From Candidatus Poribacteria bacterium (GTDB lineage: Bacteria > Poribacteria > WGA-4E > WGA-3G), in assembly GCA_003635185.1 (NCBI GenBank), contig PYJA01000113.1, forward strand, positions 1 through 64,000: a DNA stretch of 64,000 bases, written 5' to 3'. Both the position numbers and the translations under genes were made by a program. Below the pieces are notes generated by a model. That model was given only the letters and a program-made list of their open reading frames with translations, was not told the origin of the DNA and did not search any database. Positions 1 through 64,000 of the stretch are shown piece by piece (position 1 is the stretch's first letter; every line of letters begins with the position of its first letter).

Positions 1-1
1 T

Positions 2-553
2 GTCAATAGTGGTATCTATCAAGAAGATATAGCGAACCAAGAAGTTGTGTTTATCGGTGATGGTGCTGCGTGGATATGGAACATAGCGGATGAATACTTT
101 CCGAATGCTGTTGAGATTGTGGATATTATGCATGCGAAATCACATCTTTATGATGTGGCAAAAGCTGCCTTTGGTGAACCAGAGATTGAAGGGATCGGGT
201 CTTGGATAAAAGCGGTAGAACCGCTACTTTTTGATGGGCATATTCCAGCAGTCGTGGCACGCATCCGTGCTTTAGCCACAGAGCATCCGGAAGTATCGGA
301 TATGTTAGAAAGAGAAGCGAGGTATTTTGAAAAACATGCGAAACGGATGCAATATAAAGCGTTTAGAGAAAAAGGGTATCAGATCGGGAGTGGTGTGATT
401 GAAAGTGCCTGCAAACATGTTGTTGCCCAAAGATGCAGGCGAACCTCTATGAGATGGACAGAGCAAGGGCTCAATCCCATCCTTGAATGGAGATGTTTGT
501 TAAAAAATAACGCTTGGGACAGATATTGGTATCCAGACACAATAGCCGCATAA
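2..553 (+). CDS. Transposase, C-terminal part (ISKra4-like), cut by window start
   Basis: Frame is open from base 2; motifs 'FIGDGAAWIWNIADEYFPNAVEIVDIMHA' and 'YQIGSGVIESACKHVVAQRCRR' are typical of ISKra4/UPF0236-like transposases. Confidence 0.65.
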   Translation, partial: VNSGIYQEDIANQEVVFIGDGAAWIWNIADEYFPNAVEIVDIMHAKSHLYDVAKAAFGEPEIEGIGSWIKAVEPLLFDGHIPAVVARIRALATEHPEVSDMLEREARYFEKHAKRMQYKAFREKGYQIGSGVIESACKHVVAQRCRRTSMRWTEQGLNPILEWRCLLKNNAWDRYWYPDTIAA

Positions 554-587
554 TCCTTTACTTAGTGACAAAAACTTTACACACCCA

Positions 588-616
588 CGGAAAACTCTTA
601 AAACTAAATAACCCTG
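588..616. repeat. Putative terminal repeat of the adjacent ISKra4-like element
   Basis: cggaaaactcttaaaactaaataaccctg recurs with 1 mismatch at 57923-57951; its core recurs at 13057-13072 and inverted at 57329-57347. Confidence 0.55.
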
Positions 617-695
617 TGAAATATGGTGAACCTATTGACCAATATTCAACTTTTTGGTATACTCTTTCTATCACTACACGAAAGGAAGTACATAC

Positions 696-3158
696 ATGGC
701 AATCAAAAAATCCCAACTCTATGCCTCGCTCTGGCAAAGCTGCGATGAACTCCGCGGCGGTATGGATGCCTCCCAATACAAAGACTACATCCTCACACTC
801 CTTTTCATGAAATACATCTCTGATAAAACAGAAACAAATTCTCGTCTGCTTATAAAAGCACCTGAAGGCGGAAGTTTCGCAGATATGGTCGAATTGATTG
901 GTAATCCAGAGATCGGTGATGGCATTAACAAGATTATCAATAAATTCGTTGAAGAAAATGAGTTGGATAATGTTCTCGTATTAGCAGACTTCAACGATCC
1001 CAGCAAACTCGGCAGTGGTAAAGAGATGGTGGATCGCCTCTCTAAACTGGTCGCTATCTTCAACGATCTGGACCTCGGCGCAAACAGGGCAGAAGGCGAT
1101 GATCTGCTTGGCGATGCCTATGAGTATCTGATGCGGCACTTCGCCACAGAATCGGGTAAAAGCAAAGGACAGTTCTACACCCCCGCAGAAGTCTCGCGCA
1201 TTATGGCGAAGGTGATTGGTATAGGTCCGGAAACCAGAAAGAGCTGGACAATATATGACCCTACTTGTGGTTCCGGTTCACTTCTTATCAGGGCAACGGA
1301 TGAAGCACCACGTGGACTAACACCTTATGGACAAGAAAAGGATAATGCTACTTATGCGCTTGCCTTGATGAATATGATTATACACGATATTACCAACGCG
1401 GAACTTTGGCACGGTAACACGCTTTCTGTCCCCCACACGTGGGAAGCAGTCAATGAACTCAAAAGATTTGACTTTGCTGTCGCAAATCCACCTTTTTCTG
1501 ACAAGGGATGGACAAGCGGTGTCAATCTAAATGACGACCCGTATAATCGTTTTGAGGACGGCATCCCACCCGCGAAAAATGGCGATTATGCGTTTCTGCT
1601 ACACTTCATTGCCTCGCTCAAAAGCACAGGAAAAGGCGCAATTATCTTACCGCACGGTGTGCTGTTCCGCGGCAACAAGGAAGCAGACATCCGTAGAAAA
1701 CTCATCCAACGTGGATATATCAAAGGGACCATCGGTTTACCTGCCAATCTATTTTACGGCACTGGCATCCCTGCATGTATCATCGTAATTGATAAGGAGA
1801 AATCTGAAGACCGTACAGACATCTTTATGATTGACGCAAGCAAGGGGTTTAAAAAAGACGGCAACAAGAATCGACTTCGTGCACAGGATATTCACAAAAT
1901 CGTGTCCGTTTTCAACAATCAGACTGAAATAGAGGGGTATTCCCGAATAGTGCCGACATCCGAAATTGCTGACTCCACCAACGACTATAACCTCAATATC
2001 CCGCGCTATATAGACAACAGCGAACCCGAAGACCTGCACGACCTTGACGCACACCTCAACGGCGGCATCCCCGACGAAGATATAGATGAGCTTGAAGACT
2101 ATTGGAGTGCTATCCCTACATTGTGTGCCTATCTGTTTGAACCGAACTTCAGATCAGGATACAGCAGTCTGGCAGTAGAAACGCAAGAGATAAAAAACAC
2201 TATTCATAACAATCGCGCATTTATTGCCTATCAGGAATATGTGTTACATATCTGCAAGGAGTGGGAAGATAGTCAGTTCCCACTACTGCTCGGTATGTCT
2301 GTCGGTTCGAATCCCAGAAAAATTATTGATTCCATGTCAGAGGACATGCTAACGCAGTTTGCTGACGTGCCACTGCTTGATCCCTACGGTGTCTATCAAG
2401 AACTGATGGATTATTGGGATGACGTGATGCAGGACGATGTATATCTGATCGCCACAGATGGATGGGTGAAGGCATCGCAACCGCGCGACATTATCCAAGA
2501 GAAAAATCTCAAGGAAACGCCTGACCTCACCATAAAGAAAAAAAAATATAAGATGGATCTCATCCCGCCTACCTTGATTATTGCACGCTATTTTGCCGAT
2601 GAACAAGCAGAAATTGACACACTCCAAACCGTGCTGGAGACTGCCACACAAACGCTTGACGAATACATTGAGGAACACATTGGCGACGAGGGATTACTCT
2701 CGGATGTAGTTAACGATAGTGGAAACATAACAAAGAGTGCTGTGAGTAACCGTCTTAAGGAACTCACACCCGACTTGTTGATGCTCAACGAAACACAAGA
2801 TAACGATGAGGAACACGATGCACTTGAACACTGCTTATCATTAATTGATGCAAAGTCAAAAGCGGACAAGGCGGTGAAAGATGCACAACTCGCGCTGGAT
2901 GAACAGGTGTTGGCACGTTACAAAACGCTCACCGAAACCGAAATTAAGCAACTCGTGATTGACGATAAATGGTACGCCACAATCCAAGCCGCAGTTGCAG
3001 GTGAGGTGCAGCGGTTGACGCAGAACCTCACTGAACGCGTCAAGGAATTAGAGGAACGTTACGCACAGACCTTGCCATCTCTGATTCAGGATGTGCAGGA
3101 GTTTAGCATGAAAGTTGAGAAGCATTTGTCAAATATGAGGGTGGACTGGGATGAGTAA
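696..3158 (+). CDS. hsdM: Type I restriction-modification system, methyltransferase subunit M
   Basis: DPTCGSGSLL and NPPF motifs, 'GQFYTPAEVSRIMAKV'; ATG at 696 preferred over 654 by homology to MAIKKSQLYASLW starts; long C-terminal extension. Confidence 0.93.
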   Translation: MAIKKSQLYASLWQSCDELRGGMDASQYKDYILTLLFMKYISDKTETNSRLLIKAPEGGSFADMVELIGNPEIGDGINKIINKFVEENELDNVLVLADFNDPSKLGSGKEMVDRLSKLVAIFNDLDLGANRAEGDDLLGDAYEYLMRHFATESGKSKGQFYTPAEVSRIMAKVIGIGPETRKSWTIYDPTCGSGSLLIRATDEAPRGLTPYGQEKDNATYALALMNMIIHDITNAELWHGNTLSVPHTWEAVNELKRFDFAVANPPFSDKGWTSGVNLNDDPYNRFEDGIPPAKNGDYAFLLHFIASLKSTGKGAIILPHGVLFRGNKEADIRRKLIQRGYIKGTIGLPANLFYGTGIPACIIVIDKEKSEDRTDIFMIDASKGFKKDGNKNRLRAQDIHKIVSVFNNQTEIEGYSRIVPTSEIADSTNDYNLNIPRYIDNSEPEDLHDLDAHLNGGIPDEDIDELEDYWSAIPTLCAYLFEPNFRSGYSSLAVETQEIKNTIHNNRAFIAYQEYVLHICKEWEDSQFPLLLGMSVGSNPRKIIDSMSEDMLTQFADVPLLDPYGVYQELMDYWDDVMQDDVYLIATDGWVKASQPRDIIQEKNLKETPDLTIKKKKYKMDLIPPTLIIARYFADEQAEIDTLQTVLETATQTLDEYIEEHIGDEGLLSDVVNDSGNITKSAVSNRLKELTPDLLMLNETQDNDEEHDALEHCLSLIDAKSKADKAVKDAQLALDEQVLARYKTLTETEIKQLVIDDKWYATIQAAVAGEVQRLTQNLTERVKELEERYAQTLPSLIQDVQEFSMKVEKHLSNMRVDWDE

Positions 3159-4371
3159 TCAGCAAAGATTCAGCGGAGAGTGGAAAATAAAGCGGTTGGG
3201 AGAAATCGCATCAATTCGGAACCAAAAAGTAATGCCCGAAGATGTAAATCCTAACACTCTTTGCGTAGAATTAGAGCATATCGGGTCAGGTAATGGGCAG
3301 TTGTTGGAGAATTCCTCTGCAGAATACTCAACAGCGTCAAAATATCGATTTTTCACTGGTGACGTTCTCTTCGGTCGACTTCGTTCATATCTTCGGAAAT
3401 ACTGGCTAGCTGACCGAGATGGAATCTGTACGACTGAAATATGGCCGTTAATGGTAGATTCTAAGCAAGTGGATAGTGCATTCCTGCATGCCATCGTTCA
3501 GACTGATGAATTCTTTGCAATGGCAAATCTTTCTTACGGCACGCATATGCCGCGCACAGATTGGACAGTCATGTGTAACTTTACGGTTATGTTACCCTCA
3601 ATGCAGGAACAACGCGCCATCGCCGAAGTCCTGTCAGATGTGGACGGGTTAATCAATGCATTGGACGCACTCATCGCCAAGAAGCGCGCCATCAAGCAAG
3701 CTACCATGCAGCAACTGCTTACTGGCGATACGCGCCTACCGGGTTTCAGCGGGGAATGGGAAATGAAAAAAATGGGACAAATCGGTTCAATCTATGGTGG
3801 ATTGTCCGGTAAAACTAAAACAGATTTTGAAGGCGGTAATGCACTTTATGTAACATTTCTGGGTGTTTTAGAAAATGTTATTCTTGATATGCGCCATACG
3901 GAACGTGTTCATGTCAGACAAGGCGAATCACAAAATTCTGTAATGGAAGGAGATTTATTGTTTAACGCCTCATCTGAAACACCGGGCGACCTTGCAATAG
4001 GTGCAGTGATGGGAGAACAATTGGAAAATCTATATCTAAATAGCTTCTGTTTTGGTTTTAGAATTCACGATAAGAATAAATATATACCTTTGTTCTTTGC
4101 CTATTATTTTAGAGGATCCGTTGGGCGTGCAATTATGAATGCATTAGCACAAGGTGCCACGCGATACAATATGTCAAAAAGTCAATTTCGAGACCTTGAA
4201 TTGTCTATTCCATCTGGTGCGGAACAACGCGCCATCACCGCTGTCCTCTCCGATATGGATGCCGAAATCGCCGCACTGGAACAGCGTAGAGACAAAACCA
4301 TCGCCATCAAACAAGGCATGATGCAGCAGCTGCTTACGGGGAAGGTGCGGTTGGTGAAACCTGAACGGTGA
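3151..4371 (+). CDS. hsdS: Type I restriction-modification system, specificity subunit S
   Basis: Two target-recognition domains separated by conserved 'EQRAIAEVLSDVDGLINALDALIAKKRAIKQATMQQLLTGDTRLPGF' helices; overlaps hsdM by 8 nt. Confidence 0.93.
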   Translation: MSNQQRFSGEWKIKRLGEIASIRNQKVMPEDVNPNTLCVELEHIGSGNGQLLENSSAEYSTASKYRFFTGDVLFGRLRSYLRKYWLADRDGICTTEIWPLMVDSKQVDSAFLHAIVQTDEFFAMANLSYGTHMPRTDWTVMCNFTVMLPSMQEQRAIAEVLSDVDGLINALDALIAKKRAIKQATMQQLLTGDTRLPGFSGEWEMKKMGQIGSIYGGLSGKTKTDFEGGNALYVTFLGVLENVILDMRHTERVHVRQGESQNSVMEGDLLFNASSETPGDLAIGAVMGEQLENLYLNSFCFGFRIHDKNKYIPLFFAYYFRGSVGRAIMNALAQGATRYNMSKSQFRDLELSIPSGAEQRAITAVLSDMDAEIAALEQRRDKTIAIKQGMMQQLLTGKVRLVKPER

Positions 4372-4558
4372 TGTGATATAATACCGTTGGACACTTGTCG
4401 TCCCGCTGGGGTTACAAACAAGCATCGGAGATGCAAATTATATTATACCTCCTCAAGATTAAGCAATAGATGTTCTATTTTTATAATACCATCTGCTACT
4501 TCGTAGTCTGAAAAGAAGTTAAAACATTTCCAAACTTTAAAGCAGGATCCACCGTGTT

Positions 4559-5020
4559 TTATTCTTGGTTAGAGTTAAAATTAAGACTTATTATTTCTCT
4601 ACCTTGCGCCTTTGCAATTTCAACCGAATTTGTCTGAGGCATAAGCGGTGTATTTTTAGGAACAAGGAATTTATCAACTGGCGGAAACACATTTTCGTTA
4701 AGTTCTTCTGGGGCAACATATTTAGAATTAAACTCTGCAGAGCTATTATTTGGAATTGTTGCTTTTAGTAAACGTCCCATTTCAGGTTTCGCAAAAACGT
4801 CGTGTATACTAATTAACCCGGAGCGTAAAAGATTAAGACGTTTTAGGGACACCTCGGTATAAAGCCACATATCATGCTCAGGTAAGTCATCCGCACATAA
4901 AGCTATATAAAAGGAATCTACTAAATTTTTGCATGAAAAAAGTAGCGGCATATTAAAATATTCATATACTTCTATAATTTCAAGTTCGCCTAATTGCGGA
5001 TTATTAAGAATGTTATACAT
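4559..5020 (-). CDS. Conserved hypothetical protein (possibly DUF6575-like)
   Basis: 153-aa ORF opposite to the R-M operon, directly downstream of the start of the next minus-strand ORF. Confidence 0.55.
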   Translation of the reverse strand: MYNILNNPQLGELEIIEVYEYFNMPLLFSCKNLVDSFYIALCADDLPEHDMWLYTEVSLKRLNLLRSGLISIHDVFAKPEMGRLLKATIPNNSSAEFNSKYVAPEELNENVFPPVDKFLVPKNTPLMPQTNSVEIAKAQGREIISLNFNSNQE

Positions 5021-5038
5021 AAGACTTTCCTCGTTGTG

Positions 5039-5356
5039 TTAAAATGTCTTAAATAGATCCCATATTTTTACATCTTTAAATACCCATAATGTATGATGAG
5101 ATTGTTTATCCTCTCTTGGCGTTCTTTTAATATATCCACAAACCGAAGTTAATTCTGCTGCTGCAAGTTTCCAATTCCTAAAAAAATAGAATTCCTTTTT
5201 AATTTTTAATGCCTCTGTTTGATCTGTAAACACCGAAATTCCGTGTGTTTCACAATGCCAGGTATCTGGATCATATCCTAAAGGAACACTTTTTACAGAC
5301 TCTGGATGCCTTATAGCTTTCGGTTTAAAATCTGTTGCTATTGTGTCATAAAGCAT
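5039..5356 (-). CDS. Hypothetical protein
   Basis: 105-aa ORF just upstream of, and co-oriented with, the 153-aa ORF; 18-nt gap. Confidence 0.5.
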   Translation of the reverse strand: MLYDTIATDFKPKAIRHPESVKSVPLGYDPDTWHCETHGISVFTDQTEALKIKKEFYFFRNWKLAAAELTSVCGYIKRTPREDKQSHHTLWVFKDVKIWDLFKTF

Positions 5357-5653
5357 TATAACGGAAAAACAAAATTTTTACAAGCTTTTTGATAATTTAT
5401 GGCAACCTTACAATAGAACGTGATTATGTAACGTAAATTTTCGTGTAACGAAACATTGTAAAATGATAACAAAAAGCAAGCACAATAATTTTTTATTGCT
5501 GCCCGTGCTTTGCTTACGGTATAATACGCATAAGCAAGTTTACTATAAACCCTTGCTACATCTAACCTTGCTTTAAGGTAAGTGGTTTAACGTGATGAGG
5601 CAAAGTAGACAACTACTTATTGCGAAAGGTATACCATAGAAGAGGCGTAAACA

Positions 5654-6049
5654 ATGTCGATAAAATCTATAGAGCAAGACTTTATTGATAAAGTCTCTGC
5701 AAAGGTTCGGGTTGTTCCTGATGGCGAAGACCGATTTCGCGTGTTTACCCCCTTTATGTTTGACGACGGTGACCATATTTCCATTGTTCTAAAAAAAGAA
5801 CAAGGGGGTTGGGTGCTTTCAGATGAAGGGCATACCTATATGCACCTTACCTACGATATTAGTGAAAAGAAATTGTTTAGTGGTACACGCAATCAAATTA
5901 TTTCAAATGCCCTTGAAACATTTAACGTTAAAGATCGTTTTGGAGAGTTAATTTTAAGGGTTGAAGAAGATCGCTTTGGCGATGCATTATACTCTTTTGC
6001 ACAGGCACTTGTCCGAATGGGAGGCGTGTTATGCTTGAAAGTCGGTTAA
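5654..6049 (+). CDS. DUF1828 domain protein
   Basis: 'DRFRVFTPFMFDDGDHISIVLKKEQGGWVLSDEGHTYMHL' matches the DUF1828 pattern; overlaps next ORF by 19 nt. Confidence 0.65.
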   Translation: MSIKSIEQDFIDKVSAKVRVVPDGEDRFRVFTPFMFDDGDHISIVLKKEQGGWVLSDEGHTYMHLTYDISEKKLFSGTRNQIISNALETFNVKDRFGELILRVEEDRFGDALYSFAQALVRMGGVLCLKVG

Positions 6050-7584
6050 GAGAGCTCTGGGACAATTTGCAAGGCAAAAAACCGCATCTCCCACATTTCC
6101 TATCAGAAATTTACTTGGACGGTATTCGTGGTCTTGACAATTTACGGGTGCTGTTTGATTATCCCGTGAGTGTTATTGCTGGTGGAAACGCTACCGGAAA
6201 ATCAACAGTATTGTTTGCTGCTGCATGTGCCTATAAAGTCCCGGGAGCAGGTGTTAAGGACTTTGTACCGTCTACGCTTTTTCCATATTATAACCCGAAA
6301 CTCGGTGCCCGCCAAGATAGACTGCAAAAAATAACGTTAGAATTCAATTACCAGACACCAGACGGCATGCGTTCTATGCGATGGCGACGGGGCAAAGGTT
6401 GGAATCGGAGTTTCTTCGGGCGCAAAAACGCCAGTCAACCGGAACGGCAAGTCTACCTCAGAACACTCAGTAATTTAAGTAATCCCTCAGAAGTGCGCGG
6501 TGTTCTCAGCATGTCGCGTCTGAAGCTTGAACCGCAAGAAATACCGTTGACACCGTCACAGATTGAATTTGCTCACCAGATGCTTCCCTTTAGATATTCA
6601 GAAGTTGTTGACCTGTCCAGCGGTAATAAAAATTTGCTTTTTGCTGCGCAGGAAGACGGTGCTGCTTACTCTGAGTTACAAATGGCTGCTGGTGAACGTG
6701 CCCTGTTGCGGTTGTCAAAAGAGATCGCTCAGTTCGATGGTGCACTTGTGCTAATCGATGAAGTGGAAGCTGGCCTACATCCTTGGGTGCAGCAACTTCT
6801 CATGTTGCATTTACAGCAGTTAGCACTTCGCAACGACCTCCAAATTATCGTGACTTCACACAGTCCTGTCGTTCTCGACTCAGTCCCCGCACGCGGTCGC
6901 ATCTTTCTTGACAGAGATGATGCATCAGGCAAAATTATTGTCCGTCCACCCTATCGCGATGTAATTCAGAACGCACTCTATGGTCGTTCCAGTGAGGTGC
7001 TCAAACTACTTTGTGAAGATAATATCGCTGAAGGTATTTTAAAAGGTGTATTCGATCTGCTATTATCCAACCAAAGGATTAAGTGGGAATCTGTTCACAT
7101 CGGGCGAGATACAGGTGCAAGTGAGTTTCCAATGCACGCTCGCGCTTTAGCAAAATTTGGTCAACTTCAAAACACCGTTTTCATTCTTGATGGTGACCAG
7201 AAAGATGGAGAAATCGCACAAAAAATACAGGCAGCTGCAGGACACAGCACCAACATTCCAATATTGTTCCTGCCCGGTAACGGCGCACCGGAAAATTGGA
7301 TCTGGGAGAAACTTCAGCGAATCTCCGCTGTTGATGCAGCGCAATTAGGCACCAATCCGGGCATTTTATCCAACTTAATGGAGCAATTGGATGCGACTTA
7401 TGCCGCGGTGTCCGAATCACCAGAAACACCTAAAACCAAATTTCGCACCTTGTCTGAGCATCTAAGTAGAAAGCCCCCAGAGGTCTGCCGAATTCTTGCA
7501 AGGTTAGAGGCGGAGCGAAAAGAAAGCGACATTCAACCCTTCGTAGAAGAATTAGAGCGTATTTTGCTACAGTGGCGAGAGTAG
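6031..7584 (+). CDS. OLD-like ATPase with probable TOPRIM C-terminal domain
   Basis: Walker A GGNATGKST, ABC-type 'ALVLIDEVEAGLHP', H-loop 'IIVTSHSPVVLDS', then 'LCEDNIAEGIL' and 'VFILDGD' TOPRIM-like motifs. Confidence 0.75.
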   Translation: MLESRLRELWDNLQGKKPHLPHFLSEIYLDGIRGLDNLRVLFDYPVSVIAGGNATGKSTVLFAAACAYKVPGAGVKDFVPSTLFPYYNPKLGARQDRLQKITLEFNYQTPDGMRSMRWRRGKGWNRSFFGRKNASQPERQVYLRTLSNLSNPSEVRGVLSMSRLKLEPQEIPLTPSQIEFAHQMLPFRYSEVVDLSSGNKNLLFAAQEDGAAYSELQMAAGERALLRLSKEIAQFDGALVLIDEVEAGLHPWVQQLLMLHLQQLALRNDLQIIVTSHSPVVLDSVPARGRIFLDRDDASGKIIVRPPYRDVIQNALYGRSSEVLKLLCEDNIAEGILKGVFDLLLSNQRIKWESVHIGRDTGASEFPMHARALAKFGQLQNTVFILDGDQKDGEIAQKIQAAAGHSTNIPILFLPGNGAPENWIWEKLQRISAVDAAQLGTNPGILSNLMEQLDATYAAVSESPETPKTKFRTLSEHLSRKPPEVCRILARLEAERKESDIQPFVEELERILLQWRE

Positions 7585-7607
7585 TCACAGAACCAACACA
7601 AATAATC

Positions 7608-9113
7608 ATGAACACCATCCGTATTTTCATCAGCCGCGTTCAAAGAGAATTTGCACAGGAACGGAAGGCACTGCGCGATTTTCTACAGAACGACCCATTG
7701 ATGCGGCGGTTCTTTGATGTTTTCCTGTTTGAAGATGTCCCAGCGTCAGATCGCCGTCCAGATGCACTCTATCTGGACGAGGTTGAACAGTCCGACCTCT
7801 ATGTGGGCTTGTTCGGTAACGACTACGGCTTTGAGGATGCAGACGGTATATCCCCGACAGAACGCGAATTCGACCAAGCAACCACTTCCAGTATACACCG
7901 ACTCATTTTCGTGAAAGGGACAGATGACAGTGTCCGGCATCCGAAGATGCAGACACTCATCCGTAAAGTACAAGCTGGGCTCATCCGAAAACGATTCAAC
8001 ACACCGGAAGAATTAGTAACGGCACTCTACGCAGCATTAGTTGAATACCTTGATAGCAAAGACTTCGTCCGTTCAGAACCTTTTGACGCGGCACCCTGTT
8101 TGAAAGCATCGCTGGACGATCTCGACTCCGAGCCAATGACTCGGTTTATCCGAATAGCGCGTATGGCAAGAGCATTCCCGCTAACTGAAGATGTTTCAAT
8201 GGAAGAATTGTTAGGACACCTCAATCTCCTAAATGATGGACGACCGACGAACGCTGCGGTGCTACTGTTTGGCAAATCACCACAGCATTTCCTAATTTCC
8301 TCAGGGGTTAAATGTGCCCATTACCACGGAACTCAGGTAGCGAAACCAATCCCGTCTCATCAAATCTACAACGGAACAGCGTTTCAACTCGTCGATCAAG
8401 CGGTGGATTTTGTACTTAGCAAGATCAATCTATGGGTAGGGACACGCGCAGAAAGCGTGCAAGTACCTGTCGCCTATGAAATTCCGAAAGAAGTGGTAAC
8501 TGAAGCCATTGTCAATGCTGTAGCACATAGAGACTATACTAGTAATGCCAGCGTCCAGGTGATGCTATTCTCAGATCGGCTTGAGGTCTGGAATCCTGGT
8601 AGATTACCACCCTCCTTGACTCTGGAACAACTGCGAGATACGCACCCGTCAGTTCCCATTAACCGCTTACTTGCGCGCTCCTTGTACCTCAACCGATACA
8701 TTGAAGAGATGGGGACAGGGACGTTAGACATGATACACCGTTGCCGTGATGCCGGTTTACCCGAACCAGAATTCAGTGACAACAGCGGATTTAAGACAAC
8801 AATTTGGCGTGCTAAACCTGCAGGACTGCCAGAGTCACTGCCAGAGTCACTGCCAGAGTCACAACCTGAAGATATGCAATCCAAAGTGATAAAACTACTC
8901 GCTACCGGACCAATGCCAAAATCTGAATTGTCCAAAAGTTTAGGACAGAAAGCAATTTCTGCACAACTTAACGCTGTTGTCCGGAAACTTGTGATAGATC
9001 AGTTAATAGAATACACGATACCCGACAAACCCAATAGCAGACTACAAAAATATCGTTTGACAGACAAAGGAAAGACTGAACTATCCAGACTGAAATCAGG
9101 AAATGCAGTATAA
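7608..9113 (+). CDS. DUF4062 plus ATP-binding (HATPase_c_4/RecG-like) protein with C-terminal winged helix
   Basis: N-terminus 'IRIFISRVQREFAQERKALRDFL' (DUF4062); 'EAIVNAVAHRDYTSNASVQVMLFSDRLEVWNPG' is HATPase_c_4-like; ATG at 7608. Confidence 0.75.
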   Translation: MNTIRIFISRVQREFAQERKALRDFLQNDPLMRRFFDVFLFEDVPASDRRPDALYLDEVEQSDLYVGLFGNDYGFEDADGISPTEREFDQATTSSIHRLIFVKGTDDSVRHPKMQTLIRKVQAGLIRKRFNTPEELVTALYAALVEYLDSKDFVRSEPFDAAPCLKASLDDLDSEPMTRFIRIARMARAFPLTEDVSMEELLGHLNLLNDGRPTNAAVLLFGKSPQHFLISSGVKCAHYHGTQVAKPIPSHQIYNGTAFQLVDQAVDFVLSKINLWVGTRAESVQVPVAYEIPKEVVTEAIVNAVAHRDYTSNASVQVMLFSDRLEVWNPGRLPPSLTLEQLRDTHPSVPINRLLARSLYLNRYIEEMGTGTLDMIHRCRDAGLPEPEFSDNSGFKTTIWRAKPAGLPESLPESLPESQPEDMQSKVIKLLATGPMPKSELSKSLGQKAISAQLNAVVRKLVIDQLIEYTIPDKPNSRLQKYRLTDKGKTELSRLKSGNAV

Positions 9114-9137
9114 AATGCAGTATATGTAGATTGGTAG

Positions 9138-12100
9138 ATGAACGAAACCCAAAAATCATTCGGGAAGAGGGAAGGCATGCAGATCATTCGCGAAACAGAA
9201 CAAGATACACAAGAACGCGTCATAGAATTCTTCCAAGAAGTCTTGAACTACGAATACCTCGGCAACTGGACAGATAGCGTTGACGAAAACAGCAATATCA
9301 TCCCCGAAGACTTATCTGACTGGCTGCGGAGACAAGGAAACGAACCCGATCACATCAACAGAGCAGTTTATCAACTACAACAAGCAGCGAAAATCGGGGG
9401 CAGTAGGACGCTTTATGACGCGAATTTTGAAGTCTATGAAAGTCTACGCTACGGTGTAAAGGTGCAACCGGATGTCAGCAAACAACATGAAACCGTCTGG
9501 CTAATAGATTGGAAAAACCCGGAAAACAACGACTTCGGAATTGCAGAAGAGGTAACGATCAGAGGCAGGAACAACAAACGTCCCGATCTTGTCCTATATA
9601 TCAACGGCATCGCTATCGGTGTGTTAGAGTTGAAACGTTCCATCGTCTCTGTTTCTGAAGGTATCCGTCAAAACCTTGCAAACCAAACGGAGGATTTCAT
9701 AGAGTGGTTTTTCAGCACGGTGCAGCTTGTGATGGCAGGGAATGATACGGAGGGTTTGCGTTATGGGGTTATTAAGACACCTGAAAAATATTGGTTGCGA
9801 TGGAAAGAGAAGCGGACACAGCAAGATATCGAACCCAATCCTTTACTCAGAGAACTCGGTCAATTTTGCAACAAAGAACGGATACTTGAAGTCCTGCACG
9901 ACTTTATTGTATTTGATGCTGGAAAAAAGAAGATATGTCGACATAATCAATACTACGGTGTGAAGGCAGCCCAAGAACGCGTCAAGATCAGAGAAGGCGG
10001 CATTATCTGGCACACACAAGGTAGCGGCAAAAGTTTGGTGATGGTCTGGTTAGCAAAATGGATCCTGGAAAACAACCCTAACGCACGGGTACTCATCATC
10101 ACTGACCGCACAGAATTAGATGACCAAATAGAAGGTGTCTTTAAAGGTGTCCGTGAGGACATCATACGCACAGAGAGTTGTGAGCATTTATTCCGAGTAC
10201 TCAGTGATTCATCTGTGCGGTTAGCATGTTCCCTCGTTCATAAGTTCCGTGAAAACGATGAGGAAAGTGAACCCGATTATGACGGTTATGTTGCAGACTT
10301 CAAAAGTAATCTATCAGATAATTTTCGCGTAGAGGACGATTTCTTTGTCTTCGTAGACGAATGCCACCGCACACAGTCCGGAAAACTTCACAATGCAATG
10401 AAAACACTTCTACCCGATGCAATGTTGATTGGCTTTACAGGAACACCTCTACTGACAAGTGACAAACGGCGGAGCATTGCGACTTTCGGTAGGTATATTG
10501 ACACCTACAAATATGACGAGGCAGTCAATGACGGTGTCGTGCTTGACCTGCGGTATGAGGCACGCGACATCGACCAGAATCTCACTTCACAAAAACGGAT
10601 TGACCAATTCTTTGATAACAAAACACGTGGGTTAAACGACGTAGCAAAAGCACGACTCAAGGCGCGTTGGGGAACGATGCTAAATGTGGAAAGTTCAAAG
10701 AATCGCTTACAGAAAATAGTCGCTGATATTTTATTAGATATGGGCAGGTACGATCGACTGAAAAGTGGTAATGGAAACGCAATGCTTGTGGCAAACAGTA
10801 TCCTATCTGCTTGTCGACTCTATAATCTTTTTCAAGAGACAACATTGCAAGGGAAATGTGCCGTCATAACATCCTACAGACCAACTCCAGAATCCATCAG
10901 GCTTGAAGAAACGGGAGCAGGTCTGACCGAAAACCAAGAGAAATACAACACCTATAAAGATATGCTTACTGCATATTTCGGAGATTCTGTTAGTCTCACA
11001 AACGACAAGGTTAATCATTTTGAACGCGAGGTAAAAAGATGTTTCATTGATGAACCTGCACAGATGAAACTCCTCATCGTTGTGGATAAATTGCTCACAG
11101 GTTTTGACGCACCACCTGCCACCTATCTCTACATAGACAAAAGCATGCAGGATCACGGGTTGTTTCAAGCAATTTGTCGCGTCAATCGCATTCATACTGA
11201 AGACAAGGAATTCGGTTACATCATTGACTACAAAAACCTTTTTATGTCATTAGAGGAGGCAATGACGGACTACACAGGCGGGGCATTTGATAACTTCGAC
11301 AAGGAAGATGTTGAAGGATTATTGAAAGATAGACTGGAAAAAGGTAGAGAACGATTAGAGGACGCACGCGAGGCGATTAAACGGTTGTGTGAACCTGTTG
11401 ATCCACCGAAACAGATTGAAGATTATATCCGTTATTTCTGTAGTGCGGAAAGCGGAAACGACAAACAGATAAAGGCTAATGAGCAGAAACGGATAAAACT
11501 CTATAAAATGACCGCAGCTTTGGTACGTGCTTATGCTAACCTTGCAAACGAGATGGAGGCGGCGGGCTATACAGCAACGGAAGCAGAAAATATTGACGAA
11601 GAGGTGAAAAATTACGAATATATACGTCATCAAGTGAAATTGGCAAGTGGCGACTACATTGCCCTAAAAATGTATGAACCAGATATGCGACATCTGTTGG
11701 ATACTTATGTCAGTGCTGATGATAGTGAACTACTCACCGATTTTGACAACGTCCCACTTGTACAACTGATTGTCAATAACGGTGCTGAGGAGGCGGTTCA
11801 AAACCTACCTGAAGGTATCCGCACAAACCAAGAGGCAATGTCAGCAGCAATTGATAACAACATACGTCGCGTCATTGTGGACAGAACTGAGGTTAATCCC
11901 AAATATTATGAAGAGATGTCCCGACTGCTTGATGAATTAATAGAACAGCGCAGACAGGAAAAAATTGATTATCAGCAATATCTGTCCAAAGTTACAGCGT
12001 TAAGCAAAGAGGTCACCGATCCGCCAACCGAAGCCTATCCACCTGACATTGGAACAGCAGCACGCCAAGCATTTTTTGATAACTTAGGTGACGACATCCC

Positions 12101-12296
12101 TGATAATCTTAAAGCAGAGATAGCAATAGCGATAGACGAGTCTATCAAAGATGAAAGAAGTGATGCGTGGAGAGGCAATAGAATCAAAGAACTTGAAGTT
12201 CGGAACGCTATTGAAATGGTCAACGATGAATATAATGACATCACCATTGATGTTGATTTAATATTTAATATCGCAAAAAGTCAAGATGAATACTAA
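9138..12296 (+). CDS. hsdR: Type I restriction-modification system, endonuclease/helicase subunit R
   Basis: N-terminal 'LVLYINGIAIGVLELK' nuclease motif, 'WHTQGSGKSLVMVWLAKWI', 'DECHRTQSG', 'FTGTPLL', 'DKLLTGFDAP'. Confidence 0.95.
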   Translation: MNETQKSFGKREGMQIIRETEQDTQERVIEFFQEVLNYEYLGNWTDSVDENSNIIPEDLSDWLRRQGNEPDHINRAVYQLQQAAKIGGSRTLYDANFEVYESLRYGVKVQPDVSKQHETVWLIDWKNPENNDFGIAEEVTIRGRNNKRPDLVLYINGIAIGVLELKRSIVSVSEGIRQNLANQTEDFIEWFFSTVQLVMAGNDTEGLRYGVIKTPEKYWLRWKEKRTQQDIEPNPLLRELGQFCNKERILEVLHDFIVFDAGKKKICRHNQYYGVKAAQERVKIREGGIIWHTQGSGKSLVMVWLAKWILENNPNARVLIITDRTELDDQIEGVFKGVREDIIRTESCEHLFRVLSDSSVRLACSLVHKFRENDEESEPDYDGYVADFKSNLSDNFRVEDDFFVFVDECHRTQSGKLHNAMKTLLPDAMLIGFTGTPLLTSDKRRSIATFGRYIDTYKYDEAVNDGVVLDLRYEARDIDQNLTSQKRIDQFFDNKTRGLNDVAKARLKARWGTMLNVESSKNRLQKIVADILLDMGRYDRLKSGNGNAMLVANSILSACRLYNLFQETTLQGKCAVITSYRPTPESIRLEETGAGLTENQEKYNTYKDMLTAYFGDSVSLTNDKVNHFEREVKRCFIDEPAQMKLLIVVDKLLTGFDAPPATYLYIDKSMQDHGLFQAICRVNRIHTEDKEFGYIIDYKNLFMSLEEAMTDYTGGAFDNFDKEDVEGLLKDRLEKGRERLEDAREAIKRLCEPVDPPKQIEDYIRYFCSAESGNDKQIKANEQKRIKLYKMTAALVRAYANLANEMEAAGYTATEAENIDEEVKNYEYIRHQVKLASGDYIALKMYEPDMRHLLDTYVSADDSELLTDFDNVPLVQLIVNNGAEEAVQNLPEGIRTNQEAMSAAIDNNIRRVIVDRTEVNPKYYEEMSRLLDELIEQRRQEKIDYQQYLSKVTALSKEVTDPPTEAYPPDIGTAARQAFFDNLGDDIPDNLKAEIAIAIDESIKDERSDAWRGNRIKELEVRNAIEMVNDEYNDITIDVDLIFNIAKSQDEY

Positions 12297-13020
12297 AACC
12301 GACAATTATCACATGGAAATAAGCGGTCTTTCTATAGAAGTCGTCCGAAAAGACATCAAACATTTCTATATCGGTGTTCATCCACCGAACGGACAGGTAC
12401 GTGTATCTGCACCGATGCGCCTTGACGATGATGCCGTTCGGTTGGCTATCATTTCACGTTTGGGATGGATTAAACGGAAACAAGCATCTTTTGCAAAGCA
12501 GGAACGCCAATCACAACGTGAATATGTGTCTGGTGAAAGCCACTATTTTGCAGGAAAACGTTACAGACTAAAAGTGACTGAACAGGATTGCCCACCAAAA
12601 GTTCATCTGCTCAACAATACCAGAATCGGACTCATAGTGCGCCCAGGTACAGATCGAGACAAACGTGAGGCGGTGGTTTATGAATGGTATCGTGGACATC
12701 TTCGCGCACAATTACCACCACTCATTGCCAAATGGGAACAGAAAATGGGGTTGACTGTCCACGAGGTACGCATCAAGAAAATGAAAACGCTCTGGGGTTC
12801 CTGCAACATTGAAGCAAAACGCATCTGGCTTAATCTTGAACTTGCGAAGAAACCGAAATCGTGTTTGGTATATGTATTGGTGCATGAGATGGTGCATCTG
12901 CTGGAACGTCATCACAATGATAGGTTTCGTGAGTTAATGGACACCTATTTACCGCAGTGGCGCACCTATCGTGACCAACTGAATGCGGCACCGTTGGCAC
13001 ACGAAAATTGGCGATATTGA
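12286..13020 (+). CDS. YgjP/DUF45-family metal-dependent hydrolase
   Basis: 'LWGSCNIEAKRIWLNLELAKKPKSCLVYVLVHEMVHLLERHHNDRF'; HExxH; overlaps hsdR 3' end. Confidence 0.88.
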   Translation: MNTKTDNYHMEISGLSIEVVRKDIKHFYIGVHPPNGQVRVSAPMRLDDDAVRLAIISRLGWIKRKQASFAKQERQSQREYVSGESHYFAGKRYRLKVTEQDCPPKVHLLNNTRIGLIVRPGTDRDKREAVVYEWYRGHLRAQLPPLIAKWEQKMGLTVHEVRIKKMKTLWGSCNIEAKRIWLNLELAKKPKSCLVYVLVHEMVHLLERHHNDRFRELMDTYLPQWRTYRDQLNAAPLAHENWRY

Positions 13021-13091
13021 GCATTAACGTATGTGGTGAAGCGCGCCAGAAATATAGAAACTAAATAACCCTACCTCAGGCAACTTTACAA

Positions 13092-13120
13092 TTTACAACC
13101 CTTGACAAATATGTTATAAT
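13092..13120 (+). promoter_or_regulatory. Sigma70-like promoter upstream of the BMP lipoprotein gene
   Basis: TTTACA (13092-13097), 17-bp spacer, TATAAT (13115-13120). Confidence 0.5.
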
Positions 13121-13154
13121 AGTGTCAGTCAATACTATACAGGAGAAATATTTT

Positions 13155-14192
13155 ATGAAACAGGTTTGTTGGTCAAATAAGATTAGCGCAAAAGTTGTGC
13201 TGTGCATGGGATGTCTATTCGTCCTCGGATCCCTGCTTGTTGGATGTGCAGATACAACGACAAAAGATGGATTTAAGGTTGCGATGCTACTGCCAGCCGA
13301 TATTACCGACGCAGGGTGGAATGCTTTAGCTTATGAAGGGCTTCAAGCGATAGAAAAGGAACTTGAGGCAACAGTTAAATATGTTGTGAGTGGCACACCT
13401 ACCGAACAAGAACAACACTTCCGTTTTTACGCGGAAAAAGGGTACGACCTCGTCTTCGGGCACGGTTATGAATTTCAAGGCCCCGCAAAAGCGGTAGCCT
13501 CCGATTTTCCTGACACAATTTTTATTACGTCTTCGGGCGGCACTATTACTGACAATATTTCGCCAGTGAATTTTCGCGTTGAGCAACCCGCCTACCTTTT
13601 AGGCATAATGGCAGGCATGATGACACAAGAAAATAAACTTGGCACTATTGGCGGCGATGAAATTCCTTCTGTCAAGAGTACTTTTATCGCTTTTGAAGCT
13701 GGCGCGAAAAGTGTTAATCCTGATATAGAGGTCCGCAAGGTATATGTGGGCAATTGGGAAGATGCTGTGAAAGGTAAGGAGCTCTCATTAGCACTTATTA
13801 ATGAAGGTGTCGACTTTCTGTTCCCGAATGCAGATGCAGCCGGACTTGGTGCTTTTCACGCTGCAGAAAACGCCCAAGCAGAAGGGAAAACGGTATACAC
13901 ATTTGGGGCAAATCGAGACAAAAGTGAGATATCCGAGACAACAGTGCTTGCGAACGCTGTGATTACCCCGAAAGCCTTTGTTAAGATTGCTAAAATCGTT
14001 AAAGAAGGTAAATTCAAAAAACAGATCTACACATTCAACATGCTGACAGATCAAGCAATCACGCTGACTTATAACCCTAAGCTAAAAGATAAAATACCAC
14101 AAGAGGTACTTGATGCCGTTGAAGCGGCAAAAGCCAAAATTCTTGCCGGTGAACTTGAGGTTCCGCAAATTGATTTCACTGAAGAGGAGTGA
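13155..14192 (+). CDS. BMP-family (PnrA-like) ABC transporter substrate-binding lipoprotein
   Basis: Lipobox LLVGC, 'DAGWNALAYEGLQAIEKE', 'FGHGYEFQGPAKAVASDFPDTIFI'. Confidence 0.85.
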   Translation: MKQVCWSNKISAKVVLCMGCLFVLGSLLVGCADTTTKDGFKVAMLLPADITDAGWNALAYEGLQAIEKELEATVKYVVSGTPTEQEQHFRFYAEKGYDLVFGHGYEFQGPAKAVASDFPDTIFITSSGGTITDNISPVNFRVEQPAYLLGIMAGMMTQENKLGTIGGDEIPSVKSTFIAFEAGAKSVNPDIEVRKVYVGNWEDAVKGKELSLALINEGVDFLFPNADAAGLGAFHAAENAQAEGKTVYTFGANRDKSEISETTVLANAVITPKAFVKIAKIVKEGKFKKQIYTFNMLTDQAITLTYNPKLKDKIPQEVLDAVEAAKAKILAGELEVPQIDFTEEE

Positions 14193-14362
14193 AATCTTAT
14201 ACCATTTCTGATATATAATGTCTCTTTTTTGTAGCATAAACTTTCCAGTTTGTGCCACATTCTGCTTCATTTCTAACAACCGCTAATGGATAAAAATTGA
14301 TAGAAATGGTATTATTTATTCAGCACAATCTGTAATCCTTTTTGAAGGTGGAAGCACGGACT

Positions 14363-17059
14363 ATGGCGCAAAAAATGCAAATTGATGACGTTGAAGTCAC
14401 CTTTTCCGAAGGTGAAACTGTGCTTGAAGTTGCACAACGACATCAAAAAGAGATACCAACGCTTTGCTACGATCCACGCCTGGAACCGTTTGGTGGATGT
14501 CGACTGTGCATCGTTGAATTAGAAGGCGCACGTAATCCTGTCGCATCTTGTACTACAAAAGCCACCGCTGGAATGGTTATCCGTACCGCAACCGATACAA
14601 TAGAGGCTTATCGGAAAACACTGCTTGAGATGGTGATTGGCGAAAATCGCGAAGTAGATGTGCATCCGTTACGCGGTTATGCCTCAGGGGAACTGACAAA
14701 TCTTCGTGACAAGTATGCTATCAACGAACCAAAAATCACCGGAGCAAAATCTGGTACAAGCAAAGCTGATGATAATCCTTTTATACTCAGAGATTACGAT
14801 CTCTGTATCTCTTGTTACCGTTGTGTAAGGGTGTGCGCTGAACAAGAGGGGGATCATGCCATCAACGTGATGAATCGCGGTTTTCGCACACAGATCACAA
14901 CAGAATTTGATGGCCTTCTCAAAGATTCCGCTTGTACTTTTTGTGGACAATGTATCCAGACCTGTCCGACAGGTGCACTTGCCGACAAAAAAGCGCTCCG
15001 CGCTGTTGATGAGGTTGCTGATGCTGCACTCAACAAAACCCGTACCATTTGCCCTTATTGCGGCGTTGGTTGCTCCGTTGATGTGCTAACAAATGACGAA
15101 AAAATTGTTGGTATTCATCCGGCTATGGATGGACCTGCCAATCAAGGCGCGCTCTGCGTCAAGGGACAGTTCGCTTACGACTTCGTGCAACATCCTGACC
15201 GATTGAAAACACCGCTTGTCCGTGGTGAAGATGGCGAACTCCATGAAGTCACGTGGAAAGATGCGCTTGATAAAGCTGCTGAAGGTTTTAGAAAAGTCCA
15301 TGCTGAACACGGCAGGTATAGCATCTACGGTATCGCTTCTGGGCGTGCGCCGAGTGAAGCTGCGTACCTGATGCAGAAATTTATCCGTGCAGGTTTTGGC
15401 ACAAACTATATTGACAATTGCAGCCGTGCCTGACACGCGCCGACTGTTGCCGGTCTGGCAGCAACAATCGGACGTGGTGCGATGTCTAATCCGCTCGTTG
15501 ATATGCAGAAACCTGACGTTATTTTCTGCATCGGAACAAATATGACAGAATGCCATCCAGTGGCAGCAACTGGATTGAAAAAGGCAATTGCACGTGGCGC
15601 AAAACTTATTGTGGCAGACCCAAGACGCATCGGATTGGCAGAGATGTCACATCTGTATCTGCCACTACGTGTCGGTTCAGATACTGCGTTACTTCTCGGA
15701 ATGGCGCACGTCATTGCTCGCGAAGGTTTGATAGATGAAGAATTCATCGAAAATCGCACAACTGGGTTTGATGATTTCTTTGAACATATCAGTCAATGGA
15801 CACCAGAATGGGCAGAATCTATCACAGGTGTACCAGCAAAGGACATTGAAACGGCGGCGATGTGGTACGGCACTGCGGATAAGAGTGCTATCTACTATAC
15901 GCTTGGTATTACAGAACATATCTGCGGTGTAGAAAATGTTCAGAGTTTGTGCAACCTTGCGTTAATGACAGGCAATATCGGACGCGAGGGAACAGGTATT
16001 AACCCGATGCGCGGGCAAAATAACATACAGGGCGCGGGAGATAGTGGTGCGTTACCTAACAACTATCCAGGTTTTCAGTCTGTCACTGATCCCAAGCATC
16101 AAGAAAAATTCAAAGCAGCGTATGGCAAGGAAATTGACCTTGAGAAAGGCATCACAAAGGTTACTGCTTTGGAACTTTGCGGTGATAGTATCCATGCAAT
16201 GCTGATCGATGGTGAAAATACATTGCTGTCCGACCCTGACCGTGAACATTGTGAGCATGCACTTCGTTCTTTAGATCATCTCGTAGTAGTTGACATCTTC
16301 CTGACCGAAACCGCAGAACTTGCCGACGTTGTGCTGCCCGCAACTGCATGGGGTGAAACAGATGGAGTCTGCACAAACACAGAACGCCGCGTACAACGGA
16401 TGCGCGCTGCCGTTCCTCCTCCCGGTGAAGCGAAGTCCGATTGGTGGATTATCTGCCAAATCGCAAAGCAACTCGGATTCGAAGGGTTTGATTTTGACGC
16501 GCCAAAACCGATTTTCAACGAACTTTGCCACCTTTCACCTATCTACGCAGGATTGGATTGGGAACGTATTGAGAAAAGTGAATATCAGTGGCCTGTTCCA
16601 CACAAAGAACACCCTGGCACACCGCGCTTACACGAAGATACGTTCGTTAATGGGAAAGGAATCTTTTCCAACGTTCACTACCGAGACCCTGCTGAGACAA
16701 TTAGTGCTGAGTTTCCTGTATGGCTAACGACTGGAAGACGTTTGCAATCCTATCACACACGGACTCAAACAGGTAGAGCACAAGGAATTGATTATCTGTT
16801 ACCTGAAGAGTCTCTTGAAGTAAACCCTGCTGATCTCCAAAAATGGGAATTGACAGATGGTGAATGGTGTAAAATGAGCAGTGCACGGGGAAGTATCAAT
16901 ATTAAAGTCAAAGCAACAAACCGATCACCGCGAGGCACCGTTTTTGCCAGTTTCAGTTTTGCCGACGTGCCTGTCAATCTTTTAACAGGTTCAGGCTATG
17001 ATCCTATAACCCACACAGCCGAGTTAAAGGTGTGTCCAGTGAAATTAGAACCATTATAA
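14363..17059 (+). CDS. fdhA: Formate dehydrogenase alpha subunit, probable selenoprotein (Sec at TGA 15431-15433)
   Basis: ORFs 14342-15433 and 15482-17059 share one frame; the joined sequence reads ...DNCSRA-U-HAPTVAGLAATIGRGAMSN..., the Sec/Cys active-site context of molybdopterin FDHs; N-terminal 2Fe-2S and 4Fe-4S motifs. Confidence 0.92.
15445..15463 (+). promoter_or_regulatory. Bacterial SECIS element (fdhF-type hairpin)
   Basis: TGTTGCC-GGTCT-GGCAGCA: 7-bp stem (one G.U) with GGUCU apical loop, beginning 18 nt after the TGA. Confidence 0.85.
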
Positions 17060-17067
17060 GGAGAAAT

Positions 17068-17376
17068 ATGATGAAATGGAAAACATGTTGGTTAGAAGAA
17101 AATGATGATACCGATGCCTTAAAAGAACAATTACAATCTGAGGGCTTTGATGCATATCAGTGGACAGGTCGTCCCGGGGGTGCCTACCTCGACTACATTC
17201 ACACTCAAGATGAAGTGGTCTGCGTGTTATCTGGCACAGCAGATGTAAAAGTCGCCGATGACCACGACACTGTTAAACGAGGTGACCGCATTGATGTTCC
17301 TGCTAATACCTACCATTCAATTACCGTCACGAGTACGGAACCGCTGGTTGTTTTAACGGGAATGCGTAAATCTTAA
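17068..17376 (+). CDS. Cupin-domain protein
   Basis: 'HTQDEVVCVLSGTADVKVADDHDTVKRGDRIDVPANTYHSITV'; aaggagaaatatgatg RBS and start at 17068. Confidence 0.75.
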   Translation: MMKWKTCWLEENDDTDALKEQLQSEGFDAYQWTGRPGGAYLDYIHTQDEVVCVLSGTADVKVADDHDTVKRGDRIDVPANTYHSITVTSTEPLVVLTGMRKS

Positions 17377-17496
17377 TAGCATCCTGCTGTTAGCCATCAG
17401 CAGCCAGAAAAGACCTTAACTTAACATCAATGCGCTTTACAAAAATCTGAAGCGGGAGTCATTTATACCGCGAAATAATAATGAAAAGGAATATTT

Positions 17497-18984
17497 ATGA
17501 ACATTACTGTCGAAATTGGCGATTTTCGCCAATCAGAAACCGATGCTGTGCTTATCCCTGTGCTTGAAGATGACTTCCACAATGAGTTAATCTTAGCCGC
17601 TGACGCTGCTTTAGAAGGACGCATCCAAGCATTTTTGAATCTTGGTGACTTCAAAGGTAAACCGAAGACAACCAGTGTGCTTTATACAAACGGTGCTATA
17701 ACTGCCCCACGTATCATCTTGGTAGGTCTCGGTGTATATGCAGAACTCAACGCCGAAAAAGTGCGTCAAGTTGCTGGTCACACAGCGCGCCAAGCACGTG
17801 ATATGGGGCTAAAATCCATCACTGTTCCCATTCCTCCCGAAACACAAGACGATTGGGCACAAGCAGCCGTTGAAGCGAGTCTTCTCTCACTCTACGAATT
17901 TAAACAGCATAAGACTCAAAAAGACGATAATGAAGACGAAGATAAAACCCTTGAATCTATGACTCTTCTTGTAGGAAGTGAGGTAGAAAAATCGTCACTG
18001 GAACGTATTGTTGAAAGAGGACAAACGATTGCTAAAGGGACTATCCTTGCTCGCGATCTCAGCAATCAACCTGGGAACCACCTTACACCGACACAACTTG
18101 CTGAAAAGGCTGAGGAGGTAGCAGAAACGGTAAGACTCAACTGTACAGTTTTTGACAAGCCAACGCTTGAAGAAAAAGGGTTTCGTACGTTGTTAGCCGT
18201 TGCACAAGGTAGTGCGGAAGATCCGAGGTTTATCATTTTGGAATATACCCCTGAAGGTGAAGGACACGATACCGTCGCACTGGTTGGAAAAGGCATTACC
18301 TTTGACACTGGTGGAATTTCACTTAAATCTGGAGGCGGCATGCACGAGATGAAGCACGACATGTCGGGTGCAGCAGCAGTTTTAGGCGCCATGCAGGTAA
18401 TTGGACATCTTAAACCGAATGTACGCGTGGTCGGTGTGATAGCGACAACAGAGAATATGCCGGGTTCAACTGCAATTAAGCCAGGAGATGTTGTCACATC
18501 TTACGGTGGAAAAACAATCGAAATCCTCAATACTGATGCCGAAGGAAGACTAATTTTGGCTGACGCACTCGGATGGACTGCCCAATATGAACCGCAAGGT
18601 GTTATTGATTTAGCCACGCTTACCGGTGCTGTCATTACTTGTCTCGGACATGTCGCCGCGGGAGCGATGGGGACCGATGACGCTTTAATGGAAAAAATAA
18701 AGAAGGCAGCTGAAAAAACGCATGAACGAGTCTGGGAATTACCACTTTGGGATGATTATGATGAAGGGGTAAAAAGTAAAGTTGCTGATGTGCAGAACAT
18801 TGGGGATGGCACTGCTGGCACACTTGCAGGTGGCGCATTTTTGAAGAAATTTGCTGAAGGATATCCATGGGTTCACCTTGATATTGCAGGTACCGCTTGG
18901 GGAATGAAGGGGTCTACGTATATACCTGAAACCGCATCTGGCTACGGTGTTCGGTTGCTGGTGCAATTGGTTGAAGATTGGTAG
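17497..18984 (+). CDS. pepA: Leucyl aminopeptidase (M17)
   Basis: 'VGKGITFDTGGISLK' and 'NTDAEGRLILADAL' signatures. Confidence 0.95.
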   Translation: MNITVEIGDFRQSETDAVLIPVLEDDFHNELILAADAALEGRIQAFLNLGDFKGKPKTTSVLYTNGAITAPRIILVGLGVYAELNAEKVRQVAGHTARQARDMGLKSITVPIPPETQDDWAQAAVEASLLSLYEFKQHKTQKDDNEDEDKTLESMTLLVGSEVEKSSLERIVERGQTIAKGTILARDLSNQPGNHLTPTQLAEKAEEVAETVRLNCTVFDKPTLEEKGFRTLLAVAQGSAEDPRFIILEYTPEGEGHDTVALVGKGITFDTGGISLKSGGGMHEMKHDMSGAAAVLGAMQVIGHLKPNVRVVGVIATTENMPGSTAIKPGDVVTSYGGKTIEILNTDAEGRLILADALGWTAQYEPQGVIDLATLTGAVITCLGHVAAGAMGTDDALMEKIKKAAEKTHERVWELPLWDDYDEGVKSKVADVQNIGDGTAGTLAGGAFLKKFAEGYPWVHLDIAGTAWGMKGSTYIPETASGYGVRLLVQLVEDW

Positions 18985-19029
18985 GAAAAGTGTTTTGTAG
19001 TATGTGCCAAATCCTGAAAGGCGAAAAAA

Positions 19030-19425
19030 ATGAGTACTGACTCAAACTACGAAGATTTACAAACCCATATCCGTGAACTAAAAACACCCTCAATTGAGAC
19101 ATGGGAAAATCAATATAGCCACCGAAATTATACAATTGAGATTACCAACTTAGAATTCACGGCTGTCTGCCCCAAAACTGGGTTGCCCGATTTTGCTACG
19201 ATCTGTATCACTTATGTGCCAGACCAGCAGTGTGTTGAACTGAAGGCTCTAAAGGAATACTTTATGTTTTTTAGGGATATCGGTATTTTTCATGAGCACG
19301 TTGTAAATAAAGTACTTGAGGATTTTGTTGCGGCGTGCCAACCACGAGCTGTAGAGGTTGTAGGTGATTTTAACATCCGTGGTGGGATTAAGACAGTCGT
19401 CCGTGCAAGTTATGAGAAGAAGTAG
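19030..19425 (+). CDS. queF: NADPH-dependent 7-cyano-7-deazaguanine reductase QueF
   Basis: 'FTAVCPKTGLPDFATICITYVPDQQCVELKALKEYFMFFRDIGIFHE' QueF signature. Confidence 0.93.
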   Translation: MSTDSNYEDLQTHIRELKTPSIETWENQYSHRNYTIEITNLEFTAVCPKTGLPDFATICITYVPDQQCVELKALKEYFMFFRDIGIFHEHVVNKVLEDFVAACQPRAVEVVGDFNIRGGIKTVVRASYEKK

Positions 19426-19599
19426 GTTTTGGGACAAACATGAGGATCTGTCCCAATAAGGTATATTGTAAATGCATAGCAATGAGCCATGCACATATGA
19501 ATATCATAACGATTAGGAAGGTTAACTGAAGTCAGAAATTTGTTAATATCTTACACGTATATAATCGAACTAAAATGATAAAGTTAATCTTTCTTAATT

Positions 19600-20689
19600 T
19601 CAGGACTTACGCATTTTTATAAGATGGTGTATACTATTCTATTATGACTACATTTAGACACTCTCAAAAGAAGGGAAACCTATTTTCCGATTATTGTCAG
19701 TTTTTGATAGCAAGTTTCACTAATTTTACTCAAACCTATTTTTCTGATCGGACTGAGAAGTGGAGCCACGATCAACTCAATCGTTTTTTGAGAAATGAAA
19801 ACATTCATCAAGCGAACTTTGGCAATCTGTAAAGGATGACATTGAGTCCGATGAGGATGGATACATAATTTTTGATGATGTTGTGCTTTCTAAACCTTAT
19901 GCTAAAGAGATTGAAGTGCTTCGTTCTCAATGGAGTGGTAGCGACAAAAAAGTGGTTGTCGGCATCGGTATTGTCACGTGTCTTTATGTCAATCCAAAGA
20001 CACAAGCGTATTGGATCATTGATTATCGTCCTTTTGACAAAGATCATGATGGTCCAACCAAAATAGACCATGGACTGGAAATGTTGCACAATGCCGTCTT
20101 CAAAAAACAGCTCCCGTTTCGGCAGTGCTGATGGATGCTTGGTATGCGTCAATGAAAGTCATGAAAGCGATTGAAAAACTCTCCAAGATGGACTATGTGC
20201 CTCTGAAACGCAATCGTCTTGTGAATGATACGGACGGAGTTGAACCGCACCAACAAGTGCGAGATTTATCTTGGAGCCAAACAGAAACACGCCAAGGAAA
20301 ACGGGTGCACATCAATAAGTTTCCCAAAGGGCATCAAGTGAAGTTGTTCCGGATAGTGTCCTCTAACGAGCACACGGAATATATTGCGACAAACGATTTA
20401 TCTCAATCAGATTTAGACGCGACAACCCAAGAATATCAAGTGCGTTGGAAGATTGAACTCCTTCATCGTGAGATCAAACAAGTCACTGGTATTGGTAAAT
20501 GTCAATGCCGTGCGTTGCGTGCCCAAAGAAATCATATTGCGTGTTGTTTTCAGGTATGGACCTGTTTGACGCGCACTGCCCGTGCAGTTGGTAAAACAAT
20601 GGACGATCTGAAAGATAGTTTATTGGATGATTACATGAAACATCAACTCTCAAATCCTTCAATAATCTTCAAAACTGCGTAAGTCCTGA
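19600..20689 (+). mobile_element. Degenerate IS701/IS4-like insertion sequence
   Basis: Perfect 14-bp terminal inverted repeat tcaggacttacgca (19600-19613) / tgcgtaagtcctga (20676-20689) flanking a DDE transposase in three frames. Confidence 0.85.
19644..20682 (+). pseudogene. IS701/IS4-like transposase disrupted by two frameshifts
   Basis: ORFs 19644-19832, ~19814-20131 and 20125-20682 are consecutive parts of one transposase in three different frames. Confidence 0.8.
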
Positions 20690-20694
20690 CGTGT

Positions 20695-20787
20695 AGATGT
20701 CCGGGGTGCGGTGTGACTTTTACTCGTTGCAGTAATGGCACTTGCACAAGTGATTGGGGAACACACACCTATCACTGGGCGCGGTAG
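20695..20787 (+). pseudogene. Remnant of a small Cys-rich protein
   Basis: Open in frame: RCPGCGVTFTRCSNGTCTSDWGTHTYHWAR-stop; immediately downstream of the IS end and followed by a terminator. Confidence 0.4.
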
Positions 20788-20805
20788 GTGCTTCTAACTC
20801 AAATC

Positions 20806-20842
20806 AAAAAGGCAGGTTCCCTTTTGGGTGCCTGCCTTTTTC
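20806..20842 (+). terminator. Rho-independent terminator
   Basis: aaaaaggcagg-ttcccttttgggtg-cctgccttttt hairpin with T tract. Confidence 0.8.
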
Positions 20843-20846
20843 TTTA

Positions 20847-20991
20847 GTCTGAATCGCGGAGGACGCGGAAAGGGCTTTTGATAAGCTAATCTCTTTTTCA
20901 AGCGAGGACGGCACACTTTGGATACGGCGGTTGGGAGTTCCAACACCCCTTCCGCGTTTTCTGTGTTCTCCGCGTCATCCGCGATTCAGAC
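20847..20991. repeat. MITE-like inverted repeat
   Basis: gtctgaatcgcgga (20847-20860) and tccgcgattcagac (20978-20991) form a perfect 14-bp inverted repeat. Confidence 0.55.
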
Positions 20992-21141
20992 AGAGAGTAG
21001 GCATAATCCGCGTTCTTCGTGTCCTCCGAGATTTAGACAACACATGCAAAAAACTGGACACACCCATGCACTGTTTAAAAAGTTGATTTATTAATCAATT
21101 TATGATATAAAATCAGTAATGCCTATAAAAGAGGAGTACTT

Positions 21142-22092
21142 GTGAAACTCGTTACATTCAAAAAGTCATCGTTAGGTGAACATTCCCGACTCGGCACCTG
21201 GTTTGATGACGATCAAATTATCGATCTCAACTTAGATGATTTAGATATGATCCAATTCTTTGAACAGCATTGCATTGCAGATGCGCAAAAACGTATTGAC
21301 TCTGTTCAACAGCAACTCAGTGATGGAGTAGACTTGTCCGATGTTGTTTTCTCTGTGTCTGATGTTCAATTACTTGCTCCATTTCCGCGTCCGGCGAGTT
21401 TACGTGATTTCGGGGTATTCAAAACACACATGGATGCCGCCGCGCGTATCACGGGAAAAGAAATATCGCCTGAATGGTTCAAACTACCTAACTACTATCG
21501 GGGCAGCACGAGTCCCGCCTCCATTGCCGGACACGAAGCTGTAGTGACCTGGCCTAACTACACGGAAAAACTTGATTTTGAACTGGAATGGGGTGTTTAC
21601 ATCGGTAAAACCGGTAAAAACATATCAATAGAGGAAGCCCCTGAATACATTGCTGGATATACGATTTATAACGACATCAGCGCACGTGATATTCAATTCC
21701 GACACATGACATTGTCACTCGGTCCTGCCAAAGGTAAGGATTTTGACAATAGCAATATTATGGGACCGTGTCTGGTTACGCCTGATGAAATTGGCGATCC
21801 GTATAATCTAAAAATGATTGCGAAAGTGAATGGCGAAGTTTGGGCAGAAGGGAGCACATCAGATATGTATTACTCCTTTGCAGAAATGATTTCGTTTGTT
21901 TCGCAATCTGAGACTCTTTTTCCAGGTGAATTTTTAGGTTCTGGCACTGTCGGAAAGGGGTGCGGTTGGGAACTCGACCGATGGATTCAACCGGGGGATG
22001 TAATTGAACTTGAAGTAGAAAACATCGGTGTGTTGCGAAATCAAATCGGCGAACCGGTACAAAACCCTGCAGCATGGAAGGAAAAAGTATAA
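21142..22092 (+). CDS. Fumarylacetoacetate hydrolase family protein
   Basis: 'DFELEWGVYIGKTGKNISIEEAPEYIAGYTIYNDISARDIQ' and 'GSGTVGKGCGWELDRWIQPGDVIELEVENIGVLRN'. Confidence 0.88.
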   Translation: MKLVTFKKSSLGEHSRLGTWFDDDQIIDLNLDDLDMIQFFEQHCIADAQKRIDSVQQQLSDGVDLSDVVFSVSDVQLLAPFPRPASLRDFGVFKTHMDAAARITGKEISPEWFKLPNYYRGSTSPASIAGHEAVVTWPNYTEKLDFELEWGVYIGKTGKNISIEEAPEYIAGYTIYNDISARDIQFRHMTLSLGPAKGKDFDNSNIMGPCLVTPDEIGDPYNLKMIAKVNGEVWAEGSTSDMYYSFAEMISFVSQSETLFPGEFLGSGTVGKGCGWELDRWIQPGDVIELEVENIGVLRNQIGEPVQNPAAWKEKV

Positions 22093-22094
22093 CT

Positions 22095-22844
22095 GTGCGA
22101 CTTAAAGATAAGGTTGCGATTATTACAGGTGCTGCTTCTGGGATCGGCAAAGCCACCGCAAAACTCTTTGCGGAACACGGCGCAAAGGTCGTTGTGGCTG
22201 ACATTGATAAAGACGGTGGGAATCAAACTGTAGCCAAAATCCACAATGCTGGTAATGAAGCAATTTATGTTCAGACCGATGTGACGATCAAAGCAGACAC
22301 AGAACAGATGGTAGCCCAGACCGTAAAAACTTACGGCAAACTTGATATTCTTTTCAATAACGCTGGCATTGCAATGCGCCTACCTGTTGCTGAGCTGCCG
22401 GAAGATGACTGGCATCATTGTTTAAATGTCAATCTTACCGGTGTTTTTCTTTGCGCAAAGGCAGCTATTCCAGCTATGCAGCAAAACGGCGGCGGATCCA
22501 TTATCAATATGTCCTCCATTTTCGGTATTGTCGGTGCGGATGTGCGTGCCGCGTATGTTGCATCCAAAGGTGCTGTCACAAACTTGACACGCGGCATGGC
22601 ACTTGATTACGCGCAAGATAATATCCGTGTCAACTGCATCTGTCCGGGCTTCGTAGAGACACCTTTAGTTGCCGGAGTTGTCAGAACACCAGAAGAATAT
22701 CAGAAGCTTGCGGATAAGCATCCGCTGCGCAGGCTGGGTCAACCTGAAGAAATCGCTTATGGAGCGTTATACCTTGCCTCCGATGAATCCGCGTTCGTTA
22801 CGGGAATTGCCTTGCCGATTGATGGCGGCTATACGGCAGGATGA
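22095..22844 (+). CDS. Short-chain dehydrogenase/reductase
   Basis: 'KVAIITGAASGIGKATAKLFAEHGAKVVVADI', NNAG, YVASK motifs; GTG start at 22095 likely (22074 also possible). Confidence 0.93.
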   Translation: MRLKDKVAIITGAASGIGKATAKLFAEHGAKVVVADIDKDGGNQTVAKIHNAGNEAIYVQTDVTIKADTEQMVAQTVKTYGKLDILFNNAGIAMRLPVAELPEDDWHHCLNVNLTGVFLCAKAAIPAMQQNGGGSIINMSSIFGIVGADVRAAYVASKGAVTNLTRGMALDYAQDNIRVNCICPGFVETPLVAGVVRTPEEYQKLADKHPLRRLGQPEEIAYGALYLASDESAFVTGIALPIDGGYTAG

Positions 22845-25537
22845 TGTCAGATACCTTAGCCTTTTTAGGTGAATTTATGCGTAAATTATCTTTAGTGGCT
22901 TTTCTTATATTACTCATAAACAGTGCATATCTATTCAGTTTCGGCGAACCGACACTCTTCTATATTTCCAACGTCTTGTTCCACTTAGCACTTGGGACTA
23001 TATTAATAATCCCGTTTGGTGTCTACCTTTATCATAAATTCAAAAATATCTCACCTGTTGGACGTATTGGTGTTTTTGGGTTGATAGTCGGAATCGCTAC
23101 TGGTGGTTATCTGATGGTGGTCGGTGCTACCACTCCTTATCGTTGGCTGCTCATTACACACATTGTTAGCATCAGTATAGGGAGTCTTCTCTTTTGTATT
23201 CACCTATTAAAGGACAGTAGCAGTCTTTCGTCAAGTCTCAAAAAGGTAATTGTTGGAACATTAATTGCTGTCCTGTTTTTCCCGATTGGTGCTAAACTTT
23301 CCCAACACTATTTTCCAAATGAGAATTATCTTGTTAAAAACCCCGCGCTGCCACCTACAAGTATGTACGAAGAAGGCGGCGGAACAACGGGTCATTTTTT
23401 TCCTGCATCCGTTGAAACAGAGACAGGTAACCTAATTCCGACAGACTTTTTTCTTACATCGGAAACCTGTGCTGCGAAGGGATGTCACCCTGATATTTTC
23501 AAACAGTGGAACGAATCTGCTCATCATTTCTCTTCTTTCAATAACCAGTGGTATCGTAAGTCAATCGTTTATATGCAGGAGGTAAATGGGATTGAAGCTT
23601 CTAAATGGTGCGGCGGATGCCACGATCCAGCGATTTTACTCAACGGTATAATGGATAGGCCGATTCAGGAAAATCTACACACACCTGCAGCACAGGCAGG
23701 GTTAGCATGCACTGCGTGCCACTCTATTGAAAGGGTAAAAGATACGATGGGTAACAGCGGATATGTGATTAAATATCCGCCTCTGCATGATATAGCATCA
23801 AGTGATAATCGTTTCGTCCGAAGTTTACATAACTATCTGATACGTTTAGACCCAGAACCGCATAAAAAGAGTTTTCTTAAACCTTTTCACCGCGACAATA
23901 CAGCTGAATTCTGTTCGACCTGCCATAAAGTACATCTGGATTTTCCTGTCAATAATTTTAAATGGGTACGTGGTTTTAACGACTACGATCAATGGCAAAA
24001 AAGCGGTATTTCCCAACAAGGCGCGCTTTCTTTTTATTATCCTGAAAAGGCTAAGAAATGTGTAGATTGTCACATGCCGCTTGTAGATTCTACAGATGCG
24101 GGCAATATCAACGGTAAGGTTCATAGTCATCGTTTTCCAGCGGCAAACACTGCGCTCCCCTTTGTAAATCAACACGAAGAGCAACTCCAAGCTGTAATAG
24201 ACTTTTTGCAGAATGATGTGATAACATTGGATTTGTTTGCCAATGGCATGCCGATTCCAAAAAGTGGTATTGAAGTAACACAAGGCGAAGCCCCTCTCAT
24301 TGAGGTTGTCGTCCGCACGCGAGGTGTCGGTCATCAATTCCCTGCTGGCACTATTGATGCGTTTGACATCTGGCTTGAGGTGAAAGCCACAGATGAAAAC
24401 GGAAAGATCGTGTTCTGGAACGGCAGGATTGAAGAACCTGACGGAAATGGACCTGTTGATCCGAGTGCACATTTTTATCGCGCTTATATGTTGGACGCGC
24501 ATGGAAACCTGATCAACAAACGAAATGCGTGGGCGATGCGGACAGTATTATACTCACGTACTATTCCGCCGGGGGCTGCAGATACCGTTCGATATCGTCT
24601 TGAAATTCCAGACGATTGTGGTGACATTCTTTCCTTGGAAGCGAAACTCAATTACAGAAAATTTAATTGGTGGCATACGCAATGGGCTTATGCAGGTGTC
24701 CGCGATCCTAAAGATACAAATTTTCAGGTGAATAAAGGGTACGACGATGGAAAGTGGGTTTGGACAGGTGATACATCAGATGTCGCCGGAAAAATCAAGG
24801 CGATCCCGAACCTTCCAATTACTGTGATGGCAGCTGCAAAAGCAACGCTTCACGTGGTCCCGACATCGCAGCACACACCTAAGCGAAAAACAGAAATAGC
24901 AAATGCACGTGAACGTTGGAACGACTACGGCATTGGGCTTCTCCTGCAAGGTGACCTGAGAGCCGCACAAAACGCTTTTAGGAAGGTAACCGAAATTGAA
25001 CCCGCCTACATGGACGGATGGGTGAATATCGCACGATGTCGTATCAAAGAGGGAGATATGCATGGTGCTGAAGCGATGCTTAATAAAGCGTTTGAGATTC
25101 AGAAAACATTGCCTACTGAAAACTTACATCGTGCAAAGGTTCATTACTTTTACGCTCTGGTTCAAGAATCTTATGGGAACTATGACGCAGCGATTCAGCA
25201 TCTTCAACAAGCTGCCTTGCAATTTCCGCGCGATACCCGTGTTCGCAACGAATTGGGACGTATGCACTTCCTAAAACGCGAATATGAAACTGCTTTAGCG
25301 CAGTTCCAAAAAACGCTTGCGGTTGATCCTGAAGATTTGGATGCGCATTACAATATGATGCGATGTTATCGCGCACTTAAAAATCGCCCTATGGCTGAGA
25401 AATCCGAAAAACTGTATTTACGGTTTAAGGCAGATGAATCTGTTGACGCGATTACAGGCATTGCCCGCCGCGCTGACCCGCATGCGAATCGGGAACGTCA
25501 GCAAATTCATGAACACGTAAATAGTTACGGGCAGTGA
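22841..25537 (+). CDS. Membrane-anchored multiheme cytochrome c with C-terminal TPR repeats
   Basis: N-terminal TM helices; CXXCH sites CGGCH, CTACH, CSTCH, CVDCH and a CAAKGCH site; TPR repeats at the C-terminus. Confidence 0.8.
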   Translation: MMSDTLAFLGEFMRKLSLVAFLILLINSAYLFSFGEPTLFYISNVLFHLALGTILIIPFGVYLYHKFKNISPVGRIGVFGLIVGIATGGYLMVVGATTPYRWLLITHIVSISIGSLLFCIHLLKDSSSLSSSLKKVIVGTLIAVLFFPIGAKLSQHYFPNENYLVKNPALPPTSMYEEGGGTTGHFFPASVETETGNLIPTDFFLTSETCAAKGCHPDIFKQWNESAHHFSSFNNQWYRKSIVYMQEVNGIEASKWCGGCHDPAILLNGIMDRPIQENLHTPAAQAGLACTACHSIERVKDTMGNSGYVIKYPPLHDIASSDNRFVRSLHNYLIRLDPEPHKKSFLKPFHRDNTAEFCSTCHKVHLDFPVNNFKWVRGFNDYDQWQKSGISQQGALSFYYPEKAKKCVDCHMPLVDSTDAGNINGKVHSHRFPAANTALPFVNQHEEQLQAVIDFLQNDVITLDLFANGMPIPKSGIEVTQGEAPLIEVVVRTRGVGHQFPAGTIDAFDIWLEVKATDENGKIVFWNGRIEEPDGNGPVDPSAHFYRAYMLDAHGNLINKRNAWAMRTVLYSRTIPPGAADTVRYRLEIPDDCGDILSLEAKLNYRKFNWWHTQWAYAGVRDPKDTNFQVNKGYDDGKWVWTGDTSDVAGKIKAIPNLPITVMAAAKATLHVVPTSQHTPKRKTEIANARERWNDYGIGLLLQGDLRAAQNAFRKVTEIEPAYMDGWVNIARCRIKEGDMHGAEAMLNKAFEIQKTLPTENLHRAKVHYFYALVQESYGNYDAAIQHLQQAALQFPRDTRVRNELGRMHFLKREYETALAQFQKTLAVDPEDLDAHYNMMRCYRALKNRPMAEKSEKLYLRFKADESVDAITGIARRADPHANRERQQIHEHVNSYGQ

Positions 25538-25586
25538 TTATACCTTATGTGTCAATTTAAGGATTTTCCGAATGTGTGTCCTGCTT

Positions 25587-25765
25587 TTCAGTCCCGTAGG
25601 GACGATATGTTTATAGTAGCTCGTGCTATCCCTACTCCCTTAGTCCCGTAGGGACGATATGTTTTCGCATCACATTGGCAGTTGATATGTCGTTCCTACG
25701 GAACTCAAGAGATGTTGATAATTTTTTCTATAAACATAGCGTTCCTACGGAACTCAAGAGGTCCG
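25587..25765. repeat. Palindromic repeat cluster (agtcccgtagggacgatatgttt / cgttcctacggaactcaagag)
   Basis: Two forward and two inverted copies here; the same unit recurs at 38866-38985. Confidence 0.7.
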
Positions 25766-25835
25766 AGATGCTCGGTAAACCTTAATGCAACTTAAATCAT
25801 TATAATGTCTAATGAATGAACCTTTCGTTTTAGCT

Positions 25836-27995
25836 CTATTTCAAAATTAACATCTTGCGCGTTGCAGAGAATTTCCCCGCGGTTAACGTATAGAAATAGA
25901 CTCCACTTGCTACAGACTCACCGCTTTCATTTTTACCATCCCAATATACCGCACGGCTGCGATTTTGATAGAGTCCTGCATCCTGATTGCCTAACGCAAG
26001 TGTCCGAACCAACGTCCCATCCGTAGAATATATGGATATGGTGACCTCTGCAGGTTCCGATAACTGAAAAGGTATCCATGTTTCTGGGTTAAACGGGTTT
26101 GGATAATTGGGTAAAAGTGCTGTCTCTTTTGGCAGTGCAGTTGTCAAAAGTTGTTCAAGCATCAGAATGCCGCGTTGGAAAGTTGGATCAGTAATGTTAA
26201 TTCTCCGCGCCTCACGCAACCATTGTTGCACATTGAAGGCAGAAAGCATCTCTTGCGTATCTGCATAGACTGATGGCGCACTTGCAGTATCTCCGAATGC
26301 CCCAGCGACTAACACGAGGTCTATGATATCCACTCTCCCATCACTATTAACATCCGATGCAATACCTCCGCCCTTTCCAAAATTAGTAGCGACAAGCACT
26401 AAATCTTGGATATTGACTTCACAATCCTTATTCACGTCTTCCCTAATAATAGTTGAGCAAACGACACTTTCACCATCCTCTGTGATAATACTTTTTAATA
26501 ATTGTGCCCCTTCAATCCAGGCGTAAGATTTATTGCCCTCACTGTCAGATAGAAGGACATCTCGTAAACCTATTTTTGAAGTTCTAACTGCTTTGACTTT
26601 AAACTTAACAGTGGCAAGTGTCCCATCACCACTACTTTCAGTACCCGACAGGGAAAGGGATGCAAGTTGCACCGTGCCTGCGTGTTGATTTGCTATAGGT
26701 TGAACGGGTACGCCGCCAGATAAAAAATCTCCGTATTTTGTTTCTACATATTCAAGCACATCGGGATCAAATTCTATTGTAGCTTGATATCCAGATAGGT
26801 TTTTACCGTTTGTAATTTTAACATCAAATGCTAATTCATCTCCAATCGTTAAAGATGTGACCGAATCTGGCGAAATACTAACAATAGGATAGGATGTAAT
26901 ATCCCATAATAAAATGGTTTGATCTGCACTACCTGCGCTTGCTATCGTATTGTTATCTGGTGAAATTTTGGCAGAATGTATAAAGTTTCCCCATCCATGT
27001 CCAGGTAATGTCCATTTATATTCACCATTGTTACTATCATAAAAATGTATTCCATCAGAGGATCCCAAAAAAAATATATGACCTTCTGATAAAAATGTAA
27101 TAGAATGACTTAGCGCATGAAAACTTGCACCAGGGATTTTAGGATATCGAAGCGTAATCTTATGTTTTTTTGCTTTAATATCCCATAAACGAACATCATG
27201 ACGTGGGATACAACTTACTAAAAAATTTCCATCAGGCGAGTATGCTACAGATCGTACTGCAGAGTTATGTCCACCTTTTTCAGCATTCAGTAATGTTACT
27301 TCTTCATTTAACTCGGGATCGTATATCCAAATACCAAGATTACACGCGATAGCCAATTCTTTCCCGTCTGGAGAATAGCTTAATCCTCTAATTCCTGGAA
27401 CTGTTGTTGATGATGTGGCAAAGGGGATTGATGTAGGATTTTCCTTAGGCGTAGTTATAGTCGATGGATCTGTCGGCAGGACATTTATAGGTCTTTCACC
27501 GACAGGCAACGCATCTGTGGCTGGTTCGTCTACATTTGATTTCCAAAAACGAATTCCTTTTGGCCCTGCTCCAGCTAAGATCTTACCGTCAGGGGAAAAA
27601 AGGACATAATCTCTATATCCCTCGCTATCTAATAGTAGCAGCTTAGGTTCTCCAGTTGTTGCATCATATAACTTATCACCACATACAAGCGTTTTGCCAT
27701 CTGGGGAAAATCTAACGGATTTCCCATTCGTTTCATTGATAGTCAATTTTGCTGTCTTATTTTCAATATCCCACAGAACAACAAACTTCCGTACCCAATT
27801 GACTACACTTGCTAAAGTCTTACCATCTGGAGAAAAATCTAAATCTAAAAAAGATTGATTATCTGGCGTGCAAAATCTGGCAGTAGCATTTTCAGGCAAG
27901 CTTAATTGTGTGCAGCTTTGTGCTAAAATATCTACTGAAGACAGATGAAATCCGAGGTATATCGTTAAAAATAACAAAGAATATCGTATTTTCAT
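25836..27995 (-). CDS. Secreted WD40 / cohesin-like / dockerin-like protein with FlgD-type C-terminal domain
   Basis: Repeated 'FSPDGK' WD40 motifs; 'LSGYQATIEFDPDVLEYVETKYGDFLSG' cohesin-like; 'DVNKDCEVNIQDLVLVATNFG...DVNSDGRVDIIDLVLVAGAFG' dockerin pair; 'LPNYPNPFNPETWIPFQLSEPAEVTISIYSTDGTLVRTL' tail. Confidence 0.85.
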   Translation of the reverse strand: MKIRYSLLFLTIYLGFHLSSVDILAQSCTQLSLPENATARFCTPDNQSFLDLDFSPDGKTLASVVNWVRKFVVLWDIENKTAKLTINETNGKSVRFSPDGKTLVCGDKLYDATTGEPKLLLLDSEGYRDYVLFSPDGKILAGAGPKGIRFWKSNVDEPATDALPVGERPINVLPTDPSTITTPKENPTSIPFATSSTTVPGIRGLSYSPDGKELAIACNLGIWIYDPELNEEVTLLNAEKGGHNSAVRSVAYSPDGNFLVSCIPRHDVRLWDIKAKKHKITLRYPKIPGASFHALSHSITFLSEGHIFFLGSSDGIHFYDSNNGEYKWTLPGHGWGNFIHSAKISPDNNTIASAGSADQTILLWDITSYPIVSISPDSVTSLTIGDELAFDVKITNGKNLSGYQATIEFDPDVLEYVETKYGDFLSGGVPVQPIANQHAGTVQLASLSLSGTESSGDGTLATVKFKVKAVRTSKIGLRDVLLSDSEGNKSYAWIEGAQLLKSIITEDGESVVCSTIIREDVNKDCEVNIQDLVLVATNFGKGGGIASDVNSDGRVDIIDLVLVAGAFGDTASAPSVYADTQEMLSAFNVQQWLREARRINITDPTFQRGILMLEQLLTTALPKETALLPNYPNPFNPETWIPFQLSEPAEVTISIYSTDGTLVRTLALGNQDAGLYQNRSRAVYWDGKNESGESVASGVYFYTLTAGKFSATRKMLILK

Positions 27996-28024
27996 GTGAA
28001 GTTTCCCTTCCTTATTGGGTATTT

Positions 28025-28261
28025 CTATTCATTTAGCATTTGTGTGAACGCTTCAATATTTTGTACTTTCGCAGCGGCAAGATGCAACTGCTTGAGTTTT
28101 TGCAAATCGTTTACACTCCGAAGCGCGGGCGTTAAGGCATTCACTGCTTCTACCTGAAATTGATCTTCAAGCAAAGCCAAAGTGTTTTCAATGGTGGTCT
28201 CTCTGGTATATCTTTCACTTAATTTTTCACAGAGAAGTTGGTAGAATTTAGATTCTTGCAT
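28025..28261 (-). pseudogene. Tandem partial duplicate of the 3' end of the Rpn-like gene
   Basis: 78 aa collinear with the C-terminus of the upstream 303-aa ORF; DNA offset exactly 307 bp. Confidence 0.75.
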
Positions 28262-28331
28262 GAGTCTCTCCGATAAAATACTTGCCTATAATTGACATTT
28301 GCGGAGTCTGTTCCGTTGTTACCGTGTGCTT

Positions 28332-29207
28332 TTATTCATTTAGCATTTGCGCGAATGCTTCAATGTTTTGCACTTCAGCAGCTTCAAGATGCAGCTGCTT
28401 GAGTTTTTGCGAGTCCGTAATACTTTGAAGTGCTGGGACTAAGGCTCGCACTGCATCCACAGCGAATCGCCTTTCAAGCAAAGCCAAAGTGTTTTCAATG
28501 GTGGTCTCTCTGGTATATCTTTCACTTAATTTTTCACAGAGAAGTTGGTAGAATTTAGATTCTTGCATGAGTCCCTCCGGTATGCGTTGTTCGAAAAATA
28601 GTGGGTTATGCACAATCGAGCCAAAAAGGGAGATTGCACAGAGCAAATCTGCTTGTGTCCGCTGATCTACAGGAGTGGAACGCGTTGCGTCAACGCATTG
28701 TTGCAACCAACGTTCAAGGTCCATCCCTGCGGGCGGTTTCATGAGTGGGGTGAAGGGCAGAAGTCCGGGTGCCTGCTTTTCTAAAATCGCTTGTCCTTCT
28801 ATTGCGATAAGTCGTATAACCTTATAGCGATTGACGTATTCATATCCGTTCTGCTTGTAGGCGTATCCGCCTAGGTCGTTCCTGCCGGCATTAGGATGGA
28901 AATAGATGACGTTAGAATAGACAGGCATCTGGTATTTACCGACGAGGTATCCCTGATATTGTGCGTTTCTTGCCCACATCGGTTTGTCTGTACTTTCGCG
29001 GAGTTGCAATTCGACATGTAAAATTGCTTCTTGATTGTTGATTCGGATGCGTTTTGTGATGTCGGTGCGCTTCGCGATGATAGTCTGTTGTTCGGTATCA
29101 AGATGCTCAAGTACTTCAACATCGTCAACATCAAGTACGAATTTTGAGAGGTCTTCGGCATGATCTGTCCATAAATTTTTCCCCATATTATCGTAATCTT
29201 GTGCCAT
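28332..29207 (-). CDS. Rpn/PD-(D/E)XK transposase-associated nuclease-like protein
   Basis: 'EAILHVELQLRESTDKPMWARNAQYQGYLVGKYQMPVYSNVIYFHP' pattern of Rpn/DUF4351-type proteins. Confidence 0.6.
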   Translation of the reverse strand: MAQDYDNMGKNLWTDHAEDLSKFVLDVDDVEVLEHLDTEQQTIIAKRTDITKRIRINNQEAILHVELQLRESTDKPMWARNAQYQGYLVGKYQMPVYSNVIYFHPNAGRNDLGGYAYKQNGYEYVNRYKVIRLIAIEGQAILEKQAPGLLPFTPLMKPPAGMDLERWLQQCVDATRSTPVDQRTQADLLCAISLFGSIVHNPLFFEQRIPEGLMQESKFYQLLCEKLSERYTRETTIENTLALLERRFAVDAVRALVPALQSITDSQKLKQLHLEAAEVQNIEAFAQMLNE

Positions 29208-29263
29208 AGAAGTATTATATACCGATAGGTAGAGAAATGTCAATGTGAAAAGTATGTGGAGGC

Positions 29264-29388
29264 AGAGGCATTCAATTGTCGATTTTCACTATTGTTGGAG
29301 GGGTTTGTAACCCCGATTTCAGATGGACAGCCTGAAAATCGGGGTTACAAACCCCTCCAAAGATGTTTTGTGACAATTGAATGCCTCT
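29264..29388. repeat. MITE-like element with nested inverted repeats
   Basis: Perfect 17-bp ends agaggcattcaattgtc / gacaattgaatgcctct, inner 24-bp arms tggaggggtttgtaaccccgattt / aaatcggggttacaaacccctcca. Confidence 0.75.
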
Positions 29389-29408
29389 GGTGCTGTTATA
29401 GAAATTGG

Positions 29409-29438
29409 TTGACACCTTATTCCTGAAGATGTTATAAT
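29409..29438 (+). promoter_or_regulatory. Sigma70-like promoter upstream of the TonB-dependent receptor
   Basis: TTGACA (29409-29414), 18-bp spacer, TATAAT (29433-29438). Confidence 0.6.
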
Positions 29439-29476
29439 TCACATAACTTTACAAATCAGAATAGTGAGGCTGCATA

Positions 29477-31531
29477 ATGTCCAACACCAAACTGTACGCC
29501 ATTAGGTTTCTCCTTTTCCACATTCTTTTTTTGTCTTTCGCTCATTTTCTTACGGTTCAAGCCCAAGAAAACCAAAAACCGATAGAACTTGAGAAAATTG
29601 TTGTAACGCCTGGGCGATTTATGATTTATGATGGCGCGACCCCGCAGCTTTCACTTTCCAAAAAAGAGATAGAAAGGTTTCCATTAGTTGACAATGATAT
29701 AATGCGTTCTGGGCATATTTTACCGGGCGTTACTGCAAATGATTATAGCGCACGTTTCAGCGTTAGAGGTGGCGAAAAGGATGGTGTCTCAGTGAGATTG
29801 GACGGAATGGAACTCTACAATCCGTATCATCTGCAGGATTTTGGTGGGGCTGTTTCGTTGGTCGGGCTCGGTTTAATCCAACGGGCTGATCTGCTGATGG
29901 GGGGATTTCCCGCAGAATATGGACAAAAAATGTCGGGTGTGTTTGATATTACAACCAAGCCTCCGAATACAGAAAAGGTCTCAGCAAATTTCGGGATAGA
30001 CCTTATCAACGCAACCACTATGGTGGAGGGACCTCTAACTGAAAAAGGCGGGTGGATGCTGTCAGCACGCCGCGGTTACGTTGACTTAATCCTTGCACTC
30101 ATAGATCTTGACGAGGAATATAAACCACAATATGCCGATGTCTATGGAAAACTGATGTATAAGGTAACGGAAGCAGATACACTCACGCTTAACGGGTTGT
30201 ACGGTTGGGATAAAAATCTGATACGTGTAGACGATATAGATAACAACTTGGATTCCCTATACGACAATTCAACCGTTTGGTTAAAATGGCGACATACGTT
30301 TGGCACTTCGTATTGGACAGATGTTTTTGTTTTTGGTGGCACATCAAGTCAAGAAAGAACAACTGGAAAAAGCCAAAAGAGAACAACTGGAAAATCGAAT
30401 TTTGACAATCGCGATTTTCGATTTTTAGGCACAAAAGCAGAACTCACAGTAAACGCATTTGAAAAACATACGTTTCGTACGGGGGTTGAGTGGCGTTGGT
30501 CTGCTGCCCAATACGATTACGACGTTCAAGAACGACAAGCAGGCATAAACAGATATAAGCTGATTCGTGCAAATATTGACGACAGCGGGAGTGACATCAA
30601 ATTATTCCTGCAAGATGAGTGGCAAATTCATCCGAAACTTGCACTGAACGTAGGTGGGCGCTATGTCGTTCAGAACTATCGGAATTCAGATGTTCAAAAC
30701 TATGAAATTGGGCCTCGTGTGGCGTTCGCGGTAAGTCCCAAGAAAAATTTAGTATTCCGAGGCGCATGGGGTGTCTATCATCAACCTGTCGATTTGATGT
30801 CAGTGCCTATTGAAGATAATATAAAGACCGTCGGACGCGCCGAACAGGCAATGCATTATATCCTCGGCTGTGAATATACCCGTGGCAACAATTTTTTGAT
30901 TCGCCTTGAAGGATACTACAAAAAATTTGATAATTTGGTAGGGAGACTGAGAGAATTTGGACGGCAAATGCAGATTTTTACACCCGCAGAATCCGCTGAT
31001 GCAAAGGGATTTGATCTCTTCGCGACACAGGCTGTTTCATCACGTTTGACCTGGGGACTCGGTTACGCTTACGGCATCGCAAAAGAAACATCGGATAATA
31101 GGACAATCTTTCGGCAATATGACAGACGGCATTCCATTTTTCTAAGCAGTAGTCATCAAATTTCGTCAACATGGCACCTCTATCTCAGCTGGCGTTTTCA
31201 TACGGGCGATCCGAGAACACCTTTGACTCATGAAAAGGTTCCCTTACCAGAGGGCAGTATTGCTTGTAATCGGCAGTTTGGCGAAACACATTCGGAGCGA
31301 TTGCCAGCTTACCATAGTCTCGATTTTCGGATTACAAAGCGGAGCCCGTATAAACGCTGGGCACTTACATGGTATTTCCAAATCTTAAACCTGTATAATC
31401 ATACCAATGTTGACCAATATGCGTTCAGTGAAGTGCGTGATGAAGTAACAGGTGCTATTACCGACTGCGTAATTGCGGAAGAACCGCAGTTACCTATTAT
31501 TCCTACGTTAGGCATGACGATTACATTTTAA
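29477..31531 (+). CDS. TonB-dependent outer-membrane receptor
   Basis: Signal peptide, plug domain 'ARFSVRGGEKDGVSVRLDGMELYNPYHLQDFGGAVSLVGLGLIQRADLLMGGFPAEYGQKMSGVFDITTK', beta-barrel repeats. Confidence 0.9.
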   Translation: MSNTKLYAIRFLLFHILFLSFAHFLTVQAQENQKPIELEKIVVTPGRFMIYDGATPQLSLSKKEIERFPLVDNDIMRSGHILPGVTANDYSARFSVRGGEKDGVSVRLDGMELYNPYHLQDFGGAVSLVGLGLIQRADLLMGGFPAEYGQKMSGVFDITTKPPNTEKVSANFGIDLINATTMVEGPLTEKGGWMLSARRGYVDLILALIDLDEEYKPQYADVYGKLMYKVTEADTLTLNGLYGWDKNLIRVDDIDNNLDSLYDNSTVWLKWRHTFGTSYWTDVFVFGGTSSQERTTGKSQKRTTGKSNFDNRDFRFLGTKAELTVNAFEKHTFRTGVEWRWSAAQYDYDVQERQAGINRYKLIRANIDDSGSDIKLFLQDEWQIHPKLALNVGGRYVVQNYRNSDVQNYEIGPRVAFAVSPKKNLVFRGAWGVYHQPVDLMSVPIEDNIKTVGRAEQAMHYILGCEYTRGNNFLIRLEGYYKKFDNLVGRLREFGRQMQIFTPAESADAKGFDLFATQAVSSRLTWGLGYAYGIAKETSDNRTIFRQYDRRHSIFLSSSHQISSTWHLYLSWRFHTGDPRTPLTHEKVPLPEGSIACNRQFGETHSERLPAYHSLDFRITKRSPYKRWALTWYFQILNLYNHTNVDQYAFSEVRDEVTGAITDCVIAEEPQLPIIPTLGMTITF

Positions 31532-31571
31532 TCGCGTGTTTTACTTTACTAAAGTTTGGACATTATTGTTA

Positions 31572-31722
31572 TATAGTAGATTTTAGAATTATGGCAGATT
31601 TTAGAATTACTTTGACACTCAGCACCAGCGAGATTAGGAACCCTCCACCTACCGCTTGTGTTGTAGCACAACCTGTTAGGTTATGCTACAGAAATGTCCA
31701 AGTAATTATATGCTTTACTATA
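31572..31722. mobile_element. TATAGT-family MITE at the truncated 3' end of an IS1 transposase
   Basis: Ends tatagtagatttt... and ...tgctttactata; shares 'aattac' and 'acatt' blocks with the MITE at 40546. Confidence 0.55.
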
Positions 31723-32195
31723 GTTGTCCATCCAATAGACCTTCACATCCCACTTTCCCAAACGTTTCATAAGTTTCTTCAATGTCGCTTTATCCCGATC
31801 ATCACACTCCCATGCAATGAGTTCTCCAGTATCACGACACAAAGCTTTCCATATCCAGAGTTGCTGCTTTTTTTCAGATAGTGCCACATCTCATCAAGTT
31901 CAAGCACGACGGTATCGGTTTCCTGGGGTTCAGGGGGTTTTGCATGTTCAGTGCCGAAGCGACGTATCCACTCGAGGATAGTGGAAGGGGATGCTTGCAG
32001 CATTTTCGCGATGGCGTTCATGGAAAGTCCATGGCAATAGAGAAAAACTGCGAGTGCTTTCTCTGCAAGGGGGCTGCCTCTATATGTCCGGTTTTCTGTC
32101 CATTGATAGGCACAGTCTTTATACTTGTAACGCTGTTTTTTGTTGATGAACCCGTTTTTGACGAAGTGCAAGTGTTGACATCTTGGACAACTCAT
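31681..32195 (-). pseudogene. IS1-family transposase, frameshifted and 3'-truncated
   Basis: 'CPRCQHLHFVKNGFINKKQRYKYKDCAYQW' (InsA-like) and 'QQLWIWKALCRDTGELIAWECDDRDKATLKKLMKRLGKWDVKVYWMDNY' (InsB-like) joined in the -1 frame at an A7 run. Confidence 0.8.
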
Positions 32196-32395
32196 GTTAG
32201 AGTCTTCTGGTGTGTGTATATATTTATCTTTAGCATACTCTGTCTGGTGTTATACGTCAAAAAAACATTGAAAAAAACATTGTAATTTTCTTGACACTTT
32301 TTCAAATTAGTTGTTATACTTTCAGTTATTGAACAGAAATGAGGCAAGAGCGATATGAGGGACCTCTATCTCATTATTACTGAAAACCCTCTCAA

Positions 32396-32566
32396 GGACT
32401 CACCGAACATGATCTTGAACCCTATATCGGTTCACGTTCCTGCGTATCAGAAATCTTGAGTCGACAACGTACTTTGTCTTTGGACATGATTCGAAGATTA
32501 CACAAAGGTCTTGGAATTTCGGCAGATATTTTGATTCAACCTTATCCATTGCAAGCTGTGTCCTGA
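32396..32566 (+). pseudogene. HigA-type antitoxin, C-terminal remnant
   Basis: GLTEHDLEPYIGSRSCVSEILSRQRTLSLDMIRRLHKGLGISADILIQPYPLQAVS-stop; no in-frame N-terminus; missed by the ORF track. Confidence 0.75.
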
Positions 32567-32629
32567 ATTCCAAGCTACATTTTCAATTATAATGATTTGT
32601 CATCACACCCCACAATATGGAGGTAAAAT

Positions 32630-35600
32630 ATGAAATTAGTAAGATTTAGTCTTTTATGGACGGTCTTAGCATTTACTGCCCTATCAGTAAATGCAGGAGA
32701 AGGTTGGAAAGCACTTGATGTCGGCAATCTGTCGTCTGCTATTTTTAACACTGCAGTTGTCGGTTATCCCGAAAACCCCACCCAATATCCCTCGGGATGG
32801 TGGCCCGCAGGAACAAACGATTCCTACATATATGAAGGAGACATCTGGATCGGTGCAAAAAAGAATGGGGAGGTTGGTGTCGCTGAAGCAGATGGCAGAC
32901 AAAGCGAGATTTGGCCTATTGATTATTTAGATCCTGCTCTATATCCTGAAGGTAAACGAGATCAGGTTACTTCAAATAAGCCCGGTGTAACGACAAAGGG
33001 AACGCCAACCGGTCAATCTATTCGGTTCAAATGTGCTGACACTAATCTTAACGCAAATAAAGGGTTGGTTCTCGGTTTAGAAATTGAAGTCAACGGATTC
33101 CAATGGAGTTACGCACCGCTTTACGACTTCTTTATCCTTGAGTATAACGTCAAAAACGTTGGAGAAGACATACTTGAAGACGTGTTTATGGCATTTCGGT
33201 ACGACGTGGATGTTTCCAGTAACGAAACAGGGACAGCAAGTTACTCTGCGGATGACTTTGTTGCACTGGATCAGACACCGGACGGTCTTAATCCCGACGG
33301 GCACCCGAACCGGTACCTCTCTTATGGGTACTCTAATGCGTCTGCGCCAGGGTACATCGGTTTACGCGTATTGGATGCATACATCGGTGATGATTCGAAG
33401 GATACTGCAGCCAAAATTCCTTTTACGGCGCACAAACGGATTACCATAGACACGGATCCAACGACTGATGCGGAGATGTACGCGCTCATCAGCACCCCCG
33501 GTGTTGAACCACTTCCTGCAAACTACGACGATCAACGTTTTATTCAGTCCTACGGTCCGGTTGAAACGCTTGCTCCCGGAGAAACATTCAACGTCATTAT
33601 TGCAGTGGCTATCGGTGAAGGGCTTGCAGGTTTGCAAGTGTCTTCGGATTGGGCACAAAAGTTATATGATGACGAATATGTCGCGCCAGCACCACCACCT
33701 TCACCCATGGTAACGGCTTATCCCGGTGACGGACAAGTCTCGTTAATCTGGGAAAGTGCTGGGAGATGGGTTGATAACGGAGTCAACAAAAGTATTGAAG
33801 AATATGTTGATGTAACCGACCCAGAGAAAATCTTTGAAGGCTACAGAGTTTATAGACGGGATACTGCTTACGATGAAAACACCGGTGATCCTGTCCAAGA
33901 CTGGGAATTATTGATGGAATTCGACAAACCGAGTGCCACCGGTAATTTTTTCACGGTCTCACATGTTGGCAAGCAGTCAGACGCTATAATTGAAAGCATG
34001 GGTGATGAACCCTTCTTCGCTGCCTTCTTCAAAAGTGCGACCTACGCTATCAAATTCAATTCCAGCACAAGTTTTGAGGTGATAAATACAACGTTGTGGG
34101 AAGTTATGGAATATAATGCCGAATTTCCAGCGAACGGTGGTGGGTATGTTGTCGTGAAGGATCCTGCTACAGGAGAACCGTATCCGGATGGAACGTACCG
34201 TTCTGGTGAACAGATATACTTCGGTGGACTCTACGTGAAAATAACCGATGGTCCCTCAGGCCCGCCGGTAGCCGGTGATATTTTCCGTGTTGTTTCCACA
34301 CCATCACAGGCACTCGGTGAAGACGTAGGTATTAAAAATTTCTTTTCTGACACAGGATTAACAAACGGCATTCAGTATACTTATGCGGTTACCTCTTACG
34401 ACACAGGTAATCCCAAAAAAGGATTGCCTGCAATGGAAAGCAGTCAGATTGAGACAATGGTTCATGTTGTTCCACGTGCACATCCCGCCGGATATAAAGA
34501 ACCTTCTGCAGAGGTAGACCCAGCCGGAAAAGTAGCCGTTACGGTTGAGCCAATGGTGTTAGCACCGGACAAAGTTACAGGGCATCAATATAAGATTGTT
34601 TGGTACGGTGCGAAACAGATAGGTAACGCGGCATATATTACTGGTCCCGGACATCAACCTCCGGCTTATGAAATCGTTGATACCACAACCAATCAAACAG
34701 TCGTTGAAAAGCAGACGTTTGACTGGTACGATGCCGGTCATTTTGAAGCGTTTGAGGCACTTTCTCCGATGTTTGATGGTATTATCTTGAAACTAACAGG
34801 GGTTAATGTTACTTACGGAAGCCCAGACGAAAACCCAATTGAGGACGTTAAACTGACAGCGGGGACAGTCACAGACTGGTCGGTGAACATTGAATCTCCA
34901 GGGGCTGGCGAAAATACATGGCCAAACATTTATTGGTCTACCTATTACCGTCCACATACCTACTCTATCACGTTTACTGACGATACACACGTTAAAGTTG
35001 TAGACGAAGATACGGGTGAAGAAATAAAATTCAACGACCAACGTGCTGATGGATATGCAATTTGGAGCGGCGCGGCTTGGGTTGATGAATATAACCCCGA
35101 AGGGACACCAGGTTTTTTCCGAATATTTATCCGCGGTGCTTACGTCTACATCAAAGACCCTAACGGCGAAATATCCGCGGGCGATGTATTCACCGTCGAA
35201 ATGGGGGGCGTTGCTGCGCCACAGGATGGAGACGAGCTGCTGCTAACAACACAAGGTGAGTCGCTTGCTGCTGAAGACATCAAAGCTGATCTTGGAAAAA
35301 TCCGTGTCGTGCCAAACCCATACTTTGTCACAAATAGAGCGGTAACTTCTGAGGGAACGGATAAGGTCTTTTTCACACATCTGCCACCGCGATGCACAAT
35401 ACGTATCTATACATTAGTGGGTGAATTGGTGCGTGAAATTAAACACGAAGGTAACACTCCCTTCAACCCAGATGAACGGTTAGCACAAGGCGACAAAGGC
35501 GGCACAGCGGAGTTTGATCTGCTCAACCGCTACAATCAGGCACTGGCAAGTGGCGTTTATATCTTTCATGTTGAAGCACAAGATGAAAATAATGAAGTCA

Positions 35601-35638
35601 TCGGAAATAAGATCGGAAGGTTTGCAATCATTCGATAA
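32630..35638 (+). CDS. Large secreted protein with C-terminal FlgD/T9SS-like sorting region
   Basis: Signal peptide; C-terminus 'IRVVPNPYFVTNRA...CTIRIYTLVGELVREIKHEG...NRYNQALASGVYIFHVEA'. Confidence 0.75.
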   Translation: MKLVRFSLLWTVLAFTALSVNAGEGWKALDVGNLSSAIFNTAVVGYPENPTQYPSGWWPAGTNDSYIYEGDIWIGAKKNGEVGVAEADGRQSEIWPIDYLDPALYPEGKRDQVTSNKPGVTTKGTPTGQSIRFKCADTNLNANKGLVLGLEIEVNGFQWSYAPLYDFFILEYNVKNVGEDILEDVFMAFRYDVDVSSNETGTASYSADDFVALDQTPDGLNPDGHPNRYLSYGYSNASAPGYIGLRVLDAYIGDDSKDTAAKIPFTAHKRITIDTDPTTDAEMYALISTPGVEPLPANYDDQRFIQSYGPVETLAPGETFNVIIAVAIGEGLAGLQVSSDWAQKLYDDEYVAPAPPPSPMVTAYPGDGQVSLIWESAGRWVDNGVNKSIEEYVDVTDPEKIFEGYRVYRRDTAYDENTGDPVQDWELLMEFDKPSATGNFFTVSHVGKQSDAIIESMGDEPFFAAFFKSATYAIKFNSSTSFEVINTTLWEVMEYNAEFPANGGGYVVVKDPATGEPYPDGTYRSGEQIYFGGLYVKITDGPSGPPVAGDIFRVVSTPSQALGEDVGIKNFFSDTGLTNGIQYTYAVTSYDTGNPKKGLPAMESSQIETMVHVVPRAHPAGYKEPSAEVDPAGKVAVTVEPMVLAPDKVTGHQYKIVWYGAKQIGNAAYITGPGHQPPAYEIVDTTTNQTVVEKQTFDWYDAGHFEAFEALSPMFDGIILKLTGVNVTYGSPDENPIEDVKLTAGTVTDWSVNIESPGAGENTWPNIYWSTYYRPHTYSITFTDDTHVKVVDEDTGEEIKFNDQRADGYAIWSGAAWVDEYNPEGTPGFFRIFIRGAYVYIKDPNGEISAGDVFTVEMGGVAAPQDGDELLLTTQGESLAAEDIKADLGKIRVVPNPYFVTNRAVTSEGTDKVFFTHLPPRCTIRIYTLVGELVREIKHEGNTPFNPDERLAQGDKGGTAEFDLLNRYNQALASGVYIFHVEAQDENNEVIGNKIGRFAIIR

Positions 35639-35662
35639 GCGAACACGTTTAAGGAGAAACAC

Positions 35663-36808
35663 ATGCATAATACTAATTTTTCTCAGGATAGACAAAACTA
35701 TAGGACAGCAAAGATAAGAAAGCCGGACCCACAGCGATGCCGCATTTCTCTCTTCTCAATTTTGGTTTTAGTGACTGTTTTGCTTTTGTCAACAATTCCC
35801 AGTTATGCGACCACTAACGTCGGGACTGCGGGAGCACAATTTCTCAAAATTGGACCAGGTGCGCGAGTGGACAGTTTAGGCGGTGCCTTCGGCGCAATCG
35901 CTAACGATGTCACCACCATCTATTGGAATCCAGCAGGGTTAAGCCAACTTGAAAAAACCAGTTTTTCAGATACGCATACGATATGGCTGGCAGATGTTCG
36001 CTACAACTATCTCGCGTTTGCTACGCCGATAGAAAAGGTAGGTACTTTGGGGGCAAGCGTTACCTTTCTCAACGTTCCCGACACAGAAATCACAACCCTT
36101 GCCAAACCTGACGGCACAGGACTTTGGTATTCAGCATGGGATACTGCGGTGTCGTTAGCGTATTCAAGGGAACTCTATCAGAAAGAATCTGGTGCGAATC
36201 TTTCATTTGGGATCAATGCTAAATATATTCATCAGCAAATTCATCGGGAAAGTGCAAGGGGGGTTGCTATTGACATCGGTACTTTATATCACACAGGTTG
36301 GCGGAGTTTACGGATCGGGATGTCTTTCTCAAACTTTGGACCTGAGATGAGTTTTAGTGGGACTGACCTTGAAACCGGTGTTGAAGAAGCAGGCGATAAA
36401 CGAACAGCGGATTATCACCCTTTCCCCGATACGACAAATCCGACACGAAAAGCGGAGTTGGAAACCATAGAATATCCGTTACCTTCCAATTTCCGTCTCG
36501 GTGTGGCTTATGACTTAGTTGATAATGATAGCAACCTTCTCACAATCGCGCTTGATGGCAACCATCCGAATGATAACAGCGAACGCTTAAACCTCGGCGT
36601 AGAGTACTGGTACAGAAAGATGGCGGCGATTCGTGCGGGTTACAAATTTCGCTTAGGTCCAGATCGTAGTGATGATGAAGAGGGACTTACGCTCGGTTTA
36701 GGCATCCACCTAAAATTCCGCCAAACCACGCTTTCTCTCGATTACGCTTATGCGGACTTTGACTACCTACAAAATGCTCATCGTGTCAGTTTAGGACTAA
36801 AGTTTTAA
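35663..36808 (+). CDS. PorV/PorQ-family outer-membrane protein
   Basis: 'TAGAQFLKIGPGARVDSLGGAFGAIANDVTTIYWNPAGLSQLEKTSFS' signature. Confidence 0.85.
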   Translation: MHNTNFSQDRQNYRTAKIRKPDPQRCRISLFSILVLVTVLLLSTIPSYATTNVGTAGAQFLKIGPGARVDSLGGAFGAIANDVTTIYWNPAGLSQLEKTSFSDTHTIWLADVRYNYLAFATPIEKVGTLGASVTFLNVPDTEITTLAKPDGTGLWYSAWDTAVSLAYSRELYQKESGANLSFGINAKYIHQQIHRESARGVAIDIGTLYHTGWRSLRIGMSFSNFGPEMSFSGTDLETGVEEAGDKRTADYHPFPDTTNPTRKAELETIEYPLPSNFRLGVAYDLVDNDSNLLTIALDGNHPNDNSERLNLGVEYWYRKMAAIRAGYKFRLGPDRSDDEEGLTLGLGIHLKFRQTTLSLDYAYADFDYLQNAHRVSLGLKF

Positions 36809-36902
36809 GTGTGTGTTAGCGAAAATGAAATTACCATATATCGCCAAAATATGGTATAATTTGCAACAATTCAGCAGTTAGGTGAAGCATACTATCACCT
36901 AA

Positions 36903-37193
36903 TTGAAAAGGAGAGAATCAATGACAAAAGAACGTTTGACGATTGAGGAAATGGAGCAGCAATATCCTGACGAATGGCTCTTTATCGTGGACTGTGAAAT
37001 CAGCGAGAATACTGAACTGCTGTCGGGACATGTTCTTGTCCATAGCCCATCCCGTGCTGATGTTTATGACATCTCATCACGTTACAAAGGTAGTGCAGCG
37101 ATACATTATACAGGTGAGATGCTTGACCCTTTGAGATACCAACTGGAGATTACAGATTTTAAGATGGCAATGTGGAGAGTACTTTCTGGATAG
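36903..37193 (+). CDS. Small conserved protein, paralogue of 39134-39361
   Basis: 'ERLTIEEMEQQYPDEWLFIVDCEISENTELLSGHVLVHSPSR' vs 'ERMTLEEMTEKYPDQWLFIIDCEHSENTELLSGVVFAHSESR'. Confidence 0.75.
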   Translation: MKRRESMTKERLTIEEMEQQYPDEWLFIVDCEISENTELLSGHVLVHSPSRADVYDISSRYKGSAAIHYTGEMLDPLRYQLEITDFKMAMWRVLSG

Positions 37194-37223
37194 TTGTCTT
37201 TTTTAACGCTAAAGGACATCAAA

Positions 37224-38624
37224 ATGCCAAACAAACCGAACATCGTTTATCTCCTTGCCGATCAAATTCGTGCTTGTTCACTGCCAATATATGGTGAAGA
37301 ACAGATTGAAACACCACACATTGATAGACTCGCGCAAGAAGGGGCTGTTTTTTCAAACGCAATTGCCACCGCGCCTGTCTGCACACCTTATCGTTCCATG
37401 CTACTCACCGGACGACACCCCCAGACAACCGGACATCTCATCAATTTCGTCAAAACTCGACACGATGAAATCGGACTCGGTGATGTTTTTAGCCAAAACG
37501 GCTATAGGACAGCGTGGGTCGGTAAATGGCATCTTCACACAGGGTCGTTCCCAGAAATCGGTGGGCGCGATTACGTCCCTGAAGGACGCGATCGCCTCGG
37601 ATTTCAACATTGGCGCGGTTATAATTTTCATACTGACTATTTTAACGGCACTGTAAACCTTGACGATTGGCGAAACGAAAGATGGAAAGGATATGAAACT
37701 GATGCACTCAACCGATACGCCTTTCAGTTTATGGATGACGTAGACGATGGCACACCGTTTTGTCTGTTTATCTCTCCGCATCAAGCGCACTCTACACCTT
37801 ACGACTTTGCACCGCAGAAGTACTATGATCGACTTCCTACTGAACTCCAACTACCAGAAAACGTTCCGGATTCGGTGAAAGAACAATCGCTAAAAATATA
37901 CCGACACTACCTCGCCATGACGTTAGCCGTGGACGATATGCTTGGCGAACTGATGGCATATTTGGCAAGAACAAGACGTGTTGAGAACACACTGCTCATT
38001 TTCGGATCGGATCACGGTACACAGGGCGGCGCACAAGGCATCAATTTCTGGGCAAAGCGGAAACCTTACGAAGAATCCATTAAAGTGCCTCTTATCATGC
38101 GGCTACCCGGTGTTTTTGATGGCAACCGCACCTGCAGCACGCTCACATCTCCTGTAGACCTATTCCCATCGCTCTGTGGTTTATGTGAGATTCAACCTCC
38201 CCGAACAGTGGAAGGCTATGATTTGTCCGCATCTTGGCGCGGTGAAACGGATACCTTTGAACAAGATGCTGTTTTGACAATGAACTTCGGTGCAACCTAC
38301 GATTACCTCGTTAATGGTGATGAATGGCGCGGTGTCCGCACAAAAACGCATAGCTACGCACGTTGGCTTGATGGCAAACGGATGCTATATGACATTGAGG
38401 CAGACCCGCTGCAGATGCACAACCTGATTGACAAACCCGAAGCAAAGTCGTTAGCAGATGAAATGGAACATACCCTCACACACTTGATGGACGCCCGAAA
38501 TGACAAACTCCAACCTGCCACAAGCTATACAGATTGGTATGACGCACAACGCCGCATCGTCCGTAACGCTCACGGCCCCCTCGGCAATCCCGAAGACGAA
38601 CCGGATTGGTCATTACTGAAATGA
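37224..38624 (+). CDS. Sulfatase
   Basis: 'CTPYRSMLLTGRHPQTTGH' C-x-x-x-R formylglycine motif; 'HIDRLAQEGAVFSNA', 'VGKWHLH'. Confidence 0.92.
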   Translation: MPNKPNIVYLLADQIRACSLPIYGEEQIETPHIDRLAQEGAVFSNAIATAPVCTPYRSMLLTGRHPQTTGHLINFVKTRHDEIGLGDVFSQNGYRTAWVGKWHLHTGSFPEIGGRDYVPEGRDRLGFQHWRGYNFHTDYFNGTVNLDDWRNERWKGYETDALNRYAFQFMDDVDDGTPFCLFISPHQAHSTPYDFAPQKYYDRLPTELQLPENVPDSVKEQSLKIYRHYLAMTLAVDDMLGELMAYLARTRRVENTLLIFGSDHGTQGGAQGINFWAKRKPYEESIKVPLIMRLPGVFDGNRTCSTLTSPVDLFPSLCGLCEIQPPRTVEGYDLSASWRGETDTFEQDAVLTMNFGATYDYLVNGDEWRGVRTKTHSYARWLDGKRMLYDIEADPLQMHNLIDKPEAKSLADEMEHTLTHLMDARNDKLQPATSYTDWYDAQRRIVRNAHGPLGNPEDEPDWSLLK

Positions 38625-38625
38625 T

Positions 38626-38654
38626 TTGACAACATACAATGATAAAGGTATAAT
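38626..38654 (+). promoter_or_regulatory. Consensus sigma70-like promoter without an adjacent ORF
   Basis: TTGACA (38626-38631), 17-bp spacer, TATAAT (38649-38654). Confidence 0.5.
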
Positions 38655-38865
38655 TTATGAAATGTAGCATATTATAGTGACATTTAGAATTATAGTGACA
38701 TTTAGAATTAAAGGGACATTTTGTAGCACAACCTGTATGAAGTTTAAATAAATATTTCGGTAAGGGGACGAGGTTAGGAAACCTCGTCAGCAGCAGGTGT
38801 ACATCTCTGCTGGCGAGGTTTCCTAACCTCGCCGAATTACCCAATTTATTTTTTAATCTTCATTA

Positions 38866-38985
38866 GGGACGATATGTTTAGATATGTTTATCTAATGTCT
38901 TTGTTCTGCACATATCGTCCCTACGGGACTAAAGAGGGTGTATATGGCGTTTTTCTATAAACATATCGTCCCTACGGGACTGAAT
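38866..38985. repeat. Copies of the tagggacgatatgttt / atcgtccctacgggact palindromic repeat
   Basis: One forward and two inverted copies; same unit as 25587-25765. Confidence 0.65.
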
Positions 38986-39133
38986 ATAAGACAATCTCAG
39001 TAATCATGCTTATTGAGAAGCGTTTATAAAAACACAGATATTTCTTAAATTGACAGTTATGGTTTTCTGACCGAACCGATCCTAATGTCCAATTAATTCT
39101 AAAGTTTACTATACTTGAAGAGGAGAAGTATAA

Positions 39134-39361
39134 ATGTCCAACGAACGTATGACCCTTGAAGAGATGACTGAAAAATATCCTGATCAGTGGTTGTTTATCA
39201 TTGATTGTGAACACAGTGAAAATACTGAACTGTTGTCAGGGGTTGTTTTTGCTCATAGTGAATCGCGAGATGATATTTATGAAGTCTCTGGACAATATAA
39301 TGGCAATGCAGCGATTCGTTATACGGGTGAACTACCGGAAGGAATGCATTACTTACTGTAA
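39134..39361 (+). CDS. Small conserved protein (paralogue of 36903-37193)
   Basis: See 36903; stop codon overlaps the ATG of the next gene. Confidence 0.75.
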   Translation: MSNERMTLEEMTEKYPDQWLFIIDCEHSENTELLSGVVFAHSESRDDIYEVSGQYNGNAAIRYTGELPEGMHYLL

Positions 39362-39759
39362 TGGGACATATTTCGTTTAATCCCTCACAAAGGTTAATCA
39401 GATTACCGATTAAAGTTGAAAGCATCAGTGGTGGCAACTATCGAGATTTGATTGTTGCTTTAGACACAGGATCATCAAACACCTTGATTCCAACAAAAAT
39501 TGCTTCAGATTTGGGATACGACCTCTCAAATCCAAAACAAGTAGTGCTTCTTACCACAGGCAGCGGTATTTTACCTGCAAAAATCATAACCGTACGTAAA
39601 TTAACCACAATTGGTGAAACCGTTGAAAACATTGATGTCTTATGCCACGACTTACCTGTTGGATCAACTATAGATGGTGTATTAGGCTTAAATTTCTTGT
39701 CACATTTTGATATTAAAATTTCGTTCTCAACAGGGATTATTGAAATTTACCCCAAGTAA
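39361..39759 (+). CDS. Retropepsin-like (clan AA) aspartic protease
   Basis: 'LIVALDTGSSNTLIP' active-site motif and 'VDGVLGLNFL'-type second motif (IDGVLGLNFLSHFDIKISF). Confidence 0.85.
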   Translation: MGHISFNPSQRLIRLPIKVESISGGNYRDLIVALDTGSSNTLIPTKIASDLGYDLSNPKQVVLLTTGSGILPAKIITVRKLTTIGETVENIDVLCHDLPVGSTIDGVLGLNFLSHFDIKISFSTGIIEIYPK

Positions 39760-39774
39760 TTTGCTTCTGAAACA

Positions 39775-39970
39775 TTGTCTGTATCATTGCCAGTATATGG
39801 CGAAAAACAGATTGATACACTACACATTGATAGACTCGCCCAAGAAGGCACCGTTTTCTCCAACGCAATTGCCACCGCACTTGTTTGCCGCCCTATCGCT
39901 CCATGTTGCTCACCTGACGACATCCACAGACAACCGGATATCTCATCAACTTTGTCAAAACCCGACACGC
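39775..39970 (+). pseudogene. Truncated sulfatase N-terminal fragment
   Basis: '[34 protein letters not shown]' matches '[34 protein letters not shown]' of the 37224 sulfatase; decays then ends at repeat DNA. Confidence 0.8.
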
Positions 39971-40320
39971 TCTCGCTGGTGAGGCGGGGAATCATGGCGA
40001 AATACCTTATGTGTATTCGCCATGATTCGGACCGTTGATTTCTTCCGAACCTCGCCACTGTCCAGGTAATTGTGGATTGGACTATAATCTACTTGAAAAC
40101 ACACCTACCGTTGGGTTTCGCAAACTCTATCCAACCTACAACTCACTATTACGGAGATTTTATGACATATCATAGGTGTCAATTAGCGGTTCGCCACCCT
40201 GGTAGGAGCGTTTTGGAAACGCGCCGTTTATATCGACTGATGTCTGGGCTCGGCGCGTTTACAAAACGCCAAATCAACGGTATGAATGCCATTTAGGCAT
40301 TCCCCGCCTACCTTTGGGGA

Positions 40321-40510
40321 ATAAATCGGGCTTGCAAAGCCCTCCAACAAGAAAATCAGGCACTAAATTGATGCCTATGCGGAGATTTTATGACATATTG
40401 GTACTCGTACAAAATATAAATCGGGCTTGCAAAGCCCTCCAACAAGAAAATCAGGCACTAAATTGATGCCTATGTGGAGATTTTATGACATATTGGTACT
40501 CGTACAAAAT
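40321..40510. repeat. Two-copy 95-bp direct tandem repeat
   Basis: ataaatcgggcttgcaaagccctccaacaag...gtactcgtacaaaat at 40321 and 40416 with one visible mismatch. Confidence 0.85.
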
Positions 40511-40545
40511 GTGGATATAAATTGTGCAACTTCAAACCCATTTTT

Positions 40546-40661
40546 TATAGTGAAATCCACAATTACCTTTACATTGGCGAGGTTAGGAAACCTCACCAGC
40601 GTTATAGTTATGGAGATTGTTGTTCATTGAAATGTAAACATATTTTCGGATTCTACTATAA
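40546..40661. mobile_element. TATAGT-family MITE
   Basis: Ends tatagtgaaatcc / ggattctactata; internal gaggttaggaaacctc and ttgttgttcattgaaatgt blocks shared with 53150 and 61218 copies. Confidence 0.65.
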
Positions 40662-40695
40662 AACGATCAGAAATTATTTAGAATCAGAAATTTTC

Positions 40696-40725
40696 TTGAC
40701 TTCTACTAAAAAAATAGGATAAAAT
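40696..40725 (+). promoter_or_regulatory. Sigma70-like promoter upstream of the Gfo/Idh/MocA gene
   Basis: TTGACT (40696-40701), 18-bp spacer, TAAAAT (40720-40725). Confidence 0.45.
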
Positions 40726-40751
40726 CTATAGTACAAATCTGTTAAGAGGAG

Positions 40752-41816
40752 ATGACTATGAGAACAGTCAAATTGGGTTTAATTGGGGCAGGCGGTATTG
40801 CGCAGGCACATTGCGGAACGCTTGCAGAGGTTGAGGGGGCAGAGATTATCGCAGCTGCGGATCTCGTGCCAGCAAATTTAGAACGAGCTAAAGAACGGTG
40901 GGGAATCAAAAACACATTTACTGATTACAACGAGATGCTCAAAATGGACGAGATTGAAGCAGTGTATGTGTGCACCCCTACAGGTGTGCATGCAGCCCCA
41001 ACTGTTGCAGCGTTAAACGCGGGTAAACACGTTTTCTGCGAAAAACCGATGGAAGCAACATTAGATGCAGCAACTGCTATGTGGCGTGCCTCAGTAGAAA
41101 ATGATAAAATCCTGATGATCGGTCTCAAACTCCGCTATTCCCCACAAGTCATCAAGGCGAAAGAGATTGTTGATGCAGGCACACTTGGCGAGATTTACTA
41201 TGCCGAAACTGTCGCAGATCGACGGCGTGGAAATCCCGGGGGTAGTTTTATCCGTAAAGCGACAGCCGGTTTAGGCGCATCGGCAGACATCGGTGTTTAT
41301 GCCTTGGATACTGCCCTCTATTTAATGGGACATCCCAAACCTATTGCTGTTTCTGGTATCACCTCAAATTATTTGAGTCTACACAATACCTGGAATGCCG
41401 CGCTGAGAGAGACAGAGGTAGAAGACTTCGGTGTCGGTTGGGTAGTTTTTGACAACGGAGCTCGCTTAGTGTTTAAGACATGTTGGTGCATGAATATGGA
41501 TTCGCTTGGTGGCACTATTTTTCTTGGTAAAAAAGCTGGGTTACGAATCGGTATCGGTGAAGTCCGTGGGCCGCAAGATGGTGTTCGTGTTTATGGTGAC
41601 AAAGATGGTGAGATCCACGATGAAACCTACACTGAATTCAAATCGGTAAGTGTGTTCCACGAGGAGGATAGCGCATTTATTGATGCAGTGAGAGAGGGAA
41701 AACCTTCCCCCATTGATCCGTATGAGATTTTGCTTACAAACGTTATCATTCAGGGAGTCATTGATTCTTCAGAAGCAGGTGGACGCGAAGTAGCAGTAAC
41801 AGTGCCGACATTGTAA
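40752..41816 (+). CDS. Gfo/Idh/MocA-family oxidoreductase
   Basis: 'LGLIGAGGIAQAHCGTL', 'VCTPTGVHAAPTVAALNAGKHVFCEKPME'. Confidence 0.93.
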   Translation: MTMRTVKLGLIGAGGIAQAHCGTLAEVEGAEIIAAADLVPANLERAKERWGIKNTFTDYNEMLKMDEIEAVYVCTPTGVHAAPTVAALNAGKHVFCEKPMEATLDAATAMWRASVENDKILMIGLKLRYSPQVIKAKEIVDAGTLGEIYYAETVADRRRGNPGGSFIRKATAGLGASADIGVYALDTALYLMGHPKPIAVSGITSNYLSLHNTWNAALRETEVEDFGVGWVVFDNGARLVFKTCWCMNMDSLGGTIFLGKKAGLRIGIGEVRGPQDGVRVYGDKDGEIHDETYTEFKSVSVFHEEDSAFIDAVREGKPSPIDPYEILLTNVIIQGVIDSSEAGGREVAVTVPTL

Positions 41817-41976
41817 CCACATAATTTGGCTATCCTTTTTAACTTTGAAGACTCTATTATAAATTGTAAGGGGACAATAGGGAAAACCCGAAAAATTTTA
41901 TACAAGTGAGTAATGGTACTCATAAATAAATTTAACAACGGATAGGTTTTCCCTATGAAATCAGGACTTGCCTACG

Positions 41977-43050
41977 ATGAAGTTAATTGAAATTGCTGGC
42001 AAAAAATTTAAATTAGCGTCCCGAGCTGCTCGGACGTTCGCGCTTTTATTTGATCTAATTGCCACCTCTTTTTTCTCTTCCATTTTAACTACTCTTTTTG
42101 GATTGCTATTCATATTCCAACGTTCTTTTATGAGTCCTATACCTCTGATGTTGCTAAATTTAGTACTGTGGAGTGCCGGACTACTTTTCATGGATGGATT
42201 CAAAAACGGACAAGGATTCGGCAAAAGGGTGCTGTCTTTACAAGTTATTCGGTTAAGAGATGGCAAACCGTGCTCCTTTAAGGATTCTTTTGTTCGTCGG
42301 ATCACCGGTTTTTTCCAACCGTTTGATCTACTTTTTGCGCTTGGTGGTAGAAAGCAGCGGATGGGAGATAAGTTCGCTGAAACAGTTGTCGTTAAATATG
42401 AGCCGTATCTTGAAGAAATGGCAGCCAAAGCAGAAGCTGAAACTGAAAAAGACCCCGAAAAAGTTTTAGAGAATGCTATCCTTCAAATGACAAACCGGCT
42501 TTCCGAGGCAAGACAGAAAGTTGATGCGTCTATTGGAATTGAAAAGCAGTTTCAGAACGCTTACGAAGGGGCAGTTGTTCAGGCAGAAAGGTGTGAGGAA
42601 CGCGCAACTATAGCGATTCAGGCAGGACGGGAAGATTTAGCACGGGAAGACATCGCCCAGCGCAATGAATACCGCCAACTTGCCAACCAATACAAGGCAC
42701 AATGGGATGAACAGAAGCAGGTCGTGACAGAACTCGCTACGCTCCTTGAAACATTGCAACAGAAAACTGAAGAAGCAGAAAGAAAAAGAGATATTATCAT
42801 CGCACAACACAGAAATGTTGATGCACATCAACATTTACAACAAACATTGACAGAGGTTCAGGATGGTGCAGCGTTTGAAATTCTCAATGAAATGGAGCAA
42901 AATGCAAGTGAAGCCGCCGTATTAGCAAAAGCGGCGTCCGAAGTGGATATTGATCTTAAAGATGCGAAGTTAAACCGAGAATTTGCGGGTTATGCTGAAG
43001 AAGCATCAATTGAGAATGACTTAGCAGAATTAAAAGCAAAATTACAATAG
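41977..43050 (+). CDS. RDD-family membrane domain fused to PspA/IM30-like coiled coil (copy 1)
   Basis: RDD-type 'FGKRVLSLQVIRLRDGKPCSFKDSFVRRI...RMGDKFAETVVV' then PspA-like 'GREDLAREDIAQRNEYRQLANQYKAQWDEQKQVVTELATLLETLQQKTEEAERKRDIIIAQHR'. Confidence 0.7.
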   Translation: MKLIEIAGKKFKLASRAARTFALLFDLIATSFFSSILTTLFGLLFIFQRSFMSPIPLMLLNLVLWSAGLLFMDGFKNGQGFGKRVLSLQVIRLRDGKPCSFKDSFVRRITGFFQPFDLLFALGGRKQRMGDKFAETVVVKYEPYLEEMAAKAEAETEKDPEKVLENAILQMTNRLSEARQKVDASIGIEKQFQNAYEGAVVQAERCEERATIAIQAGREDLAREDIAQRNEYRQLANQYKAQWDEQKQVVTELATLLETLQQKTEEAERKRDIIIAQHRNVDAHQHLQQTLTEVQDGAAFEILNEMEQNASEAAVLAKAASEVDIDLKDAKLNREFAGYAEEASIENDLAELKAKLQ

Positions 43051-43205
43051 TAGATATACACATCCTCAAAAAGGATAATTCCTTTACTTCAACTCTGCCC
43101 GAACTTCCATCTTCACTATATTTTTATAGAACAGCTTTACAAAACATGAATTTTAACTGTCCTTTTAGTAAAAGAGACTCCAAAATATAGGAAGGGAGTC
43201 ACAAT

Positions 43206-44240
43206 ATGCCAATTATAAAGGTTGCTGGTGAAAAGTTTAAGTTGGCCTCCAGATTCAAAAGATTGTGTGCTTTTTTGCTTGACATAGGTCTCTTAGGCTT
43301 TTGTCATCTTGTTCTGTTTCTTATGGGTTTTTTCGAAGGTTTAGTCTTTTCTGAAATCGCTCCTTTTTCGATTCTTGGTCTACTTTTCATGGACGGTATC
43401 AGAGGTGGATTCGGAAAAAGTCTCTTATCTCTTAGAGTTATTCGTCTGAAAGATGGAAAACCTGCGACCTTTAAAGATAGGTTCATCCGGCGTTTTTTAG
43501 GTATATTTCAACCTATTGACGGGTTATTCGCGTTTGGGGAAGAAAGACAGCGGATGGCTGATAAGTTTGCTAAAACGGTTGTAGTCCAATTAGACTCGCC
43601 ACTTGTTGAATTTGTATCTGAAACAGGAAATCAAGAAAAGGATATTGAAAAAGTTTTAGAAGACGTAATCCTGGAAATCACAAATCGGTTTTCAGAAGCA
43701 AAGCAGAAGGTTGATGCCTCTATCGGAATAGAAAAACAGTTTCAAAATGCTCATGACGGTGCTGTTGTCCAAGCCGAACGGTGTGAGGAACGTGCAATGA
43801 TCTCACTAAAAGCAGGACGCGAAGACTTGGCACGGGAAGACCTTGCACAACGAAATGAATATCGCCAACTTGCAAGCCAATACAAAGCGCAGTGGGAGGA
43901 ACAGAAACAGGCAGTTACACACCTCACCACACTTCTTGAAACACTGCAGCAGAAAACTCAAGAAACACAGAGAGAAAGGGATGTTGTTATTGCACAGCAT
44001 AGAAATGTTGACGCACAAGAACATTTACAACAAACATTGTCTGAACTGCAAGACAATAAGGCTTTTGAGATGCTTAAGAAGATGGGACAAAACGTTACTG
44101 AAGCTGCATCCCTTGCAAAAGCAGCGTCAGAAGTAGATATTGAATTCAAGAATGTAGAACTTAATCGAGAATTTGCAAATTACGCAGAGGACGAAGCAAT
44201 TGACAAAGAACTTGCAGAATTAAAGGAGAAATTGCAATAG
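43206..44240 (+). CDS. RDD-family membrane domain fused to PspA/IM30-like coiled coil (copy 2)
   Basis: Collinear paralogue of 41977-43050, e.g. 'GREDLAREDLAQRNEYRQLASQYKAQWEEQKQAVTHLTTLLETLQQKTQETQRERDVVIAQHRNVDAQEHLQQTL'. Confidence 0.7.
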   Translation: MPIIKVAGEKFKLASRFKRLCAFLLDIGLLGFCHLVLFLMGFFEGLVFSEIAPFSILGLLFMDGIRGGFGKSLLSLRVIRLKDGKPATFKDRFIRRFLGIFQPIDGLFAFGEERQRMADKFAKTVVVQLDSPLVEFVSETGNQEKDIEKVLEDVILEITNRFSEAKQKVDASIGIEKQFQNAHDGAVVQAERCEERAMISLKAGREDLAREDLAQRNEYRQLASQYKAQWEEQKQAVTHLTTLLETLQQKTQETQRERDVVIAQHRNVDAQEHLQQTLSELQDNKAFEMLKKMGQNVTEAASLAKAASEVDIEFKNVELNREFANYAEDEAIDKELAELKEKLQ

Positions 44241-44276
44241 GAGGATTTTCTAACTACTATTCTCTATTGGTGTAAT

Positions 44277-45749
44277 ATGGACAATCAAAAATTACCGAAC
44301 ATTGTTTTTATTATGGCAGACGATATGGGCTACGGCGATGTCGGCTGCTATAACCCTGATTCAAAAATTCCTACCCCAAATATGGATCAACTTTCGCAAG
44401 AAGGAATCCGTTTCACCGATGCACACTCCCCATCGGCAGTTTGTACACCGACACGATATGGCGTTTTAACAGGTAGATATTGCTGGCGGAGCCGTTTAAA
44501 ACGGGGTGTGCTTTACGGCTACGAACCCGCTTTAATTGAACCCGAACGTATGACAGTCGCAAGTTTGCTGAAAGATGCTGGTTACAACACAGCATGTGTC
44601 GGTAAGTGGCACTTAGGGATCGGTTTTTCGACGAAACCGGGATACGATTACGATTTTGATGCGCCGCTACCGTGGGGGAATGCCAAACGTGAGTTAGAAG
44701 AACATATTGATTTTCACGCGCCGTTGACAGGCGGTCCGAATGATATTGGCTTCGATTATTTTTATGGGACCGCAGGTTGTCCAACATGTCAACCGCCTTA
44801 CGGCTTTATTGAAAATGACGCTTTTGTTGAAATTCCAAGTGAGTACCGAGGGGTACCAGATTTTACAGGCCGACCGGGTATGACTGCCCCGAGTTGGCAA
44901 CATAAAGATGCCGACCCGATGATTGCACAAAAGGCAGTTGAATATATTGATGGACAAGCCGATTCGGATGCGCCTTTCTTCCTTTATTTGACACCCTCGG
45001 CACCGCATGAACCGTGTGTTGAGGAGGTTGTACCAGAATTCGCTCGCGGACAGAGTGACGCAGGTCCCCGCGGTGATCTGGTGTGGTTAGTAGATTGGAT
45101 GGTGGGTGAGGTAATGGATGCTTTAAAGCGTACCGGAAAAACTGATGATACGCTAATCTTTGTTACAAGCGATAACGGCGCGTTGCCTGGTGACCGAATT
45201 CGCGGTGATAATAGCCCGATGCCATATAACCTTTACGATCATAAATCTTGCGGAAATTGGCGCGGTTATAAGGCACATATCTGGGAAGGCGGGCATCGTG
45301 AGCCGTTGATCGCGAGGTGGCCCGGTGTCATAGAACCGAACACTGAAACCGATGCATTGGCGTGCCTGACTGATTTAATGGCGACGTGTGCGGCGATTGT
45401 TGGAACGGATGTTCCCAACGATGCGGGGCAGGATAGCTGTAATATCTTACCTGCCCTGTTAGGTGAAGAGACAGAACACGCGCTACGCGAGGCAATCGTG
45501 CATCATTCCAGCAATGGTGTCTTTTCTATACGGCACAACGAGTGGAAATTGATTATAGGCACACAAGGTTCAGGCGGATGGCCCCCGCCGAGCGATGGCG
45601 GGCCCAAGCCAGACACACCTGGGCAGCTATACCATATTTACGACGACCCTTATGAAACAGATAACCTATGGTCAAGTCGACCAAAAATTGTGCAACGGTT
45701 AACTGCGTTGTTGGAAAGGTTTAAACAAGAAGGACACAATAGAATATAA
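44277..45749 (+). CDS. Arylsulfatase-type sulfatase
   Basis: 'IVFIMADDMGYGDVGCYN', 'CTPTRYGVLTGRY', 'VGKWHLG'. Confidence 0.94.
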   Translation: MDNQKLPNIVFIMADDMGYGDVGCYNPDSKIPTPNMDQLSQEGIRFTDAHSPSAVCTPTRYGVLTGRYCWRSRLKRGVLYGYEPALIEPERMTVASLLKDAGYNTACVGKWHLGIGFSTKPGYDYDFDAPLPWGNAKRELEEHIDFHAPLTGGPNDIGFDYFYGTAGCPTCQPPYGFIENDAFVEIPSEYRGVPDFTGRPGMTAPSWQHKDADPMIAQKAVEYIDGQADSDAPFFLYLTPSAPHEPCVEEVVPEFARGQSDAGPRGDLVWLVDWMVGEVMDALKRTGKTDDTLIFVTSDNGALPGDRIRGDNSPMPYNLYDHKSCGNWRGYKAHIWEGGHREPLIARWPGVIEPNTETDALACLTDLMATCAAIVGTDVPNDAGQDSCNILPALLGEETEHALREAIVHHSSNGVFSIRHNEWKLIIGTQGSGGWPPPSDGGPKPDTPGQLYHIYDDPYETDNLWSSRPKIVQRLTALLERFKQEGHNRI

Positions 45750-45750
45750 G
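45685..45750 (+). repeat. Direct repeat copy 1 (3' end of sulfatase), partner at 46458-46523
   Basis: 66-nt gap-free alignment with 46458-46523, roughly 83% identical by eye. Confidence 0.8.
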
Positions 45751-45765
45751 ATGGAGGGATAACGT

Positions 45766-46497
45766 ATGGAAACCTATAGTTTATCACAACTGTCTGAGGA
45801 AACACTCAAGGCACTTGTAACACTCCGCGTCCAAGTAGGTGTGTCTGACGAATGGGAGAACATGCAGAAGAAGGAATTAACACCTGCAGAAAGCACCCAA
45901 ATTGACTATCTTAAATCAATTTTGCGCGAGCGTGACTTAGTGGTGATGAACGAAGCCACACTCTGGGCGCGTGCTATCTATCCAATTTTGGTGTTGGCAG
46001 AGCAGACTTACGTTCAGGCCTGGGCAGGCATTCCTCTAAAAGCTACCTATCCTGTCTTTCAATTGGAAGGTGAAGCGGACGGCGCTCTTGCACCCGCTGC
46101 AGCAGGGAAGCCACAACAACCCTATTTAATTGTGCATGAAGCGAAGCGCGGCGTTCATGCTTCCGATCCGCAAATTCAACTCTACGGGGAAATGCTCGCT
46201 GCCGCATGGCTCAATTGGAAAGGTGAGGCAAATTTACAACCAGCCAACACAGCCTCTGTAGACAGTCAAGAGATTTTTGGGTGTTACACTGTTTCTGAAA
46301 GTTGGACTTTCGTTCACGGCACCGTTGATGGCATTGAAACAGAAAAACCTACATTCACCGTTGAATTCTCGCGAGTCTACAATGGATTGTTTGAGGTCGA
46401 ATGCATCGTACAGATTTTGAAAGCCATTGTCGCCAAGCAATTGGAATACCATTCCGGAAATTGTGAAACGATTAACGACACTGTTGGAAAGGTTTAA
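45766..46497 (+). CDS. PD-(D/E)XK nuclease-like protein
   Basis: 'YPVFQLEGEADGALAPAAAGKPQQPYLIVHEAKRGVHASDPQIQLYGEMLAAA' has GEADG...HEAKRG arrangement. Confidence 0.6.
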   Translation: METYSLSQLSEETLKALVTLRVQVGVSDEWENMQKKELTPAESTQIDYLKSILRERDLVVMNEATLWARAIYPILVLAEQTYVQAWAGIPLKATYPVFQLEGEADGALAPAAAGKPQQPYLIVHEAKRGVHASDPQIQLYGEMLAAAWLNWKGEANLQPANTASVDSQEIFGCYTVSESWTFVHGTVDGIETEKPTFTVEFSRVYNGLFEVECIVQILKAIVAKQLEYHSGNCETINDTVGKV

Positions 46498-46523
46498 ACA
46501 GGAAGGGCACAGTAGAATGTGAG
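46458..46523 (+). pseudogene. Detached copy of a sulfatase 3' end (direct repeat copy 2)
   Basis: Alternate frame reads EIVKRLTTLLERFKQEGHSRM-stop, matching KIVQRLTALLERFKQEGHNRI-stop of the 44277 sulfatase. Confidence 0.8.
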
Positions 46524-46527
46524 AAAA

Positions 46528-46716
46528 CTATAAACTCTCCGATTGAAAAGGGAGAACACGTATCCGAGTTCGATTTTCGTCCACGGTAAGCAGAGCACCA
46601 TTTTCTAAAGTTTCTTCGTGCTGTTGGAGAATTTTTACTAACCAGGATCCCAACTTATACTGTTCAAAAACAGAAACCCATTTCATAGAAAGGTTCATAT
46701 CAATTAGCACTTTCAT
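46528..46716 (-). CDS. DUF5615-like toxin with internal deletion
   Basis: 'MKVLIDMNLSMKWVSVFEQ' N-terminus joined to 'LVKILQQHEETLENGALLTVDENRTRIRVLPF' C-terminus; central block missing. Confidence 0.7.
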   Translation of the reverse strand: MKVLIDMNLSMKWVSVFEQYKLGSWLVKILQQHEETLENGALLTVDENRTRIRVLPFQSESL

Positions 46717-46943
46717 TATGGGCCCACTGGCACTTCAATTTCTTGAACTCGCCATGCAGCATAAGAAAGAGATTGACGAATATCTTCCTCTTCTAAATAA
46801 GGGTAAGCATCCAAAATCTCGGCATTGGAACAACCAGAGGCAACCAAATCAACGATCATTCCAACAGTGACCCGCATGCCCCGGATACAAGGTTTGCCAC
46901 CCATAACTTGTGGATCGAATGTTATACGGTCGAGTTTTTGCAA
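46716..46943 (-). CDS. DUF433-family antitoxin
   Basis: 'DRITFDPQVMGGKPCIRGMRVTVGMIVDLVASGCSNAEILDAYPYLEEEDIRQSLSYAAW'. Confidence 0.92.
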   Translation of the reverse strand: MQKLDRITFDPQVMGGKPCIRGMRVTVGMIVDLVASGCSNAEILDAYPYLEEEDIRQSLSYAAWRVQEIEVPVGP

Positions 46944-47097
46944 TGTTTCTCTCCTATTATTAGATTTAGTGTGTTTGCATAAAAATTATTATTGTGTACA
47001 TCATGAAAGAATAATAGAATTGTACTCTTAAAGAAATTATAAGTCAAACAAAATCAACAAGCGTAACAGTGCTTATAATGATGATAGGAGTAGGACT

Positions 47098-47931
47098 ATG
47101 GAAATAACCAAACTTGATTCACTTTTTCGCTTATCAGGTCCCTCACAGGAGGACATTGATTCATTTCATAACGATGGATATATCGCTTATCCAGATGTTT
47201 TCACTGATGATGGAAGAGAAGGCTTAATTGAGGAGATAACCCAGCATTTTGAACCTACGCGTCAGTACATTGAGACGTTGAATAACGGTGAAAAACCGGA
47301 ACGTGCCTATTTTATTCGCCCCTGGAACGATCGCGGTGAATACAGTGATCGCCTTATTGACGATCCTTTTATTACGGCACTGATACGTGCAACCATCGGT
47401 GACGCGTACCACTTCTGCCATTCTGCACTCAATATCGCCCCCCGTGGGATCGGGGCAATTCCATTCCATCAGGATCACCACCACTGGAAGCATGAGAACC
47501 CGATCAATCTTGCGGAGCGCGATAACTACTACATCCAGATTTTGTACTATCCGAACGGTTTCACGCGTGATGATCGGAACCTCAAAGTAATACCGGGCAG
47601 TCACAAGGTTGCACCGACGCAAGAGGCAACACCAGAACGTATGCTCGCAGGTGAGTTTGACGCAGAAGCTGGACGCAAACTGGAAGAGAAACGGCTTGAA
47701 TTGCCCCCGGGCAGTATGGTTTATATTGACGCTCGTATCTTCCACGGCGTAGAAGCAAAACCTGTGGATTCCCCGCAGCTTTATCGTATCTTCGCTATAG
47801 ATATTTTTAAAGAGGCGGGACCGCCGCACCGTTACACCCAAGAAATTCCCCCGGATTGGATGGAGCAAGCGACACCGTTCCGTCAGAAATTATTTGATCG
47901 TGAAGCATATACAGAAGGGTGTTGGAGCTAA
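47098..47931 (+). CDS. Phytanoyl-CoA dioxygenase (PhyH) family protein
   Basis: 'FHNDGYIAYPDVF', 'IPFHQDHHHWKHENP', 'KVIPGSHKVAP', 'IDARIFHGVEAKP'. Confidence 0.85.
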   Translation: MEITKLDSLFRLSGPSQEDIDSFHNDGYIAYPDVFTDDGREGLIEEITQHFEPTRQYIETLNNGEKPERAYFIRPWNDRGEYSDRLIDDPFITALIRATIGDAYHFCHSALNIAPRGIGAIPFHQDHHHWKHENPINLAERDNYYIQILYYPNGFTRDDRNLKVIPGSHKVAPTQEATPERMLAGEFDAEAGRKLEEKRLELPPGSMVYIDARIFHGVEAKPVDSPQLYRIFAIDIFKEAGPPHRYTQEIPPDWMEQATPFRQKLFDREAYTEGCWS

Positions 47932-48054
47932 AACTTTGTTTCACGAGGCACCCGTACTCTACTATCTGACACGATTTTCCGTGATGGTTCTGACAATCCT
48001 ATTGACTTTAACCACTGTTTAGGGTACAATCTTTGTCAAAAACAGGGGGGCAGA

Positions 48055-49659
48055 ATGAACAGAACAGACCGTCCGAATATCCTCTGGATATCTTTAGAGG
48101 ATACAACACCACGTTTCGGTTGCTATGGCGACCCAATCGCCCGCACGCCAAATATCGATCGCCTTGCAGCAGGTGGATGTCGGTTTCCAAACGCTTTTTC
48201 AACCGCAGGTGTCTGTGCGCCGAGTCGTTCCGCTATTATCACGGGTATGTATCAAACCTCTATCGGAACACATCACATGCGGACAGGACATACAAACCGC
48301 AATACACCGGACATGCCAACGCCGTATTCAGCTGTTCCACCACCTTATGTCAAAACATTTACGGAATATCTAAGGGCTGCAGGGTACTACTGCACTAACA
48401 ATAGCAAGACCGATTATCAGTTTACACCACCTATCACAGCTTGGGATGATAATAGCAACCAAGGACACTGGCGAAATCGCGAGGCAGGACAACCCTTCTT
48501 TTCTGTCTTTAATCCTACTGTTACACACGAAAGTGGTATGTGGGAACGAGACAATAGACCGTTGACAACTAATCCAGATGATGTAAAATTACCTCCGTAT
48601 TTACCCGATACACCGAAAGCAAGACAGGCATTGGCTCGCCAGTACGATAACCTTGCTACTGCCGATGCACGTGTAGGTGAGTTGTTAGATCAGTTGGAAG
48701 AAGATGGACTTGCCGAAAATACCATTGTCTTTCTTTGGAGCGACCACGGTGAAGGGCTTCCCCGCGGTAAACGCTGGCCCTATGATGCTGGCATACGCAT
48801 TCCTCTGATTGTAAGGTGGCATAAAGTCATTGACCCTGACAGCACATCTGATCAAATGGTAAGTTTAGTTGATCTTGGTCCTACTGTGCTTTCGTTATGT
48901 GGGGTGCAAGCACCGCAGCATCTACAAGGGCAACCTTTTCTCGGTCCGCAAACAGTTGAGCGTGACTATATCTTTGCGACACGCGACCGGTACGATGAAT
49001 CCTATGATATGATACGTGCTGTGCGTAATAAAAAGTATAAATACATCCGAAATTATTACCCTGAAAAACCTTACCTCCTCTGGATTCCTTACCGAAACCG
49101 ACACCCTGTGATGCAGGAAATGTGGCGACTTTATGCTGAAGGTAAGTTAGAGGGAGACCAATTGGTCATGTTTCAATCACCACGTCCAACAGAAGAGCTC
49201 TACGATGTTGAAAATGACAAGTATGAACTCAACAACTTGGCGGAAGACGCAGCACATATAAATGTGCTTGAACGGATGCGAGGTGTCTTGGCACAATGGC
49301 AATCAGAATTCGGGGATATGGGGGATATATCTGAAGAGCAGATGGTCGCAAGGTGGTATCCTGATGGCACACAACCGCAAACGGCATCGCCAATTTTTAT
49401 TCCGATCAACGCGTCTAACACCGGAAGGGAACCTGCTCATGAAAATGGAGAATGGGAAGCACCCCTGCTTTTGCAACTCCACTGTTCTACACAAGGTGCA
49501 TCAATTGCTTATACAACAGAACAAGGTGAAGATGTCCGATGGCAGTTGTACACCGAACCGTTGCGTCTACCGAAAGGTGAAACGGTTGTGAGAGCGAAAG
49601 CAATTCGTACCGGTTATAAAGAAAGCGATGAGAAATCCTTAAACGTTACAGTTACATAA
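48055..49659 (+). CDS. Sulfatase
   Basis: 'CAPSRSAIITGMYQTSIGTHHMRTG' C-x-x-x-R motif; 'WSDHGEGLPRGKRWPYDAGIRIPLIVRW'. Confidence 0.94.
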   Translation: MNRTDRPNILWISLEDTTPRFGCYGDPIARTPNIDRLAAGGCRFPNAFSTAGVCAPSRSAIITGMYQTSIGTHHMRTGHTNRNTPDMPTPYSAVPPPYVKTFTEYLRAAGYYCTNNSKTDYQFTPPITAWDDNSNQGHWRNREAGQPFFSVFNPTVTHESGMWERDNRPLTTNPDDVKLPPYLPDTPKARQALARQYDNLATADARVGELLDQLEEDGLAENTIVFLWSDHGEGLPRGKRWPYDAGIRIPLIVRWHKVIDPDSTSDQMVSLVDLGPTVLSLCGVQAPQHLQGQPFLGPQTVERDYIFATRDRYDESYDMIRAVRNKKYKYIRNYYPEKPYLLWIPYRNRHPVMQEMWRLYAEGKLEGDQLVMFQSPRPTEELYDVENDKYELNNLAEDAAHINVLERMRGVLAQWQSEFGDMGDISEEQMVARWYPDGTQPQTASPIFIPINASNTGREPAHENGEWEAPLLLQLHCSTQGASIAYTTEQGEDVRWQLYTEPLRLPKGETVVRAKAIRTGYKESDEKSLNVTVT

Positions 49660-49883
49660 ATAGAATTATAGTGAATCTCAATACATATAAAATACATTGT
49701 TGACACGCTGAAGAGAAAAAAATAAATTGGGTAATTTGGCAAGGTTAGGAAACCTTGCCAGCAGAGGTGTACACCTGCATTGAATAGAAAATTACCGAAT
49801 TAAAAACTTAATCTTCATATAAGTGTGGTCAGCGAATTTCAAGAACTACTTTTTAGTGCTATCCTATAAGGAGAATATAACCA

Positions 49884-50981
49884 ATGGCTCAAGAGAAAAA
49901 TCAAGATTATTATGTTTATGTTGGCACCTATACACACGGAGATAGCGAAGGCATTTACGTCTATCGTTTAGATGGTGAAACAGGTGCGTTAGAATATTCC
50001 AGCAAAATAACAGGCGTAGAAAATCCTTCGTTTTTGGATATTCATCCAAGTGGTCGTTATCTTTTTTCAGTAAATGAGATAGGCGAATTTGAAGGGAAAG
50101 CAAGCGGCGCAGTCACAGCATTTTACATCCATGGGAGTACGGGAGAGATTAGTTTCCTTAACCAACGTGCTACTGGCGGCGGTGCCCCTTGCCATGTAAG
50201 TATAGATGCTACGGGCAAATATCTCCTTGTAGCAAATTACGGTGGTGGAAGTGTCGCTGCATTGCCAATAGGAAAAGACGGGAGGCTTGGGGAAGCATCC
50301 GATTTTGTGCAACATCAAGGATCAAGTGTCAATCCAGGTCGTCAATCAGAACCGCATGCACATGCTATTATGATTGACGGCGGCAACCGTTTTGCTTTTG
50401 CGCCTGATCTTGGACTTGATAAAATCCTTATTTACCAACTGGATTTGGAAGAAGGAAAACTTGTCCCTAACGCTCAACCGTGGGCAAAGGTACATCCGGG
50501 AGCAGGTCCACGCCACCTCGATTTTCATCCAAACGGCAAATATGCATACTTGATTAACGAATTAAATTCTACTTTCACAGCTTTTCGTTATGATGCAAAC
50601 GCAGGCACACTCACTGAAATCCAAACAATTTCGACGTTACCCGATGATTTTGATGGTACTAGTCACTGTGCTGATGTACACGTCCATCCTTCAGGCAAAT
50701 TTCTTTACGGATCAAATCGTGGGCATGATAGTATCGTTATCTGTGGGATTGATGAAGACACTGGCATGCTGAATTATGTTGGCTGCGAATCGACGCAAGG
50801 GCAAACGCCTCGCAACTTTGGTTTGAATCCTGCGGGTACTTTCCTTTTAGCTGCTAATCAGCAGACAAATAACATTGTTACATTCGCAGTTGATCCTGAT
50901 ACCGGTGAATTGACTGAGACAGGTAACATTGCGGAAGTGCCGAATCCTGTCTGCTTAAAAATGCTTGCATGTAGTGCATAA
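49884..50981 (+). CDS. Lactonase family (6-phosphogluconolactonase-like, YbhE/Pgl type)
   Basis: 'YVYVGTYTHGDSEGIYVYRLDGETGAL', 'HPSGRYLFSVNE', 'GAGPRHLDFHPNGKYAYLINEL'. Confidence 0.93.
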   Translation: MAQEKNQDYYVYVGTYTHGDSEGIYVYRLDGETGALEYSSKITGVENPSFLDIHPSGRYLFSVNEIGEFEGKASGAVTAFYIHGSTGEISFLNQRATGGGAPCHVSIDATGKYLLVANYGGGSVAALPIGKDGRLGEASDFVQHQGSSVNPGRQSEPHAHAIMIDGGNRFAFAPDLGLDKILIYQLDLEEGKLVPNAQPWAKVHPGAGPRHLDFHPNGKYAYLINELNSTFTAFRYDANAGTLTEIQTISTLPDDFDGTSHCADVHVHPSGKFLYGSNRGHDSIVICGIDEDTGMLNYVGCESTQGQTPRNFGLNPAGTFLLAANQQTNNIVTFAVDPDTGELTETGNIAEVPNPVCLKMLACSA

Positions 50982-50982
50982 C

Positions 50983-51021
50983 AAAAAATCGGGCGGATAT
51001 GAATATATTCGTCCGATTTTT
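50983..51021 (+). terminator. Rho-independent terminator
   Basis: aaaaaatcgggcggatatgaatatattcgtccgattttt hairpin with T run. Confidence 0.75.
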
Positions 51022-51046
51022 CCGTAGGACAGATTAAGGAGTAACG

Positions 51047-53083
51047 ATGAAGAGAACAGCCTATTTGCTTCTAAAAGTTTTTTTAGTGATATTTGCTTTT
51101 ACACCAAATACCTTTGCTCAAGATTGGACAAAGTGGGGTTTACCTGAAGGCGCGAAAGCCCGTCTTGGTAAGGGAAATATAATAAAAATTGCCTATTCCG
51201 ACGATGGCACACGACTGGCGGTGGCAAGTGGCGCAGGTATTTGGATTTACGATACACAGACAGGAAAAGAACTCAATCTGTTTATAAGACATACGAACAA
51301 AGATGATATTGCACGAGACATATCGTTTAGTCCTGATGGGTTGCTACTCGCTGCTGGAGGCCGCATGCCCATTCCTATATGGGATGTAAGTACTGGCAAA
51401 ACTCTCCGAATGCTTAAAATGGATAAGGGTTATGTCAGAAGTGTGTCGTTCAGTCCTGATGGGATGACACTTGCCACTGGTGGTGGGGACAAGACCATTC
51501 GATTATGGGATATCGCCACTGGAAATATGATCCAAAAATTTGAGGTTCCAGGTAGGTTGATTCTTAAGAGCATAGCATTCAGTCCTGATGGATTGATTAT
51601 TGCTTCAGGAAGCCATTACGACAACGATATTATCCATTTATGGGATATTGCCACAGGGACAAACATACAGACGCTAAAAGGGAATTTGAACGAATCATCA
51701 GACATAAAGTTTAGTCCTGATGGGCAGTTGATAGCTGCTGGGAGAGGAAGTTACATAAATGTATGGGATGTAAGCACCGGAGCAATAATCCGAACGCTTC
51801 AGAGGGCTGGGATGATGGCCAGGAGCGCGTCGTTTAGTCCTGACGGAAAAACAATCGTCGCTGGAGGTATGGGTAATACGATTCATTTTTGGGACATCAA
51901 CACTGGTCGCAGCCTCGGATCACTTTGGGGGCATACGCATGATGTTGTCCTGAGTGTAGCGTTTAGTCCAGATGGGAAGACACTTGCAAGCGCGGGTAGA
52001 GATAGCATTCTTATATGGGATCTTCACTCCCACAAAGTTATACGTACACTTGAGGGGCATACAAGTTCTATGAATAGCATAACTTTTAGTCCTGATGGGC
52101 AGCTACTTGCTATGAAGAGTCCACATGATACCATTTCCTTATGGAATGTACGTACCAGCACAATATTTCGTACACTTAAGGGACATAGAAAATCTGTATA
52201 TGGTGTATCATTCAGTCCTGATGGGCAGTTAATCGCTTCTGCGGGGGGTAAGGATACGACCGTTCGCTTGTGGGATGTTACCACAGGAACAAATATACAC
52301 ACGCTTGAGGGTCATACGAGTCCTGTCTATGGTGTGTCGTTCAGTCCCGATGGGAAAATACTCACCTCTATTGATATGAGCGGGACTGGTGAGCAGATCA
52401 ATAGGACTCTACGGTTATGGGATGTTGCCACTGGATCAGAAATAACAGATCTCAGTAAGCATATAGATGAGGCAGGTATTATATTGTTTAGTCCTGATGG
52501 AAAGTTACTTACTTCGAAGAGCCCGCACGATAACCTGCGTCTATTGGATACTCACACTGGCACGGTTCTCCAAACGTTTGTTGGACATGCGAGTCCAGTC
52601 TATAACGTATCGTTCAGTCCTGATGGGAAGTTACTCGCCTCTACGGATAAGGACAATACCATTCGTCTGTGGGATGTTGCCACTGGTACGACTCTTCACA
52701 CACTTATAGGGCATACGAGTCCTGTCTATAGGGTGTTGTTGTTCAGTCCTGGCGGACAGAAACTCGTTTCTGCAGGGGGTGAAGAAAACAACTTTCGGTT
52801 ATGGGATGTTGACACAGGCAAAACGCTCCACACACTTGAGGGACATACGGATCCTATTACAAGCGTTTCATTTAGTCCTGATGGAAATACACTCGTTAGT
52901 TCAAGTTGGGACAATACCGTCCGTTTATGGGATGTTGAATCAGGGGATACCCTCCGAACACTTGAGGGACATACGCGTAGTGTCATACGCGCATTGTTTA
53001 GTCCAGACGGAAAAACACTCGCCAGTACAAGTTATTCTAACGGGATTGTATATTTGTGGGATGTCACGACTATAAAAAGGTAA
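51047..53083 (+). CDS. Secreted WD40-repeat protein
   Basis: Signal peptide; many 'VSFSPDGKxLAS...DxTIRLWDVATG' repeats. Confidence 0.9.
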   Translation: MKRTAYLLLKVFLVIFAFTPNTFAQDWTKWGLPEGAKARLGKGNIIKIAYSDDGTRLAVASGAGIWIYDTQTGKELNLFIRHTNKDDIARDISFSPDGLLLAAGGRMPIPIWDVSTGKTLRMLKMDKGYVRSVSFSPDGMTLATGGGDKTIRLWDIATGNMIQKFEVPGRLILKSIAFSPDGLIIASGSHYDNDIIHLWDIATGTNIQTLKGNLNESSDIKFSPDGQLIAAGRGSYINVWDVSTGAIIRTLQRAGMMARSASFSPDGKTIVAGGMGNTIHFWDINTGRSLGSLWGHTHDVVLSVAFSPDGKTLASAGRDSILIWDLHSHKVIRTLEGHTSSMNSITFSPDGQLLAMKSPHDTISLWNVRTSTIFRTLKGHRKSVYGVSFSPDGQLIASAGGKDTTVRLWDVTTGTNIHTLEGHTSPVYGVSFSPDGKILTSIDMSGTGEQINRTLRLWDVATGSEITDLSKHIDEAGIILFSPDGKLLTSKSPHDNLRLLDTHTGTVLQTFVGHASPVYNVSFSPDGKLLASTDKDNTIRLWDVATGTTLHTLIGHTSPVYRVLLFSPGGQKLVSAGGEENNFRLWDVDTGKTLHTLEGHTDPITSVSFSPDGNTLVSSSWDNTVRLWDVESGDTLRTLEGHTRSVIRALFSPDGKTLASTSYSNGIVYLWDVTTIKR

Positions 53084-53149
53084 AAAGGGAGTAATACCAA
53101 ATTAATGCGATTCATAGTGGTAGGTGCGGTTTCCTAACCGTATTTATGT

Positions 53150-53358
53150 GTCAATTACCTGGACAGTGGCGAGGTTAGGAAGAAATCAACGGTATGAATC
53201 ATGGCGAATGCCATACGCGCATTCGTCTTTAGTCATTCCCCGGGTATGAATCATGGCGAATACGCATAAGATATTCGCCATGATTCCCCACCTCGCCAGC
53301 GAAAGTGTCCAAGATTGTTGTTCATTGAAATGTCCACATATTTTCGGATTTTGCTATA
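53150..53358. mobile_element. TATAGT-family MITE, expanded copy
   Basis: 'caattacctggacagtggcgaggttagg' at left, 'ttgttgttcattgaaatgtccacatattttcggattttgctata' at right. Confidence 0.55.
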
Positions 53359-53375
53359 AATAGCTTTGAGCAGAA

Positions 53376-54164
53376 TTACCTTTTCAGATTTGCCCAAGTT
53401 GTTGCCAATTTTCCACGTGCGGAAACATCAAGTGTATCTTTCACAATTTTCTGGATGTCCGCTTCAGAAAGCGGATAGTTGGCTAACATCAGTTCGTCCA
53501 TGCGACCTTGAAAGAAACGTGGGCAGCAATCGTTACTCTCACCGCCAAACCGCAACGTCTTATTTGGTGAACTTCTGCCTACTCCTTTTTGTGGAATTAC
53601 CTTGCCATCATGCTCGCCATTAATATAGAAACGTGCCTCTGCTCCGTTCCACACAAGCGCAACATGCGACCATTCTTTCGCCTTCACCTTACCGAAAGAA
53701 ATATGGTAACCTTCGTTATCGGTGTCGTAGAAATAGTAAGCGAATTGTCCGGCCCCCGGTTCAATTTGCAGATAGTAGGTGTTTTTGTAGAAAATCGTGA
53801 ATTTGTTCTCCTGCCCACCTGCGGGAAGTTCGTCTGGGTAAATCCACGCCATCATCGTAATGGCTTTGTCTATATCCAGCTCATCGGAGTGTGGGACCTC
53901 TATATAATTCGGTTCTCCGACTTTGCCAGCCATTTGAACGGCTTTGCCGAGGATACCGTCAGTCCATTCAACATCACCGTTGAATTTTCCGACTAAGCCA
54001 GCAGTAGCGTCTTTCGTTTCTTTTCCGCTGCCTTCATCAAAATGCCAGACATATAACTTCTTGCCGAGTTGTTCCACGTTTCCTTTACCACCGGCAGCGA
54101 ACCCAACTTGGCAAAGGAGTAGACTCAGAAAGATACTTAGGATGATAAGTTTCAGAGTTTTCAT
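53376..54164 (-). CDS. Secreted LamG-domain protein
   Basis: Signal peptide; 'WHFDEGSGKETKDATAGLVGKFNGDVEWTDGILGKAVQMAG'; tail GKLATTWANLKR. Confidence 0.87.
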   Translation of the reverse strand: MKTLKLIILSIFLSLLLCQVGFAAGGKGNVEQLGKKLYVWHFDEGSGKETKDATAGLVGKFNGDVEWTDGILGKAVQMAGKVGEPNYIEVPHSDELDIDKAITMMAWIYPDELPAGGQENKFTIFYKNTYYLQIEPGAGQFAYYFYDTDNEGYHISFGKVKAKEWSHVALVWNGAEARFYINGEHDGKVIPQKGVGRSSPNKTLRFGGESNDCCPRFFQGRMDELMLANYPLSEADIQKIVKDTLDVSARGKLATTWANLKR

Positions 54165-54239
54165 GTTGATTTCTCCTTGAAAAGATATTTCAAATTATGG
54201 AAAGTTGGAAACTATGATGGTTAACACAAATTGGAATTT

Positions 54240-54393
54240 TATAGTGAAATCTATAATTACTTGCACACAATTGTAGCGCAAACTTTTAGTTTGCGTACAC
54301 TACTGCACAAACTAAAAGTTTGTGCTACAGCACAGTCTGGGTGGTTTAGATCCCATGAACCAAAAGTGTGCATATATTTTGGATTTTACTATA
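54240..54393. mobile_element. TATAGT-family MITE
   Basis: Ends tatagtgaaatc / ggattttactata; internal palindrome gcaaacttttagtttgc. Confidence 0.6.
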
Positions 54394-54462
54394 ACAGAGA
54401 CGGGGACTGAGGCCCGCCTATACGACAGAATTGCGAATATTAAACAACAGTGATGTGCTTGC

Positions 54463-55230
54463 TTATCTCTTTAGGTTTGCCCAGGTTGTGGCAAGTTTCC
54501 CACCAGGATCAACTGCAAAGAGCACACCGTTGTTCATGTCCTGATTGATTTCGTCTTCGGAAAGGGCGCGGTTGTATATGGCTACCTCGTCAACAAGACA
54601 TACTGTGCCAGAAAGTCCTGTCTGGGATTTGCCGATGCGGAAGACAACGTCGACGCTGTTTATCTTACCAGCGGGTGGTTTGTATGCCACATCTAACTTG
54701 CCGTCAATGTATTGGCGGATCATATCGCCATCGTAGGTAGAAGCGACGTGGTGCCATTCTTCCAGTACGGGTTTAATGGTCTGTATTCTTCGGGACCCTT
54801 GCCATCCACCAATATTCATCCATGTCTCAATTTGCGGCGCACCAGTAGGGTTTGAACTCCATTGGAGGCAATACCCGCCAGTGTTGTTTGCTGTTCTGCG
54901 CCCCATCAGATTAGAATCACCTTGGTTTTGTTCTGGGAAAAACCACGCTTGAATCGTGAGTTCATCCGTTATATCAAGTTCGGGAACAGCGTCAACCTCT
55001 ACAAATTGTTCTGTATTTGCCAAATGGATGCATCCGCCAATTTTGCCTTCTTTTGACCATGTTGCCCCATTCAGCGTAGCCTCAAGGTTATTTCCGCTTG
55101 CATCCTTCGCTTTGTCGCCCACACCTTCATCAAAGGGGAGGTACATCATGAGTGCCTTGTCATCTTTTAATGCCCAAGCATTGATACTGAGGCTTAGGAC
55201 AACGAGGAGTACAGTAGTAATAAGTTTCAT
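54463..55230 (-). CDS. Secreted LamG-domain protein
   Basis: 'MYLPFDEGVGDKAKDASGNNLEATLNGATWSKEGKIGGCIHLANTEQFVEV'; tail GKLATTWANLKR. Confidence 0.87.
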   Translation of the reverse strand: MKLITTVLLVVLSLSINAWALKDDKALMMYLPFDEGVGDKAKDASGNNLEATLNGATWSKEGKIGGCIHLANTEQFVEVDAVPELDITDELTIQAWFFPEQNQGDSNLMGRRTANNTGGYCLQWSSNPTGAPQIETWMNIGGWQGSRRIQTIKPVLEEWHHVASTYDGDMIRQYIDGKLDVAYKPPAGKINSVDVVFRIGKSQTGLSGTVCLVDEVAIYNRALSEDEINQDMNNGVLFAVDPGGKLATTWANLKR

Positions 55231-55433
55231 CTCAAAACTCCTTTGTTACGACCGTGAGATTTGTTTGATCGGACATATTAAAACTTGGAAATTTGAATTT
55301 CCTTTGCTGTGATAAATTTGAGCAGCGTCGGAATCTCAATTGCCATAGAGAAATTATTAAATAGGACAGATAAAATCGGAATTTGTTCACGCACTGCGGA
55401 ATTTCACAATGCCAAAACGGGGAAAGTTGCTCG

Positions 55434-55580
55434 CGTTCTTGACGAACAATGATGATGCGGATATCCAGTTTCGCGGCTGTCTCAATAATTGGGTTAACAG
55501 GATATGCAAATAGGTATTCCACACCTTCTGCCCTCAGGACTTTGGCGATCGCATCAACAACTTTTATAAAAATCTCCTAT
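55434..55580 (-). pseudogene. N-terminal fragment of a thiamine-pyrophosphate-dependent enzyme
   Basis: Reads KVVDAIAKVLRAEGVEYLFAYPVNPIIETAAKLDIRIIIVRQERE then loses homology; ggag RBS-like site but ATA at expected start. Confidence 0.7.
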
Positions 55581-55588
55581 GAGGTCAA

Positions 55589-56395
55589 CTATGGTTGGAT
55601 TGGGCTGCCAGCTTCCATCACAAGCGGAAAATGGTCGCCAGCCAATTTTTCGCCATCGTTGACTGTGACAAAGGACTTCATCACATGGTTACCACTTGCA
55701 TCATAAAGTGTTTCGCTCGTCATATAATGTACTGCAATGGCGCGCCGTGGTTGACCACTGCTGTTGTCATGCGATCCGTGCCACGTCAAGGAGTGGTGAT
55801 AATGGACATAGCCTTTAGGTACGGGGCAAAGTTCCACTTCTAATTCATGCTCTTCAAATTGGGCTGGCATTGAGTGGATGTCTTTAACGGAATGCAGGAA
55901 GGAAATCTGATTACCCCAATGGTATGACCGAGGTACCATGCGCATACACCCGTTGCTTTCATCAACATCGTCTAACGCAACCCAACCAGTTACCTGACTG
56001 GTCTTCGGTGTCAAAATTGGCCAGTAAGGGGAATCCTGATGCCACATGTTGACTCCACCGACTTGTGCTGGTTTGTATTGGATTTGGTCATGCCAGACAC
56101 GTACCTCTGTTGCGGATGTGAGTTGTCCAATTTCTTCAACGATAATTGGGTTATGAACAAGTTGATGATAGGCAGAACTCGCCTCCCAGATATTGACAAT
56201 TTGCCAGACCGGTGTTTCTTCTCTGCCACCGAGATTTGCTATATGAACTGGTTGCGGAATATCGTCTTTTTTGTAATCATCAATAACGCGTGCTAATTCT
56301 GACCGCAATTCTTCAACTTGTTCGTCGTTCAAAACACGACTTCCAAGTAGAAAGCCCTTCTCACGAAATGTGTCGATTTGGGCTTGGTTGAGCAT
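55589..56395 (-). CDS. PhyH-family dioxygenase (copy A)
   Basis: 'FREKGFLLGSRVLNDEQVEELRSELARVIDDY', 'MWHQDSPYWPILTPKTSQVTGWVALDDVDESNGCMRMVPRSYHWG'. Confidence 0.9.
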   Translation of the reverse strand: MLNQAQIDTFREKGFLLGSRVLNDEQVEELRSELARVIDDYKKDDIPQPVHIANLGGREETPVWQIVNIWEASSAYHQLVHNPIIVEEIGQLTSATEVRVWHDQIQYKPAQVGGVNMWHQDSPYWPILTPKTSQVTGWVALDDVDESNGCMRMVPRSYHWGNQISFLHSVKDIHSMPAQFEEHELEVELCPVPKGYVHYHHSLTWHGSHDNSSGQPRRAIAVHYMTSETLYDASGNHVMKSFVTVNDGEKLAGDHFPLVMEAGSPIQP

Positions 56396-56443
56396 ATTTG
56401 TCTCCTAAAACAAATTTTCTTGTAGGGAATATTTATAAAATCA

Positions 56444-57256
56444 TCAAGCCATTGGGTTTGTCGGTGTTCCGTTTTCCATAACAAGCGGAAAATGATCACC
56501 AGCCAATTTTTCACCGCCATTCACAGTAACAAAAGATTTCATGAGGTGATTGCCTTCTTCATGGTAAATCGTTTCGCTTGTCATATAATGCACCGCAATA
56601 GCACGTCGCGCGGCATCGCTGCTGTTGTCATGCGATCCGTGCCACGTCAATGAATGATGGTAATGCACATGTCCTTTCGGTACCGGGCAGAGTTCCACAG
56701 ACAGTTCGTTATCTTCAAAGTGGTCATGCATTTTATGGATGTCTCCGACACTGCCTAAAAACTTCATCTGAGGGCCCCAGTGATAGGAACCGGGGACCAT
56801 GCGCATACACCCATTGCTTTCATTGGCATCGTCTAAAGCGACCCAAGCTGTTACCTGACTCGTTTTCGGCATTAGAATACCCCACAACGGTGAATCCTGA
56901 TGCCATTTGTTAACGCCGCCGATCTGAGGCGGTTTGTATTGGATTTGGTCGTGCCAGACGCGGACCTCTGTCGCGGACGTTAGTTGCCCTATTTCTTGGA
57001 CAATTACCGGATTGTAAATCAGTCGGTGGTAGGCAGGGCTCGCCTCCCAGATATTGACGATTTGCCAGACAGGGCTTTCTTCCTGTCCGCCAAGGTTCGC
57101 AATACGTACTGGCTGTGGGATATCGGTCTTTTCATAATCGTCAATAACGCGCGCTAATTCTGACCGCAATTCTTCAACTTGTTCGTCAGTTAGGACACGG
57201 TTTCCGAGCAGAAAGCCTTTCTCGCGAAACGCGTTGACCTGGGTTTGGGTAAGCAT
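56444..57256 (-). CDS. PhyH-family dioxygenase (copy B, tandem paralogue)
   Basis: Collinear with copy A over its full length. Confidence 0.9.
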   Translation of the reverse strand: MLTQTQVNAFREKGFLLGNRVLTDEQVEELRSELARVIDDYEKTDIPQPVRIANLGGQEESPVWQIVNIWEASPAYHRLIYNPVIVQEIGQLTSATEVRVWHDQIQYKPPQIGGVNKWHQDSPLWGILMPKTSQVTAWVALDDANESNGCMRMVPGSYHWGPQMKFLGSVGDIHKMHDHFEDNELSVELCPVPKGHVHYHHSLTWHGSHDNSSDAARRAIAVHYMTSETIYHEEGNHLMKSFVTVNGGEKLAGDHFPLVMENGTPTNPMA

Positions 57257-57328
57257 GTTTGTCTCCTATGGATTTTGTGTTAGACATTATAGCATGTTAA
57301 TATTTTTGTGTCAAATTTCGGTAGCGCA

Positions 57329-57953
57329 TGCAGGGTTATTTAGTTTTCGGTTTTTTGGACAAATTTTTAACACCTGCTATATACCCCGGGCCGGTGAATC
57401 AACGCCAAATGCGCGTTTGGCATTTGGCGGGTGCGGTTTCTAACCAATGCAGAGGACCACACGGGGAATGCCATACGCGCATTCATACCGTTGATTTGGC
57501 GTATTCTGCCGAATTTGGATCAAAAACTCTTATTAGTAAAACGGACAATTAATGGGACACTTTTGTACCGCAATCTGCCAGATTGCGGTTTGTGGTACAA
57601 ACTAAAAGTTTATGCTACCACTTCTATTGTCCATTATGTTCCATAATAGGTTTATCAAAATGCCCCAATAATTTCAAAGTTCACTAATAGTGACTTGCCT
57701 TGTCCGATGCGGTGCGGTTTCATGAAGATTAATTTATCAATTCGGTAATTTTCCATCCGCACAAGGCACGTATACCCCACCGCTGGCGAGGCGGGGAATG
57801 CCTAAATGGCATTCATACCGTTGATTTCTTCCTAACCTCGCCACATTACCCAATTTATTTTTTAATCTTCATCTAACCGCACCTACCGGCCTGGAGTCCT
57901 AACTTTGAGTCCAACTCAATAACGGAAAATTCTTAAAACTAAATAACCCTGCA
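57329..57953. mobile_element. Candidate non-autonomous element with ISKra4-like ends
   Basis: Perfect 19-bp inverted repeat tgcagggttatttagtttt (57329-57347) / aaaactaaataaccctgca (57935-57953); right end matches 588-616. Confidence 0.55.
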
Positions 57954-57961
57954 ATTTGGAC

Positions 57962-58112
57962 TTGACATTTTTCGCGTACTTTATTATACTATGTGATAGG
58001 ATGTTAGGAATGTGAAATTTTCTTGACATTTACCATGTATTAGTGTATACTATATGGTAAGATGTTGGAAATGTAAATTTTTCTTGACATTTATCATGTA
58101 TTAGTGTATAAT
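57962..58112 (+). promoter_or_regulatory. Array of three sigma70-like promoters, 61-bp period
   Basis: TTGACA at 57962, 58023, 58084; -10 TATACT 57985, TATACT 58046, TATAAT 58107; all spacers 17 bp. Confidence 0.7.
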
Positions 58113-58119
58113 ACATGGT

Positions 58120-58360
58120 AGACATTAGAAATTCATGGTAAATACGCGGATTTTTAATGTCGGGAAGGGGTGCTGAATGCACCGACAGTGTTATATGCCA
58201 AAGGACACCGTCGATGCTTAGCACTGCCGTATCGTATATTTAGGCGTTCTACGACAGCGCTGGTCTCTATTTTATCATGGAAAGTCCGTGTAAGTCAATT
58301 TAGGGACCAGCAACCCCTACAGGGTTTATTCCCACTTCGGACCTGCCCCTGTAGGCCTGT
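58120..58360 (+). ncRNA. Putative structured leader or small RNA downstream of the promoter array
   Basis: Hairpins: 58158-58163/58182-58187, 58259-58265/58305-58311 (GCTGGTC/GACCAGC), 58316-58324/58347-58355 (CCTACAGGG/CCCTGTAGG); no ORF. Confidence 0.4.
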
Positions 58361-58403
58361 CTAAACATTCAACTTGCTTCATGATATAGTAAAGGAGCAC
58401 AAG

Positions 58404-58625
58404 ATGAGACAGTACTACAAACCACTTCTCATATCAATTATAATTACGCTTATGATAATAAGCGGTTTGCTGCTGTTTGGCACTTATGATGCCACGCAGG
58501 CAGACACGTTTGACTGTGAACGGATAAGATTGGACTGCGTCCCTCGTGGCCCCAAGCCGATTTGTCCAAATATGGATTTAACCCCACGCTGCCCACTAAA
58601 TGCAGCAACAAAGAGGAGAAATTAA
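58404..58625 (+). CDS. Small secreted or membrane-anchored Cys-containing peptide
   Basis: aaaggagcacaag RBS; hydrophobic N-terminus 'LLISIIITLMIISGLLLFG' then 'CERIRLDCVPRGPKPICPNMDLTPRC'. Confidence 0.6.
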   Translation: MRQYYKPLLISIIITLMIISGLLLFGTYDATQADTFDCERIRLDCVPRGPKPICPNMDLTPRCPLNAATKRRN

Positions 58626-58626
58626 C

Positions 58627-59496
58627 ATGCAGAAAAAAATGTTATGGGGACTCGGTGTCCTCGCGCTACTGATCTGCACTGCATTTGTTTTTATGACAGT
58701 GCGCAATCGTGCTGAGATTCGGCAACTCAAAGAAGGGACTGCCGCAGCAGAAAAACCGTTAGAAGATAGCAACAAGCGAAAACCTGTCGCGAAAGCTGAC
58801 GAACAACCCCCTGCGGAACCGGGTTTCAAATGGGTGTGGCATAATGACCACTGGGACAAAGTGCCAATAGACGCACCAGATACGTGGCAAGGGGAACCAC
58901 ACACCGTAGATGTTTCAACGCCGGCCCCTGTCCCTGTGAGCGTTAAGACACACCTCCCCTTACTGGTCGAAATAGAAAATCCGATAATTAAGAAACAGAT
59001 CCTGTTAAGAACGATAAACGTTGACGGTATTGATATCGATTGGGCATCTCTTTCGCCAGATGAACTTGCCGAAACAATTGCAAAGTTGGAACGGCGCGAA
59101 ATCACAGAACCCGCTGGGTATTATTATAGACGCAGATCAGACAACTCACTACTTTTCGATGAAAGCGGATATCCCATTCTCCACAAAATAGGTGAACCCT
59201 TTATCTCTGTTGCCTGGACGATGGAATTCAGACCGCCACAGGAAGTATACGAGGAATACAGACAACTTGCCCGGCGACGTAATTTGCTGGATCCTTCGCC
59301 CGAACTTGACAACATCAGGGCACAAATGGAGGAGATGAGACGCACATACGCTGGTCCCCTCCCCGTCACCTTTGGGATTTCATGTGCAGGAAACGATATC
59401 GATGCGCAGGTAAAACGTGCTCATGAAACTATTGACCAATTGAAAGCAGGATTTTTTAGACAACTTGGAATAGAGTATTTATTAAGTAGATACTAA
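58627..59496 (+). CDS. Hypothetical membrane-anchored protein
   Basis: gaggagaaatt RBS, N-terminal TM 'MLWGLGVLALLICTAFVFM'; no recognised domain. Confidence 0.7.
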   Translation: MQKKMLWGLGVLALLICTAFVFMTVRNRAEIRQLKEGTAAAEKPLEDSNKRKPVAKADEQPPAEPGFKWVWHNDHWDKVPIDAPDTWQGEPHTVDVSTPAPVPVSVKTHLPLLVEIENPIIKKQILLRTINVDGIDIDWASLSPDELAETIAKLERREITEPAGYYYRRRSDNSLLFDESGYPILHKIGEPFISVAWTMEFRPPQEVYEEYRQLARRRNLLDPSPELDNIRAQMEEMRRTYAGPLPVTFGISCAGNDIDAQVKRAHETIDQLKAGFFRQLGIEYLLSRY

Positions 59497-59524
59497 ACTG
59501 TTATAACGTAAAGGAGAAACTATT

Positions 59525-61147
59525 ATGAAACGGATAAATCTATTGATGGAAAAACGCACACTTGTGATGAGTATGCTGTTCATACTTGTTTTCGGAACAC
59601 TGGTATCAGGAGAAATCAAATTCAGCTCCAAAACTGCAGCACCTCTGATAGGAGGTTCAAGCGGATCCGATTCGCCTTTGAAAAAGATAGATATCATCAC
59701 AGGTGATGAGCAGTGGCCGAATGGAAAAAAAGTGCATGTATTCATTGTTGCGGGTGCAAGGGGACTGGGCGTAGGTGAAGGAACGCTCGAACCGGTCACC
59801 ATACTTGGAAAAACGCACTCTGTCTGGGAAGATGGGCCTGATTATGTTGGCACCACAGACCCTAACGGCTCCTGGACATACAGCACAGCATCTTTAGTCG
59901 CAACTTTCATGACGAAGGAAATACCAGAAGACAGTGAACAGACAAGCTTTCCGTGGAGCGCGGAGGGCATTGTAAAACTGACCCCCTACGTTTGGCAGCA
60001 AAGCGTCTCTACTGGTGGTAGTGTCTCGTTGCCAATAACAATTTCGGGATCGTATTCTACGTCGGGAACCTGGACACTGAGTAGCGATCTTTCTACGAGA
60101 CGGGCGGCTGCGTCTGGCACATCGGGCACGCATACGGTGGATGTTAAATACAAATGTACTTCCTGTAATAAGGAAGGCGATACAAAAGAATCCATCGGTG
60201 GTGCTGCTGCACATGCCGTTGAAACTTGTTCACGCGAAGGGTGTGATGTTAAATACAGAAAATGTGATACTACCGCCAAGGCATTGCATTCGCTGTGTGA
60301 GGGATGTAATGAGTATCGATGTGAAGCAACAGACAAGACGCATGAAAAAGTAGAAAGATGTATTTCCCATTACTATGGCTCTACGCTCATATACGGTTGC
60401 GGGCAATCTTATTGGTTGTGTGCAAGCGATGCGTCAAACCATAAAAATTGGTCGTATTGTAGTCGCCCTGGCATTACGCATGCATATCGATCCTGCGCTG
60501 CGTCAATGCACACGATACAAGCAAGCTGTCCTGAAACGGATGGAAACGGGAATACTTGCACTGTGACGGGGTTTTACCCGTGTGAGTATCATACACACAA
60601 CTTCCCCACTGGCAGTGGCAGTAGCAGTGGCAATCAGAACAATGGCGGCGGTCAGAACAACAACGGCGGAGGTCAGAATAACAACAACGGCGGAGGTCAG
60701 AATAACAACGGCGGTGGCGGTGTGGGGCAAAACACCAACCAATACGTTGACCCAAGCAATGGCGGCATGCCCGTAGCCAATGGCGGCTGCACCACACCCC
60801 CGGCAAATGGTGGTTGCACCACAACGCCAACGCTCGTCAACTGCGATAAGCGTTATGACTATAGCTGCTACGTCAAAGTCCGTAATGCTTATGAACACCA
60901 AGTGACCTGTGCAGGTTGTAATAGTCAGTATTGGACGTGCAACAGTTCCGATGTGGCAAAACACGGACTACGTAGCTGCACGCGCCCGAGGCAACATGGA
61001 GGTTCTCGGTGTGACAACCAATGGCGGCGATGCGCCCATAACCCATATCCTATATATGGAGGCAATCAGATTCGTGATGCCGCACCGCCGTGTAGCACGC
61101 CGCCGAGTCACATTTACCTTGAGTGTTCAGGCCCTGTATTACCTTAA
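59525..61147 (+). CDS. Secreted Cys-rich protein with Asn/Gly low-complexity linker
   Basis: Signal peptide; many paired Cys; 'GNQNNGGGQNNNGGGQNNNNGGGQNNNGGGG' repeat. Confidence 0.75.
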   Translation: MKRINLLMEKRTLVMSMLFILVFGTLVSGEIKFSSKTAAPLIGGSSGSDSPLKKIDIITGDEQWPNGKKVHVFIVAGARGLGVGEGTLEPVTILGKTHSVWEDGPDYVGTTDPNGSWTYSTASLVATFMTKEIPEDSEQTSFPWSAEGIVKLTPYVWQQSVSTGGSVSLPITISGSYSTSGTWTLSSDLSTRRAAASGTSGTHTVDVKYKCTSCNKEGDTKESIGGAAAHAVETCSREGCDVKYRKCDTTAKALHSLCEGCNEYRCEATDKTHEKVERCISHYYGSTLIYGCGQSYWLCASDASNHKNWSYCSRPGITHAYRSCAASMHTIQASCPETDGNGNTCTVTGFYPCEYHTHNFPTGSGSSSGNQNNGGGQNNNGGGQNNNNGGGQNNNGGGGVGQNTNQYVDPSNGGMPVANGGCTTPPANGGCTTTPTLVNCDKRYDYSCYVKVRNAYEHQVTCAGCNSQYWTCNSSDVAKHGLRSCTRPRQHGGSRCDNQWRRCAHNPYPIYGGNQIRDAAPPCSTPPSHIYLECSGPVLP

Positions 61148-61217
61148 TTGTTAAAAAGGTGTTTCAGCCATCACTCAAACCCAGGCAGGTACTGCTGTAC
61201 CTGCCTCTCTCTCAATT

Positions 61218-61399
61218 TTATAGTCCAATCCGAAAATATGTGGACATCTCAATGAACAACAATCCCGCACCATTGCTGCTGGCGAGGTTAGGAAACCTCG
61301 CCAGCAGGGGGTACGCGTGTCTCGTGTGGACCGAAACCATCGCTGCTGGCGAGGTTTCCTAACCTCGCCAATGTCCAGGCGATTGTGAGTTTTACTATA
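61218..61399. mobile_element. TATAGT-family MITE abutting the OST start codon
   Basis: Ends tatagtccaatccgaaaatatgtggacat... and ...gattgtgagttttactata; two gaggttaggaaacctc palindromes inside. Confidence 0.65.
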
Positions 61400-63390
61400 T
61401 GAAAACGACTCGTTACAAAAATCTTGTTTCCTGCCTTCTGCTATTTGGCATTCTGTTTCTCGCTTTCTGGATACGCATTCAGAGCGCGGAGACACTCCCT
61501 GATGGACAATTCCTGGAAAATGATGGTTACTTTTACTATTGGCAAGCAAACACAATAGTGGAACAAGGCAAACTCCCACCGCGCGACATGCACCGATGGC
61601 TGCCGCTCGGTAGAGATAACGGATTGCTCTTGTCACTGTATCCACATCTGCTGGCACGGACCTATAAAGCGGTCAACCTATTTTTCAAAGACGTATCGTT
61701 GTATCACGTCAGTCTTTACCTACCGACGATCTGTTTTGTGATTGGTTTAGGTGTTCTCTGTCTTTTCCTTTATAGCACGTTCGGTGCATTTGTGGCGAAT
61801 ACCACAGGAATCTTAATCGCAACGCTCCCTGGTACAATAGGCCGTAGTACTGTCGGATTTGGTGATAGAGATTGCTGGTGTCTGCTGCTTGCTATTGTTG
61901 TCATTGTTACCTACCTCATCGCGTTGCAAACACAAACCCCGCGCAAACGTACTGCTTGGACACTCATGAGTGGGTTTTTCACCCTTTTAGGTGGGTTATC
62001 ATGGGAAGGATTTGGTGCATTTTTACTTATCATCTACGCGATAGAGATATGGCGATTTCTCACTTCAGAAAGAGAAACAGACATCTTATATTATCTACTT
62101 TGGGTCTGTTCCTTTGTTCCCGCGCTTTATCTTATCGCGCCTGCGTATCGTCGCGGTGAATTCTTTGCGGCACACCTTGCCGCCTTTGTTCTTGTGCTAC
62201 CTATAGCAATTTTGGCAATGCGCGCACTCCGACACCTACTCCTTACAATCCCACAGACAGCAGAGACGTTAAAAAGTCACAGCCGGAAACTTGCACTCGG
62301 GTTGACGGTCTTCATGCTCGGCATCGGACTTGTCTACTTTTTCACACAACTCAAAAACTTTGGGACAACAACAATCCTATTGAACACTCCGCTCATGCAA
62401 ACCGTTACGGAACTTCAAAATCCCCATTTTAACTTTTGGACTGGCAGGTACGGAAGCGGCTTTATTATTGCAAGCATCGCGCTTGTAGCTGGTGCCTACT
62501 ATTGGAAACGCTTGATACTTGCACTACCGCTCTGTCTTTTCGCATTAACCACCTTTGCGAGAAAACCGATAGATGCACTCTTCGGTGAATTGACAACCAC
62601 GGTTCTCTTTTTTGTGGCACTCGCTGCCTGCGTTCTTGGATACTTATACACCGCTTTTTGCCAACAAAAACAAACGGATAAAGCACAACTTGCATATATC
62701 TTCTTGGCTTTGTGGTTCTTTTTATGGACTGCACTCTCCCGCGACGCAATGCGTTATGACTTTTTTATCGGTATATCTGTTGCCTTCTTTACTGCGCTCG
62801 GTATTAAAGCATTCGCGGCAGCAGCTGGGAATTTCGTGAACAACACACGCGCTGGCACAATCGCAGCAACCACTGCACTTGTCCTCATCCTCTTTTGGGC
62901 ACCCACAGGTGGACATGCGCGTTTCTCACTTTATGCTTCAGAGCAGATGCGGGCTGCAATACCCGGACAGCACTCTCAAATTAACAACACTTTTTACTGG
63001 ATAAAAACAAACGTCAAAGGCGGTGTAGTTGCTGCACATTGGCGGTCCGGTAGCCAACTCAATGTGCTCGCTGGTGTCAAAACGATCACTGATCAGGATC
63101 ATTATATACCCAACTGGATATACTTATACAACCAACACGTGCATCATGCTGCCAACGAACGCGAAGCACTTGAATACCTAAAAACACACGAAGCTACACA
63201 CATCCTTATCACACCTGATGACCCGCATGACTCCTTCCTGAATAGAAATCCACTCGGCAACAGAGGTTTCAAACCCTTGTTTCCCAAATCCTACTTTGAC
63301 ACATCTTCCATAAAACTTTGGGAAATTCACTACCCGCCTGATATAGAAGTAGACCCGAAATATCTTGAAATAGCGGTGCCGAAAGAATAG
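61399..63390 (+). CDS. STT3/PglB-like oligosaccharyltransferase (GT-C)
   Basis: 'LENDGYFYYWQANTIVEQGKLP', 'GRSTVGFGDRDCW', 'GGLSWEGFGAFLL', multi-TM, C-terminal 'HWRSGSQLNVLAGVKTITD' at the WWDYG position. Confidence 0.7.
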   Translation: MKTTRYKNLVSCLLLFGILFLAFWIRIQSAETLPDGQFLENDGYFYYWQANTIVEQGKLPPRDMHRWLPLGRDNGLLLSLYPHLLARTYKAVNLFFKDVSLYHVSLYLPTICFVIGLGVLCLFLYSTFGAFVANTTGILIATLPGTIGRSTVGFGDRDCWCLLLAIVVIVTYLIALQTQTPRKRTAWTLMSGFFTLLGGLSWEGFGAFLLIIYAIEIWRFLTSERETDILYYLLWVCSFVPALYLIAPAYRRGEFFAAHLAAFVLVLPIAILAMRALRHLLLTIPQTAETLKSHSRKLALGLTVFMLGIGLVYFFTQLKNFGTTTILLNTPLMQTVTELQNPHFNFWTGRYGSGFIIASIALVAGAYYWKRLILALPLCLFALTTFARKPIDALFGELTTTVLFFVALAACVLGYLYTAFCQQKQTDKAQLAYIFLALWFFLWTALSRDAMRYDFFIGISVAFFTALGIKAFAAAAGNFVNNTRAGTIAATTALVLILFWAPTGGHARFSLYASEQMRAAIPGQHSQINNTFYWIKTNVKGGVVAAHWRSGSQLNVLAGVKTITDQDHYIPNWIYLYNQHVHHAANEREALEYLKTHEATHILITPDDPHDSFLNRNPLGNRGFKPLFPKSYFDTSSIKLWEIHYPPDIEVDPKYLEIAVPKE

Positions 63391-63447
63391 TTGGGTCCGT
63401 AGATATTTGTCAAAATGTATCGCTATTCGAAGCTCGTTCTTGTAAGG

Positions 63448-63471
63448 GGGCGAGGTTAGGAAACCTCGCCA
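63448..63471. repeat. gaggttaggaaacctc palindromic repeat
   Basis: 'ggcgaggttaggaaacctcgccac'; same core near 38771, 40577, 49740, 61285, 61350. Confidence 0.7.
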
Positions 63472-63651
63472 CAGGACCGATTTATTTTCTTAAACTTCAT
63501 TCAAGGGGGGAATGCGTCCGTCCTGTTAAGATAACGGAAATACGTGAGTTGCAAATTTTTTCCTTGCAAATTCCGACTAATTTAGGATATACTTTATAGA
63601 CATAATGAGAACACAACACAGAAGCTTAGTTTTGAAATAAAGGTGAGATAG

Positions 63652-64000
63652 ATGCTTTTTAATTTTGCAAATGTTCTAATTTTCTTAGTTGTCGGTTGCT
63701 TGTTTGTCGTCCTCAATCTTACTATTTCTCGTCTTCTGCATACAAAACTATTTTCAGGCGAAAAATATATCCCTTATGAATGTGGGGAAGACCCAATTGG
63801 CGACACACGCATTAAGTTCAACACGCGCTTTTATGTTATTGCTCTCATTTTCCTTATCTTTGACGTGGAAGTCGTGTTCCTTCTTCCATGGGCAGTCGTG
63901 TTCCGAGAGTTAGGACTCTTTGCATTTTTGGAAATGCTTGTCTTTATCGCGATCTTGTTAGTCGGTCTCGCTTATGTGTGGGCAAAAGGCGATCTTGAGT
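63652..64000 (+). CDS. nuoA: NADH-quinone oxidoreductase subunit A, 3' end beyond window
   Basis: MLFNFANVLIFLVVGCLFVVLNLTISRLL...KYIPYECGEDPIGDTRIKFNTRFYVIALIFLIFDVEVVFLLPWAV...; open to window end, so absent from ORF track. Confidence 0.92.
   Translation, partial: MLFNFANVLIFLVVGCLFVVLNLTISRLLHTKLFSGEKYIPYECGEDPIGDTRIKFNTRFYVIALIFLIFDVEVVFLLPWAVVFRELGLFAFLEMLVFIAILLVGLAYVWAKGDLE

Follow-up and report, generated by a model that had tools for sequence, protein, structure and literature searches.

In a sponge-associated Candidatus Poribacteria bacterium, a type I restriction-modification (R-M) operon carries a run of three genes in its hsdS-hsdR gap, and the question that they raise is whether they form one additional three-gene anti-phage module, as a first-pass annotation proposed, or are separate defence modules stacked in a shared slot. 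The window that we analyzed spans 64,000 nucleotides (contig PYJA01000113.1, positions 1 to 64,000), and contains the following features.

654..3158, + strand: hsdM, type I R-M methyltransferase (Pfam N6_Mtase 3e-101; PADLOC MTase_I E=0)
3151..4371, + strand: hsdS, specificity subunit, bordering the cargo interval on the left (Pfam Methylase_S; PADLOC Specificity_I)
4559..5020, - strand: DUF6575 gene, additional cargo (Pfam DUF6575 7.7e-18; weak PADLOC match PD-T4-10_B 0.0022)
5039..5356, - strand: 105-aa ORF, possible partner of the DUF6575 gene (ORF alone, without a family match)
5654..6049, + strand: truncated DUF1828 gene, N-terminal half only (Pfam DUF1828 1.3e-26)
6019..6024, + strand: GGGAGG, Shine-Dalgarno-like, 6 nt 5' of the ATPase start and within the DUF1828 remnant (sequence comparison; putative role)
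6031..7584, + strand: ATPase-TOPRIM protein, 517 aa, HEC-04/IbfA-like, OLD-like, single-gene defence candidate (PADLOC HEC-04 7.4e-38)
7608..9113, + strand: DUF4062 (TIR-like NADase)-HATPase_c_4-winged-helix protein, 501 aa (Pfam; PDB match KpSwz; fold comparison)
9101..9124, + strand: 12-bp repeat, two copies, at the end of the DUF4062 gene and before hsdR (TRF)
9138..12296, + strand: hsdR, bordering the cargo interval on the right (Pfam HSDR_N, SWI2_SNF2; PADLOC REase_I E=0)
12286..13020, + strand: YgjP/SprT-like metallopeptidase gene (Pfam YgjP-like 2e-63)

All three ORFs called on the + strand (5654-6049, 6031-7584 and 7572-9113) are present between hsdS and hsdR, as first described, and their products carry the Pfam domains DUF1828, AAA_21/AAA_15 and DUF4062/HATPase_c_4, respectively. 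They were also said to overlap end to end; the 19-nt overlap between the DUF1828 and ATPase genes (6031/6049) is real, but the one at 7572/7584 is spurious and comes from a GTG start call. Homologues of the third protein open with MN[TP]IRIFISS, and the DUF4062 gene therefore starts at the ATG at 7608, 23 nt past the ATPase stop. The placement of the trio inside a type I R-M locus is likewise correct, although the interval also holds two - strand genes, the DUF6575 gene and the 105-aa ORF, in the gap between hsdS and the DUF1828 gene. The arrangement is not a chance one, as relatives are under purifying selection and recur at the equivalent site in other genomes. The copy number of the 12-bp repeat varies among relatives (with more copies in L217 and others), and the metallopeptidase gene accompanies this hsd type, being found at the same position in almost every related hsd locus.

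Cargo in an hsdS-hsdR gap is of an already published kind. DarTG2 occupies this position in the RptR island (PMC12255303) and TgvAB lies within a V. cholerae type I R-M operon (PMC11411939); both are, like the genes studied here, defence genes that sit inside a type I R-M operon, and the DarTG2 island has a metallopeptidase gene downstream as well, although the cargo genes and the bacteria differ.

The DUF1828 gene survives only as a truncated remnant. It encodes 131 residues (full-length relatives have about 260 aa), and its homology to the 262-aa relatives stops at residue 128 (nucleotide 6037), where the ATPase gene starts. These relatives are usually preceded by a partner gene of 156-160 aa, for which a tblastn search of the window gave no match. 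Within the remnant, the GGGAGG motif owes part of its sequence to the change D124G, where 10 of 11 aligned sequences have Asp. The front half of the gene may be the leftover of a deletion, and would now mainly supply the lead-in and a ribosome-binding site for the ATPase gene. The ORF resembles PDC-M24B of the PADLOC candidate system PDC-M24 (7e-15), with 131 of about 256 residues present, but PDC-M24A was not found in the window's genome, one of three relatives gave a single unlinked match (E=0.3), and the DUF1828 relatives have a different partner; the assignment to PDC-M24 was rejected because the gene is truncated and lacks PDC-M24A.

The ATPase-TOPRIM gene is intact and, judged by its sequence, is a candidate HEC-04/IbfA-like, OLD-like single-gene defence. 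Pfam identifies an AAA_21/AAA_15 ATPase in its product, and the best PADLOC match, HEC-04, covers model positions 20-462 of 494, while the AriA and AriAB (PARIS) models score lower than HEC-04 and match the ATPase part alone. Across both domains it shares 25% identity over 406 aa with the R64 protein that we took as IbfA (WP_000818556.1, a 518-aa AAA ATPase adjoining a ProQ-like gene, chosen by position and length following PMC12111858 and not by record name). In a Foldseek search of the PDB, the first-ranked match to its model was TsOLD (6p74), over the whole chain. The ATPase and TOPRIM motif residues are intact and conserved, comprising Walker A K57, Walker B D243/E244, H277, and TOPRIM E329 and D387/D389. 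The TOPRIM part of the model lay outside the VIA-align coverage, and the TOPRIM assignment is based on the motifs, the match to the HEC-04 profile and the Foldseek match over the whole chain.

HEC-04/IbfA is described as a single-gene ABC ATPase-TOPRIM defence in PMC12111858, and the protein encoded here resembles it in joining both domains in one chain of about 517 aa that usually has no partner; it differs in its distant sequence and in lying within a type I R-M operon, not Hma. That it is only 25% similar to IbfA counts against an account of the locus as stacked defence modules. With class 1 OLD proteins (TsOLD, P2 Old) it shares the best-matching fold (6p74) and the lack of a UvrD or RT partner, but identity is 14%, and the gene lies inside hsd here, though alone in most relatives, whereas class 1 OLD genes have been described away from other defence genes (PMC10568477). 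The first-pass view of the middle protein as OLD-like and without a UvrD partner is upheld. Gabija was considered and rejected, since by Pfam the adjoining genes have no UvrD domain and so there is no GajB. No helicase or RT gene was found beside the gene in the window, and none recurs in related loci.

Across 80 loci from about 13 phyla, which serve as a genomic proxy for single-gene action, the ATPase-TOPRIM gene mostly occurs solo, without either neighbour and without a recurrent partner, and its hsd-embedded state changes 10 times on the protein's tree. A search of phage records gave no match to the protein, and a plasmid search gave distant relatives only (22-27%). By homology, the protein would work alone: its ABC/SMC-like ATPase may sense an infection-linked state and then allow the TOPRIM active site to attack nucleic acid, which would abort phage growth.

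The third protein is the least described part of the locus. Pfam identifies DUF4062 (5e-19), HATPase_c_4 and a Fic-like_C winged helix; in fold comparisons residues 1-150 form a TIR/NDT domain, residues 157-404 (the HATPase_c_4 module) superpose on 3lmm at Z 24, and residues 419-501 form a winged helix. DUF4062 was recently shown to be a TIR-like NADase, the system being named Swarozyc, of which KpSwz is a demonstrated NADase (PMC13174449). Against the PDB, the protein matches KpSwz (10wc, 8e-4) over residues 45-140 only, and its putative catalytic Glu87 is conserved in 18 of 19 aligned sequences; the solo copy L236 has Gly at this position, which also counts against the stacked-module account. 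Like Swarozyc, it is encoded by a single gene in a defence-island context and has an N-terminal DUF4062 with the catalytic Glu of the TxxE(F/Y) motif. The KpSwz PDB chain, by contrast, has 326 residues and a different, portal-binding domain after DUF4062, whereas the protein studied here continues with a 230-aa HATPase_c_4 module and a MarR-like winged helix; identification of the whole protein as Swarozyc proper was rejected because its C-terminal part differs. The central module is shared with SLFN_AlbA_2-HATPase_c_4 proteins and with 3lmm, and related proteins occur in the phylum (L152), but these have SLFN_AlbA_2 at the N-terminus where the protein here has DUF4062. The scaffold is also matched by SIR2-type pAgo partners, and among the phage matches listed only the HATPase_c_4 side of the protein was covered. 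DUF4062 on a RecG/Schlafen-type HATPase_c_4 scaffold is not named in the main text of the Swarozyc report (PMC13174449). Such a protein would join a TIR-like NADase to this module and a winged helix, which probably sense phage and release NAD+ hydrolysis.

As to whether the trio is already a named system, the answer is half affirmative, as the ATPase-TOPRIM protein falls in the HEC-04 family and the DUF4062 domain is that of Swarozyc (PMC13174449). The anti-phage context proposed at first stands, two of the three genes being probably anti-phage; the single module built from all three does not, given the truncated DUF1828 gene and the solo ATPase-TOPRIM genes. The most probable explanation, to which we assign a probability of roughly 0.7, is that the hsdS-hsdR gap is a slot which gains, stacks and loses separate defence modules, and that it now holds a DUF1828 remnant and two self-sufficient genes. 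This reading follows from the separate assortment of the modules and from intact copies that outlast decayed hsd genes and persist without the other modules. Among 21 complete Poribacteria hsd loci, including the window, 18 hold at least one of the three modules or remnants and three hold none (L228, L230, L234). Among relatives, L231 has the DUF4062 gene alone, L225 and L227 have DUF1828 and DUF4062, and AbiU2-like, nucleotidyltransferase and other genes are further cargo in L219, L226, L227 and L229. No pairwise association was detected among the modules in the 21 complete loci (Fisher p = 0.36 to 1), although these loci are related by descent and so represent few independent cases with low power. 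The ATPase-TOPRIM gene is intact amid hsd relics in L032 and L036, and DUF4062 genes are intact in L238 and L239, where only fragments of hsdM and hsdR persist.

One dedicated machine composed of DUF1828, an OLD-like nuclease and a DUF4062 ATPase would suit the co-directional, tightly spaced genes of the window, and all three, whole or as remnants, do recur together in L026/L047, L035/L083, L037/L058, L042 and L049. The sole locus seen with all three intact is L049, which lies outside hsd operons and has another gene order. DUF1828 is truncated in L035 as well as in the window, DUF4062 has a frameshift in L026 and survives only as a remnant in L037 and L042, gene order differs in L028, L042 and L049, and each part is found without the others, which, with the lack of association in the 21 loci, makes a three-gene machine very improbable. 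Some linkage does recur, DUF4062 and ATPase-TOPRIM genes being adjacent in L097 (Acidobacteriota) and L049; the apparent DUF4062 of L068 proved to be a C-terminal fragment only. It is equally improbable that the slot is mostly debris and that both intact ORFs are without a current defence role. Relatives do carry many DUF1828, DUF4062 and even HsdR/HsdM remnants beside the truncation seen here, but the motif residues are all intact, the ATPase-TOPRIM gene is the survivor in otherwise decayed loci, and pairwise dN/dS counts, although made at large dS, point to purifying selection on both genes (about 0.05-0.15; against the closest relatives, about 0.05 for ATPase-TOPRIM and 0.12 for DUF4062).

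Less remote, though still unlikely, is a PrrC-like guard of R-M, in which the DUF4062 protein, perhaps with the ATPase-TOPRIM protein, is silenced by HsdR/HsdM and destroys NAD+ once phage inhibits restriction. Nearly all Poribacteria DUF4062-HATPase_c_4 copies that were traced adjoin hsd genes or remnants, usually directly 5' of hsdR, and an equivalent neighbourhood exists in Acidobacteriota L097, but this position is expected for any slot cargo, and the intact DUF4062 genes amid fragmented hsdM and hsdR run counter to such a role. So do solo copies, comprising L236, the clear exception in Poribacteria, and those on two Legionella plasmids (57% identity; one intact, one annotated as two overlapping CDS). 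Similarly doubtful is a DUF4062 domain acting as a MilB/DNPH1-like nucleotide N-glycosidase or signal-maker and not as an NAD+ depleter; by fold, residues 1-150 lie equally near MilB/DNPH1 (Z 12-13) and TIR domains (Z 12.4 for RPS4, 11.4 for the SARM1 type), but the Pfam DUF4062 assignment and the sequence match to KpSwz argue for the NADase. More speculatively, and still with the odds against it, the protein may belong to a distinct and so far undescribed line of NADase immunity of the TIR-like type, with the NADase standing in for the Schlafen/AlbA_2 effector on a common sensor scaffold and with type I R-M operons as its preferred site, where it would act as a second layer firing when restriction fails.

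Phage defence is enriched in sponge-associated bacteria (PMC8163846, PMC5099237), and the HEC-04-like protein is common to many phyla of apparently sponge-associated bacteria. The locus also points to an NADase architecture in which DUF4062 is carried on a RecG/Schlafen-type HATPase_c_4 scaffold. Taken together, the stacked-module reading replaces a supposed new three-gene system with a testable picture in which R-M operons serve as loading bays for single-gene immunity.

Within the window, the type I restriction-modification (R-M) locus is arranged as follows:

654-3158, + strand, hsdM, first gene of the hsd locus
3151-4371, + strand, hsdS
4559-5020, - strand, DUF6575 gene, between hsdS and DUF1828
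5039-5356, - strand, 105-aa ORF, between the DUF6575 gene and DUF1828
5654-6049, + strand, DUF1828 ORF, truncated
6031-7584, + strand, ATPase-TOPRIM gene, 517 aa
7608-9113, + strand, DUF4062 gene, 501 aa
9138-12296, + strand, hsdR
12286-13020, + strand, YgjP-like metallopeptidase gene, after hsdR

A transposase-like ORF with a weak UPF0236 match lies immediately 5' of hsdM (47-553), and the two ORFs on the opposite strand (4559-5356) form a possible two-gene cargo, the DUF6575 product weakly resembling PD-T4-10_B (0.0022). Two 12-bp tandem repeats are possible slippage or deletion sites: one at 8825-8862, in frame within the DUF4062 gene (PESL repeats) and differing in length between relatives, and one at 9101-9124, around the DUF4062 stop codon before hsdR, with a longer array in L217 and others (L-numbers denote comparison loci from other genomes or plasmids).

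We traced the hsdR, DUF4062, DUF1828 and ATPase genes in 84 Poribacteria genomes and then retrieved the loci. Among 21 complete Poribacteria hsd loci, 8 carry the ATPase gene, 11 a whole or partial DUF1828 gene and 15 DUF4062 as a whole gene or remnant, with no pairwise association among the three in these loci (Fisher p 0.66, 1.0, and 0.36). The hsd loci L228, L230, and L234 lack all three, other loci carry AbiU2-like, nucleotidyltransferase or unknown genes, and gene order varies, with DUF4062 5' of the ATPase gene in L028, L042 (as a remnant), L049, and L097. The ATPase gene is intact beside fragmented hsd genes in L032 and L036, as is the DUF4062 gene in L238 and L239, and both genes are under purifying selection (dN/dS). 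The first-pass annotation had proposed a single three-gene anti-phage module; likely defence genes are present, by HEC-04 and DUF4062 homology, but the lack of association argues against a unit, and these comparisons indicate that DUF1828, ATPase-TOPRIM and DUF4062 are separate modules. At the hsdS end of the slot, L225 and L226 share a pair of short genes following hsdS, and the product of the second gene (start MARRVFYSFHY...) is reminiscent of TIR-like ThsB proteins.

Three ORFs do lie between hsdS and hsdR, as first described, but our alignments identify the DUF1828 ORF as only the remnant of a longer gene, with homology to full-length relatives covering residues 1-128 and then ending. Same-site relatives are ~256-268 aa and usually preceded by a 156-160 aa gene (L026, L027, L029, L038, L042), for which tblastn found no match in the window. 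At the DNA level the match runs to nt 6036-6037, whereas the first base of the ATPase gene is 6031. At this joint the relatives' DUF1828 side reads GTGTTGTGCTTG and the L029 ATPase gene starts with ATGCTTG, so a short TGCTTG common to both sides could have mediated the deletion. The window protein has Gly where nearly all relatives keep Asp124, a change that helps create GGGAGG six bases 5' of the ATPase start; the remnant may therefore now provide the ATPase gene with its leader and ribosome-binding site. Its dN/dS versus relatives (0.12-0.22) is similar to or slightly higher than that of intact pairs (0.07-0.15), values compatible with either a retained or a lost role for the truncated product. 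An independent truncation (136 aa) occurs in L035. DUF1828-family genes akin to the full-length form were found in 37 of the 84 genomes (including L245, 2109-4470), some outside hsd and adjoining a partner of the 156-160 aa type, so the full-length gene and this partner are probably a separate two-gene unit.

The ATPase-TOPRIM protein retains Walker A (GGNATGKST, K57), Walker B (LVLIDEVE, D243/E244), H277 and the TOPRIM residues E329 and D387-G388-D389; E329 and D387/D389 are invariant across 42 aligned sequences at identities down to 44%. AlphaFold predicts its structure with good confidence (mean pLDDT 87). In a Foldseek search of the PDB the class 1 OLD nuclease 6p74 comes first, followed by PtuA and Gabija GajA, and VIA-align of residues 18-320 gave Z 17-19 to PtuA, AriA, SMC, and Rad50 heads. 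The top defence profile is HEC-04 (7e-38, most of the profile length covered), which also matches a protein of plasmid R64 treated here as IbfA (9e-42); the window protein and this R64 protein share 25% identity over 406 aa spanning both domains. IbfA confers an abortive-type block of one P22-like phage, and HEC-04 protection against T4 and T5 has been reported (PMC12111858).

A scan of genome contigs yielded 89 relatives, of which 80 were kept. Those at roughly 56-90% identity (L047-L111, L115, L122) come from MAGs of about a dozen phyla (Poribacteria, Chloroflexota, Acidobacteriota, Pseudomonadota, Tectimicrobiota, Actinomycetota, Nitrospirota, Rhodothermota, Bacteroidota, Gemmatimonadota, Latescibacterota, and Cyanobacteria); the bin names of many of these MAGs seem to point to sponge studies. 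Every one of the gene's closest named relatives is a Poribacteria MAG, and in the tree the window sits within a single fully supported Poribacteria clade, which marks the sequence as Candidatus Poribacteria DNA. The whole tree requires 25 phylum-label changes versus a minimum of 12, and 10 changes of the hsd-embedded state. Only about 14-17 of the 80 loci house the gene within hsd, and no other gene family recurs widely beside the remaining copies. In a Longimicrobiales hsd locus (L100), a SLFN_AlbA_2-HTH gene (9202-9966) lies 5' of ATPase-TOPRIM, comparable with the RNA-binding protein and AAA ATPase pair described between hsdS and hsdR (PMC12255303).

The DUF4062 protein comprises DUF4062, HATPase_c_4, and Fic-like_C Pfam domains. 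Searched with phmmer against PDB sequences, it matches the Swarozyc protein KpSwz (10wc) at residues 45-140 (8e-4), 3lmm at 190-429, and a Fic C-terminal domain. In its model (mean pLDDT 79), residues 1-150 resemble TIR and nucleotide N-glycosidase structures (DNPH1, Z 13; MilB, 12.6; RPS4 TIR, 12.4), residues 157-404 correspond to 3lmm (Z 24) and residues 419-501 to winged helices. The KpSwz chain position that we take to be the mutated E97 aligns with E87 of the window protein, within the motif SPTEREF. This residue is Glu in 18 of 19 aligned sequences; the putative catalytic Glu is Gly in L236, a solo, hsd-free gene (8075-9553) downstream of a 902-aa gene. A 2026 study established that DUF4062 is a TIR-like NADase whose catalytic residue is E97, and in Swarozyc, phage portal binding to a non-DUF4062 domain leads to abortive infection (PMC13174449). 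An in-phylum relative (L152) shares the HATPase_c_4 module with SLFN_AlbA_2 in DUF4062's place, and residues 166-345 of the window protein have PADLOC hits to partner proteins of SIR2-type pAgo; the HATPase_c_4 scaffold thus appears to be joined to several effectors. A DUF4062-HATPase_c_4-wHTH gene with 57% identity and no accompanying hsd occurs on two Legionella plasmids, as a solo gene adjoining partition and replication genes (L. hackeliae, L246, 9001-10483, annotated as two overlapping CDS; L. anisa, L247, 9001-10494). The terms HATPase and AlbA are absent from the main text of the Swarozyc paper (PMC13174449), and the DUF4062-HATPase_c_4-wHTH architecture is the less-described element of the locus.

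The hsd-embedded arrangement is already of a known kind, since TgvAB is embedded within a Vibrio cholerae type I R-M operon (PMC11411939). With functions assigned by homology, the type I R-M operon in the window has a cargo slot that holds one truncated gene alongside two genes likely to act autonomously in defence.

Follow-up and report, generated by a model that had tools for sequence, protein, structure and literature searches.

Duplicated sigma70-type promoters precede a structured leader RNA, a probable translational switch, in Poribacteria

The question raised by this locus is what is served by three near-consensus sigma70 promoters that follow one another at intervals of exactly 61 bp. 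The locus lies in a 64,000-nucleotide stretch of DNA from a Candidatus Poribacteria bacterium (contig PYJA01000113.1, positions 1 to 64,000), which is referred to here as the window. The explanation that we favor, with a probability of roughly two in three, is that a constitutive promoter is joined to a new cis-acting, riboswitch-like translational leader, mostly of secreted-protein operons. The array that is visible in the sequence is the tip of a promoter-plus-leader unit.

The promoters reported by the first-pass annotation at 57962, 58023, and 58084 are present, with 17-bp spacers and distances of 61 and 61 bp. Tandem unit 1 (57961..58021, forward strand) contains TTGACA (57962-57967) and TATACT (57985-57990) followed by a trailer, and matches 11 of the 12 consensus positions. 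Tandem unit 2 (58022..58082, forward strand) has the same hexamers at 58023-58028 and 58046-58051 and the same 11/12 consensus score. The proximal promoter (58083..58112, forward strand), with TTGACA at 58084-58089 and TATAAT at 58107-58112, matches the consensus in 12/12 positions and is the conserved one. The repeated near-consensus hexamers in one orientation, with spacers within the range of 16-18 bp, are those of a tandem sigma70 promoter array. TRF and direct-repeat analysis concordantly give a period of 61, with 2.4 copies and 84% matches. The pairwise identities are 0.76 for units 1 and 2, 0.76 for units 2 and 3, and 0.65-0.66 for units 1 and 3. In 100 Markov shuffles (dinucleotide chain) of the 64-kb window, promoters with at least 11/12 matches occur on average 1.06 times per strand, compared to eight on the real forward strand, three of which form the array; an equally spaced promoter triple with a period of 30-200 bp occurs in 0/100 shuffles. 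The excess of promoters and the lack of shuffled triples indicate that the array is real and not due to chance. It is not a dispersed promoter repeat, because the whole array is unique in its own genome and the remaining matches are short promoter matches. A tRNA or known non-coding RNA at the array was searched for and none was found.

The proposed origin of the array by tandem duplication with a preserved promoter core agrees with the retention of 11-12 of the 12 consensus positions in all three units despite their divergence to 65-76% identity. The trailer GATGTTaGgAATGT.AAATTTT, described as common to the units, is found in units 1 and 2; its counterpart in unit 3 is AGACATTAGAAATTC, the 5' end of the leader RNA. 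Since the trailer of each unit is the counterpart of a transcript start, the duplicated block was a promoter together with its transcript start. A comparison of unit number across relatives, suggested by the first-pass annotation, shows that it differs between species: the sister species G004, the locus of which is 90% identical to that of the window, has two units, whereas the window and G001 have three. The distal unit of G004 is the ortholog of unit 1 of the window, with 90% identity, whereas unit 2 of the window is without a counterpart in G004. The variation among close species indicates that the units were duplicated, and changed in number, recently. Homologous loci were found in the genus of the window, and most other homologues have a single promoter. 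The claim that stacking itself is the functional core is unsupported, because at most homologous loci a single promoter occupies the same place, and it is the promoter together with the RNA that is conserved through divergent subfamilies.

It is somewhat less likely than not that the array, apart from the RNA, represents ordinary promoter redundancy that arose by slipped duplication and is neutral or nearly so. The variable unit number in close species and the single promoter of most homologues fit this explanation, whereas the consensus hexamers retained in all three diverged units do not. Among 31 clusters of upstream sequences that have a proximal promoter, five contain an extra promoter 60-65 bp upstream of the proximal one (shuffles: mean 1.19, maximum 4). 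This recurrence of second promoters about 61 bp away in unrelated upstream regions also speaks against neutrality and suggests that stacking may carry some selected value. It is a modest sign that the spacing of about 61 bp itself may have some value.

Just upstream of the array, the stretches 57880-57952 and 57711-57883 contain a dispersed repeat, of which the genome has at least 16 copies and relatives have further ones, and, adjoining it, a 39-nt inverted repeat with a 95-nt loop. This is possibly a MITE-like element.

The first-pass annotation associated stacked promoters with stable RNAs or surface-protein genes, and the locus contains both: a structured RNA directly follows the last promoter, and genes for secreted or membrane-anchored proteins come next. 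The region 58119-58403 is conserved far beyond the intergenic expectation, with conserved blocks (through 65-78% identity) alternating with variable loops. The structured core of the leader RNA occupies 58119..58362 of the forward strand, as delimited by a covariance-model match, covariation, and a folding z-score of -5.39. The leader RNA is about 245-285 nt long and its predicted 5' end is at about 58118-58121. It folds into helices P1, P3, P4, P5, and P6, which display strong covariation. The 5' hairpin P1 (58121-58125 / 58157-58161) has both-side changes in 4/5 pairs, and P3 (58179-58190 / 58206-58217) contains conserved mismatches. The 3' strand of P4 (58220-58230 / 58251-58261) includes a GACAG box at 58253-58257. 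P5 (58259-58270 / 58300-58311) covaries. P6 (58316..58355) is best supported at 58318-58324 / 58347-58353, with both-side changes in 7/7 pairs. Helix P2 (GGUGC/GCACC) was dropped because its register is poorly conserved.

The covariation was evaluated in two alignments. Alignment A1 contains 18 copies aligned by sequence only, free of structure, and was used to test a structure of 47 pairs: 94.4% of cells are paired, 17 of the 47 pairs exhibit both-side changes (shuffles 9.2, 0/500; slid controls 2-7), and there are 53 double-changed cells compared to 15.1 in shuffles. Alignment A2 contains 106 copies and has both-side changes in 30/42 pairs (shuffles 20.3) and 417 double-changed cells (shuffles 124.4), counts that lean towards the structure because A2, unlike A1, was fitted to the covariance model. 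The RNA thus possesses the conserved, covarying structured domain that characterizes riboswitches. A search of the window against Rfam 15 gave no match at the gathering threshold, and none up to E=5 within 57800-58700. Matches of ten divergent loci to miRNA and snoRNA families of Rfam are sub-threshold, far below the gathering scores, and were rejected. A search for literature on riboswitches of Poribacteria or sponge symbionts found nothing relevant. The leader RNA is a new, previously undescribed family and a member of no known RNA family tested.

More than 120 further copies of the RNA were collected with the covariance model R1. At the stricter cut-off, 54 of the 59 genomes of the poribacterial family of the window contain 1 to 15 copies each, and 0/26 genomes of the phylum outside the family contain a match; the looser cut-off gives a maximum of 16 copies in one genome. 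Two genomes of the genus of the window are without a copy. The exact core pattern occurs in 75 stretches of GTDB r220 genomes, 74 of which belong to Candidatus (or uncultured) Poribacteria. The remaining one, from Anaerolineae, is without a covariance-model match and was rejected as due to chance. The loci are interrelated, and their counts are therefore not independent. One copy (L332, G085:C1:27511-27819, 210 bits) is located on the 71.6-kb IMG/VR contig IMGVR_UViG_3300009931_000001, which is a real tailed phage according to its PHROG matches to integrase, terminase, portal, and major head (capsid) genes. The genes after the phage copy resemble those of the window; over 88 residues, the identity to ORF2 is 44%. 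A phage origin of all copies is unsupported, with the terminase of this phage occurring in 1/58 family genomes. The P3 hairpin looks tandemly duplicated in the phage copy. Locus L114 (G015:C97) has three matches to the RNA model within 6 kb, two full and one partial; the full matches each precede ORFs, so that the whole cassette is locally repeated in tandem.

Promoter, RNA, and genes follow one another in a recurrent order. In 74 of about 122 copies, the first model position comes 4-6 nt after the end of the -10 element of a promoter-like site, and 31 copies have a perfect 12/12 promoter. P1 begins with a pair 2 nt beyond the first model position, which puts the predicted start site at the 5' end of the structured RNA. 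Judging from this register, transcription would start 6-8 nt after the last -10 element, at the 5' end of P1. Within 1.5 kb after the RNA, the longest ORF shares its strand in 116/119 copies. This arrangement, together with the promoter register, places the RNA in a same-strand 5' leader, the location of riboswitches.

In the window, the RNA is followed on the forward strand by ORF1 (58404..58625), which encodes 73 residues beginning with MRQYYK and has an N-terminal hydrophobic segment. The counterparts of ORF1 in other copies are short or degenerate. In L113, L114, L168, and L185, the start codon of ORF1 has become AGG while the nucleotides after it are still largely kept, which suggests a constraint at the level of RNA rather than coding. 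ORF2 (58627..59496, forward strand; 289 residues, N-terminally anchored) starts 1 nt past the stop codon of ORF1, and ORF3 (59525..61147, forward strand; 540 residues) is Cys-rich and has a signal peptide-like start. Neither ORF2 and ORF3 nor the small secreted ORFs have a Pfam or PHROG match. The commonest pattern after the RNA is an N-terminally anchored protein and then a larger secreted-looking protein; relatives of ORF2 belong to an anchored-protein cluster of 49, and the secreted-looking proteins form clusters of 41, 22, and 18. A strongly hydrophobic N-terminus is found in 93/120 first ORFs, compared to 31/77 control ORFs. Behind some copies there are DNA methyltransferase or restriction-modification genes, with N6_N4_Mtase found twice and N6_Mtase accompanied by HSDR_N and Methylase_S domains; one repeat-propeller protein behind the RNA contains PD40 repeats. 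The genes that the RNA would control are mostly exported-protein operons, and sometimes restriction-modification genes.

The leader RNA is probably an on/off switch for translation. The GACAG box is invariant and can pair either within P4 or with CUGUC at 58357-58361, forming the long-range helix P7, which excludes the lower part of P4. In P4, a retained A of the box faces a C in 81/98 rows, whereas GACAG and CUGUC are complementary in 99% of cells (93 aligned rows). The AACAG variants with a readable partner (L101, L164) have CUGUU in 2/2 cases. The retained C.A mismatch, the matched CUGUC, and the AACAG/CUGUU variants indicate that GACAG has two partners, in P4 and in P7. P7 hardly varies; its conservation and two compensated double changes support its predicted role in closing a three-way junction of P7, P5, and P6. 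The median energy difference between the P7 state and the long-P4 state is 3.7 kcal/mol in favor of P7.

The 3' strand of P6 and P7 (58351-58354 and 58357-58362) can alternatively form helix P9 with 58415-58418 and 58407-58412; the second of these is the AGACAG that directly follows the start codon. The potential partners in the window are GUAG and CUGUCU on one side and CUAC and AGACAG on the other, with a pairing energy of -14.2 kcal/mol. Where the RNA precedes a methylase, AUAGUCCU has a possible partner in AGGACUAU, a segment overlapping the start codon, and in another class UAGACUG has one in CAGUCUA, a short way ahead of a start codon. The complementarity of the segment to the start region has p<=0.05 relative to shuffled downstream sequence in 57/101 loci, and in 5/14 sequence classes the segment of the class is the best match to its own downstream region. 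The energy difference E(OFF)-E(ON) has a median of -0.3 kcal/mol in 50 copies and is -0.3 kcal/mol in the window, and such nearly equal energies are expected of a switch. About half of the subfamilies, with segments such as TCGGGACTGTC and TTGGGACTGTC, are without complementarity to the start region, which indicates that they use another platform or that the proposed mechanism does not hold in general. Mutually exclusive pairing that would expose or hide the start region is clear in five sequence classes and absent in others. The Shine-Dalgarno sequence AAGGAG of the window is covered by hairpin P8 (58375-58380 / 58394-58399), which in the subfamily of the window is 96% paired with G-U changes only, in a part of the alignment near the 3' end that is poor and limits tests of P8 and P9. 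P8 was rejected as a universal regulator since it is confined to this subfamily. Several loci (L187-L195, L202-L212, and similar) contain a hairpin of variable sequence between CUGUC and the Shine-Dalgarno sequence, for example CTCTATAC..GTATAGAG and GATCTG..CAGATC. It is possibly a different expression platform.

The proposed mechanism starts from locally duplicated vegetative (sigma70-type) promoters ahead of the structured cis-acting leader, where the upstream promoters would give rise to additional, longer transcripts of the operon. GACAG would pair in P4 or, distantly, with CUGUC, closing the P7-P5-P6 junction. The 3' strand of P6 and P7, once freed from the core, would pair around the start of the first ORF downstream. 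The folded core would thus leave the start free (ON), and the open core would block it (OFF). Since the freed strand can mask the start region, translation would be switched on and off by the RNA. Both the direction of the switch and the regulation of translation are suggested by the mutually exclusive, near-isoenergetic pairings in the five classes.

A static leader that only stabilizes mRNA or boosts the translation of highly expressed surface proteins, with the start-region pairings unused, is unlikely. The promoters look strong and constitutive, the fold is stable, P7 outweighs long P4 in energy, and many subfamilies are without start-region complementarity, as this explanation would have it. 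However, a static P4 leaves unexplained the C.A mismatch beside a perfect CUGUC match, and neither the class-specific complementarity to the start region nor the balance of the ON and OFF energies speaks for a leader with a single state.

Less probable still is that the three units mainly serve as operators for a repressor, with a dyad over the spacer and -10 element of each unit and the 61-bp spacing serving cooperative binding. A candidate operator, the dyad TATCATGTATTA-N5-TAATACATGGTA (58092-58120), covers the spacer and -10 element of the proximal promoter; its 12-nt arms (58092-58103/58109-58120) are 92% complementary, and it is kept with changed letters in G004 (ACATGTATTA..TAATACAT) and G001 (TCATATATTA..TAATATATGA). 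The recurrence of the spacing of about 61 bp is also compatible with operators. However, the dyad was seen by eye in the orthologous trio only, and is imperfect in units 1 and 2. A trans-acting or stand-alone non-coding RNA, with the neighboring genes merely carried along in a mobile cassette or phage moron, would account for the multiple copies, up to 16 per genome, the phage contig with similar genes, and the restriction-modification genes near some copies, but is improbable given the same-strand gene directly downstream in nearly all copies, the start-region pairing, and the lack of a recurrent intrinsic terminator in the sequence tails after the RNA copies.

A translational riboswitch is a 5' leader RNA composed of an aptamer and an anti-Shine-Dalgarno expression platform. 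The poribacterial leader resembles translational riboswitches in being a conserved, structured 5' element with many copies per genome ahead of different genes. The 3' strand of its core is common to a core helix and a start-region helix, and the two states are near-isoenergetic. Judging by its anatomy, it appears to work like a translational riboswitch in several subfamilies. It differs in matching no Rfam family in sequence or structure. The expression platform is recognizable in only part of the subfamilies, and the RNA belongs to one bacterial family. More speculatively, and as a tentative proposal, the RNA may be a new riboswitch class, confined to sponge-associated Poribacteria and one phage, that responds to a signal of symbiosis or cell state by switching, in concert, the translation of a dispersed regulon of surface-protein and some restriction-modification genes.

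The capsule cluster kps of E. coli has three tandem sigma70 promoters (PMC5738388). As in kps, the poribacterial vegetative promoters are stacked in one orientation ahead of a surface-related operon. Unlike in kps, the units are exactly 61 bp long, contain the start of the transcript, and were generated by duplication, and most poribacterial homologous loci have one promoter.

A phage moron is an accessory gene with its own promoter inserted in a phage genome. The phage copy L332, with its promoter, RNA, and secreted-type genes, is similar to a moron. However, nearly all RNA copies were found in bacterial genomes, and the copy of the window is flanked by PhyH genes and STT3/NADH dehydrogenase genes, with none of the scanned array-adjacent genes being of phage type.

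The large covarying leader RNA is missing from Rfam 15 and widespread in a family of uncultured sponge symbionts. Should it be a switch, it would offer a way into the regulation of the cell surface, and of some restriction-modification genes, in these symbionts. It also ties promoter, RNA, and gene family together, so that a covariance model can be used to find and annotate the copies.

Elsewhere in the window, two different LamG-type secreted proteins, encoded on the reverse strand at 53376-54164 and 54463-55230, end in a common tail, GKLATTWANLKR. The tail is possibly a C-terminal sorting or retention tag.
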